The position numbers were made by a program, and so were the translations under genes. DNA of 36,670 nt from a virus, in IMG/VR virus record IMGVR_UViG_3300042905_000415, positions 1-36,670 of that record. One strand, given 5' to 3'. This document shows, piece after piece, positions 1 to 36,670 of the stretch (positions within the stretch are counted from its first letter, which is position 1; each line of letters opens with the position of its first letter). The notes beneath the pieces were generated by a model, which had not been told where the DNA came from, made no database searches, and saw only the letters and a program-made list of their open reading frames with translations.

Positions 1-712
1 GGCACCTGCTTGAGTGCCGGAGCGCACGCCCGGTGTTCTTCAGATAATAGCTGCCGAGCAAGTCGCGTGAACTAAGCCGCCCGCGAATGTGATGCAGGAT
101 CATCTGATCGCCAACGTAGACCGCAACGTGGTTCAGGCCCCGTGCGCCATCGAGTGACATCAGCAGCGCATCACCAACCTGCAGCCGCTCAACATCCACC
201 TCGACGAACCCGGCCTCGCCCCAGCAGCGATCGAACATGGGGTCTTCGTTGAACTGCTGCATCACCTCCGGCCGCTCCCAATCTGGGAGGTGCAATGCAA
301 ACTGCTCGGCGTACCAGTCACGCACCAGCGTCCAGCAATCGCTCACGCCCCACACCCACTGCCGTCCGATCAGCGGCGCCTTGAATCCATTTGGCTCGCA
401 TGTCTCCCATTGCAGCGTGCCAGGGTTGACGATGTGCCACGGCAGACCGCTGCGCTCGCAGGCCATCCTGTCGGCATCGCTTGGTGTTGCGGGTGTGCGC
501 GGATGGCTGTGCACCACACCGACCACCTCGCCTGCATCCTCAGCTTCGGCGTAGTCTTCAGGGCTGAGCACAAAGAAGTCCTGCGGCGTCTGCGCCAGGT
601 TGCGGCAGGGCCAGTACCGCTTGCGGCCTTTGACCACCACCAGCAGGCCACATGCCTCTTTCGGCGCCTCCGCCAGCGCGTGCTCAACCGCAGCCTCTTG
701 CCACTTCATCAT
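1..712 (-). CDS. Lambda gpK-like tail assembly protein (JAMM peptidase plus NlpC/P60), 3' end outside window
   Basis: The frame is open from an ATG at 712 to the left edge, giving at least 237 residues. Residues 1-100 hold a JAMM/MPN metalloprotease signature: E19, then H68-S-H70, S78 and D81, which fits the HxHx7SxxD pattern. Residues 118-230 hold an NlpC/P60 fold with the nucleophile C126 (in SDCW), H195 (in NHVAVYV) and H207/H208. This two-peptidase layout is that of lambda gpK, which acts in tail-tip assembly and may open peptidoglycan during DNA entry. The start overlaps the stop of the upstream L gene as ATGA, so the two are probably coupled; a second ATG lies one codon later. The protein is nearly complete by family length. 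All catalytic residues are visible, so both domains may be active. Confidence 0.93.
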
Positions 713-2352
713 CCGTAGAACCCTCCAACGCCCGGGAATCCCCCGAACGGTAGCTGTGCATTCTCGCCAAATCTTTTGCGGCAACTGCTTAGCCGCTTAC
801 CGCAGACATCATTCAACGCGTCAACGGTGCCGGTGATAATCCGTGGCTCGATGGCGGTGCTGTAACCAGAAGCCCATAGCGGGGTCGTGGTGCCGCCGTG
901 ATACAGCACCAGGTTTGCGTCGTTCTGCTGCGTCAGGTAGTTGGTTGAATAGCCGCTGGCAGTCCGCAGGTAGTAGACCGCTGCAACGCTGGTGAAGGTG
1001 CCCAAGGTGCCGGGGTTGACGACAGGGTCACCGTTGCGCCATGGGTTGTTGCTGCTGACGGTTACCTGCGCGTTGAAGTATTCGTTGACCCGCCACATGC
1101 CCGTTGATGCGCTGACGGTTGCCTTGGCCATGGGCTTCAGGTTGGGATCGCCGTAGTCGTCATTGATGGTTGGTGAGCCCTGCGTCCATGAATAGTTCAC
1201 CGTCCGGCCTAGTGCGGTAAAGGCGTCTTTGTAGGCCTGCGATAGCTCGACAGATGTTGCCGTGTAGCTCAGCGTCACAGTCTTGGTGCCAACGGTGAAC
1301 AGCTTCGTCGCCGTGCGCGACTGCCCTGCGTAGGTGTCAGCATTGCCGAGCACCTCGTAGAAAAATGCCCCAGCGCGGCCGGTGTTGATCGTGCTCTCAA
1401 GCCGCCAATCCATGTGCCTGACAGCCGTTGGTGTGCCCAGCAGCGCCGTGTTCGTGGCCCAGATGACCGAGCCATTGCTGCGCAGCATGACCAGGTTGCC
1501 GTCGGTCTGCATCACAAGCCGATAAGCATCAGAGCCGACCGTGTCGAGTGCCCATCGTGCATTAGCGCTTGGGTTGTCCTTGGCATAAGTGACCAGGTTT
1601 GAGTCAGCCTGCAGCGTGGTCCTGAACCAAGCATTTGCAGATGTGAGCGATTGACCCACAAACAAACTGCTGCCAGCGCTCAGGGTTGCAGTGCCAGCCG
1701 CGAAGTTGGTCGCAGGGCTTGTCGCCAGCGCGTTGTCGTTTTCGTCGAAGTAGTTGGTGCCGGTGTAGCCACACTCAGAACCGCGATACTCCCACGGGCA
1801 GGCAGTGGCCAGTGCAATGCGCTTCGGGGCACGCACACCAGCTAGGTCAAACGCAGCCGTCAGCTCGAACTCAACGAAGTCACGCGTCTCGGTGACCTTA
1901 CGATCAACGTAATAAACCTCACGCGGCATCTCAGCGGTCGGGTCTGGTGTGCCGTATGGGTTGGCGCCACCCTCAAAGTTATTGGCATCAAGGAACCGGC
2001 TCAGCGTGCGAATCCGCGTGAACTTTGCACCGGTCAGGTCGTTGCCGACTGTGTAAGCGTTGACATCCAGCAGGATCAACGAGATCGACCCAAACAGGTT
2101 GGACACCCTGACCTTGGGCCGTGGCAGTTGCCCGTTGCCGCTGTACTCAAACCCGCCCACCTCGATCGGGAAGGCCATGTAATTGTTGCCGCCCCAATAG
2201 ACGTCGCCTTTTGTCAGCGTGCCATTGACGCCATTGTGGAAGCGGTAAATTGTGTTGCTGCCATGGATCTTCTGGATCAACTCAAGCTCGAACAGCTCGA
2301 TGATCGCCGCAGGGTTTGAACTGATTAGCTCCCGGAATAGTTCGCCGCTCAT
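709..2352 (-). CDS. Lambda gpL-like minor tail protein with inserted bulb-type lectin repeats
   Basis: This 547-residue protein has the two halves of lambda gpL, a tail-tip protein that binds an Fe-S cluster through four cysteines. Here these would be C185 and C194 (ACPW and SECGY) and C517 and C524 near the C terminus, followed by the typical LPFGGFPG ending. Lambda gpL is about 230 residues, so some 300 extra residues lie between the two cysteine pairs. That insert carries three bulb-lectin QxDxNxVxY motifs: QADSNLVTY at 248-256, QTDGNLVML at 282-290 (last Tyr replaced) and QNDANLVLY at 476-484. About 180 residues of unrecognised, probably beta-rich sequence separate the second and third motifs. 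Bulb lectins bind mannose-type glycans, so a role in surface-glycan contact is inferred. The start overlaps the stop of M as ATGA. Confidence 0.9.
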
Positions 2353-2687
2353 GGTTCAAACACTTGCGTGAATGTTGCGGTGATCGTCGCCCGGTTCAGA
2401 TATGGAATCACTTTGGTCCATTGCTGGCAGATCCATTTACCGGTGCTTCCGTCTGGTGTGGTCCAATCGAACGATTCAGCGCCAGCGCGTGCCTCTAGGA
2501 ATGTCTCGATCGTGTCTGCATTGGTCTCGGTGATGTTCTGCCATGTCAGGTCCCACTGCTTTGGATCCTGGTTCAGGCCATACCGCAACCGTTGCGCGTA
2601 GCCATCACCAAACTGCACGTTACGAACCCGTGGCTGACTGGTCTTCTGTGCGCCATACGATGGCGTGATCGCTGGGAATGTAGCCAT
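2349..2687 (-). CDS. Lambda gpM-like minor tail protein
   Basis: The 112-residue product matches the phage minor tail protein M family in length and pattern: an N-terminal FPAITPSYGA segment, the VQFGDGYAQR motif at about 25-34 and the ESFDWTTPDG segment in the second half. In lambda, gpM is part of the tail-tip complex between the tape measure and gpL. The gene sits between the tape measure and L as in lambda. Its start overlaps the tape-measure stop as TAATG, and its stop overlaps the L start as ATGA. I see nothing unusual in it. Confidence 0.92.
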   Translation of the reverse strand: MATFPAITPSYGAQKTSQPRVRNVQFGDGYAQRLRYGLNQDPKQWDLTWQNITETNADTIETFLEARAGAESFDWTTPDGSTGKWICQQWTKVIPYLNRATITATFTQVFEP

Positions 2688-5029
2688 TAGGCGAGCAATC
2701 CTCCTGGGCGCTTCTGTTTGATCAATTCTGCTTGCACAGCATTGGCCACGACACGGCCAAGCTGAGCGCCTTGCCCTTGGTCGCCTTGTACTTTACTGCC
2801 AGTTGCATCGACATTAACCACCACGTTGACGCCACCGCCAAAACTGCCAGTCGGTGCAATGCCGCCGCTACGCCCAGGCATGAACAGCTCAGGGCCACGC
2901 TCACCAACCACATACGGCTGCCCGGCACGGACACTGCCGCCGTTGGCGCGGAACGATAGGCCCATTCCGGCTGTACTAAAGGGCGTTGCCGTGAAATTAC
3001 CCGACAGCATTGATGTGCTCAGCGCGCTGCCGCTAACGCCTGAATATGAAAGCCCGCCCGCTTTGGGACCAAACAGGTTGCCGATAGCGCTGATAGCTTT
3101 GTTAATGATGTAAATCTGAATTAGTTGCCGTGCGATATCAACCAGCACGCCTGATGCAATGCGCCGCAGACTGGCACTAAAACTTTCGCTGCCTTGAATC
3201 AACGCATCGAACGCTGATGTCATACCTTGACCGATGGTATTTGCAATGCCGTTTCCTAGCTCTTGCTGTAACCTTTGCCCATCGGTTAATTCAGCTTGCA
3301 AATTGACTTGCCTTTCAAGTGCAGCAATCTGGTTGACGGCACTTTCTTGCTGCAGCTCATTTAACTCGCGCTGGACCTCGCGCTGATTAGCAACCAATGC
3401 CGTGTTGCCTTCATAGATGATTGCCTCTTGCGCTCTGATGTCTTTTTCCTTGGCCAACTCCTGCGCGTAGCGATACTGAATGTCGAGCGCTTTTTGCTGG
3501 CCTTGTAAGCGCGCAACAAGTTGCTTATCGCCAGCCGTCTCAGCGGCGGCAATCTTGTCTTGGATGGTTGAGCGCAGTTGCAGAATTTGCCCCTCTGCCA
3601 GCCGGTCGCGGATGACCTGCCCAACGCGGGCCTGCTCTTTGGCGGCAGCCTCAGCCGCGCGCTCTGCTTCACGTGCGGCCTTATTGGCGCTGCCTTTGCC
3701 TTTTTTTGTATCTCTGCCGCCAAAATCACGCCCTTGCATCGAAAGACGAATTGGCACTTCCGGCCCAGCCGGTGCGTCGTACCCCTTGGCGCCTCTTTTG
3801 CGCGCGCCGACATTGGCAACTCCGCCGAGGATTGAAGCGCCGCCAAGGGTCATCACATCAAGCAACATAGCCAATCCTTTATTGCGTCCCATCTCATTGA
3901 ATCTTCCAATTAACCCTCCAAGTCCGCTATCAATGTTCGACACGCCAAGGCTTACGCCACCCATGGCGCCAGCCAAAACTTCAAAACCAGATTTCAGATC
4001 ACCAACAAATCTTGTTGCCTCTTTCAGTGCTGCTGTTATTTGCTTGATGCTTCCTGTAACAACAGGAGCCACGCTGCTAGCTACTTCAATCTTAAAATCT
4101 TCAAAAGCATTTTCCAAATCAACAATTCTTTGCTGCGGAGTGTCCAGCGACTCTGCCAATTTTTGCGCTCCTTCCGTTCGCACGCGGTCGAGCGCTCTGA
4201 CAATAACATCAGCCGTAATCTTACCTTCAGAGCCAAACTTTTTGATGCTGCCAACGTTTATGTCAAGCTCTTTTGCGATTGCCTGCGCAATCGTTGGCAT
4301 CTGTTCAAGAACAGATCTAAGTTCATCACCTTGCAACGTGCCACTGCCTAGGCCTTGCGACAGTTGCAAGAATGCAGCAGAAGCTGCATCGGCATTAACT
4401 CCACTTAGTTTGACGGCGGTATTAAAACCTTCATAGATTGCGTTGATTTCATTCAGTTGGAAACCAACAGGTCTCAATCTTGTATAAATATCTGCAACTG
4501 CATTAGCTGCTTGCGTCTGTGAAAGCCCAAACGTATCGGCTGCATTCTGAGCAGACTGCAAGACTAGGCGGTAATCGTCAAAGCCTTGGCTAACTAATTT
4601 GATCCGGCTTTGCGCTGCATTAGCAGCATTTGCTGCATCAAGAAATGATGTTGCAATGCGCTGTGCGTTGAATGCCGCCGCGCCAATGGCTAGGCCTGCT
4701 AGGGCACTAGCGGCTTCGTTAGTTGCGCGGTTTGCGCTTTGCAGCCTAGCTTCGTATTCTGCAATCTGCTTGCCAGCTTTTTGATATAGTGCGCCACCGA
4801 TCTGAACTTTGCTCTGGACTTCTCGCAATGCAGCGATCTGCTGTCGAATTGCTGCTTCTGTATTGGCTACCTTTGCGCTAAAGACAGATTGAACCTGTCC
4901 GGCAGTTGCAAAAGCAGACTTTAATTTTTGAGTCGCAGTCTCGGCTTGAGCAGATGCCCGCATGGCATCCCGCAACGCGTTGACCGCCTGCCGCGCGTCA
5001 ACCCTTAACTCAACGTTGGAGACTGCCAT
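2687..5029 (-). CDS. Tail tape measure protein
   Basis: This 780-residue protein is the longest of the tail module, as expected for the ruler that sets tail length and is ejected with the DNA. The N-terminal third is a coiled-coil-rich tape-measure domain, recognisable by the segment around GTLQGDELRSVLEQMPTIAQ with the following GKITADVIVRAL. A Gly-rich hydrophobic stretch follows, then a long Ala/Glu/Arg coiled-coil region, and a C-terminal part ending in a conserved-looking VGERGPELFMPG segment. At roughly 0.15 nm per residue the tail would be about 115-120 nm long, by the usual family relation. The start lies ten bases after the GT stop, matching the lambda G-GT-H order. The middle of the gene looks somewhat more AT-rich than its neighbours by eye. 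Confidence 0.93.
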   Translation of the reverse strand: MAVSNVELRVDARQAVNALRDAMRASAQAETATQKLKSAFATAGQVQSVFSAKVANTEAAIRQQIAALREVQSKVQIGGALYQKAGKQIAEYEARLQSANRATNEAASALAGLAIGAAAFNAQRIATSFLDAANAANAAQSRIKLVSQGFDDYRLVLQSAQNAADTFGLSQTQAANAVADIYTRLRPVGFQLNEINAIYEGFNTAVKLSGVNADAASAAFLQLSQGLGSGTLQGDELRSVLEQMPTIAQAIAKELDINVGSIKKFGSEGKITADVIVRALDRVRTEGAQKLAESLDTPQQRIVDLENAFEDFKIEVASSVAPVVTGSIKQITAALKEATRFVGDLKSGFEVLAGAMGGVSLGVSNIDSGLGGLIGRFNEMGRNKGLAMLLDVMTLGGASILGGVANVGARKRGAKGYDAPAGPEVPIRLSMQGRDFGGRDTKKGKGSANKAAREAERAAEAAAKEQARVGQVIRDRLAEGQILQLRSTIQDKIAAAETAGDKQLVARLQGQQKALDIQYRYAQELAKEKDIRAQEAIIYEGNTALVANQREVQRELNELQQESAVNQIAALERQVNLQAELTDGQRLQQELGNGIANTIGQGMTSAFDALIQGSESFSASLRRIASGVLVDIARQLIQIYIINKAISAIGNLFGPKAGGLSYSGVSGSALSTSMLSGNFTATPFSTAGMGLSFRANGGSVRAGQPYVVGERGPELFMPGRSGGIAPTGSFGGGVNVVVNVDATGSKVQGDQGQGAQLGRVVANAVQAELIKQKRPGGLLA

Positions 5030-5038
5030 AGCGTCAGT

Positions 5039-5565
5039 TTACCTACGACGAGCCTTATCCATCGCTTCTTTCTCGCGTTCGCCTTTGATTTCGTAAAACG
5101 CTGCAAAATGGACGAACTCAGCATCGGTCAGCTCAGTGCGCAACCGGCTGACCGTCATGCCAAGCTCAGTAGCCAGGAAGAACTCAAAAAAGAGCCAACT
5201 GTCCTGGCCTAGCCTTTTTTTGCTTCCTCAAGGCCAGCATCATCACCAAGGCCAAACAGGAATAGCTCCAGTTCGTTCAGCACCCGTTCAGGCAGCTCAC
5301 GTTGCAGTTTGGCTGCATCAGCCGCTGCAAATGCCTTGCTGCCGTCTTCCAGCTCAGCGATCTGGCACAGCATGTAGGTGCTGATTTCCAGCGCCTCATC
5401 AGAACCTGCCATCGTGGTGGCACGTTTGCGGTCGGCGCGGGTGATCGGCTTAAAATAAAGGTCCAGCACCGTATCACCAGCATCGTTCTTGATGCTGAAC
5501 TTACGACGCTGGTTAAGGTCAAATGCACCGGCTAGCAGATCAACCGGGCGTTGCGTGGCAGGCAT
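5039..5565 (-). CDS. Tail assembly chaperone GT, made by -1 ribosomal frameshift
   Basis: The G frame reaches codons GCA AAA AAA GGC TAG. The run A AAA AAA at 5221-5215 is a standard -1 slippery heptamer. After the slip the frame reads on from AGG through 58 more codons to a TAA at 5041-5039, giving a fusion of about 175 residues. The extension contains WLFFEFFLATELGMTVSRL and FVHFAAFYEIKGE, which fits the lambda T family in length and in its MTVSRL and AFYxxE features. In lambda, G and GT bind the tape measure and recruit tail-tube subunits but are absent from the virion. The position just before the tape measure is exactly where this frameshift is conserved across tailed phages. The slip itself is inferred from sequence. 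Confidence 0.85.
5209..5565 (-). CDS. Tail assembly chaperone G (unshifted product)
   Basis: Reading without the slip gives a 118-residue protein that stops at TAG two codons after the A7 run. Its sequence begins MPATQRPVDLLAGAFDLNQ. It includes the FKPITRADRKRA segment and is acidic towards the C terminus (ELELFLFGLGDDAGLEE), as is common for lambda G-type chaperones. It should be the more abundant of the two chaperone forms. The start overlaps the tail-tube stop as TAATG. Position after the tube genes and before the tape measure supports the call more strongly than sequence, because this family diverges quickly. Confidence 0.85.
   Translation of the reverse strand: MPATQRPVDLLAGAFDLNQRRKFSIKNDAGDTVLDLYFKPITRADRKRATTMAGSDEALEISTYMLCQIAELEDGSKAFAAADAAKLQRELPERVLNELELFLFGLGDDAGLEEAKKG
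5215..5221 (-). other. Programmed -1 frameshift slippery site (A AAA AAA)
   Basis: On the minus strand, seven adenines sit with GCA AAA AAA phasing relative to the G frame, five bases before the in-frame TAG. Re-pairing of two lysyl-tRNAs one base back opens the GT frame. Downstream, GCCA and TGGC could form only a short, weak stem, so a strong stimulator is not obvious. A run of seven identical bases is also prone to sequencing error, but the intact 58-codon T-like extension argues that it is functional. Confidence 0.8.
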
Positions 5566-5984
5566 TAGATGCTAAGGGTGAGGGATCCGCTGGTGACAAA
5601 GTTGATCGTTACAACTTCAATCTCGCCAACAGTAGCGGAGTATTCCGTGCTTGTCACCACGATGCTGCCGGTGATTTTCTTGCCGCCGGTTTCGTCAAGG
5701 TATAGCTCAACAAATGCATCTGCTGCATCATTGGCCTCGTTGACATCTTTGATCAGGTCCAGCTTATCGCCAGCGCCTGGGGCGTCGTACATCACCTCAA
5801 TGGTGCCAGAGCCACTGATCAGGCCACCATTGTTGGCGCGGTAGGTGGCGCCGTGCGAGGTGACATCCAGCGACTCCTTCTCAACGGTCATGCTCCAAGA
5901 CCGCACAGCAGCGATTTCGGAAACGCCGCCGCTGCCAGCCTTGTCAAAGAAGACCGTGCCTTGTTGCCCGCGATAGAAAGCCAT
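5565..5984 (-). CDS. Major tail tube protein, copy A
   Basis: This is a 139-residue beta-rich protein. It shares its N terminus (MAFYRGQQG), a central block (TVEKESLD, GATYRAN, GGLISGSGT) and its C-terminal block (EYSATVGEIEV, NFVT) with the next gene upstream. It lies directly before the G/GT chaperones, the lambda V position, so a tail-tube subunit is the natural reading. No Ig-like C-terminal extension is seen. Three bases separate it from copy B, and its stop overlaps the G start as TAATG. Which copy forms the bulk of the tube cannot be read from sequence. Confidence 0.8.
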   Translation of the reverse strand: MAFYRGQQGTVFFDKAGSGGVSEIAAVRSWSMTVEKESLDVTSHGATYRANNGGLISGSGTIEVMYDAPGAGDKLDLIKDVNEANDAADAFVELYLDETGGKKITGSIVVTSTEYSATVGEIEVVTINFVTSGSLTLSI

Positions 5985-5986
5985 TG

Positions 5987-6403
5987 TCAGATGTCCAGGG
6001 TGATAGCGCCGTTGGTGACGAAGTTCAATGTAATGACTTCGATTTCACCCACGGTAGCCGAATACTCAGCCGAAGTGATCACGCCATCAAAGCTGATTTT
6101 CTTGGTGCCAGTTGTGTCAAGATACAGCTCAAACAGTGCGCCGCCTTCGTCGCTTGTGGTGTTGACGTGCTCAATGAACACGTTGGTCTCGTCGCTGCTG
6201 CTGGCGGTGTAGAGCACCTCGCAGGTGCCGCTGCCGCTAATCAGCCCACCGACGTTGGCGCGGTAGGTGGCGCCCAGTGCAGTGGTGTCAAGCGATTCTT
6301 TTTCAACGGTCAGCGACCAGGACCGTGTACTGGTAATTGCTGCAGCGGTCGAACCAGCATCGTCGAACTTGACGCTGCCTTGCTGCCCTCGGTAAAAAGC
6401 CAT
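5987..6403 (-). CDS. Major tail tube protein, copy B (tandem paralogue)
   Basis: This 138-residue paralogue of copy A is identical at well over half of positions by eye. Conservation is concentrated in the N-terminal MAFYRGQQG, the SGSGT region and the SATVGEIEV strand. The differences cluster at about 16-28, 68-90 and 100-110, which look like exposed loops. It is transcribed just before copy A. A GAGG element lies about ten bases ahead of its ATG, a better ribosome site than copy A has, so copy B may be the more expressed one. A mixed tube, or a tube protein plus a specialised ring protein, are both possible. Confidence 0.8.
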   Translation of the reverse strand: MAFYRGQQGSVKFDDAGSTAAAITSTRSWSLTVEKESLDTTALGATYRANVGGLISGSGTCEVLYTASSSDETNVFIEHVNTTSDEGGALFELYLDTTGTKKISFDGVITSAEYSATVGEIEVITLNFVTNGAITLDI

Positions 6404-6405
6404 GG

Positions 6406-6831
6406 CTAGAGATCCTCGAAGGTTTCAAAGGTCAGTCTGACCTGTGTTTGGAAGAAACCCTCCGGTGCTGGCGCAGCCACTACCTCGGGTCCGATCGGCG
6501 GGTCAAAATGAACGCCGCTGACTATGGCTCTATTGTAAAGGTCCCGGATGCGTTTTCCAATCGTCAGGTTAGCGCCAGGTCCGACGCCTTTAGGCGTGAA
6601 GATATTGATTGCCACCACACCGATCACGCTGTTGCTGCTGCCGGTGGTGCCGCCCATGGTCAGGTAATCATTAGCGCCAAAGCTGACGAGGCACTGCACC
6701 CATGAGCTGTTTGGTGTCGGCACATAAGGCTGGTTATGGAACACCACCGGGATTGCTGGCGCTAATGCCAGCTCGGTGGCAAGCCGTGCTTCGATGGTGG
6801 CGCGGATGGTATTGAGGTTGACAGCGGCCAT
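6406..6831 (-). CDS. Tail terminator / lambda gpU-like protein
   Basis: This 141-residue protein resembles the phage tail-terminator (DUF4128, gpU-like) family. It has an N-terminal helix (NTIRATIEARLATELAL) followed by a strand with P-rich turns (IPVVFHNQPYVP), then a central strand pair and a C-terminal strand. Such proteins form a ring that caps the growing tail tube and later docks onto the head. It lies between the HK97-gp10-like gene and the tube genes, the expected lambda U position. The assignment rests on order and fold-like features, since the family has low sequence conservation. Confidence 0.72.
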   Translation of the reverse strand: MAAVNLNTIRATIEARLATELALAPAIPVVFHNQPYVPTPNSSWVQCLVSFGANDYLTMGGTTGSSNSVIGVVAINIFTPKGVGPGANLTIGKRIRDLYNRAIVSGVHFDPPIGPEVVAAPAPEGFFQTQVRLTFETFEDL

Positions 6832-7271
6832 CAGCCTTGCCTCCTGATGCGCTCCCAGTTCTGGTCTACGAAACGCTGCATCTCACGGGCTGTACGGTCT
6901 ACCCATCCTGCCGGGGCCTGCGGGCTGTGGCCTTGCGCCAGCGGCTCGGCATATGGCAGGTTGTTATGCACGCTGTAGTAGTTGCCTACGCGCTCTTGGC
7001 CGTAGCCAAGTCTTTGAATAGGCAACACCTCTTGAGTGCTCCTGCCGCGTTTGGATGTCTTGAAAGTTTTGCCTGTATCAAACTGTCCTTCTGGCGCAAT
7101 GCCACCTGGCGCTGCATTCTCACCAACCTGCCAGCTAGCGCGGAACCTGCCAGTATCGACCGGGCTTTGCAACTTAAGCCTGCTGTCAGCCTCCAGCACC
7201 GTCACGCGCAGCAGCGTTTCAAGCTGGTCTCCCATGTATTTGCCAATATCGCGGATGGGCAGGTTGCTCAT
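6831..7271 (-). CDS. HK97 gp10-like neck/tail completion protein
   Basis: The 146-residue product has the hallmark of the HK97-gp10 family: a helical N terminus, then SPVDTGRFRASWQVG at about 36-50. A long basic loop follows, then a YxxxHNxLPYAEPLAQGHS motif around 100-118 and a C-terminal helix. These proteins, related by position to lambda gpZ, complete the tail and help it join the head. The start overlaps the stop of the head-closure gene by four bases, and its stop abuts the terminator start. The call is firm at family level. Confidence 0.85.
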   Translation of the reverse strand: MSNLPIRDIGKYMGDQLETLLRVTVLEADSRLKLQSPVDTGRFRASWQVGENAAPGGIAPEGQFDTGKTFKTSKRGRSTQEVLPIQRLGYGQERVGNYYSVHNNLPYAEPLAQGHSPQAPAGWVDRTAREMQRFVDQNWERIRRQG

Positions 7272-7627
7272 GCTCTTAGGATCATCTCGTAGGTGATCGC
7301 GGTGTTGTCCTGCTCGATCGTCTGGATGCGGATGATTTGATGCACGACACTGTTGATCAGCACCTTGTCAACCGTGGTTGGCACTGTGCCGTTTAGGTCC
7401 TTTGCTGCCACGATCAGCCGCTTATCACCAGCCTGCACCAGTTCGTTCACCTCGCGCACGGTGACATCTTCCAACACTCCCCTGATGCCAACGTCTGTAT
7501 TGGTCTCGGTAACTGCACCTGTGGTGGTGTTGTAGCTGCTCAGCGCAACACGGCGGATCGTTACTTCACCGCCCAGCTTTGCCATGATCTTGCTGGCAAC
7601 GTTCTGTAGCGATGCAGCAAGTGCCAT
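7268..7627 (-). CDS. Head closure / head-tail joining protein
   Basis: This 119-residue beta-rich protein has an N-terminal helix (LAASLQNVASKIMAKLG) and then strand-rich sequence with TIRRVAL, GIRGVLEDVTVREV and KRLIVAAKDL. That pattern is common in SPP1 gp16 / HK97 gp7-type head-closure proteins, which plug the portal channel after packaging and provide the tail docking surface. It lies between the adaptor-like genes and the HK97-gp10-like gene, as in many siphoviruses. Sequence evidence alone is moderate; gene order carries much of the weight. Confidence 0.68.
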   Translation of the reverse strand: MALAASLQNVASKIMAKLGGEVTIRRVALSSYNTTTGAVTETNTDVGIRGVLEDVTVREVNELVQAGDKRLIVAAKDLNGTVPTTVDKVLINSVVHQIIRIQTIEQDNTAITYEMILRA

Positions 7628-7854
7628 CAGAGCTTATAGGCAATGACAGTGCCGCTGGTCAGTGTGATGCTGGTAAACACGCCGTCCATTTCGCAGCTTG
7701 CATTCAGCGGGATAGCGCTCAGCGTGTTGCCGGTGTAGTCCATTGCGGTCAGGCTGGCGATCACCGAATCCTCAAGCGCAACAATCTTGCCAAAACGGCC
7801 AGCGTGCGCTGCGGTGTCGTCGATGAACTCAGCGCCGGGGTACTTGTAACCCAT
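7627..7854 (-). CDS. Small structural-region protein of unknown function
   Basis: This 75-residue acidic protein has an N-terminal MGYKYPGAEFIDDTAA and a strand-rich remainder. It is packed between the adaptor and the head-closure protein: its stop overlaps the next start and two bases separate it from the adaptor gene. The last half (GVFTSITLTSGTVIAYKL) looks like a small beta-sandwich or spike-like module. I do not recognise a family with certainty. Location suggests a minor neck or capsid-associated protein that is co-translated with its neighbours. Confidence 0.7.
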   Translation of the reverse strand: MGYKYPGAEFIDDTAAHAGRFGKIVALEDSVIASLTAMDYTGNTLSAIPLNASCEMDGVFTSITLTSGTVIAYKL

Positions 7855-7856
7855 GG

Positions 7857-8420
7857 TCAGCTCCTGCGGATGGCAACATTGCCTGGTCCACTGATTCTAA
7901 GCCCTGTCAGGTAGCGCTCCATCAGCGGCGGCACCTTATCTGCACCGACAGCGCCGTAGCCAAGATTGGGCGTCACGTCAAGGCTGCCGATCTTGACGTT
8001 TTTGTAGTCCTCAAGCCCGCTTAGCCCCAATGCGCTGGTGTTGTTATGCAGGAACACCGCCAGCACAGCCTGCGCGTATTTGATCTGCTGCGGGATTTCA
8101 GTATCGGTGAAGTAATCCGTCGTAATGCGAAACGGAAACCCAACTGCGTAGGTGTTGATATAGGTGTCAGGCTTGCGCACGCCAGTACGGGGCCACTGCA
8201 GCGCCTGCGTATCGGTTGCTCGTGCGCCAAGGAACCGCTCACGGTCTAGCCGTTGCGTTGCGGTGAACAATGCCCGGTTGCGGCTGTCGGTGTTGCCGCT
8301 GTTCCAATGCTGCACGTCAGCGTCCTCGACGAATCCGTCAATGATCGCCTGCGCTTGCACCAGCGTCAGGTAGCTGTTGGCGTTTGCGCCGCCCGCTGTT
8401 GCGTCGATTACTACTGCCAT
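7857..8420 (-). CDS. Head-tail adaptor-like protein (DnaT-like family)
   Basis: This 187-residue protein has the pattern of the phage family often labelled DnaT-like ssDNA-binding (PF20557, from memory). It starts with ANSYLTLVQAQAIIDGF, and in the middle carries ALFTATQRLDRERFLGARAT followed by LQWPRTG. Despite the label, its constant position after the capsid genes and before head closure marks it as the head-tail connector (gp15/gp6-type adaptor). The helical bundle predicted from the first 120 residues fits that role. A good ribosome site (AGAGGTG) lies ahead of the ATG. Its start region overlaps a possible small frame at 8338-8532. Confidence 0.75.
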   Translation of the reverse strand: MAVVIDATAGGANANSYLTLVQAQAIIDGFVEDADVQHWNSGNTDSRNRALFTATQRLDRERFLGARATDTQALQWPRTGVRKPDTYINTYAVGFPFRITTDYFTDTEIPQQIKYAQAVLAVFLHNNTSALGLSGLEDYKNVKIGSLDVTPNLGYGAVGADKVPPLMERYLTGLRISGPGNVAIRRS

Positions 8421-8532
8421 CTGTCTGCACCTCTGGGGTCAGTGTAGGAGTGGGCTCTGGCATAGAAAGAGAGGCCACCTCCGTAGAGGCAGCCTCACGA
8501 TCACGCAGTCGCCTAAAAGCGAACAGCCCCAT
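8338..8532 (-). CDS. Possible small overlapping gene between decoration and adaptor genes
   Basis: A 64-codon frame starts with an ATG that overlaps the stop of the upstream decoration-like gene as TGATG and extends 83 bases into the adaptor gene. The product would be MGLFAFRRLRDREAAS followed by a Pro/Thr/Glu-rich stretch and a basic tail. Without it there would be about 110 non-coding bases inside an otherwise gapless operon, which supports translation. The C-terminal third runs out of frame through the adaptor start, so its composition is constrained and uninformative. No family is recognised. Confidence 0.35.
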   Translation of the reverse strand: MGLFAFRRLRDREAASTEVASLSMPEPTPTLTPEVQTDGSSNRRNSGRRKRQQLPDAGASAGDH

Positions 8533-8933
8533 CAGACGCGCTTCAGCAGCACGGTGACGATCACACCAGCCAAGGTGGTGGTGGTGCCGGTGACATCCAG
8601 AGACAGGCGGTCGCCTGCATCCAGGGTCAGGTTGGCGGTGGTGCTGGTCAGAGCAGGAGCCTGCTCGGTCAGAGCAGTGCCCTTGAGGTTGATCTTGGTG
8701 GTGCCAAGCAGGTCATCACCAGCAGTGGCGGCCTCAGTGCCTTGGCAGCGACGAATCGTGCCAGTAACAGCGGAGCCATCATCGCCAGCAACGGCGTGCA
8801 CCTCACGGATTGCAACCACTTCGCACTTCACCGGAGCGGTGTAGAACTGCACATCAGCCACCGAGGAGGCGATGTAGTGGGTAGCAACCAGATACTGCTC
8901 GGTTGACAGTTCAAACTGGGAAGGTTGTGCCAT
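8532..8933 (-). CDS. Putative capsid decoration protein
   Basis: The 133-residue product is rich in Thr, Ala and Val and lacks long helices. Alternating strands such as CEVVAIREVHAVAG, TANLTLDAGDRLSLDV and LAGVIVTVLL suggest a jelly-roll or immunoglobulin-like fold. It lies 11 bases downstream of the major capsid gene, where many siphoviruses encode decoration or head-fibre-base proteins that stabilise the shell. No specific family is recognised, so the role is inferred from position and composition. A minor structural protein of another kind is the main alternative. Confidence 0.55.
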   Translation of the reverse strand: MAQPSQFELSTEQYLVATHYIASSVADVQFYTAPVKCEVVAIREVHAVAGDDGSAVTGTIRRCQGTEAATAGDDLLGTTKINLKGTALTEQAPALTSTTANLTLDAGDRLSLDVTGTTTTLAGVIVTVLLKRV

Positions 8934-8944
8934 GGTTAGTTACC

Positions 8945-9976
8945 TCAATCAAAGTTGGAGGTGTTGGTGGCGCGCACGATGCCGAGGTTCTTCAGCTCGT
9001 ACACCTTCGACCAGTTGCCGACGGTTTCCAGTTGAGCGCGGGTCGGGTTGGTGGTGGTCACGCCCCACTTAGCGCCAACGGGGTGGTAGCAGTAATGCAG
9101 GTCGATCGACATGGCATCGCTCTTGGCGAGGATGTCACGGTCGGTTTCGGTCTGCATTGCGAGCTGCTCACCGCTGGCCACTGCTCCTTGGGTGAAGAAG
9201 TAGGTGGCGTACTCGGTGGAGCTGCCGCTGCCGTCGGTTTGCACGTCGTCCGACACCAAAACCCTGAGACCCATGTATGTGGGGACTGTGGGATTGCCGT
9301 AAGCATTGGCAATGCTGCCGCCTACGAAGTCGGTGACGCTGGAGGTCAGACGTGCGTCGGTCTCGGTCACGTAGTCAATAGCGCGACGCTCAACCAGGTC
9401 GTAATAGACCTTGGAGTGCATGCACACAGCCGCCAGCTTGTCGCCTTGGTCGCCCAGCAGGCTGCGGGCTTCGGCAACGTGGCGGGGGCTCAGCGTGGTG
9501 GGGGTGTCGCCAGACTCGCCGTCAATGGTCAGGCCAAAGAAAGCAGCAGAGCTGGAAGTAGCGCCGAGGCTGCCGAACACACCGGCCAGGCAGGACAGCA
9601 GGTCCTTTTGACGCTGATTAGCAACGTAATCAGCGATCTTGGCGCCGATAGCAGCCATGGGGTCAGCGCCAGCAGCCAGGGCTGCCAAATCGCGGGCCTC
9701 AAAGGCGCGGCCACGGTGCAGGATCACGCCGACTTGCTTATCAGCGGTGATTTTGCCGGGGGTCAGGGAGGTGCTGTCGGTCAGCACTTCAAAGTCGCCG
9801 GACAGGTTGGCTTTCCAGAAGGGGACGTTGATAAAGTCACCACCCTCAGTTGCATTCAGCTCCGCCAGAGGCTGCACCACACCGGAAGCCAGGAAGGCAT
9901 CGCGCTGGGTGGTTTGCTCAATTAAATACGGAGTAAAGATTTCTGGGATGATGATGTCAGAGCGAAGAGTCGCCAT
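8945..9976 (-). CDS. Major capsid protein
   Basis: This 343-residue protein sits between the scaffold and decoration genes and has features of an HK97-fold coat protein. The N-terminal arm (TLRSDIIIPEIFTPYLIEQT) is followed by an extended loop (GGDFINVPFWKANLSGDFEVL). A spine helix region lies around ADPMAAIGAKIADYVANQRQKDLLSCLAG, and a P-domain follows (PRHVAEARSLLGDQGDKLAAVCMHSKVYYDL). A separate scaffold gene upstream means the coat lacks a cleaved delta domain. The 71 bases ahead of the ATG hold no clear ribosome site beyond a GAG, which is odd for a very abundant protein. Confidence 0.88.
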   Translation of the reverse strand: MATLRSDIIIPEIFTPYLIEQTTQRDAFLASGVVQPLAELNATEGGDFINVPFWKANLSGDFEVLTDSTSLTPGKITADKQVGVILHRGRAFEARDLAALAAGADPMAAIGAKIADYVANQRQKDLLSCLAGVFGSLGATSSSAAFFGLTIDGESGDTPTTLSPRHVAEARSLLGDQGDKLAAVCMHSKVYYDLVERRAIDYVTETDARLTSSVTDFVGGSIANAYGNPTVPTYMGLRVLVSDDVQTDGSGSSTEYATYFFTQGAVASGEQLAMQTETDRDILAKSDAMSIDLHYCYHPVGAKWGVTTTNPTRAQLETVGNWSKVYELKNLGIVRATNTSNFD

Positions 9977-10047
9977 GATTCATCTCGGGGGAATGGTTTA
10001 CGGTGTGGGCGCAGCCCAATGCACCAGCGCAGCCGGTTGCAAATAGC

Positions 10048-10719
10048 TTAGCGGTTAGCTGTTGCTTTCATGCGGTCATACAGGTCGCGGTCTGTACGAA
10101 ACAGCCGCGCCTGTTCGGTCAGGTTGAATGTATCCCTGTTGAACGGATTGGTCATCCCGGCAGGAATGCCTCCGGTGCTAGCCCCTGCTGATGGTGCACC
10201 ACTGCCCTGCGGCTTGGGTTGCTTTTGCATCCAGCTTGGTAGCGTCTTGGCCCATTCGCTAACGGGTGTGCGCTGGTAGCCATCGACCACCATGACAGTG
10301 CCGTCAGGGTCGCGCTCGATCTGATCGGCGCTCAACTTGGTCTTTAGCACCATGTCTGGATCATGCACGATGTCGGCCAATGCCGTCACGGCTGGCGCGA
10401 CGAGTTCCAGCTCACGCACGCGTGATTCAAGTTCAGCGATACGCTTGTCCTTTTCTGCTGTCGCCTCGCGGAACTGCGCTTCTAAGGCTTGCCGTGCCTC
10501 TTGGTATTTGCCTTGAGATTCAAGCTGCTGCTGCTCATAGTTGCGCTTGAACTCCAGCAGTTCATCGACGTTGACGCCATCGGGCAGCTTGGGCGCTTTG
10601 GATTTTGCTGCACGCAGCTCAGCAATCAGCTCTTGGTTTTTGCGCTCAAGTGCTTCAACACTGCGTTGCAAGTCAACCTCAGTAGCCGCAGGCTCCTGGG
10701 TTTGTGTTTCATCAGACAT
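10048..10719 (-). CDS. Capsid scaffolding protein
   Basis: The 223-residue product is highly charged and dominated by a coiled coil from about residue 15 to 110 (SVEALERKNQELIAELRAAK, ATAEKDKRIAELESRVRELE). A Gly/Ser/Pro-rich linker follows near 170-190, then a basic C-terminal helix. Coiled coil, linker and basic tail directly upstream of the coat gene is the usual scaffold architecture, in which the tail contacts coat subunits. No protease domain is apparent. The ATG is preceded by a small hairpin (AAGCC-TGC-GGCTT) rather than a ribosome site, so translation may be structure-controlled. Confidence 0.82.
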   Translation of the reverse strand: MSDETQTQEPAATEVDLQRSVEALERKNQELIAELRAAKSKAPKLPDGVNVDELLEFKRNYEQQQLESQGKYQEARQALEAQFREATAEKDKRIAELESRVRELELVAPAVTALADIVHDPDMVLKTKLSADQIERDPDGTVMVVDGYQRTPVSEWAKTLPSWMQKQPKPQGSGAPSAGASTGGIPAGMTNPFNRDTFNLTEQARLFRTDRDLYDRMKATANR

Positions 10720-10737
10720 GGATAAGCCGCAGGCTTA

Positions 10738-10756
10738 ATTACGCTGCCATCGTAAT
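10738..10756. repeat. Inverted repeat between divergent genes
   Basis: ATTACG and CGTAAT form perfect 6-base arms around a 7-base spacer (CTGCCAT). The site lies in the 45 bases separating the scaffold start from a plus-strand gene. A second small dyad (AAGCC-GCA-GGCTT, 10724-10736) adjoins it. Possible roles are an operator for the divergent pair or an RNA hairpin in the scaffold leader. I cannot tell which. Confidence 0.45.
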
Positions 10757-10764
10757 GGCGCGGT

Positions 10765-11037
10765 GTGATCGTGTCAAAGCGTGAATGGGACACACCTGTG
10801 CGGGAACCGTGGAACCCGCTGATAAAGCAGTGCCTTGATGCAGTGGACCGGCATGAGGAGCTGTACCGCAGCACCGGCAACGGATGGCACGCTGCCAAGG
10901 CACAAGACCTGCGGTGGTATGTGGCTGAACTAAAGGATTGGATTCACGCGCAGGAGCGTGTCACCACTTCGTCTTGTCCGCCCAGTACGCCGGGGACATC
11001 TTCCCACGGGCAATGTTACTGGCGTGCCTTGCTTTGA
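10765..11037 (+). CDS. Plus-strand protein of unknown function inside the minus-strand head operon
   Basis: A GTG-initiated frame encodes 90 residues. The first 64 look like a real soluble protein: a Trp-rich N terminus (SKREWDTPVREPWNPL), two helices (IKQCLDAVDRHEELYRST and AKAQDLRWYVAELKDWIHAQE) and balanced charge. The last 26 residues run antisense through the end of the next minus-strand gene and are low quality. It is divergent from the scaffold gene and the only plus-strand gene within about 20 kb. No ribosome site is obvious. I do not recognise the family; helix composition suggests a small helical protein. Chance coding is possible, but the amino-acid pattern is better than that of nearby antisense frames. 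Confidence 0.5.
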   Translation: MIVSKREWDTPVREPWNPLIKQCLDAVDRHEELYRSTGNGWHAAKAQDLRWYVAELKDWIHAQERVTTSSCPPSTPGTSSHGQCYWRALL

Positions 11038-11233
11038 ATGATGCCCGTCTGGCTTTGTCTGCTGCCGATTCTCCTTTTCGTGCTGGTGAGCCAGATACGC
11101 CCTGCTGACCGAACCTGATCAGCTTTACGGTCTCGCCTTCTTTGGCTAGCACCGCATGGGATTTGGTCGGGTGGTTTGGCGTGCGCTTGGGTTTGTTGTA
11201 CCCCTCAAACTGCTCGCCGCGATAGGTGATCAT
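10961..11233 (-). CDS. Conserved small basic phage protein (DUF6321-like)
   Basis: The 90-residue product begins [20 protein letters not shown]. It has the order of motifs I recall from a family often labelled DUF6321 in cyanophages and other marine phages: KSHAVLAKEGETVKLIRFG, a Gly/Ser/Pro turn, then RRASFKARHASNIARGKMSP and a terminal AYWADKTKW. It is strongly basic, with function unknown to me. The gene's last 77 bases overlap the convergent plus-strand gene. Its start overlaps the stop of the HVA1-like gene as ATGA, so it is part of the head operon. Confidence 0.8.
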   Translation of the reverse strand: MITYRGEQFEGYNKPKRTPNHPTKSHAVLAKEGETVKLIRFGQQGVSGSPARKGESAADKARRASFKARHASNIARGKMSPAYWADKTKW

Positions 11234-11451
11234 CGCCGTGGCGCGGGTTTTAGCTCTGACCGTTTCTTAATGACCGCGTTGCCGGTTGACTCAGATTTAA
11301 TCCGCACGATCGGGTCGTCCATGCTGCCGACGCGTGTGACGCTACCACCGCCTTGCGTTGGTATGGTCGCCCGCTCACCGCCAATGCTGGTGATCACACC
11401 AAAGGTGCGCGTGCCTTGGTAGTTCCAGCTAACCCGGTCACCGCGTTTCAT
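11230..11451 (-). CDS. HVA1/TUDOR-domain (DUF2945-like) small protein
   Basis: The 73-residue product fits the hypervirulence-associated TUDOR-like family (DUF2945): [19 protein letters not shown] at the start, a middle glycine-rich strand pair and an ending in KKRSELKPA. This is a small SH3-like barrel, and bacterial and phage members are common but unassigned. It is basic, and both its start and stop overlap neighbouring genes as ATGA, so it is translated as part of a compact trio of basic proteins. Binding to nucleic acid or protein is only a guess. Confidence 0.75.
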
Positions 11452-11594
11452 TTCTTTTTGCCCTTTGACTTGCGTGATTTGCCAGCTTTGGACAGCGCAA
11501 TAGCAACGGCTTGCTTTTGCGGCTTGCCTGCCTTCATCTCAGCCTTGATGTTGGCTGAAATGGTCTTTTGAGAGCTGCCTTTCTTAAGTGGCAT
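11448..11594 (-). CDS. 48-residue Lys-rich protein (DUF6496-like)
   Basis: A short frame encodes [20 protein letters not shown] followed by [19 protein letters not shown] and a Lys-rich tail. This pattern ([24 protein letters not shown]) is one I recall as DUF6496, found as a short module in many phages and bacteria. It is strongly basic. The stop overlaps the next start as ATGA. Function is unknown; a structural or nucleic-acid-contact role is plausible given its basic neighbours. Confidence 0.7.
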
Positions 11595-11600
11595 GATCTG

Positions 11601-12071
11601 TCACTTCATCGCTGCTTTTTTGGCCTTGCGCGCTGCAGCCTGCTTAGGCTTCAGGCTCTCCTTGAAGGTCCTGGTTTCGGTGAAGCTGCCACCTTTGCGT
11701 GCCCGTGCCGACTTGCGCTTGCTTGCTGCCTTGGATTGGAAAGCGGCCTTAGCAGCACGACCCGCAGCGACTTGATTAGCTGCTGGCTTGGCGGCTGTAG
11801 AAGCCTTAGGCGCCTTGCCCTTTTTGCCGGTCAGGTTACTGGTTACACGAGTCAAGCCTGACTTAGCACCTGCAATCGCTCGCTTGGCAACCTTGCTGCC
11901 AGCGGCGGGGCTGTTGCCGCCAAACTCCTTCTCAACCGACCGCAGTTTGCTTGCAGCGTTCTTGTACTTAGCGCGAGCGGCTACGTTCTTCACGCTTTTG
12001 CCAATCTTGCCGCCACCGCCACCACTACCGGCAAACCTGCCGTTGGAGTCGCGTTTGTACGAGCGTGCCAT
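11601..12071 (-). CDS. Basic Ala/Lys-rich protein with MAR-x-Y-x-RD N-terminal tag
   Basis: This 156-residue protein is almost entirely Ala, Lys, Ser, Gly and Arg with very few acidic residues. It opens with MARSYKRDSNGRFAGSGGGG, closely similar to the first residues of the 433-residue protein at 16839-18140. The rest is histone-like low complexity (KKGKAPKASTAAKPAAN, AAARKAKKAAMK). It lies between the minor head protein and the small basic trio. A role in binding DNA within the head, or as a minor virion protein delivered by the shared tag, is inference. No enzymatic motif is visible. Confidence 0.7.
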   Translation of the reverse strand: MARSYKRDSNGRFAGSGGGGGKIGKSVKNVAARAKYKNAASKLRSVEKEFGGNSPAAGSKVAKRAIAGAKSGLTRVTSNLTGKKGKAPKASTAAKPAANQVAAGRAAKAAFQSKAASKRKSARARKGGSFTETRTFKESLKPKQAAARKAKKAAMK

Positions 12072-12092
12072 GGCGGTGTTGCGGTAGATACT

Positions 12093-13310
12093 TTAGTCTA
12101 CGGCTCCATATCTAGCGCGCAGGTTGTCAAGGGTTAGCTCTGACCCGTCATCACGCACCAGTTTTGCTAGCGCGTTCTGCGGTCCGTACTTTTGTGACAG
12201 CTTGTCAAAGTAGGCAACCTTGCCAGCGCCGAGCGCTTTTGCCTTGGTCGGCAGGTCTTGCTTGGCAAGCCACTGCCCGTAGGATTCATTTGCAGGCACC
12301 TGTCCCCCTGCGCTAGCGCGGGTGCCTGCTGGTGGCGGCGTAAACCCTAGTTCGTCGTAGTCAATGACCGGAATGGTCGTGCTGCGGCAGTTGAAGTGCT
12401 GCGGCGGTGTCGGGCCTTTGCCGTATTCAAACGTCTTACCGTCCAACGCCCGGCAGATTGCGCTGGTGCGGGTGTCCAGCGTAGCGACGTAACGGTATCG
12501 CTTGGTAATGTCTTGATTGGCCTCATACACCTGCTGACTGGCGCTGTTGGCCACCTGGTTAATGCTGGTGCGGACCAGGGTTAGCACTTGGCTATTGGTT
12601 ACAGAAGTCATTTCACCACCAGCGGCAATGATCTTTTGAAGTGTTTTGCTGATTCTTGGTGGTGCTTGGCCAAACACTAAACGTTGGCCGCTGCCTTCTA
12701 AGGTGCCGATCAACCGCTTGGCAATAGCTGGCGTCGGCTCACCGGTCAATAACCCTTGGCGTACCACCTGCGAGAACCGCTCTGCCTGATCGACGGCGAT
12801 GCCACGAAACGCTTTGCTGACCACCTCACCATTGGGAAGCGTGATCGTTGCGCCTTGGGCTGCGGTGAGGCTGAACGTTGCCGGTGCGCCTTGCACAGCA
12901 GCGAACAGGTCATCGCTAAGCGCCACCACATTGAGCTGTGTCGGGTCGGTCGTGACAACCGATTGCGCAAATTGCGGGCTGATCTCTACGGTGTTTACGG
13001 CGTCACGAGCGCCAGCCGGTAGCGCCTTGCGTAGCTGATTTGCCACGAACTCAGACTGCAGCTCAGCGATGCCTTGCAGCTCCCTAGCCGTCAGCTCGGT
13101 GCTGTCGCCTGCCCAGGTTGCAAGCGAGTCCTTAAGTTGCGCCAAAATGGCACGCAGCCTTGCAGCCTTGACCGGTGCGGCTAGGTCGTCGATCGTGCGT
13201 AGCTGGTTGACGCTGTCGATGATGATGTCGTTGTAAGCATTGATAATCCGCCGCGCAACGCTGTTGCTAAAGCGGTTCAGGTCAATGGCGTTGCGATATA
13301 ACGCTTCCAT
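12093..13310 (-). CDS. Minor head protein, SPP1 gp7 / Mu gpF-like
   Basis: The 405-residue protein carries a Phage_Mu_F type domain in about residues 235-330. It includes the helix LTLVRTSINQVANSASQQVY, the strand KRYRYVATLDTRTSAICRAL, and the Cys/His cluster PPQHFNCRSTTIPV. Such proteins associate with the portal and enter the head in small numbers; in SPP1, gp7 affects DNA ejection. The N-terminal half is helical and unlike others I can name. Its start overlaps the stop of the small gene upstream as TGATG. Position after the portal agrees with the call. Confidence 0.88.
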   Translation of the reverse strand: MEALYRNAIDLNRFSNSVARRIINAYNDIIIDSVNQLRTIDDLAAPVKAARLRAILAQLKDSLATWAGDSTELTARELQGIAELQSEFVANQLRKALPAGARDAVNTVEISPQFAQSVVTTDPTQLNVVALSDDLFAAVQGAPATFSLTAAQGATITLPNGEVVSKAFRGIAVDQAERFSQVVRQGLLTGEPTPAIAKRLIGTLEGSGQRLVFGQAPPRISKTLQKIIAAGGEMTSVTNSQVLTLVRTSINQVANSASQQVYEANQDITKRYRYVATLDTRTSAICRALDGKTFEYGKGPTPPQHFNCRSTTIPVIDYDELGFTPPPAGTRASAGGQVPANESYGQWLAKQDLPTKAKALGAGKVAYFDKLSQKYGPQNALAKLVRDDGSELTLDNLRARYGAVD

Positions 13311-13627
13311 CAGATGATGCCTAGGTCTTGCGGTTTGTATTCAGACCGGATGCTGACATTAGCGCCGCGCTTTAATGCACCCTGCACTGCTGCAGCGAAG
13401 GCGTCGTAACCGTTCTGGCCGTCTTCCATGATGCGCAGCTCGTCTACTTCATCAGCTTTGCCGTTTTTGTACCATGTCAGTCGTATCACCGCCAGCACTT
13501 CATCTGGCAGTTTGCAAATCGTGTAATCAAGCTCCTGCTTCCTGGGCTTCTTCGGCTCCATCCAGATCATCAGGTCCACCAGCCAGTCTGTCAGCTTGTC
13601 CAGCAGACGGTAGATCAAGCCCCGCAT
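13310..13627 (-). CDS. Unknown small protein overlapping the portal gene
   Basis: A 105-residue frame begins inside the last 101 bases of the portal gene, out of frame. A strong ribosome site (GGAGG at 13641-13637, nine bases before the ATG) supports this early start even though it deepens the overlap. The first 23 residues are an amphipathic, Trp/Leu-rich helix. From about residue 30 the protein is well-formed alpha/beta (YTICKLPDEVLAVIRLTWYK, DELRIMEDGQNGYDAFAAAV). No family is recognised. It could be a small portal-associated protein made by coupled translation. ATG codons at residues 20 and 23 would give a shorter product but have no ribosome site. Confidence 0.72.
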   Translation of the reverse strand: MRGLIYRLLDKLTDWLVDLMIWMEPKKPRKQELDYTICKLPDEVLAVIRLTWYKNGKADEVDELRIMEDGQNGYDAFAAAVQGALKRGANVSIRSEYKPQDLGII

Positions 13628-14972
13628 TGGATGTGGCCTCCAGCTCCTCGTCTACATCAAAGTTATCGCCCAGCACATCGCCTTCGGCAAGTTCGGTCAG
13701 CAGCGTTTCTTGGCTGATGGTGCCAGCGGTGTAGAGCGACAGCAGCGCAGCGATGTCCTGCGGCTCAAGACGTGCGCCAAGGAAATCGCGGTTGACGTAA
13801 GCGCTACCGGCAGCAGTGGCATTGCCGAGGTACTGCGCGTGCCACTGCAGGCAGTTGTCGATCATGTCCTGCATATTTTGCGCAATCACCATCATGGTGC
13901 TGTCGCCTTGGCTGCGGTCGATGCGTTTTGCCTCAGCGGTCTCGGCGCTTAGCTTTTGGCCTAGCACTGCCGACAGGCCTAGCTCGTTGATCTGCAACGC
14001 AAGCTGCTCAAGCCTGCGGAATTGCGCTTCAAAGCTACGACCAGCAGGCTCGATGTACTCGGCGCGGCCTTCGGCTGGGAATGCAATCGCTTCGCCAGGC
14101 CCTGCTGATACCTCTTCAGCGCTCGACGGGAACCCGTAAAACGCCAGCATCGGCACGGCGCTGATATGCAGTTGGTTGTCGAGGTCCGACTGCACTTGGT
14201 AGGTCTTAAGGTTCAGCTCTGCGATGTCCTCAAGCGGCGGGCGTGACTCCATAAAGCCATGCCGCTGTGCATAGGCAATGCTGAACGGGATCTGGCTAAG
14301 GCTGGTGCGGCCTTCATCGACGACGGTGAACTCACCACTGTCTTGCTTGCGGTGAATGCGGTACTCACCAGGCGTCAGCACACGGATCTGCTCGACAGCC
14401 TTCTCGCCAAACTCGCCATCTGGCACCGTGACCACCTCGGCCAGCCTGAGCTGCGTTAGCACCTGCCTGCCTTCTTGCGTCTCGGTGCGCCAGCCAAGGA
14501 TCTGCCGGGGTGTGTAGGTCACCCAATAGGGTCTACCCCCATTAGCAGGTGCATCCACCAATGTACCAATGTGGCCATACCTGACCATCTTGCGCGCTGC
14601 TTCATAAGTCCAAACATTGAGGTCATTGCCTTGCAGGTCTACATCGAACAGTTGCTCGCGGATCGCGTCGGCGGTGTCATCCAGCCTGACTGGTTTGCGG
14701 GTCAGCATCCCGGCCAGCATCCGCTCAAGGCGGATGTAATACGGCGGGCAAACGCTACGGGCTAGACGGTTGTCGTAGGACTCGTCCAGCTCGCGTGGTT
14801 CTTGCGGCAGATACCGGCGATGCTTTTTACGCATCCCATAAGTGCCTTGCAGTAGATCTTCAATCAGAATCCAATGCGGCTCTTGGGCGTACCAAGACGT
14901 ATTAGGGTCGTTGACTTTGGAGACGGTGCGCTGCGCTAGCGGCCGGTCATAAAAATTGAAGCCGGTGTACAC
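13527..14972 (-). CDS. Portal protein (DUF4055 type)
   Basis: This 481-residue protein has the features of the DUF4055 portal family: an N-terminal WxxIEDLLQGTYGMRKKHRRYLP segment, then YDNRLARSVCPPYYIRLERMLAGML, and a central RYGHIGTLVDAPANGGRPYWVTYTP strand. It also has LEDIAELNLKTYQVQSDLDN near residue 250, before the wing/stem region. The C terminus is acidic. The portal forms the dodecameric vertex ring through which DNA is packaged. It is encoded just after the large terminase, as usual. The start is a GTG at 14972, because no ATG in frame follows the preceding TAG. The last 101 bases also encode the start of the next gene. Confidence 0.9.
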   Translation of the reverse strand: MYTGFNFYDRPLAQRTVSKVNDPNTSWYAQEPHWILIEDLLQGTYGMRKKHRRYLPQEPRELDESYDNRLARSVCPPYYIRLERMLAGMLTRKPVRLDDTADAIREQLFDVDLQGNDLNVWTYEAARKMVRYGHIGTLVDAPANGGRPYWVTYTPRQILGWRTETQEGRQVLTQLRLAEVVTVPDGEFGEKAVEQIRVLTPGEYRIHRKQDSGEFTVVDEGRTSLSQIPFSIAYAQRHGFMESRPPLEDIAELNLKTYQVQSDLDNQLHISAVPMLAFYGFPSSAEEVSAGPGEAIAFPAEGRAEYIEPAGRSFEAQFRRLEQLALQINELGLSAVLGQKLSAETAEAKRIDRSQGDSTMMVIAQNMQDMIDNCLQWHAQYLGNATAAGSAYVNRDFLGARLEPQDIAALLSLYTAGTISQETLLTELAEGDVLGDNFDVDEELEATSNAGLDLPSAGQADRLAGGPDDLDGAEEAQEAGA

Positions 14973-15002
14973 AGCAGCACCGCCATTAACAGTGCCGTCA
15001 GT

Positions 15003-15134
15003 CTAAGGTTTCAGGTTCTGATGGCACGCGGGGTGGTTGTGGTGTGCCTTGTAGCCGCTGTCCTGACCAGCGACGTACACCATTGCCAGCAGCACGATGG
15101 CTGCAACGGCATTCATAAAGCGATTGTTGATCAT
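15003..15134 (-). CDS. Small single-span membrane protein between terminase and portal
   Basis: A frame starting at ATG 15134 encodes 43 residues: MINNRFMNAVAAIVLLAMVY, then VAGQDSGYKAHH and a short tail. Residues 8-23 form one hydrophobic segment, with a basic residue before it, so an N-in, C-out membrane protein is likely. Upstream in-frame starts would add up to about 25 residues, but with no ribosome site. The gap between TerL and portal would otherwise be about 230 bases, long for this operon. Function is unknown; a lysis-accessory role is possible, though the lysis genes lie elsewhere. Confidence 0.42.
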   Translation of the reverse strand: MINNRFMNAVAAIVLLAMVYVAGQDSGYKAHHNHPACHQNLKP

Positions 15135-15206
15135 GGTTGGAATGGTAAGGGATCGGCCTCGGCAGCCGTAAGCACAAGATACCACCTAGCGCCGCCGTGG
15201 TCAACC

Positions 15207-16556
15207 CTAGTAAAGCCTGACGCCCGTGCCCCGGCCAGCGCCAGCGTGTAGCGGGTTGAACTCACGCCAGACCAGGTAGCCCAGCGCGTCGTTCATGTGG
15301 TCAAACCCTGCATCCTTGTCCGGCTCGCCCTTGTCGCTGTAGCACTGCAGCTCAAGGCACTCGATCACTCGCTTGCAAGTTTCTGACACTTGCAGCCTGA
15401 CCTGACCCTTGCCGTTCTCCAGCAAAGCCTGAACAGCAGCCACCCGATCACGGACGGGAGGGTTACTCCGTGGTGACTGGTTGGACATGCCATAGGACTC
15501 CAAGATCTGGATGTCGGTCTGGCTTGCGTTAGTGCTGCGGCTGCCACCGCTCGCGTCGGGGTAGATGTACACCTGCTGCTGCGGATGCCGCCTGCGGATC
15601 TCTTGCGCCAAGGCGTCAGTGTCATGCGCACCTGCAATCTCATCCACGACTAGCAGGCCACTGCCAAGCCGGACGGCAATGACCGCAGACATGTTGCCCA
15701 CGTTGAAGTCAATGCCAACACGCACCGGCTCGCGGCTGATGTCCGGCACTGTGGCGGTGACATGCTTGGCCCGGTCGAAGCGGTCATACACCTGCCCGGT
15801 TGTTAGGTTGACGAACTCGCCGTCAAGGTACGCCCGCAGCAGGCTTGGGTCGTAGTTGGCCTCTAGCCGCTCGATAAAGTCCGGCGGTAGGTGCGGGTTG
15901 TCCGCCGTGCGCATCTTGATTAGATGCCGGTCTGGCCTGGCCTTAGCCTCGTCGCTGCCAAATGTGTTCCACATCCACCGGAACCCCTCTGGTGTCGATG
16001 CCGCGCCAAACTGCCGCACATTGCCGGAGCGGAGTCGGCCAAGGATTTTAGGGAATGCCTTATTGGCAATGCTTGGCGTGACGGTGTCGATCTCGTCCGC
16101 TAGCACCCATGCAAGGTTCAGGCCGATGATGCGTGACCAGTTTTCAAAGCTACGGCACAGGATTTTTGTATCACCGCCCGGCAGGTGCAGCATGTACTCC
16201 GGCAGCGGGCTAGCCCTGAAGGTGTATGGGATGTCATACGCCTCAAGGAATGCCTCAAAGTCCGTCTGCCAGATATCGCGGATCAGTGGCCCCGTCGGCT
16301 CCATCACGCAGCCAATAAAGCCCTGGTTGACCGCCGCCAGCATCACAGCCTTGGCGCACAGCGCTCTGGTCTTGCCCGCGCCATAACCTGCGCTGATACC
16401 AAGGATCTGCGTTGCGGTGTCATCCACAAACGCAAGCTGCCCTGGGTGCAGGTCAGCACGGATGCGGGCAACTAGATCATCTGTGTCCTCTGGCGTCTGC
16501 TGCTGCATGAACGCAAGCAGCGGCACTGGTTCGCAGATGCCGCTGACGATGCTCAC
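15207..16556 (-). CDS. terL: Terminase large subunit (packaging ATPase/nuclease)
   Basis: This 449-residue protein has all expected motifs: Walker A GYGAGKT at 57-63, Walker B WVLADE at 150-155, and coupling motif AASTPEG at 185-191. The RNase-H-like nuclease follows with GIDFN (D283), IYPDASG (D334) and HMNDALGYL (D423). It pumps DNA into the procapsid and cuts the concatemer. The GTG start overlaps the preceding small gene's stop as TGTGA, indicating coupling. Length is typical for a siphovirus TerL of the terminase-6 type. The packaging strategy (headful or cos) cannot be read from the sequence alone. Confidence 0.95.
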   Translation of the reverse strand: MSIVSGICEPVPLLAFMQQQTPEDTDDLVARIRADLHPGQLAFVDDTATQILGISAGYGAGKTRALCAKAVMLAAVNQGFIGCVMEPTGPLIRDIWQTDFEAFLEAYDIPYTFRASPLPEYMLHLPGGDTKILCRSFENWSRIIGLNLAWVLADEIDTVTPSIANKAFPKILGRLRSGNVRQFGAASTPEGFRWMWNTFGSDEAKARPDRHLIKMRTADNPHLPPDFIERLEANYDPSLLRAYLDGEFVNLTTGQVYDRFDRAKHVTATVPDISREPVRVGIDFNVGNMSAVIAVRLGSGLLVVDEIAGAHDTDALAQEIRRRHPQQQVYIYPDASGGSRSTNASQTDIQILESYGMSNQSPRSNPPVRDRVAAVQALLENGKGQVRLQVSETCKRVIECLELQCYSDKGEPDKDAGFDHMNDALGYLVWREFNPLHAGAGRGTGVRLY

Positions 16557-16678
16557 AAAACCTTGTGAACGGTTGTTTTGACGCTGCCGTCAGGCTTAAC
16601 GGCAATGCGATGCAGGATGCGCGGCTCGTCGCCTTTGGGCTTAAGCAACCTACCGACAGCGGTGACTTCAGGCTTCAT
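16553..16678 (-). CDS. 41-residue protein ahead of terminase large subunit
   Basis: A short frame encodes MKPEVTAVGRLLKPKGDEPR and then ILHRIAVKPDGSVKTTVHKVL. It reads as a small beta-rich protein with alternating hydrophobic residues and a PDGS turn. It overlaps the terminase start by four bases and the preceding small gene by eleven, leaving no unused sequence. The absence of low complexity and the tight packing support a real gene. No family is recognised; it may couple terminase translation. Confidence 0.6.
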   Translation of the reverse strand: MKPEVTAVGRLLKPKGDEPRILHRIAVKPDGSVKTTVHKVL

Positions 16679-16802
16679 CAGCGTCATCAAAAATAGTTTC
16701 CAACAGCTCAGCCTTAACGATTTCAAGGCAGCCGATCAGTTCAGCGGCTGACAGCTCAGAGTCGTTCATGGCTTGAGCGACTGCAGCAAGGAAGTCTTCC
16801 AT
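16668..16802 (-). CDS. 44-residue acidic helical protein
   Basis: The frame starting at ATG 16802 encodes MEDFLAAVAQAMNDSELSAA and then ELIGCLEIVKAELLETIFDD and a short acidic end. It is a strongly acidic two-helix protein, which contrasts with the very basic protein encoded just upstream at 16839-18140 and suggests a possible binding partner. Its end overlaps the next gene by eleven bases. I recall similar small acidic proteins in other phages but cannot name the family. Confidence 0.62.
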   Translation of the reverse strand: MEDFLAAVAQAMNDSELSAAELIGCLEIVKAELLETIFDDADEA

Positions 16803-16838
16803 GGTGTGACGTGGTGACAGTTGGAGCTTAGCGCCTAG

Positions 16839-18140
16839 TCAACTCCGACGAGCACGCTCTGCGGCTTTCATTTGCTCATAAAACTTGCGCTCTTTGTTTG
16901 CTTGACGAGTGGCGGTGGCTTTTTGGCTTCGCGTTAATTTTGGCGCTGTGCTTTGTCTGGATCGGCCTTGAAAAAGTGTTGCTGCAGACAGATCGCCGGT
17001 TCGCCCACGCCTTGCAAGACTGGAATAGCTGTCAGCAGCAGATCGCAGTGCATCAGCTCGATTGAATGCACGTCGGCTTCGTGGATTGCTTCGATCCGCT
17101 CCTTGCACCGCTTTTTCAGCCGCCCGAGCCCTTTTTTCGGTTTTAGATGCGCGGCTTTCAAATGCGGCTTGGCTCAGATCCACCTTGCGAATCCTTGACG
17201 CAACAGATCGGGCTCGGACTCGTGCTGATTTTGTCGCCATCCGAGCAAAAGCCTCATCACTACGTTTTCCTTGAATATCAAGCGGAACACGCTTGGTACT
17301 TGGGACTAGGTTTATGCCTTTACCGGCAACCATTGTGCCAACTGGACGGCTGTTGAACCTATTAAGTGTCTTGCTTTGGCCAGTTCGGTTGGCTGTGGTG
17401 TTTTTGGGTGCGGCAGCGTTGGTTGTGCGGCGGCTACCTCCCAGGCGTGCCCCCTTAGAGCTCACTGGCTTGGCTGCTGCTGAAGTGGCTTGCAATCCTA
17501 AATAATTTGCCATAAAAGCCTTGTCTTGCGTATTACCTTTGTCAAAACTAACAGAATTTTTGCTTATTTTAGTGATTTTCTGTGTGCCGTACTGCCTGGT
17601 GGTTACTGTGTCTCCTACTTTGTAACCTGCCGCATCAAATGCATTTCTACGTTCTTGTTTTTTACTTGCAGCGGTTCCCTTTACCCGTTGCGACATTTTT
17701 TCAGCATTTGCAGCCTTAGACCGCAATGCCGCTGATTGTTCTCGTAATTGTGCTGCTTGCTGTGACTTAGCAATCATGCGATCACGGGCAGCAGGTTTTA
17801 CACCTTGGGTGTAAAAGGCTGCATCTTTACTTCTGTATTCACCTTCTAGTTTTTTTACTTTTGCGTCAATACGATCTGCTTGAGCATTGCGTTTTTTAGC
17901 CCCTGCTGCCAGTTGATCTTTCCGAGATGTAGGTTTTGCCGATCCAATCTTCCCAGCCGCCGCCGGGTCGCGCTTCACCCTGCCCTTAATGGCGCCGGAG
18001 GACTTGGCTCCATCTGCCTGCATGGTCTGCGTAGCACGCTTCTTACCGCTGGCAGTCTTCAGCCGTCCGCCCCTAGCAGTAGCGCCTGCGCCCTTTGGAG
18101 CGAACCTACCTCGGTTGTCTCGTGCGTACTTGCGTGCCAT
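16839..18140 (-). CDS. Large basic low-complexity protein with MAR-x-Y-x-RD tag and SH3-like patch
   Basis: This 433-residue protein is rich in Lys, Arg, Ala, Ser and Gln. The N terminus MARKYARDNRGRFAPKGAG matches the start of the 156-residue protein at 11601-12071. A second conserved-looking block (GGRLKTASGKKRATQTM, then KRDPAAAGKIGSAKPTSRK) follows. Residues about 85-165 are a charged coiled coil. Around 170-210 a small strand-rich patch (AGYKVGDTVTTRQYGTQKI) looks like an SH3/TUDOR-type barrel. The rest is basic helix and linker. It lies between the terminase subunit genes. DNA compaction or an internal head protein are possible; none is shown. Confidence 0.7.
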   Translation of the reverse strand: MARKYARDNRGRFAPKGAGATARGGRLKTASGKKRATQTMQADGAKSSGAIKGRVKRDPAAAGKIGSAKPTSRKDQLAAGAKKRNAQADRIDAKVKKLEGEYRSKDAAFYTQGVKPAARDRMIAKSQQAAQLREQSAALRSKAANAEKMSQRVKGTAASKKQERRNAFDAAGYKVGDTVTTRQYGTQKITKISKNSVSFDKGNTQDKAFMANYLGLQATSAAAKPVSSKGARLGGSRRTTNAAAPKNTTANRTGQSKTLNRFNSRPVGTMVAGKGINLVPSTKRVPLDIQGKRSDEAFARMATKSARVRARSVASRIRKVDLSQAAFESRASKTEKRARAAEKAVQGADRSNPRSRRAFNRADALRSAADSYSSLARRGRTGDLSAATLFQGRSRQSTAPKLTRSQKATATRQANKERKFYEQMKAAERARRS

Positions 18141-18168
18141 AGCTAGTGCTGCGATACAGGCAGGTTAA

Positions 18169-18492
18169 CTAGCTCATCTCAAACCGCAGCAGCCGGGCTT
18201 GCTTGTCCAGTGCAATCAGCGCAGTGTTGAGCTGATCCTTCTCGGCAGCGCGGCGCTCGTATTCCATTGCTCGTGCAACCGCAGCTTCGAGCCACTGAGA
18301 GCGTTCCATCTTTGCATCAGCAGACAAAAGCTCCCGAGCGCGAGCAATATAGGAATCAACTTGACGATCACCTATCCCCCAGTTTTCTGCGGCAAATTGT
18401 ATGATTTGCTTTCTACTATGAGCGCGCAAGAGCAAGTCATAAACAGCATTTGTGCGCTGTTCCGACTCTGTATTGTTGCACTTGCGCGCCAT
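18169..18492 (-). CDS. terS: Terminase small subunit
   Basis: The 107-residue product has an N-terminal helix-turn-helix (EQRTNAVYDLLLRAHSRKQI, then IQFAAENWGIGDRQVDSYIA) and a helical oligomerisation part (ERSQWLEAAVARAMEYERRA). It ends in a short tail with LDKQARLLRFEMS. That is the layout of small terminase subunits, which recognise the packaging site on phage DNA and stimulate TerL. Its place six bases after dnaN and two genes before the large subunit agrees. A related transcription regulator is the only real alternative. Confidence 0.78.
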   Translation of the reverse strand: MARKCNNTESEQRTNAVYDLLLRAHSRKQIIQFAAENWGIGDRQVDSYIARARELLSADAKMERSQWLEAAVARAMEYERRAAEKDQLNTALIALDKQARLLRFEMS

Positions 18493-18497
18493 TTGTA

Positions 18498-19532
18498 TTA
18501 CCCCCGAAGTTGGATTGGCATGATGAGATACGTCTGCTCTGTCATGCTAGTCGGCCTTAGCACGACCGGCGTCGTTGCGCTATTGGCCGACAGTGTAACA
18601 GTCTCCGCCTGCCGCATGGCCTTTAGCCCATCAAGCAGATAATGCACGTTGAACGCCCAAGTGCCAGTGGCGGTACCTTCGTAAGTGATCAGCTCTTTGC
18701 CGTTATTGGCATCTGCCTCGGCGGTAATGGCTAGGGCACCACCTTTGGCCGTGAGCTTGACCACGGAGTTGTGCGCCTCTGCGATTAGCGCGACACGCTC
18801 TAGGCAACGGGTAAAACGGTGCCGGTCGAGGGTGATGGCGTGCTCAAAGCTGGCGGGCACCAGCGCTGCCACGTCGGGGTATTTGCCATCAAGGATGCGG
18901 CTGTAGATGGTGATGCCGTCGCCTGCGTCGATGACGGCCTGACTGGTTGCTGCTGCCACGGTGACCGTGCGGTCTTGCAGCAGCTTCATCGTGCTGGCGG
19001 GTAGCACCAGGTCGATACCGTCCGGCAGCGCCACAGGGACACGCATCATGCGGTGACCGTCGGTGGCTTCCATGTAACCGGCTGCCATGTGGATACCTTG
19101 CAGGATCTGCTTACTGGCGTCGGTGCTGACGGCTGCCATGCAGGCACGCACACCAGCGGTCAGGTCCAGCTCAGCGCTAGGAGCCTCCACAACGGGCAGT
19201 GCGGGGTAATCCGCTGCATCCTGCACGGCAAGCCCGTAAGAGCCGCTGGAGGCGCTCACAGCACCGTGCGAGAGCGTTACAGGCTCGCCATCGTCCATGC
19301 GGCTGACGAGACCCGCCAGCAGTCGATACGGCAGCACCACGGTGCCGGGTGTGTCCACTGCAGCAGGGACAGACACCGTGATACCAAGGTCCAGGTTGAA
19401 GCCGGTGACGGTCATGGCTGCGCCATCAGCAGCGATCAGGCAGCAGCTCAGGATCGGGTGGCTGGTGCTGATCGCTGGAGCAATAGTGCGTAGCGCATGG
19501 CTTAGGTCAGCCTGCGTGGTGATGAGTTTCAT
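18498..19532 (-). CDS. dnaN: DNA polymerase III beta subunit (sliding clamp)
   Basis: This 344-residue protein has the three-domain clamp pattern. The first domain contains TTQADLSHALRTIAPAIS, HPILSCCLIAADG and GTVVLPYRLLAGLVSRM. The second contains ILQGIHMAAGYMEATDGHRM, the conserved ATDGHR loop. The third is near LDRHRFTRCLERVALIAE, and the protein ends in QTYLIMPIQLRG, matching the usual YLxMPxRL end. It is slightly shorter than bacterial clamps. A clamp tethers polymerase to DNA, and because no polymerase is encoded here it would have to load with host Pol III. It is in the leftward operon beside terS, not in the early unit. Its start overlaps the upstream gene as ATGA. Confidence 0.93.
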   Translation of the reverse strand: MKLITTQADLSHALRTIAPAISTSHPILSCCLIAADGAAMTVTGFNLDLGITVSVPAAVDTPGTVVLPYRLLAGLVSRMDDGEPVTLSHGAVSASSGSYGLAVQDAADYPALPVVEAPSAELDLTAGVRACMAAVSTDASKQILQGIHMAAGYMEATDGHRMMRVPVALPDGIDLVLPASTMKLLQDRTVTVAAATSQAVIDAGDGITIYSRILDGKYPDVAALVPASFEHAITLDRHRFTRCLERVALIAEAHNSVVKLTAKGGALAITAEADANNGKELITYEGTATGTWAFNVHYLLDGLKAMRQAETVTLSANSATTPVVLRPTSMTEQTYLIMPIQLRG

Positions 19533-19729
19533 GTGGCGGCGGTGGTGAGAATTGCAATCAACCGGTCGTAATCGGCTGCGAAGGACGCGACCAGTTCAGC
19601 CGGGATTGGCTGCTGATCATCTTGCGCATTGTCGCGGATAGCAGCGGCATACGCAAGCGCGTGGTCCATGGTGTCATGCAACCGGTTGATCACGGGCTGC
19701 TGCTTGGCTGAGATGTTGATGAGATCCAT
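19529..19729 (-). CDS. Small helical protein upstream of the clamp
   Basis: The 66-residue product (MDLINISAKQQPVINRLHDT, then MDHALAYAAAIRDNAQDDQQ and ELVASFAADYDRLIAILTTA) is acidic and almost wholly helical, suggesting a small coiled-coil or helical hairpin. Its stop overlaps the dnaN ATG as ATGA, and its start overlaps the end of the RHH gene by about 40 bases. That makes a translationally coupled three-gene group. No family is recognised. A clamp-associated or regulatory partner role is only inferred from coupling. Confidence 0.65.
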   Translation of the reverse strand: MDLINISAKQQPVINRLHDTMDHALAYAAAIRDNAQDDQQPIPAELVASFAADYDRLIAILTTAAT

Positions 19730-19962
19730 GTGATGACATAAGCAACAAGCTGCTCAACCATGCGGCGTGGGATGTCCCCGCGCACATTGGCAAGCGCATC
19801 GGACACTAGCCGGTGATAACCCGCCACGGTTAGCCCCATGTCGCAATTCGCAACAAGCGCCCGGCTGCGGATCAACTCCGCACGGCTGACGCCTGCTGCT
19901 GCTGCCTGCTGGTCCAGTGCCATGAGGTCTGCAGGCTCAAACCGGACTTTGACTTCTTTCAT
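19690..19962 (-). CDS. Ribbon-helix-helix DNA-binding protein
   Basis: Starting at ATG 19962 the product has 90 residues and opens with the classic ribbon-helix-helix order: strand KEVKVRFEP, helix ADLMALDQQAAAAG, turn VSRAELIRSRAL. The rest is a helical domain (LTVAGYHRLVSDALANVRGD, IPRRMVEQLVAYVI). An upstream in-frame start would add 12 residues that lie in the repeat region and look non-coding. RHH proteins bind short repeated operators as dimers. This one is the first gene downstream of the G-rich repeat region, so autoregulation through those repeats is an attractive inference. Confidence 0.75.
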   Translation of the reverse strand: MKEVKVRFEPADLMALDQQAAAAGVSRAELIRSRALVANCDMGLTVAGYHRLVSDALANVRGDIPRRMVEQLVAYVITWISSTSQPSSSP

Positions 19963-19980
19963 CCAGTCACCGTAAGGCAG

Positions 19981-20239
19981 TTCCCCACCTACCTGCAAGG
20001 TGGGACGAGGTGGGGTACCGTCAAAACCCAGTCACAGAGCGGGAGTTCCCCACGTACCCTACCTAACCCCACTTATATCAAAACAAATAAAGGGATAGAG
20101 AGACGCGTAGGGGGAACGTAGGGAAATCTCAGACCGAGGTGGGACGTGGGACAGGTGGGGCACCTGCCCGACATCGCCTGCAGCGCAGCGCATCTGGGCG
20201 ATTGCGAGGTGGGGTACCCGTCCCACCTAGGTGGGGTAC
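19981..20239. repeat. G-rich iterated motif region (AGGTGGGGTAC family), candidate operator or origin
   Basis: Between the primase stop and the RHH gene, about 260 bases hold many copies of a GTGGG-centred motif. AGGTGGGGTAC occurs at 20008-20018, 20207-20217 and 20229-20239. Related forms are at 19998-20006 (AGGTGGGAC) and 20137-20160 (three GTGGG units). Reverse-strand copies lie at 19982-19990, 20046-20053 and 20061-20073. AGGTGGG and CCCACCT form a hairpin at 20207-20228. Between the clusters lies an AT-rich patch (20071-20093) that reads TATAAG on the minus strand. No gene is seen here. The layout suits operators plus promoter, or iterons plus unwinding element. Confidence 0.65.
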
Positions 20240-22278
20240 TACTTCCGGTAGACGTATGCCCTGCTTGACCCTTTGCCGCTGCGGTACCGCTTGTACCCAA
20301 GCCGCTTAAGCACGTCCGCAACCTGCATCTGGTCAGCCTTGGTCTGCCGTTCTACGGGCTTTTTAATGGCTTCAGTAAGTAACTTCTCAGTTGTCAAATC
20401 AATCTCACCGTGTTTACGCAACCACGCCTCAATTTCCGCCTGCCAAGGGTTATCGACCACATACGATTCATTCTCGCTACTTAACTGCTGCTCATACTCT
20501 GCAGGCAGCCTGCTGGTCTCACCTGCGCGGTATGCAGCAACAGCAGCAGACCATATTGCGTCGCGCTCTAGCAATAGCGCAGCGGTGTCAATCTGGTCCG
20601 CTTGTGTCTTTGTGGTCGGGATAACCCAGAACCGTCGGTTACCAGTTTCATCGACCAAAAATCCAGTGGTGCGGTTAGTTGTACCGACAATGATTCCACG
20701 CCTTGGGAATGCTTCAGTTGCCTTGCCGTAGGGGACGCGGAACATATCAATTGCCTGCGATAAGAATGCTTTGACTTGCCCTGCGTGCTTGCGATTGGTT
20801 ACATGGTCAAGTTCTGCCCATTCCATGATCCATGACCTGTGCAATACCATCAGGTCATCTTTAGAGCTGATGTCACCTAAAGCATCACTGAAAAAGTCAT
20901 GGCCAAGGCAGGCCCAAAACGATGATTTGTAGGCGCCTTGGTCACCCATGATGACGCAGGCGGTGTCATGCTTGCAGCCAGGGTGATAGGCACGGGCAAC
21001 AGCGCCAATCAGGGTGCGCTTAAGCATCTCGTCATAGATCGTGCCGGGCGTGTCGCTTGGCCGCAGGTACGCGGTGGACAGGGCCTCGATGTATGCAGGA
21101 GCCACGGTGGCAGCAACGCGGTCGAGGTACTCGACAACTGGGTCATAGGGCGACTCATTGGCCACTTGGACAATGCAGTCCAGGGCTACCTCTTTGGACA
21201 CCTTGTAACCCATCTCTGCCAGGGTGAGGTAGAACCGCTCGGCACCTTCGATTGGCGCACCGTCTACCTCAATGCGCTGGGTGAACGTGTTGTAGCGGTA
21301 GGCACTGTCACCGTGCCGAAGTAGATTGAGCAGCTCTGCGGCGTTCATGGGCTGCAGTTGCGGGTTCACCGCTGACGGCGGCTGCTTGCTTGCAGGCCGC
21401 TCACGGCGCGTTGGCTCCGATTGCTGCCGCCCACGCCAGCCGTCTTGCTTGGCTAGTTGACCAAGCGTGCCAAGGGTAATGCCACCGCCAGACTTAAAGC
21501 CGCGCCACTTGTGTTCGCAGTCACCAGGCTTGAACTTGGATGACTGCGCTGACCAGTTGATCCAATCCGCTAGCAGGGCATCATCAACGCTGTGCAGCGC
21601 CATACCGACTTCGAGCCACTGGTCGTAGTCATCAGCGCGGTTGGGCTGCAGCGCTTCTAGGTATGACCGCGCCCGTGCTGTGTCGTCAGTGCCAGCACTG
21701 ACCAACGGCAATGGCGCTTGCACGGGCTGGCGTAGCATCCGCGCTAACAAGTCCGCCGGTGCCTCGGCAATTCCCACATCAGCAGGCGAGCGACCCGGCA
21801 CCCAGCTATAGCCAGAGGTCAACGGGTGTGCACCGGCAATAACGGACTGACAGCCGTCCCAACGCAGCTCGATCTGCTCTGGCTTGCCTTCGCTGTCAAC
21901 AACGCCGGTCTTGTATTTGCGTGTGCGGATGTCTGCCCAGTACTGCTGAGGCACTTGGTAGATGATCTGAAACCGGCCGTCGCGGCCACTGGTTACGGTC
22001 CACGACGGCGGCAGCGAGCTGACCGGGATACCCCAGTCGTCAAACAACCGCGACGCGGACTTGCCGTCATGGTCAACAAACAACAGGCCACCGCTAAGAG
22101 TGCCGCAGCAAACGCCGATCGCCTTGGCGCGGCCGGACTTCAGCTCATTACCAAGCTGGGCGCGAGTGATGTGGCCATCCTGCCAATCCTTGATATATGG
22201 CCGTTTTTCGCCATCAACCGGCACATAAGACCAGTCGCGTGGCAGCTTCATGAGCTGCGCTAACAGGTCACTGCTCAT
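20239..22278 (-). CDS. Primase-helicase: Prim-Pol + PriCT-2 + VapE-type helicase
   Basis: This 679-residue protein combines three parts. Residues 1-165 are a Prim-Pol domain with FVDHDG (D69, D71) and the late strand GCQSVIAGAHPLTSGYSWV. The usual central SGGxH loop reads SGRDGRFQ, so the canonical His is not in place. Residues 200-282 fit the PriCT-2 domain (ARSYLEALQPNRADDYDQWL). Residues 400-570 are a VapE-type SF3-like helicase with Walker A GDQGAYKSS at 445-453, Walker B WIMEWAELD at 483-491 and sensor GTTNR at 532-536. Such proteins prime and unwind at phage origins. The start overlaps the RHH gene upstream as ATGA. It is strand-separated from the recombination genes. Confidence 0.9.
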   Translation of the reverse strand: MSSDLLAQLMKLPRDWSYVPVDGEKRPYIKDWQDGHITRAQLGNELKSGRAKAIGVCCGTLSGGLLFVDHDGKSASRLFDDWGIPVSSLPPSWTVTSGRDGRFQIIYQVPQQYWADIRTRKYKTGVVDSEGKPEQIELRWDGCQSVIAGAHPLTSGYSWVPGRSPADVGIAEAPADLLARMLRQPVQAPLPLVSAGTDDTARARSYLEALQPNRADDYDQWLEVGMALHSVDDALLADWINWSAQSSKFKPGDCEHKWRGFKSGGGITLGTLGQLAKQDGWRGRQQSEPTRRERPASKQPPSAVNPQLQPMNAAELLNLLRHGDSAYRYNTFTQRIEVDGAPIEGAERFYLTLAEMGYKVSKEVALDCIVQVANESPYDPVVEYLDRVAATVAPAYIEALSTAYLRPSDTPGTIYDEMLKRTLIGAVARAYHPGCKHDTACVIMGDQGAYKSSFWACLGHDFFSDALGDISSKDDLMVLHRSWIMEWAELDHVTNRKHAGQVKAFLSQAIDMFRVPYGKATEAFPRRGIIVGTTNRTTGFLVDETGNRRFWVIPTTKTQADQIDTAALLLERDAIWSAAVAAYRAGETSRLPAEYEQQLSSENESYVVDNPWQAEIEAWLRKHGEIDLTTEKLLTEAIKKPVERQTKADQMQVADVLKRLGYKRYRSGKGSSRAYVYRK

Positions 22279-22448
22279 GACTCACGGCGTCCGGTAGCTG
22301 GCAACAGGCCATTGCGGTGCAGGCGCATGGCCTCGGCAATCAGCAGTCGGATGGCGGTGCTGCGGGAGAACGTGTCGCCGCGCCAGGCGTCAAGCCACGC
22401 AAGCTGGTCCGAAGTGAGGCGTAAAGGGACTGGATGGGCTAGGGGCAT
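22275..22448 (-). CDS. Small RHH-like protein upstream of the primase
   Basis: From ATG 22448 the frame gives 57 residues: MPLAHPVPLRLTSDQLAWLD, then AWRGDTFSRSTAIRLLIAEA and a short basic tail. Strand VPLRL, helix TSDQLAWLDAW and helix SRSTAIRLLIAEAM fit an Arc/MetJ-type RHH domain. A TTG at 22508 would add 20 residues, but it would place the gene start across the divergent early promoter, so I prefer the ATG. Its stop overlaps the primase start as ATGA. As the first leftward gene, beside the early promoter, it is a candidate regulator of the divergent switch. Confidence 0.65.
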   Translation of the reverse strand: MPLAHPVPLRLTSDQLAWLDAWRGDTFSRSTAIRLLIAEAMRLHRNGLLPATGRRES

Positions 22449-22464
22449 CGGCTGCGGTGGGTGC

Positions 22465-22493
22465 TTGACAAGCGTAGCCGGTTCCTCTACGGT
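22465..22493 (+). promoter_or_regulatory. Early sigma70-type promoter
   Basis: TTGACA (22465-22470), a 17-base spacer and TACGGT (22488-22493) give a perfect -35 and a -10 with the key TA start but weaker end. Transcription would begin near 22500, just before the ATG at 22517. It is the best-matched promoter in the window and serves the plus-strand early unit, consistent with use by the host housekeeping sigma at infection. Confidence 0.65.
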
Positions 22494-22516
22494 GTCAAGG
22501 CACTGCAAGAGCGCCG

Positions 22517-22915
22517 ATGGAAACTAGCCCTTGTCCAAAATGCGGACAGGAGTCACCATTTAGGCTTCGACCTGACACCCAGCATCACGGCGAAATCCGC
22601 TGCCCCGTTCATGGTCATGCTTGGATTGCTAAGCCATCTGAACAAAAAACACCTCGACGCAAGGTCAATCCAGATTTATTTAATCTTGCGCCAGATGATA
22701 TGCGTGATTTTTGCTGGACATGTCTTCGTGATCGTGAACTGCTGAAATCGCTTAGACCAGCAGTGGTCTTGCAAGCCCATCACATTATTGAGGCGCAACA
22801 CGGCGGCGGGGATATGCGCGACAACATACAAATTGTTTGCGCCGAGTGCCATTCAGCGATTCACCGCACACGCGAAGCATTTAATCGTTATGGAGTGCAT
22901 CTAAATGACGATTAA
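22517..22915 (+). CDS. HNH endonuclease-like protein with zinc ribbon
   Basis: The 132-residue product has two cysteine-rich parts. Residues 1-35 form a zinc ribbon (SPCPKCGQES, then RCPVHGHAW). Residues 65-120 form an HNH-type domain: CWTCLRDRELL, the core LQAHHIIEAQHGGGDMRDN, and CAECHSAIHR. The HH, central Asn and final His positions match the betabetaalpha-metal nuclease core. It is the first early gene and overlaps the helicase start by eleven bases. A nuclease acting on host DNA or in recombination is likely; intron homing is not indicated, since no interrupted gene is nearby. Confidence 0.8.
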   Translation: METSPCPKCGQESPFRLRPDTQHHGEIRCPVHGHAWIAKPSEQKTPRRKVNPDLFNLAPDDMRDFCWTCLRDRELLKSLRPAVVLQAHHIIEAQHGGGDMRDNIQIVCAECHSAIHRTREAFNRYGVHLNDD

Positions 22916-24458
22916 CCTCCGCCCCTACCAACAGCAACTCATCACCGACATCCGACTGCAGTACCAGCTAGGGCACAACCGAGTCCTAGCAGTCCTGCCA
23001 ACCGGTGGCGGCAAGACGGTGTGCTTCAGCTACATCGCCCAATCCGCCGCCCGCAAAGGCAACCGCGTCTGCATCCTGGTGCACCGGCAGGAGCTACTGG
23101 ACCAAGCCAGTCGAGCGCTTACCGGCATGGGCGTGACGCATGGCCGGATTGCTGCAGGCCGCAGCATGGACTTAAGCCATGCGGTGCAGGTGGCCTCAGT
23201 GCAGACGCTTGCCCGCAGGCTGCACAAGCTGCCGGTGGAGTTCTTCCAGCTTCTGGTGGTGGACGAGGCGCACCACACCAATAGCAACACCTGGTCCACG
23301 GTGCTGCAGCATTTCCATAAGGCGCACGTCCTAGGCGTGACGGCAACGCCATGCCGTGGCGACGGCCGTGGTCTTGGCGATTATTACGAGGTCATGGTGC
23401 AGGGACCATCAGCCGCATGGCTGACCGATAACGGCTTCCTCGCCAGTGCTCGTGTGCTGGCGCCGCCGGGGTTTGACAGCACCGGGCTGCGCAAGCGCAT
23501 GGGTGACTTCGACACCAAACAGGCTGAGGAGCGCGTCGGCACCATCATGGGCGACTGCTGCAGCCATTACCGCAAGCACCTATCAGGCCAGACCGCTATT
23601 GCGTTCTGCTGCAGCGTGGCCCATGCCGAGGCTGTGGCGGCGCTCTTCGTGAGCCAGGGCATTCCTGCCGCCAGCATTGACGGCACAATGACAACCGACC
23701 AGCGCAGGGACCTGCTGACCGCACTCGGGACTGGTCGGATCAAAGTGCTCACATCCTGCAGCCTGATTGGTGAGGGCGTGGACGTGCCAAGCGTCGGCGG
23801 CTGCATACTGCTGCGGCCAACGCAGTCCGTCAGTCTGCACCTGCAGATGATCGGCCGATGCCTCAGGCCAAGCCATGGCAAGACCGCCGTCGTGCTGGAC
23901 CACGTTGGCAACACGCTGCGGCTGGGGCACCACCTAGAGGGCCGCGACTGGACGCTGGACGGTGCGCGCAAACGCGACCGCGAGCAAGCACCATCGGTCA
24001 AGGTGTGCCCGGTGTGCTTTACCACCAGCATGAGCGCCACGCAGGTGTGCCCAGGCTGCGGGCATGTGTTTGCACCGCAAGAGACCAGAGAGCTAAAGGT
24101 GGTTGAGGGTGAGCTGGTTGAGGTAGCGACTAACGGTATTTCGATTGGCGCCATGGTTGCGCTTGTACCCACGGCAGCTTGTTTGGCCACAGGCCAAAAG
24201 ACGGGTCCATATATTGTGCAGTTAATTGATGCGGCGCGCAAAATTGTTTTACTAAGTGACACGAAAAACAATCCGAGCAGTGAGTTTGCTGCACATTTTG
24301 AAGATGTCCGACCATGGCAAAAGATCGAGGCTAAACGCGAGCAAGGCGGCGCGCAGTCCTTGGATGACCTACGCAAGCTGGCGCAGCAACGCGGCTACAA
24401 ACGCGGCTGGGCAGAGCGGGTCTATCAGGCTAGGTTGGCCAAGCGGCATGGGCTATGA
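22905..24458 (+). CDS. SF2 DEAD/DEAH-box helicase, RadD/SSL2-like
   Basis: This 517-residue protein has motif I LPTGGGKT (31-38), motif II DEAH (120-123), motif III TATP (146-149) and, in the second RecA domain, motif VI QMIGRCLRP. After the helicase core, CPVC and CPGCG form a zinc finger at about residues 370-395, as in bacterial RadD. A C-terminal part of about 120 residues ends in GYKRGWAERVYQARLAKRHG, a motif also seen in RadD-like proteins. RadD promotes repair and branch migration of recombination intermediates. The next gene, a VRR-NUC nuclease, begins at the base after its stop, so the two likely act together. Confidence 0.9.
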   Translation: MTINLRPYQQQLITDIRLQYQLGHNRVLAVLPTGGGKTVCFSYIAQSAARKGNRVCILVHRQELLDQASRALTGMGVTHGRIAAGRSMDLSHAVQVASVQTLARRLHKLPVEFFQLLVVDEAHHTNSNTWSTVLQHFHKAHVLGVTATPCRGDGRGLGDYYEVMVQGPSAAWLTDNGFLASARVLAPPGFDSTGLRKRMGDFDTKQAEERVGTIMGDCCSHYRKHLSGQTAIAFCCSVAHAEAVAALFVSQGIPAASIDGTMTTDQRRDLLTALGTGRIKVLTSCSLIGEGVDVPSVGGCILLRPTQSVSLHLQMIGRCLRPSHGKTAVVLDHVGNTLRLGHHLEGRDWTLDGARKRDREQAPSVKVCPVCFTTSMSATQVCPGCGHVFAPQETRELKVVEGELVEVATNGISIGAMVALVPTAACLATGQKTGPYIVQLIDAARKIVLLSDTKNNPSSEFAAHFEDVRPWQKIEAKREQGGAQSLDDLRKLAQQRGYKRGWAERVYQARLAKRHGL

Positions 24459-24824
24459 GTGAGCGAACAACGCATCCAGCAGGAGATCCGGCTAGCCATC
24501 AGCAATGGCGACACCAGAGTCTTCCGCAATAACACCGGCACTCTTAAGGACGCCAACGGCCGCCCGGTGCAGTTTGGGCTGTGCAAAGGCAGCGCTGATC
24601 TGATCGGCTGGCGGACAGTCATCGTAACGCCTGAGATGGTCGGCACCCAGATGGCTGTGTTTCTCAGCATCGAGGTCAAGACACCAACCGGCAGGCTCAG
24701 GCCTGAGCAGCAGCAGTGGCTGGATGCGGTCCAGGCTGCAGGCGGGATCGCTGGCGTGGCACGGTCTGTGGAGGACGCAAAGGCGCTGGTTTGCGACAAA
24801 ACCGATACACTCGTGCTCGACTGA
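24459..24824 (+). CDS. VRR-NUC domain nuclease
   Basis: The 121-residue product is a stand-alone VRR-NUC domain. It starts with a helix (SEQRIQQEIRLAISNGDTRV), then GLCKGSADLIGW with the catalytic Asp, and the LSIEVKTPTGRLRPEQQQWL segment with the ExK pair. This PD-(D/E)XK subfamily cuts branched or flap DNA and is often encoded beside a phage SF2 helicase. Translation starts at a GTG directly after the helicase TGA. The fold looks complete, with no extra domain. Structure-specific cleavage of recombination intermediates is the likely role. Confidence 0.9.
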   Translation: MSEQRIQQEIRLAISNGDTRVFRNNTGTLKDANGRPVQFGLCKGSADLIGWRTVIVTPEMVGTQMAVFLSIEVKTPTGRLRPEQQQWLDAVQAAGGIAGVARSVEDAKALVCDKTDTLVLD

Positions 24825-24845
24825 CTGGGTTTTGTTGCAGAAGGG

Positions 24846-24873
24846 TTGACCACGGCCGACCATGGTGTAGGAT
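24846..24873 (+). promoter_or_regulatory. Second early promoter candidate
   Basis: TTGACC (24846-24851), a 16-base spacer and TAGGAT (24868-24873) match the sigma70 pattern at five and four of six positions. It sits in a 90-base gap after the VRR-NUC gene, about 40 bases ahead of the membrane-HTH gene. It could give that gene and the recombination genes beyond it separate control. Confidence 0.5.
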
Positions 24874-24914
24874 GTCATCACGCAGGCAACCGGCCTGCAC
24901 TGCAAATCCCACCC

Positions 24915-25094
24915 ATGACAACAACACTCGCCTTTATCGCAGCCCTGCTGCTGCTGCCCATCATCATCCTGCTATGGGCAACCGAGAGCACCGGGCAACG
25001 CGCCAAGCGGCTGCACAGCCGTGGCTGGTCGCAGCGCCGCATTGCGGAGCACATGCGCATCAGCCGCTACCGCGTCAGGCAGGCACTGGCGTAG
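24915..25094 (+). CDS. Membrane-anchored helix-turn-helix mini-protein
   Basis: This 59-residue protein has one strong transmembrane segment (about 5-22, LAFIAALLLLPIIILLWA). A basic stretch follows, then a helix-turn-helix resembling the resolvase/HTH-23 pattern at 37-58 (RGWSQRRIAEHM, then RISRYRVRQAL). The combination suggests a DNA-binding head held at the membrane. It has its own promoter candidate and is followed by a hairpin, so it may be an isolated unit. No ribosome site is clear. I do not know a characterised homologue; a role in anchoring phage DNA or sensing is speculation. Confidence 0.65.
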   Translation: MTTTLAFIAALLLLPIIILLWATESTGQRAKRLHSRGWSQRRIAEHMRISRYRVRQALA

Positions 25095-25118
25095 AAAAAT
25101 GGGGGCAGCCACGCCCCC
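25095..25118 (-). terminator. Rho-independent terminator facing left
   Basis: GGGGGC (25101-25106), a six-base loop and GCCCCC (25113-25118) form a strong GC stem. On the minus strand the stem is followed by ATTTTTC, the U-tract expected of an intrinsic terminator. On the plus strand no T-run follows. It therefore points against the early genes and may block antisense transcripts; partial action in the plus direction is possible. Confidence 0.5.
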
Positions 25119-25145
25119 CTCGATCTCACCGCAACCATTTTACCC

Positions 25146-25334
25146 ATGACATCAGACGACTTCTGGACATTCCAGACCGCCAAGCAGCATGGCGGCGGCT
25201 TTATTGGCCGCCTTGCCGATGCAGGGCTGGTGGCTGATCCGGTCAACCGGCAGGCGCTGTTCCAAGCGTTCCCGCAACTGCTGCACTGCTTTGGCCCGCA
25301 GACCTTGATCCACCGCCAACTGAGGCAGAAATGA
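25146..25334 (+). CDS. Small early protein of unknown function
   Basis: The 62-residue product (MTSDDFWTFQTAKQHGGGFI, then GRLADAGLVADPVNRQALFQ and a C-terminal helix) reads as a compact helical protein with aromatic residues well spread. Its stop overlaps the next gene's start as ATGA. It begins about 28 bases after the hairpin, with no obvious ribosome site. No family is recognised. Similar short proteins are common in early regions of phages with recE/recT modules. Confidence 0.68.
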   Translation: MTSDDFWTFQTAKQHGGGFIGRLADAGLVADPVNRQALFQAFPQLLHCFGPQTLIHRQLRQK

Positions 25335-25549
25335 CATCAACTTACTTTCAAGATGAATGCTGTTGTACTTGTCGCTTCTGGCAAGGCAACCGAGAGGTAG
25401 AAAGCGATGAAGGTTATTGCCAGCGATATGCTCCTCGGCCTATTACCTATCACTCCGCTGAGGGCAATGGCTACGGCAATGATCCGATCGTTTTATGGCC
25501 AAGAGTTGCGTCTTGTGAAGAATGCGGCGAATGGGAGGCAGTCAAGTGA
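25331..25549 (+). CDS. Cysteine-rich putative zinc-binding protein
   Basis: The 72-residue product has seven cysteines in a clear order: ECCCTCRFW near the start, DEGYCQRYAPRP in the middle and SCEECGEW near the end. This suggests a structural zinc or Fe-S site formed by C-x2-C plus distant cysteines. The CxxCRFW...GxCxRYxP pattern is one I recall from small phage and bacterial proteins of unknown role. It is coupled to both neighbours by ATGA and GTGA overlaps and so belongs to the RecE/RecT unit. Confidence 0.75.
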   Translation: MTSTYFQDECCCTCRFWQGNREVESDEGYCQRYAPRPITYHSAEGNGYGNDPIVLWPRVASCEECGEWEAVK

Positions 25550-26334
25550 CCGTTCCCAATGCCGACTACCACGCCGACCCAGCCGTCAGCGCCAGCCATC
25601 TCAAGGCGGTAATGCAATCGCCTTACCACTACTGGAGCCGATACGTTGACCCCAACCGCAAACCGGTTGAGCCAACCGCTGCGATGAAGCTAGGCAGCCT
25701 TGCCCATTGCGCCATCCTTGAACCGGACGAGCTGCTGCAGCGCTACGGCGTATGCGCAGCACGCAATACCAAAGCAGGCAAAGAGCAAGCTGAGCGCATG
25801 GCTGCTGAAGGCATCGAGGCTGTAACCAGTACCGACATGGCGCTGGCGCTCAGCATGGCAGCAGCAGTGCGCAACCACCCGGCAGCCGCAGCACTGCTGC
25901 AGCAAGGCAAAGCTGAGCAGTCCTTCTGGTGGACGGATACGGCCACGGGGATGCGCTGCAAGTGCCGCCCGGACTGGTACCACAACACCACGGTGGTTGA
26001 CATCAAGACCACGACCGACGCCAGCCCGCAGGCCTTTGCCCGCAGCGTGGCCACATTCGCTTACCACGTCCAAGCGGCGCATTATCTCGCTGGGCTGCAC
26101 GGCGCTGAGCGGTTTGTGTTCGTTGCAGTCGAGAAGACTTACCCGCACGCCGTTGCGGTGTACGAGCTGGACGCCGACGCGCTTGCATTAGGGCGGACCA
26201 TGCGCGACAATGGCATGGACGTGATCGCTGGATGCCATGCCGCCAATGTGTGGCCGGGCTATGGCGACACGACCATCCAGACCATCAGCCTGCCTAAGTG
26301 GGCGACAAATCCCATCGAAACCGAAACCTTCTAA
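25546..26334 (+). CDS. RecE-like exonuclease (PD-(D/E)XK family)
   Basis: From the GTG at 25546 the product has 262 residues. It fits the RecE / DUF3799 nuclease family: [19 protein letters not shown] near the start, [11 protein letters not shown] with its conserved His, and [20 protein letters not shown] holding the Asp and DxK catalytic residues. [13 protein letters not shown] follows as the late helix. These enzymes degrade one strand of duplex DNA 5'-3' to expose 3' tails for annealing. Its partner RecT follows with a TAATG overlap. An ATG 24 bases earlier is in frame, but the GTGA overlap with the previous stop makes 25546 the better start. Confidence 0.87.
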
Positions 26335-27086
26335 TGTCAACAGCAATTACCACATGGACCCCCGATCAGGTCCAACTGATCAGCAGCACCATTGCACCGG
26401 GCTGCACCAACGACGAACTGCGGCTGTTTGCCTATGCGTGCCAACGCACTGGCCTTGATCCGTTCAGCAAACAGATCTACGCCATCAAGCGCGCTGGAAA
26501 GCTGACCATCCAAGCAGGCATCGACGGCCTGCGCGCCATTGCAGAGCGCACCGGCCAACTGGATGGATCTGAGACCTATTGGTGCGGCGAGGAGGGCGAC
26601 TGGCGTGACGTATGGCTCTCATCCAAGCCGCCCGCTGCAGCTAAGACCATTGTCCACCGCAAAGGCAGCAATCATGCTTTTGTCGGCGTTGCACGGTTTG
26701 CGGACTACAACGCAGGCCAAGGGTTATGGGTCAAGATGCCCGCCGCGATGATTGCCAAATGCTCCGAGGCACTGGCACTGCGTAAGGCATTCCCTGCTGA
26801 CATGTCCGGTGTCTACACCACCGACGAGATGGACCAAGCCTCGGAAGCCGTCACCATCACAGCAGACAATGCACCTGCATTACCTGCCGTCAAAGCCAAA
26901 GACACCAGCAAAACCTTTACCGCCGGTGCTGCTGCAATCGCCAAGGCCAAGAGCCTGCAGGACCTAGAGGAGCTGCAACCGCGCATGGCAAAGCGCCTTG
27001 AGGACGGCGACCTGACGCAGGAGCAACACGACAAGCTGCTGCAGCAGATGCTTGAGAAGGAGGCTGACCTTGTATCTGACGACTGA
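26334..27086 (+). CDS. bet: RecT/Bet-type single-strand annealing protein
   Basis: The 250-residue product matches the phage Bet (Red-beta) family: an early [20 protein letters not shown], then [20 protein letters not shown], and later [20 protein letters not shown] with the following GVYTTDEM. It coats 3' single strands and anneals them to complementary DNA. The C-terminal 60 residues are a charged helical tail likely to bind partners such as SSB. The start codon overlaps the exonuclease stop (TAATG), giving a coupled exonuclease-annealase pair. The end overlaps the next gene's start region. Confidence 0.93.
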
Positions 27087-27273
27087 GCAATTAGCAGCAC
27101 GCTGGGGCTTAAAGCCAAGCAGCATTAAATCCCAGCGGCTGCGTGGTCAAGGACCGAGCTATTACACCGTGCCACGGTTTGGCTTGCCGCTAGGCGAGTC
27201 GCGGGTCAGGTATCCAATTGCGGATGTCTTGGCCTTTGAAGAATCTAATTCCATTACCCCCGTCAATCCATGA
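27070..27273 (+). CDS. Excisionase-like winged HTH protein
   Basis: A strong ribosome site (AAGGAGG, inside the end of the annealase gene) sits seven bases before a TTG at 27070, which I take as the start, giving 67 residues. The product begins [20 protein letters not shown], the MerR/AlpA-type HTH-17 pattern, then [18 protein letters not shown] and a [15 protein letters not shown] wing and helix. Such proteins act as excisionases or transcription regulators. No integrase is in the window, so a regulatory role is favoured. Its stop overlaps the ssb start by four bases. Confidence 0.75.
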
Positions 27274-27611
27274 GCCTTTATGCTTCCGGCATTGTTCGTA
27301 TTATTAGCGAACCACAGATTAAGTTTTTTGATTCTGGTACTTGCGTTTGCAACTTCGGTGGTGGCATCAGCGAAGGCAAAGATAAAGATGGCAATTACAT
27401 CAACAATGCTATTGATGTAGAGGTTTGGGGTAAAGGCGGCGAAACCATTGCCGACAACTGCAAAAAGCTCGACAGCATCATGGTGACCGGTTCAATCCGC
27501 CGCCAAGACTGGGTAGACAAAGAAACCGGCGAAAAGCGCAGCAAGCATGTGCTGAACGTGCAGCGGTTTGAATATTTGCCCCGCCCCAAGACTGAGGAGG
27601 CTGCGTTCTGA
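27270..27611 (+). CDS. ssb: Single-stranded DNA-binding protein
   Basis: The 113-residue protein is one OB fold: YASGIVRIISEPQIKFFDSG at the start, CVCNFGGGISEG, AIDVEVWGKGGETIADNCKK in the middle and VTGSIRRQDWVDKETGEKRS before the last strand. It binds single strands made during replication and recombination. The canonical C-terminal DDDIPF partner tip is replaced by a short KTEEAAF end with almost no linker. It is part of the recE-recT-ssb block and overlaps the following small gene as TGATG. Confidence 0.9.
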   Translation: MSLYASGIVRIISEPQIKFFDSGTCVCNFGGGISEGKDKDGNYINNAIDVEVWGKGGETIADNCKKLDSIMVTGSIRRQDWVDKETGEKRSKHVLNVQRFEYLPRPKTEEAAF

Positions 27612-27754
27612 TGAACGAACCCGCCATCAAAGCAGCCTTTGAGGAGTGGTGGCGTGACAGTTATGGGGTGCCTCCGGGCACCCATGCTGTTATGACCCAT
27701 GTCGCCTTTGCTGCATATGTGCTCAAGCTGATGGAGCTGCTGCAGGATGACTGA
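27611..27754 (+). CDS. 47-residue early protein
   Basis: The frame encodes MNEPAIKAAFEEWWRDSYGV, then PPGTHAVMTHVAFAAYVLKL and a short end MELLQDD. The FEEWW and HVAFAAYVLKLM helices suggest a small two-helix protein, and it reads like the short helical modules common in phage early regions. It begins with a TGATG overlap with ssb and ends inside the DUF3310 start (ATGACTGA), so it is tightly coupled. Function is unknown. Confidence 0.68.
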   Translation: MNEPAIKAAFEEWWRDSYGVPPGTHAVMTHVAFAAYVLKLMELLQDD

Positions 27755-27953
27755 TCTGGTCAACCACCCGCCGCATTACACGCAAGGCGGTATTGAATGC
27801 ATTGAGGCAATCCAAGCAGCACTGACCCCGGACGAGTTCCGGGGTTACTGCAAAGGTCAGGTCATTAAGTACATCTGGCGTGCTGAACACAAAGGCAACC
27901 CAGCCCAAGACATGCGCAAAGCTAACTGGTACATGCAGTGGCTGATAACTTAA
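27747..27953 (+). CDS. DUF3310 (SaV-like) protein
   Basis: The 68-residue product matches the DUF3310 family over its length: VNHPPHYTQGGIECIEAIQA at the start, then CKGQVIKYIWRAEHKGNPAQ and DMRKANWYMQWLI. It is sometimes annotated as a nucleotide kinase, with weak support. It is common in the nucleotide-metabolism region of phages, and here it stands four genes before dCTP deaminase with only small proteins between. Its end overlaps the next gene by 16 bases. Confidence 0.88.
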   Translation: MTDLVNHPPHYTQGGIECIEAIQAALTPDEFRGYCKGQVIKYIWRAEHKGNPAQDMRKANWYMQWLIT

Positions 27954-28198
27954 GCGACCGCCGCGTTGCTGGTAAAGGCCGCAACCTGACAGTAAACATC
28001 CGCATGACGCGGGAAGAGATTGAAGCCGCACGCAAGCTTGGTGACGGCAACATTAGCATGGGTTTCCGTCATGCCATCAGGTATGCCTGCTGGAAGGACA
28101 TGAAACCAGTCAAGCTCAGCACGATGCTGCGCAGTGCAGCAGTCATGGCACAAAACCTAGAAGATGCCCGCCGTTCAAACACCGTGCCCGAAATGTAG
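27938..28198 (+). CDS. RHH/Arc-like small protein
   Basis: A GTG-initiated frame gives 86 residues. After a basic N terminus, LTVNIRMTREEIEAARKLGD and NISMGFRHAIRYACW resemble a strand-helix-helix (Arc/RHH) module, followed by a helical tail. It overlaps DUF3310 by 16 bases and the next gene by 35. An internal ATG at 28004 would remove the strand and is less likely. It may be a DNA-binding regulator, but this is based only on pattern. Confidence 0.62.
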   Translation: MADNLSDRRVAGKGRNLTVNIRMTREEIEAARKLGDGNISMGFRHAIRYACWKDMKPVKLSTMLRSAAVMAQNLEDARRSNTVPEM

Positions 28199-28370
28199 TA
28201 GCCACTGCACCTATGTGGTTCTAACAAAACAAAACGACGGTACGATTTATCGCCGTCGCAAATGCAAAGCCTGCGGTCATCGCTGGTACACGTTTCAGCC
28301 TCAAGAGCAATTTTTACCCAATCACCTCATCACTTGGACCCATGATTCTGTGCGACACCGAGATCCATGA
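28164..28370 (+). CDS. NrdR-like stand-alone zinc ribbon protein
   Basis: The 68-residue product carries TPCPKCSSHCTYVVLTKQND followed by YRRRKCKACGHRWYTFQ. The CxxC, RRRKCxxCGxRWxTF order is very close to the zinc ribbon of NrdR, the repressor of ribonucleotide reductase genes, but the ATP-cone is missing. It begins within the end of the previous gene and ends inside the dCTP deaminase start, so it is coupled to nucleotide metabolism. A DNA-binding role is plausible; an Ogr-like activator is the alternative. Confidence 0.75.
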   Translation: MPAVQTPCPKCSSHCTYVVLTKQNDGTIYRRRKCKACGHRWYTFQPQEQFLPNHLITWTHDSVRHRDP

Positions 28371-28893
28371 CCTTATCGAGCAAGGCATGGTGCAACATCA
28401 CCAGCCGGAGCTGATCAACCCTGCCAGCTTGGACCTGCGGTTGGGTGACCTGATCATGCTTGAATCAGTCGAATCACACCAGATGATTCCGCTGTCGATC
28501 AAGGACTACACACCCGACCACCCGTACGAGTTGGTGCCAGGGCAGTTCATCCTTGCGCAGACCATAGAGACGTTCTCAATGCCTGAGGACATCGCCGGGT
28601 TGTTTTTCCTTAAGTCAAGCCGCGCCCGCGAGGGCTACGAAAACCTGCACGCTGGTTACGCCGACCCAGGGTGGCACGGCAGTGCGCTGACGCTTGAGCT
28701 AAAGAACGCACGCCAGTTGCAGCCGCTGCCGGTGTATCCAGGCTTGAAGATCGGACAGATGGTCTTTTTCCGCATGAGCCAACGCCCTGCATTGAGCTAT
28801 GCAGCAGTCGGCCACTACAACAACGACAAGCTAGTGGCCGCCAGCAAGCAGTTCATTGGCCGCAGCCAGATGCCACGGTTCAACGCTGCATGA
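28342..28893 (+). CDS. dcd: dCTP deaminase / dUTPase-fold enzyme
   Basis: The 183-residue protein has the Dcd signature. SSRAREG at about 91-97 corresponds to the SSLARLG phosphate loop, HAGYADPGWHGSALTLEL contains the DPGWxG block, and the Glu in LTLELKN matches the catalytic Glu of bacterial Dcd. PASLDLRLGD near the N terminus is the usual subunit-contact motif. The enzyme converts dCTP to dUTP, feeding thymidylate synthesis. No dUTPase or thymidylate synthase gene is seen nearby, so a bifunctional dCTP deaminase/dUTPase is possible. Its last 60 bases overlap an antisense gene. Confidence 0.92.
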   Translation: MILCDTEIHDLIEQGMVQHHQPELINPASLDLRLGDLIMLESVESHQMIPLSIKDYTPDHPYELVPGQFILAQTIETFSMPEDIAGLFFLKSSRAREGYENLHAGYADPGWHGSALTLELKNARQLQPLPVYPGLKIGQMVFFRMSQRPALSYAAVGHYNNDKLVAASKQFIGRSQMPRFNAA

Positions 28894-29076
28894 GCGCATT
28901 GCCTCATCAGCTAACCACTTAATCTGCGATCGCTGGCTGGCTTCTTGCTCAGCCAGCAGCAGTGCATACTCCAACAACCCATTCCAGTCGCCGCGTTCAT
29001 GCAGCTCTCGCAGCACCTGCGCGTTGGCAGCACCGTGGAACTGTGCTTCTATTGTGTGAACCAACGGTCTCATCAT
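28831..29076 (-). CDS. Minus-strand helical protein embedded in the early unit
   Basis: The frame gives 81 residues: MMRPLVHTIEAQFHGAANAQ, then VLRELHERGDWNGLLEYALL and LAEQEASQRSQIKWLADEAM. The helices are well formed and charged. The DWxGLLEYALLLAEQE pattern resembles small proteins I recall from cyanobacterial phages, which supports a real gene. It fills the 181-base gap between dcd and the sigma gene, with its 3' end antisense to dcd and its start overlapping the sigma ATG by two bases. A second ATG at 29073 is equally possible. It could restrain sigma-gene expression by antisense transcription. Confidence 0.6.
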   Translation of the reverse strand: MMRPLVHTIEAQFHGAANAQVLRELHERGDWNGLLEYALLLAEQEASQRSQIKWLADEAMRSCSVEPWHLAAANELLAGGH

Positions 29077-29974
29077 GGCTGATTATGTCAAGGACTACCT
29101 GAACAGTATCGCTAAATATCCACTGTTGACACCGCAGCAAGAGATACAACTCGGCAGACGCGTGCAGCGATGGCGTGAACTAAAGCAGCTAGACCGTGCG
29201 CTAACGACCGACGAACGCCGCGAGTTGCGCAGCGGTGACCGCGCCAGGCAGCGGTTCATCCAGTCCAACCTGCAGCTTGTGGTCCATGTAGCACGCAAAT
29301 ACGACAAACGCAGCCACAAGACGCTTGAGTTTATCGACCTGATCCAAGAGGGTAATATCGGCCTGTCGCGTGCGGTTGACCTGTTCGACCCGAGCAGAGG
29401 CTACAAGTTCTCGACCTATGCCTACTGGTGGATCCGGCAGGCTATTACACGAGCGCTGGTGACATATGACCCGGTTATCAAACTGCCGGTCAGTGTCCAT
29501 GAAATGCTATTCAAGGTTGGCCGTGTCGCGCAGCAGCTAGGTCATGAGCTAGGTCGCACGCCGTCGATGACTGAAATTGCAGACCAGATCAGCGTTGGCG
29601 TTGAAGATTTATCCATGCTGCTAAAGCAGTCTTACCGCGTCACCAGCCTTGATGCGCATATTGCAGACACTGAAAGCAATGTAATTGTTGACATGATTGC
29701 TGACCCTGCATTTACAAAAGAAGAAACAAGGCAAGAAATACAGGAGATGATGGAATACTTTAACAAATACCTTGATGACATCACGCAGCAAGTATTACGC
29801 GCACGGCTTATCAGTAAACCTATTACCTGGGCAGAGCTGGAGCGGGATCTTAACATCAGCAAAAGCAAATTACAGGATCTTGAGCGCCGTGGCATCAAGC
29901 GGCTGCGTATGCTAATGAGCAACCCGCTGACAGGTACACCCCTTGGAACCGACGATAGAAAAGCACAACGATAA
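29075..29974 (+). CDS. RNA polymerase sigma-70 family factor, cyanobacterial SigA/group-2-like
   Basis: This 299-residue protein has region 1.2 (DYVKDYLNSIAKYPLLTPQQ, residues 3-31). Regions 2.1-2.4 follow (about 56-127, with FIDLIQEGNIGLSRAVDLFD and RGYKFSTYAYWWIRQAITRA nearly as in host primary sigmas). Region 3 covers 134-210 and region 4 about 230-281. Region 1.1 is absent. Region 4 is much weaker: the recognition helix reads ISKSKLQDLERRGIKRL where hosts have VTRERIRQIE. The protein should bind host core polymerase and melt standard -10 elements, with changed -35 contact. It is the last clear early gene, well placed to switch on late transcription. Confidence 0.93.
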   Translation: MADYVKDYLNSIAKYPLLTPQQEIQLGRRVQRWRELKQLDRALTTDERRELRSGDRARQRFIQSNLQLVVHVARKYDKRSHKTLEFIDLIQEGNIGLSRAVDLFDPSRGYKFSTYAYWWIRQAITRALVTYDPVIKLPVSVHEMLFKVGRVAQQLGHELGRTPSMTEIADQISVGVEDLSMLLKQSYRVTSLDAHIADTESNVIVDMIADPAFTKEETRQEIQEMMEYFNKYLDDITQQVLRARLISKPITWAELERDLNISKSKLQDLERRGIKRLRMLMSNPLTGTPLGTDDRKAQR

Positions 29975-30116
29975 ATGGCGCGTTTGTTATAACGGAATGT
30001 GTAGAGACCATGCGCAAGATTGGCAGGCGATGGTGTTTTATCACCAGATGCTTAATCAATCAACCAGTCCTGAATCTTTAGCACGCGGTCAACGGTCCAT
30101 GAATCTTGACGGCTAA
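29943..30116 (+). CDS. Possible 57-residue protein after the sigma gene
   Basis: A TTG-started frame overlaps the sigma gene end by 32 bases and encodes MEPTIEKHNDKWRVCYNGMC, then RDHAQDWQAMVFYHQMLNQ and a poorer tail. The middle part is aromatic-rich and protein-like. The tail runs antisense to the last 65 bases of the HNH gene. An AGG about nine bases upstream is a weak ribosome site. It would close the rightward unit by convergent overlap. No family is recognised. Confidence 0.42.
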   Translation: MEPTIEKHNDKWRVCYNGMCRDHAQDWQAMVFYHQMLNQSTSPESLARGQRSMNLDG

Positions 30117-30351
30117 ACCATTCGCGCCACTCTTCGCTGCCTTTGCGACGGTTGCAATTTTTGCACGCTGGCACCAGATTTTCAGCAACTGTGGCGCCGC
30201 CCTTATGGCGTGGCTTTACATGGTCCAGCGTGTCAGCCAGTACGCCGCAGTACGCGCATTGATGACCCCATGCTTCGAATATTTGTTTTCTGAATGAATG
30301 TTTTGCATTGCGTTTCGGGATAAGATTTGAGCCATCAATCAGATGATCCAC
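30052..30351 (-). CDS. HNH endonuclease
   Basis: The 99-residue product is a compact HNH nuclease: HQCAYCGVLADTLDHVKPRH holds the first CxxC and the DH pair, GGATVAENLVPACKNCNRRK holds the central Asn and second CxxC, and a C-terminal helix follows. Phage HNH enzymes of this size often assist terminase, but here the gene lies far from it, at the distal end of the lysis block. Its start overlaps the preceding gene by 17 bases. DNA cleavage during packaging or host-DNA attack are both possible. Confidence 0.88.
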   Translation of the reverse strand: MDHLIDGSNLIPKRNAKHSFRKQIFEAWGHQCAYCGVLADTLDHVKPRHKGGATVAENLVPACKNCNRRKGSEEWREWFSRQDSWTVDRVLKIQDWLID

Positions 30352-30517
30352 GAAGCTCAGGGATAGGTAACACCTGGACGGACAAGCCCAGGATGTGATC
30401 GTTGGACGGCGCTAGCTCAGTGAGCCGCGCCACGAAGTCATCCGATACCGCTTCCGGGTCGTCGTTGTCTGATTCGACGACGATGGTGTATTCCACCTCT
30501 AGGACGTACTGCCTCAT
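30335..30517 (-). CDS. Small acidic protein of unknown function
   Basis: The 60-residue product (MRQYVLEVEYTIVVESDNDD, then PEAVSDDFVARLTELAPSND and a strand HILGLSVQVLPI) has a strand-helix-strand layout and is strongly acidic. It overlaps the phosphoesterase stop by four bases and the HNH start by 17, which supports a translated gene between the two. No family is recognised. A small regulator or partner for one of the neighbouring enzymes is possible. Confidence 0.7.
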   Translation of the reverse strand: MRQYVLEVEYTIVVESDNDDPEAVSDDFVARLTELAPSNDHILGLSVQVLPIPELRGSSD

Positions 30518-31365
30518 ACCGTTGGCTCGCAGGTGATGTCAACGCCGCCACGATCCCGTGGCCGCAGCGTCATCCAGATGCCACCGAGCGATTTAGGCAT
30601 CACGATGCGCTCAATAGCCCAACCGCCCGTAGCGCCAAACTCTTGCTTATAGGTCCCGGTCTGCAAATGCCAGCGCTGCTCGATCCATGCCTTACCGTTT
30701 TCTGCGATGCGGTAGCACGGGTGCGCAACGATGCTGCGTTCGTGGTTGTGACCGTTGATCATGATGTCAGCGTCCGGCGCGATCTGCGCATACCGCCCAC
30801 CACCCATGGTGCCTTTGGTGATGATGCCGCCCCATGCGCCATGGTGAAAGAACAACGTGCAACGCCGCACGCGGCCGGTCGGTTGGTAAAACACAAACCG
30901 CACAAAGCCTTGATAACCCATGTGCTCGGTTACTGCGCCATCGTTACGCATGAGCCTGACGACGTTTTCTAGCGGGTCGATCTCTTGATTGTTCAGGACA
31001 GCGGTCTCGTGGTTGCCGTCGCCCATCATCAGGATCATGTCGCCGTAAGGCTTGAGCAGGTCTGCTGACTCGCGAAACACCAGATCGAAGTAATTCCCGC
31101 CGAGGTGCTCGGGCCTAATGTCGCCTTTGCTGCCGCGCCTGTCTTTTTTGCCCTGCATGAGGCACATGACATCGCCAAACATCAACGCCCGACCGCCGCG
31201 CTGCTTGCACTCGTCTAGGTGCTGCAGCAGCAGCTTGCGGTCACATTTTGGGTTGTCGAGGTGAATGTCTGATGCAAGCAGGAACGTTGCAGAGTCCTGC
31301 CTGCTCTGATACGGTATCCGTACCTCTAGCAGCTCTGGCGATAGCCGCGTCGTGGTGATCGCCAT
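30514..31365 (-). CDS. Calcineurin-like metallophosphoesterase
   Basis: The 283-residue protein shows all five motifs of the family in order: SDIHLD (D33, H35), GDVM (D65), GDGNHE (N118, H119), FFHHG (H174/H175) and GHNH (H206, H208). It should bind two metal ions. Phage members are linked to DNA end processing or cyclic-nucleotide/RNA phosphate cleavage, and the substrate here is unknown. It lies downstream of the endolysin in the leftward unit, away from the recombination genes, which makes a role late in infection or in countering host defence worth considering. Confidence 0.9.
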   Translation of the reverse strand: MAITTTRLSPELLEVRIPYQSRQDSATFLLASDIHLDNPKCDRKLLLQHLDECKQRGGRALMFGDVMCLMQGKKDRRGSKGDIRPEHLGGNYFDLVFRESADLLKPYGDMILMMGDGNHETAVLNNQEIDPLENVVRLMRNDGAVTEHMGYQGFVRFVFYQPTGRVRRCTLFFHHGAWGGIITKGTMGGGRYAQIAPDADIMINGHNHERSIVAHPCYRIAENGKAWIEQRWHLQTGTYKQEFGATGGWAIERIVMPKSLGGIWMTLRPRDRGGVDITCEPTV

Positions 31366-31392
31366 GCCGTGGTATCGGCTTACACCAGGAGT

Positions 31393-32457
31393 CTAATAAG
31401 GCCAGGTGAGACGCGGCTTGCCTTGGCGTATCCCTAGATGCACGAAGCCTTTGGGTGCACCTAAGCCAGTGCTATACGGCCAATGCTTGACGCACCAGTC
31501 CTGCACGGCGTAGATGTCAGCGCCTGCAACGTAGAAATCGACCGCGCCGACGCTGGGTGCGTTGTAAAGGTGCTCTGACTGGCTAGCACCACCAACGCTG
31601 CGGTTGATTGCTGGCGGTCGATACCCGCTGGTGATCACCACCGGCCTACCACCGAACGCGCCACGCACCCTCTCAAGGAACGCGGCCAGCTCGGCGGCTG
31701 TATCAACCTGGTGCTGGTGGTCGAAGCGCCGCGCCTCCTGATCTAGAGCAAACTCACCGATGCGGATGTGCGGTGTAATGCGGGCTGAGAACGGGCTGCT
31801 AGGGCTCAGCTTGGCGGTTTGTGACTCAATACCCCATAGCCTTCCTTCCGCCTGCCTGCGGCGCAACAGACCAGCTTCTACGGTCGTTCCAGGGTTGCGG
31901 TACAGCAGCATGGCTTCAGGTACCTGCGCCCACTCCTTGGCCTTCAGCCGCTTGCTGATGGTCTCAAAGCCAGCAGCACCGTAGAAGCCCGAGCCAAGGT
32001 TGTAGGCGAAGCTAATCAGCGCGCATTGCTTGTCGCCGCTCATTGCATTCCAGTACGGCACCGTGCTACGCAGTTTGCTGGCGATGCGCTCGATCTCCAA
32101 ATCCAGCAGCCGGTTCGCGTCGATAACGCTGATCTTGTCGCCGCGTTGCACCTTGCGCCCGTCGCTGTATCTGGTGGTGCCGTAGCCAATGGTCCACGGG
32201 TCGCCGCCGCTCAGCGGATCCGGGTAAGCCGACAGGTGGCAGCCCTCGAACTCGCGGATGAGCTGCGCAGCCGCGTCATAGTTATGCAGCTTGCCGCCTT
32301 GCTGCCATGTCTTGTACCACGCTTGGTCTTTGTTAAACAATTCCGGCGCAGCCTTTAACAGCTCCGCTTCCAGTTCAACGATCGCCGCCATCTGATGCGG
32401 CGTGCCGTGTTTGTAGTACCGAAACAGGTCGGTCAGCCTGATTGATTCTTTAGCCAC
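31393..32457 (-). CDS. Two-domain endolysin: GH24 lysozyme plus M15-type peptidase
   Basis: This 354-residue protein has a helical N-terminal segment (1-60) and then a T4-type GH24 muramidase: catalytic E71 in FEGCHLSAY, D80 in YPDP and T89 in WTIGYG, with SFAYNLGSG later. From about 250 an M15-type peptidase follows (SGYRPPAINRSVGG, SEHLYNAPSVGAVDFY, and GFVHLGI), with the His, Asp and His zinc ligands in place. It would cut both glycan and stem peptide. The GTG start overlaps the holin-like gene's stop by eight bases. There is no signal peptide, so release by a holin is expected. Confidence 0.92.
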   Translation of the reverse strand: MAKESIRLTDLFRYYKHGTPHQMAAIVELEAELLKAAPELFNKDQAWYKTWQQGGKLHNYDAAAQLIREFEGCHLSAYPDPLSGGDPWTIGYGTTRYSDGRKVQRGDKISVIDANRLLDLEIERIASKLRSTVPYWNAMSGDKQCALISFAYNLGSGFYGAAGFETISKRLKAKEWAQVPEAMLLYRNPGTTVEAGLLRRRQAEGRLWGIESQTAKLSPSSPFSARITPHIRIGEFALDQEARRFDHQHQVDTAAELAAFLERVRGAFGGRPVVITSGYRPPAINRSVGGASQSEHLYNAPSVGAVDFYVAGADIYAVQDWCVKHWPYSTGLGAPKGFVHLGIRQGKPRLTWPY

Positions 32458-32590
32458 GCTTGGGGAACATCAGCCGCAGTGCCTGCAGCAGCAGTTGGAT
32501 CCAGCTATTCGACTTGAGCGGTGTCAGCGCGATGATCTCGCTACCAGCGGCGAGGATGATTGCGATGACGGCGACGGTTTGCGCGTCCAT
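32450..32590 (-). CDS. Holin-like 46-residue membrane protein
   Basis: The product (MDAQTVAVIAIILAAGSEII, then ALTPLKSNSWIQLLLQALRL and MFPKRG) has one clear membrane helix (6-22), a short polar turn, and a second amphipathic hydrophobic helix (30-41) ending in basic residues. Size, basic end and position immediately before the endolysin, overlapping its start, fit a small holin. The gene is separated from the preceding membrane/coiled-coil gene by two bases. A holin role is inferred, not shown. Confidence 0.66.
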   Translation of the reverse strand: MDAQTVAVIAIILAAGSEIIALTPLKSNSWIQLLLQALRLMFPKRG

Positions 32591-32592
32591 GG

Positions 32593-32841
32593 TCAATGGT
32601 GTGGGCGTGCCTCAAGCATAGTGACGCGCTGCTCAACGCCGTTAAGACGCGAGAAAGTCTCCTTGCGGTCTTCTTTGATGTCGGTGTGAAGCACCTCAAG
32701 CTGGGTGGCGATGTGTTCGACGGCGGCGGTGAGCCTGATCACGGCGTCACGCGCTTCATCGTTGCGCTTGCTGAAGCCCATCGCGCCCATCGCAGCCACG
32801 CTGATGGATGCCCCAGCAACAGCAGCGATCAGCTCGATCAT
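32593..32841 (-). CDS. Membrane-anchored coiled-coil protein of the lysis cassette
   Basis: The 82-residue product has an N-terminal membrane helix (MIELIAAVAGASISVAAMGA) followed by a charged coiled coil (DEARDAVIRLTAAVEHIATQ, then LEVLHTDIKEDRKETFSRLN). That is the reverse order of XhlA-type haemolysins but similar in parts. It lies between a chaperone-like gene and the holin-like gene, so a holin partner, antiholin or i-spanin-like function is likely. Its start overlaps the previous gene's end by four bases (ATGA). Confidence 0.66.
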   Translation of the reverse strand: MIELIAAVAGASISVAAMGAMGFSKRNDEARDAVIRLTAAVEHIATQLEVLHTDIKEDRKETFSRLNGVEQRVTMLEARPHH

Positions 32842-33353
32842 GCAACCATGCTATCGCCGCTCACTGCGTCTGATGCAACCGGCGCTAATGGCTGCGGCTG
32901 CGGCGCATACGGGTCAGCAGGCCACACGGGGTAGTCCGGTCCAGTGATGTAGGCGGCCAGCGCGTCGGTGTCGGCGGTGTCGCGGATGGCAGTCACCTTC
33001 ACGCCGGTAGCCAGCCGGATGTCCTCACGCCAAGTCTTGAGCAGCGGGTCAGCAGCTTTGCCGTTGTCGGCCTCGCGGATGATGATCCAGTCCGTAGGGG
33101 CCAGCAGGGTATTGGCCGTGGTGCGTGTCTGTGCTACCCACTGCTCAACCAGTTGCGCGTGATCCTTTGGCAGGCCCGGCCCCCAATAGAACCGCTGATC
33201 GTATGGTTCGGGGTCGGGCTCCCACACGATGCCAAGCCTGTCACGGTCAAGCTGTGTGCTGAGTCTCAGCCAGTTAGCAGGATATTGGATACCCTCGTAA
33301 CTCCATGGCGCATCCATGGGAAGGGTCCGACCGTCTGGGAGTGCGTAAGGCAT
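32838..33353 (-). CDS. Tail fibre-associated protein, possible assembly chaperone
   Basis: The 171-residue product opens with YALPDGRTLPMDAPWSYEGI and YPANWLRLST. Later it has PEPYDQRFYWGPGLPKDHAQ, then an LVEQWVAQTRTTANTLL helix. Its second half (LLAPTDWIIIREADNGKAAD) and the ALAAY helix resemble tail-fibre assembly proteins of the DUF4376 or gp38-like type. It lies just downstream of the large fibre gene, where such chaperones usually are. Identification is by general pattern and position. The C terminus is Pro/Ala-rich. Confidence 0.62.
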   Translation of the reverse strand: MPYALPDGRTLPMDAPWSYEGIQYPANWLRLSTQLDRDRLGIVWEPDPEPYDQRFYWGPGLPKDHAQLVEQWVAQTRTTANTLLAPTDWIIIREADNGKAADPLLKTWREDIRLATGVKVTAIRDTADTDALAAYITGPDYPVWPADPYAPQPQPLAPVASDAVSGDSMVA

Positions 33354-33411
33354 GACTAAAGGGTGCGTGTGTTAATCGTAGCCGCAGTGGCAGTCTTGTT
33401 CACTTGTGGGG

Positions 33412-35832
33412 TTAGCGGGCGCGGGCGTAGTTGAAGGGGGATTCGGCGAAGGCGGCAAAAATATATGAACCTCCGCTTTGATTTATGAATGCGTCAGTCC
33501 CTCTGACCTTGAAGCCGTTTGAAAGAATATCAATGCTGTATGCGGTAGCGCCAGTTGATTCAGAGCCACTGCTTTGTGCTTGCAAGAAACTATCAGTCAG
33601 GTTGTAACCAGGGCGGCTCGTGTCAAACATGCCCCAGCCATTTGCTCCACCGTCATACCGTTTAGTAAGAATCCACTTGGGGCGAAAACCACAGAACACG
33701 AACGGCCCATCCGAGCTGCCGTTGCCGGTGTAGCCGCCGAAAGAAGAGTACCCGACTACTGGGGCGAAGCAGTAGGCGACATAGGTGCTACCGCTTGCAT
33801 TAACAGAACCATCGCTACCCACTCCAAAAACAGTTGATGTAGGAGTAGAGCCCCACTGACCAGAAAATGTTGCCTTGGCCCCAGTGGTGTTTAACAGTAT
33901 GTACTCATTTGATGTAAATCCTGTAAACCATATATTCCAGTTTGTTGCCGAGTCTCTGCGTTTAACAATTACCATTGCCGGGGCTGCGCCTAATCCGTGA
34001 CCAATAGTTTGCGAAGAAGATCCATTCCCCGTATAGGTGACCACTGAAAACCCCGCCGTCGCGTTGGCCCTGACACCTGTCGGCGTGATCGTGCCTGCTG
34101 TGTTGTTGGTGTCGGTTGTGGTCCCGGCGTCCCAGCACCAGCCCGCGTAGGTGGCCGAACTGGTATTGACCTGAGCTAGCGTGCCAACCGAGAACCCAGC
34201 AGAGTTGAACGCCGTGACGCCACCATCGCTTGTGACTTCTGCGTCGGTGTTGTTCGATTCCAGTCGCTTTTCAACACCACGCACGCTGTCGTACCAAGCA
34301 TGATCTGTGGCACCAGAGCGACCTTTGATCCACACCAAATCTGGATTGAAACCAAGCGTGCTGGTGGGCGTCAGCGCAGAACCGGTGCCGGTATAAAGCA
34401 CCACATCCATCACCGTGGAAGGCTTTGTGACCCCTGGCGCGGGCAGGTTTGCCGTGCAGAGCGCCTTGAAGCCGCTTACGGGATAGGCAAAAGCACGTTG
34501 CCCAGCGTTGAGCGTGTAGTTTGTATTTCCAGAGCCACCGTAAAAAACACCAAAATTAAGTGAAACCTGGGGTGTACCGCTCAGGGTAAATGTCGCAGAG
34601 TAAACACCATTTTTGTAAAAAGCACAGGAATTATTAGAATTGTCATAGGTAACGGTGATAACGTCGCCAGAAGTGTAACTGACGCCTGTGCCAGACCAGG
34701 ACCCTGAGAGCGTATTGCTCAGGTTTCCGTCACTTCTGAATGTTGCATGAAGATCACCTGTGGCATAAACCATGCTGATGAGATTGAGCCCCATCTGGTA
34801 ATAAGTGGCCGTTTTGGAACCAACAGTTATCTCCCATTGGTATTTCCCTGATGCTTGAACTGGCGGAATTGTCAGCCGGGCAGCATTTGCGTCGGCAAGC
34901 AGCGCGTCAAGATTGCCATTTGTGAGGGTTCTAGTTCCGCTCGTGGTTGCTTCGGTTGGGTTGAACGTCGCATAGTTTCCCCTCACTTCGCCGCCTAATC
35001 CACTATCTGTACCACTCGAAGTGGGAACGTCTACGAGGGAATCATTGCCTGCGCCGGATGACACCGAGAAATTGTTTGGCGTCCAGTTATTTGAGCCTGC
35101 GCTGTCTTTACCGAGCGTGGTGCTGGTGGTGCCGCTGTTGTCCGAGAACTCCAGGTGGAAACCGTTGGTGCCGTAGCTGCCGGTATACGCCTTGGGGATG
35201 AGCTGGCCGGTGGTGGCGTCGGTTTCGGTGAAGCTGCTGGGGGTCAGGGCAGAGCCATCAATCAGATAGCAGTCAGCGAGGCAGCCGTTTGTAAACCCGC
35301 TATCAATTCCGCCTCCACTATTCGCCCCAACCCCTAAAAGATGTCGCTCTGTAGCATTAACTGCTGTATCAAAGTTTTGCGAAGCGTCTGATGAAGTTGA
35401 AAAAACAGTTTGCTCAACTCCATTAACATAAACCTTAATTCTGTTTGTCGCAGTTGATTGTGTTGTGTCTACTGAAACAAGAATGTGATACCACGCAGAA
35501 AAGTCTCTAAATACTGCGGTGCTCAGTCTGCGTCCACTGTTATTACCGTCAATTCGCACGTCTAGCTGGTCATCTACGAAAACAATTCGAGACGAGCCGG
35601 AACTAATGGAAGTGCTTCCAGCTTGAAACAATATCCTTTCGCCTGACGTAGGCGATGCCCGCTTCACCCACCCCGCCCAGGTCCAGGTACGGCGGTTGCC
35701 AGCAGACCCAGGCGTGCGGCTGAGATAGGCAGAGTCGGGTGAGTTGAAACGCAGCGAGCGTGAGATACCCCCTGCAGCAGCACCTGCAGCGCTAGTGAGC
35801 AGCAGCGGATTGACGGAACCGGGGACCAGCAT
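33412..35832 (-). CDS. Large modular tail fibre / receptor-binding protein (LamG, SPRY-like, DUF7483-like)
   Basis: The 806-residue protein is rich in Ser, Thr, Gly and Asn. About 45-200 fit a LamG/concanavalin-like lectin domain (WTWAGWVKRASPTSGERILF, then YHILVSVDTTQ and NRIKVYVNGVEQ). About 325-445 look like a SPRY-type sandwich (GKYQWEITVG, later YDNSNNSCAFYKNGVYSATF). The last 330 residues carry repeated blocks (YAGWCWDAG, YVAYCFAP, YIFAAFAESPF) that I associate with DUF7483 of phage fibres. Two or three sugar-binding-like modules suggest host surface recognition. Its start overlaps the preceding gene's end. Confidence 0.82.
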   Translation of the reverse strand: MLVPGSVNPLLLTSAAGAAAGGISRSLRFNSPDSAYLSRTPGSAGNRRTWTWAGWVKRASPTSGERILFQAGSTSISSGSSRIVFVDDQLDVRIDGNNSGRRLSTAVFRDFSAWYHILVSVDTTQSTATNRIKVYVNGVEQTVFSTSSDASQNFDTAVNATERHLLGVGANSGGGIDSGFTNGCLADCYLIDGSALTPSSFTETDATTGQLIPKAYTGSYGTNGFHLEFSDNSGTTSTTLGKDSAGSNNWTPNNFSVSSGAGNDSLVDVPTSSGTDSGLGGEVRGNYATFNPTEATTSGTRTLTNGNLDALLADANAARLTIPPVQASGKYQWEITVGSKTATYYQMGLNLISMVYATGDLHATFRSDGNLSNTLSGSWSGTGVSYTSGDVITVTYDNSNNSCAFYKNGVYSATFTLSGTPQVSLNFGVFYGGSGNTNYTLNAGQRAFAYPVSGFKALCTANLPAPGVTKPSTVMDVVLYTGTGSALTPTSTLGFNPDLVWIKGRSGATDHAWYDSVRGVEKRLESNNTDAEVTSDGGVTAFNSAGFSVGTLAQVNTSSATYAGWCWDAGTTTDTNNTAGTITPTGVRANATAGFSVVTYTGNGSSSQTIGHGLGAAPAMVIVKRRDSATNWNIWFTGFTSNEYILLNTTGAKATFSGQWGSTPTSTVFGVGSDGSVNASGSTYVAYCFAPVVGYSSFGGYTGNGSSDGPFVFCGFRPKWILTKRYDGGANGWGMFDTSRPGYNLTDSFLQAQSSGSESTGATAYSIDILSNGFKVRGTDAFINQSGGSYIFAAFAESPFNYARAR

Positions 35833-36617
35833 CAGCTCAGGTTGGTGATCAGGGTTGCGGTGATCTGCGTGGAAGACTGCACCGCGTAGACCAGGCAGTC
35901 ACGAGCACTTGCAGCGGTGCTCAGCGTCGGTGCCGTGCCGCCGGTGAAGTCCCACTGTGACCCATAAGCCAGCGTCCGGCCGCCGGTGCCATCCTGCGTG
36001 ACCCAGATCGCGCCGCTTTGCCCTGCTGTCAGATTGCTCGGGTTGGCCAGTGTTCTGTTGCCGCCCAGCGTGACTGAGAAGTTATTGGCCACTGCAAAAT
36101 CAGGCGTGATCGTTGCGCCATCAGTCAGCGCCGAGATCGTGCCGCGCTGTGCAGCGGTGAACGTTTGCGCCAGGTTGATGCCCGCAACCGTCAGCGACGC
36201 ATCAGGCAGCGTGATCGTGCGGTCTGCAGTCGGGTTGGTAACCGCCAGCGTGGTCTCATTTGCATCAGCGCTGCTGCCTTCAAACACCAGCGAACCAGCC
36301 GTGCCGATCAGCAGCTCACCCGTAACCGTGCCACCAGCCAGCGCAAGGTAGGTGCTCGCCGCTGTAGCGCTCGTCAGCAAGCCAAGGTTGGCAGCCGTGA
36401 CATCACCGACCGTGATCCATGCGTCGTTTGCAGCGTTGCGGATCTTGAGCAGCGCCGGGCTGACACCGCTGTCGATCCACCACTGGTAGGAGTAGGTTGT
36501 GCTGGGTGCAGTCGAGCCTGAGTTCTGGCTGACGATCGCCGCCAGGATCGTGTTCAGCTCAGATCTGAAGTTGGCTCCAGACTGGTTAGCCAGTGAATAA
36601 TCAGTTGCCTGTGCCAT
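35832..36617 (-). CDS. Tail fibre or tail-tip protein
   Basis: The 261-residue product begins with a helical segment (NFRSELNTILAAIVSQNSGS). It then has TTYSYQWWIDSGVSPALLKI and NAANDAWITVGDV, a linker pattern typical of phage fibre N termini. From about 90 on there are Gly/Thr-rich repeats such as LALAGGTVTGELLIGTAG and ITLPDASLTVAG, typical of fibre shafts. The last 100 residues form a strand-rich head. It is probably the fibre part that attaches to the tail tip, with the 806-residue protein distal. The start overlaps an upstream gene's stop as TAATG. Confidence 0.76.
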   Translation of the reverse strand: MAQATDYSLANQSGANFRSELNTILAAIVSQNSGSTAPSTTYSYQWWIDSGVSPALLKIRNAANDAWITVGDVTAANLGLLTSATAASTYLALAGGTVTGELLIGTAGSLVFEGSSADANETTLAVTNPTADRTITLPDASLTVAGINLAQTFTAAQRGTISALTDGATITPDFAVANNFSVTLGGNRTLANPSNLTAGQSGAIWVTQDGTGGRTLAYGSQWDFTGGTAPTLSTAASARDCLVYAVQSSTQITATLITNLS

Positions 36618-36670
36618 TAGGTGATCTGCCTGCCGTGGCCAACGGCTTGGTAATCAAAGGTCCTGGTCAC
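36617..36670 (-). CDS. C-terminal end of an upstream gene, cut by the window edge
   Basis: The last 54 bases read on the minus strand as 17 codons (VTRTFDYQAVGHGRQIT) to a TAA that overlaps the following ATG as TAATG. In lambda order the gene here would be the host-specificity protein J, but 17 residues are too few to identify it. If the window closed into a circle, this would instead be a very short frame overlapping the end of gpK. Confidence 0.55.
   Translation of the reverse strand: MTRTFDYQAVGHGRQIT

Follow-up and report, generated by a model that had tools for sequence, protein, structure and literature searches.

A bulb-type lectin nested in the gpL-like tail hub protein of an uncultivated, probably picocyanobacterial siphophage

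What is a sugar-binding fold doing inside the hub subunit of a phage tail, and why should it be interrupted by yet another domain? These questions are raised by a gene in the IMG/VR virus record IMGVR_UViG_3300042905_000415, positions 1–36,670 of which (36,670 nt) form the window analyzed here. A preliminary description, made from the letters alone, had read this gene as a gpL-like tail-tip protein with a bulb-type lectin between its two cysteine pairs, and had called such a glycan-binding module an unusual route to surface recognition. Our analysis leads us to favor, with somewhat more belief than doubt, a gpL hub protein that carries a composite lectin module on its Fe-S loop and thereby aids adsorption.

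A gpL-type hub protein with distant cysteine pairs

The gene lies where the preliminary description placed it, on the minus strand, which had been left out (Table 1). It overlaps its gpM-like upstream and gpK-like downstream neighbors, and the gene order in the window is that of lambda H-M-L-K. In a relative, L009, the genes after K encode gpI and a central fiber J of 1,123 residues (PHROG 31, E=4.5e-204), and the genes of the two contigs together give the lambda order H-M-L-K-I-J. The Dit-like gpM of the window, with 112 residues, is unadorned, as Phage_min_tail matches along its length. Elsewhere in the window, an 806-residue protein (33412–35832, minus strand), matched by DUF7483 over its C-terminal 330 residues (E=1.3e-108), adjoins the lysis genes and is possibly a second tail appendage; the endolysin (31393–32457, minus strand) combines phage lysozyme and peptidase M15 domains, and the early region holds a sigma-70 factor gene (29075–29974, plus strand; regions 1.2, 2 and 3).

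Table 1. Positions of the hub gene, its parts and its neighbors in the window
Feature	Position	Strand	Basis or detail
gpL-like hub protein with nested lectin insert	709..2352	-	547 aa (P0001); open reading frame and translation; ATG at 2352, stop 709-711, 547 codons
Residues 1-184, gpL N-terminal hub domain (HDI-like)	1801..2352	-	phmmer and Foldseek to 8iyk_L
Residues 185-211, Fe-S domain, first half	1720..1800	-	C185 (1798-1800), C194 (1771-1773); aligned to insert-free relatives
Residues 212-303, bulb-lectin repeats 1 and 2	1444..1719	-	PDB bulb lectins, Foldseek; insert start from insert-free relatives
Motif 1, QADSNLVTY, residues 248-256	1585..1611	-	strict QxDxNxVxY
Motif 2, QTDGNLVML, residues 282-290	1483..1509	-	L for final Y
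Residues 304-469, inner domain between repeats 2 and 3	946..1443	-	limits as in the L016/L022 swap
Residues 470-512, bulb-lectin repeat 3	817..945	-	repeat-3 profile (A5) against bulb lectins
Motif 3, QNDANLVLY, residues 476-484	901..927	-	strict QxDxNxVxY
Residues 513-547, Fe-S domain, second half	712..816	-	C517 (802-804), C524 (781-783), C-terminal LPFGGFPG; aligned to insert-free gpL
gpM-like minor tail (distal tail) protein, upstream of L	2349..2687	-	Phage_min_tail 4.3e-28; PHROG 14
Tape measure protein, gpH position	2687..5029	-	TMP_3 1.5e-37
gpK-like protein (JAB and NlpC/P60), cut by the window end	2..784	-	Prok-JAB 7.5e-18, NLPC_P60 3.4e-14, PHROG 30 4.8e-94

The proposed gpL membership is well supported. 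The 547-residue protein matches Pfam Phage_tail_L (PF05100) at E=1.9e-53 (181.3 bits against a curated cut-off of 25) and the PHROG 18 minor tail protein at E=2.9e-80. Its N-terminal hub domain finds the lambda gpL chain 8iyk_L (1.6e-22) and the F2-pyocin hub protein BHP, 25vf (5.2e-30), with phmmer, and the model of this domain finds 8iyk_L with Foldseek (7.4e-12). The gene also occupies the position between gpM and gpK that a gpL gene has in a lambda-type tail operon. Judged by these matches, by the gene order and by the cysteine spacing, the window protein is a lambda gpL-type hub protein.

Only four residues of the protein are cysteines: C185, C194, C517 and C524. Lambda gpL (PDB 8iyk) likewise consists of an N-terminal hub and an Fe-S domain, but lacks an insert, and its Fe-S ligands are C173, C182, C205 and C212 (PMC10721106). 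The spacing within the pairs, 9 and 7 residues, is the same in both proteins, whereas the distance between the pairs is 323 residues in the window protein, close to the 320 or so first noted, and 23 in lambda gpL. In a pattern-based sample of gpL proteins from viral contigs, recognized through the CGKRxxSC motif, the distance was 22 or 23 in 56 of the 63 with both pairs recognized, among the matches listed. C185 and C194 are invariant and align with the corresponding cysteines of insert-free relatives. When the full protein was modeled with AlphaFold from 16 sequences, the insert was predicted well, while the hub core and the Fe-S region were of low confidence, with pLDDT values below 50 in residues 167–207 and 511–547. 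By homology to lambda, we infer that the four cysteines meet around an Fe-S cluster.

A bulb-type lectin split by an inner domain

An alignment with the insert-free relatives L029, L033, L035, L036 and L041, which are 58–64% identical, revealed a single clean insertion at residues ~212–513. Its approximately 300 residues comprise two bulb-lectin repeats, an inner domain of ~166 residues and a third lectin repeat, and together with the bulb-lectin matches described below it bears out the lectin first proposed between the cysteine pairs. Three QxDxNxVxY motifs had been reported. All three repeats are present, although only motifs 1 and 3 are strict, as motif 2 ends in L; this L is a natural variant, for the near-identical phages L003 and L007 have Y there. 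Motifs 2 and 3 are separated by 186 residues, in agreement with the approximate 180 given beforehand. Two QxDxNxV motifs occurred in none of 100,000 shuffles of the protein, and chance is therefore not their origin.

The lectin assignment rests on several comparisons. Residues 223–302 match solved bulb lectins at E=6.9e-12, and repeats 1 and 2 (residues 212–303) match PDB 4oit at E=6.6e-15; the Foldseek superposition of their model on many bulb lectins of the snowdrop type gave rmsd values of 1.4–2.3 Å over ~83 residues or columns. The profile of repeat 3 (A5) matches bulb lectins on its own, at up to 8.5e-16. Repeats 1 and 2 alone reach residues 5–77 of the 109-residue snowdrop lectin. When the inner domain was removed and the three repeats were joined, the matches extended over residues 5–108 of 109 in 1jpc (E=1.5e-10) and 4–104 of 113 in 4oit (E=1.6e-14). 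The joined repeats thus cover whole bulb lectins, which indicates one lectin domain split between repeats 2 and 3, and these alignments show repeat 3 as the supplier of the missing third. The initial picture of a domain within a domain within a domain was accurate: the inner domain interrupts the lectin between its second and third repeats. The Pfam B_lectin model scored the intact protein below its cut-off (18.0 against 32.4 bits).

The best solved relatives by sequence, with QxDxNxVxY repeats like those of the window protein, are LlpA, putidacin L1, pyocins L1 and L2, GNA and the Mycobacterium smegmatis lectin 4oit. LlpA and pyocin L1 bind D-rhamnose of lipopolysaccharide through these motifs (PMC6240691), and binding of mannose- or rhamnose-type sugars is predicted for the window lectin. 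The lectin-like bacteriocins and the plant bulb lectins are free proteins or tandem lectin domains, whereas the window lectin is single, embedded in a virion hub protein and split between repeats 2 and 3.

The inner domain (residues 304–469) found no match in Pfam, and its relatives gave only scattered weak ones. AlphaFold2 with 35 relatives predicted a mixed alpha/beta structure at good confidence (pLDDT 88.3, pTM 0.87). A Foldseek search of this model against the PDB retrieved no fold match, the best hit having E 0.66 and probability 0.04 and all hits being at chance level. Based on this one predicted model and one structure library, the inner domain may be a new fold. A weak PDB sequence match to the flagellin hook IN (6xi1; E=4e-4) was considered and set aside, as the fold search did not support it.

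Distribution, exchange and decay of the insert

The preliminary description had suggested searching for homologous inserts in other phage L proteins, and such inserts are common. Scans of IMG/VR yielded 111 stretches encoding relatives of the insert and 144 encoding relatives of the inner domain, two sets that overlap, and the nested insert was found in more than 100 viral contigs from many metagenomes. Every copy with a full reading frame that was read lies inside a gpL gene, at the same site between the cysteine pairs, and none of the copies read places the inner domain outside gpL. A tblastn search with the insert covered 50,697 phage records (INPHARED) and gave nothing at E<=0.1. In a scan of bacterial genomes, nearly all matches span lectin repeats 1 and 2 only, L127 spanning further; we take the repeat 1–2 matches as ordinary bacterial lectins. 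Among the papers searched, none joins a bulb-type lectin with a phage tail, and none is relevant for B_lectin.

In a tree of the gpL core, from which the insert was left out, all 20 sampled lectin-bearing representatives fell into one group (SH-aLRT 98) amid insert-free gpL. The tree was built by a quick method with midpoint rooting and without bootstrap, and it scores L287, L370 and L387 as insert-bearing by length alone, their inserts being unrelated to the lectin. The simplest reading of this single group is one gain, followed by vertical retention. Six of the seven near-identical relatives carry changes, and in every segment the synonymous codon changes far exceed the non-synonymous ones, indicating that the whole reading frame, lectin repeats included, is under purifying selection. 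The possibility that an assembly chimera or sequencing artifact fused a tail gene with an unrelated lectin gene has nothing in its favor besides the unusual architecture, and the recurrence of that architecture in all these contigs, the selection across the frame and the tree-consistent distribution speak against it; we reject it as having virtually no chance of being correct.

The inner domain has been precisely replaced in at least one pair of relatives. L016 and L022 have no mismatch over the 2.1 kb before and the 935 bp after it, while residues 306–470 (~304–469 in the window protein) are exchanged for a homolog with a DNA identity of 27–63% per 60-base interval, except in the last interval, at the boundary. 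The L022 version is also found in L023, from another metagenome, which argues against a chimera. These comparisons show that the inner domain is exchanged between phages like a cassette. With a mean pairwise identity of 0.36 it is the most divergent segment, against 0.42–0.43 for the lectin and 0.67 for the hub core. Between the window protein and L053–L065 the values are 0.71–0.79 for the inner domain and 0.46–0.61 for the lectin, which suggests that the two have partly separate histories.

The sugar sites themselves are not uniformly kept. Site 1 is lost in L066, L084 and L099, site 3 in the L074 group, and all three sites in L026, L108 and L109, and in each case the insert persists. These lineages have either changed their sugar specificity or turned the prism into a scaffold. 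The decay implies that sugar binding through these sites is not essential across the family, and mainly for this reason our confidence in the sugar-binding step is limited. One could go further and regard the lectin fold as a rigid scaffold with sugar sites that are vestigial in many lineages, the inner domain being the real binder of a receptor or surface. The persistence of the insert through these losses is what such a scaffold would allow, and the divergence and precise exchange of the inner domain fit a unit of specificity. However, the window's own subclade has kept the three motifs completely or almost so (three sites, or four of five key residues), the lectin repeats are under purifying selection, and in the comparison with L053–L065 it is the lectin that has diverged more, contrary to what one would expect if the inner domain set the specificity. 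We therefore regard the scaffold as rather unlikely, if still deserving serious weight, and retain a sugar-binding lectin as our preferred reading for the window protein.

The host can be approached through other genes. Among cultured phages, those with the capsid and terminase closest to the window's are picocyanobacterial siphophages: the two proteins are 85.8% and 77.8% identical to those of KBS-S-2A, 81.7% and 80.7% to those of S-H1, and 67.9% and 73.5% to those of MED4-184 and MED4-117, the next records being at ~41–44%. Such relatives make a Synechococcus- or Cyanobium-like host likely. The gpL proteins of the cultured phages S-H1 and KBS-S-2A carry no insert.

Possible roles of the insert at the tail tip

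The description of the insert as an unusual route to surface recognition needs tempering, since tail hubs whose Fe-S domain encloses a sugar-binding domain are already known. The RcGTA hub Rcc01696 (g13) and the roseophage R4C hub vBDshSR4C_014, both gpL-like, have a four-cysteine Fe-S, or "ion-binding", domain that is split in sequence, and each holds an oligosaccharide-binding domain (residues 168–249 and 162–243) between the two halves (PMC7296036, PMC10276861). By the published domain limits, these hubs resemble the window protein in having an extra domain between the Fe-S halves. Their inserted domain, of ~82 residues, was named from its similarity to the insertion domain of phage LKA1 gp49, whereas the window insert is a bulb-type lectin, of ~300 residues in all, interrupted by another domain. 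What sets the present case apart is its bulb-lectin fold, its second level of nesting and an inner domain that is exchangeable and matches no known fold. A further parallel is the evolved Dit of Gram-positive siphophages, where, as in PMC10688798, adsorption is aided by a carbohydrate-binding module set into a conserved protein of the tail tip; the window insert lies in the gpL Fe-S hub subunit instead of Dit.

The site is also used by other phages. In four other types of gpL, the cysteine pairs are separated by unrelated inserts, the distance between the pairs being ~160 residues in L287 and L370, ~184 in L387, ~107 in L360 and ~92 in L308, whose insert weakly resembles an endosialidase beta-barrel domain (E=1e-4, below the cut-off). 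Insertion into the loop that spans the Fe-S cluster thus seems to have happened repeatedly. These inserts bear on the possibility that the window insert is purely structural, stabilizing the tip or contacting gpJ, gpM or accessory proteins without touching the host. In tips of the lambda type, the inserted FNIII domains of gpJ make up part of the wall (PMC10721106), and the whole clade retains the insert even where sugar sites are lost, both of which would suit such a role. Conversely, a structural part would hardly be expected to diverge fast and be swapped as a cassette next to a conserved hub core, or to have unrelated counterparts at the same site in other phages, one of them weakly endosialidase-like; and the insert-free relatives imply that a tip of this type does not need it. 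We consider a purely structural insert improbable.

Adsorption is the likeliest role of the insert. In the explanation that we prefer, the protein would serve as the gpL hub subunit in a siphophage with a lambda-type tail tip, probably in three copies per virion, and the short loop joining its cysteine pairs would have been replaced by a composite surface module of ~300 residues: a bulb-type (beta-prism II) lectin bearing the ~166-residue domain in the loop between repeats 2 and 3. The hub core would fold as in lambda, and the Fe-S cluster would hold both ends of the insert like a staple. The Fe-S domain of lambda gpL is found on the outer surface of the tip (PMC10721106), and work on phage LSH1 from 2026 describes the same hub region as a focus of hypervariability, presumably near the cell wall (PMC13243795). 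The lectin would be displayed on the exterior of the tip, where it could bind, with low affinity, sugars of the mannose or rhamnose type on the host envelope, and the inner domain borne by it, traded between phages by recombination, may tune the surface that is bound. Such contacts would help the tip to dock before the central fiber gpJ commits the phage. The full-length J downstream in L009 upholds the earlier view that the lectin is distinct from the fibers, and the architecture of the hub protein suggests a second host grip besides the central fiber.

A broader proposal would make the gpL Fe-S clamp a general hot spot for interchangeable surface modules, with the inner domain, as a new fold, serving as a host-range cassette, and with binding by the insert coupled through the Fe-S staple to the opening of the tip; taken as a whole, we find this proposal doubtful. 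The preferred explanation points to a second, non-fiber adhesin in siphophages that probably infect picocyanobacteria. The functions of the Fe-S cluster in gpL-type tips "remain to be characterized" (PMC10721106), and the insert-bearing family and its close insert-free relatives provide matched pairs for asking whether the cluster is a mechanical staple for displayed domains.

Several other gpL proteins in our collection have additions of their own. At the site between the pairs, the insert of L360 (5682–6665) has HFxxYGxxEGR/YYLxTYPD repeats, as in bacterial surface proteins, and that of L387 is helical and alanine-rich. The N-terminal hub domain carries an insert of ~160 residues with the look of a carbohydrate-binding module in L308 (3045–4514) and L281, and a different, cupredoxin-like one (HPLRI...YYCSTHGNSM) in L042 (2995–3984; marine virus AG-345-A17), a gpL without the Fe-S cysteine pairs. 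In L279, L316, L331 and L334, 200–300 residues are inserted after the last cysteine (RFG) and before the C-terminal LPFGxFPG, and this region is an apparent second insertion site. Finally, the gpL proteins of L296, L316, L334 and L346 are extended at the N-terminus by ~60 residues (WxAsxaYxxGDxV...EPxWP...DGxVxW) that look, by eye, like modules of the chitin-binding type.
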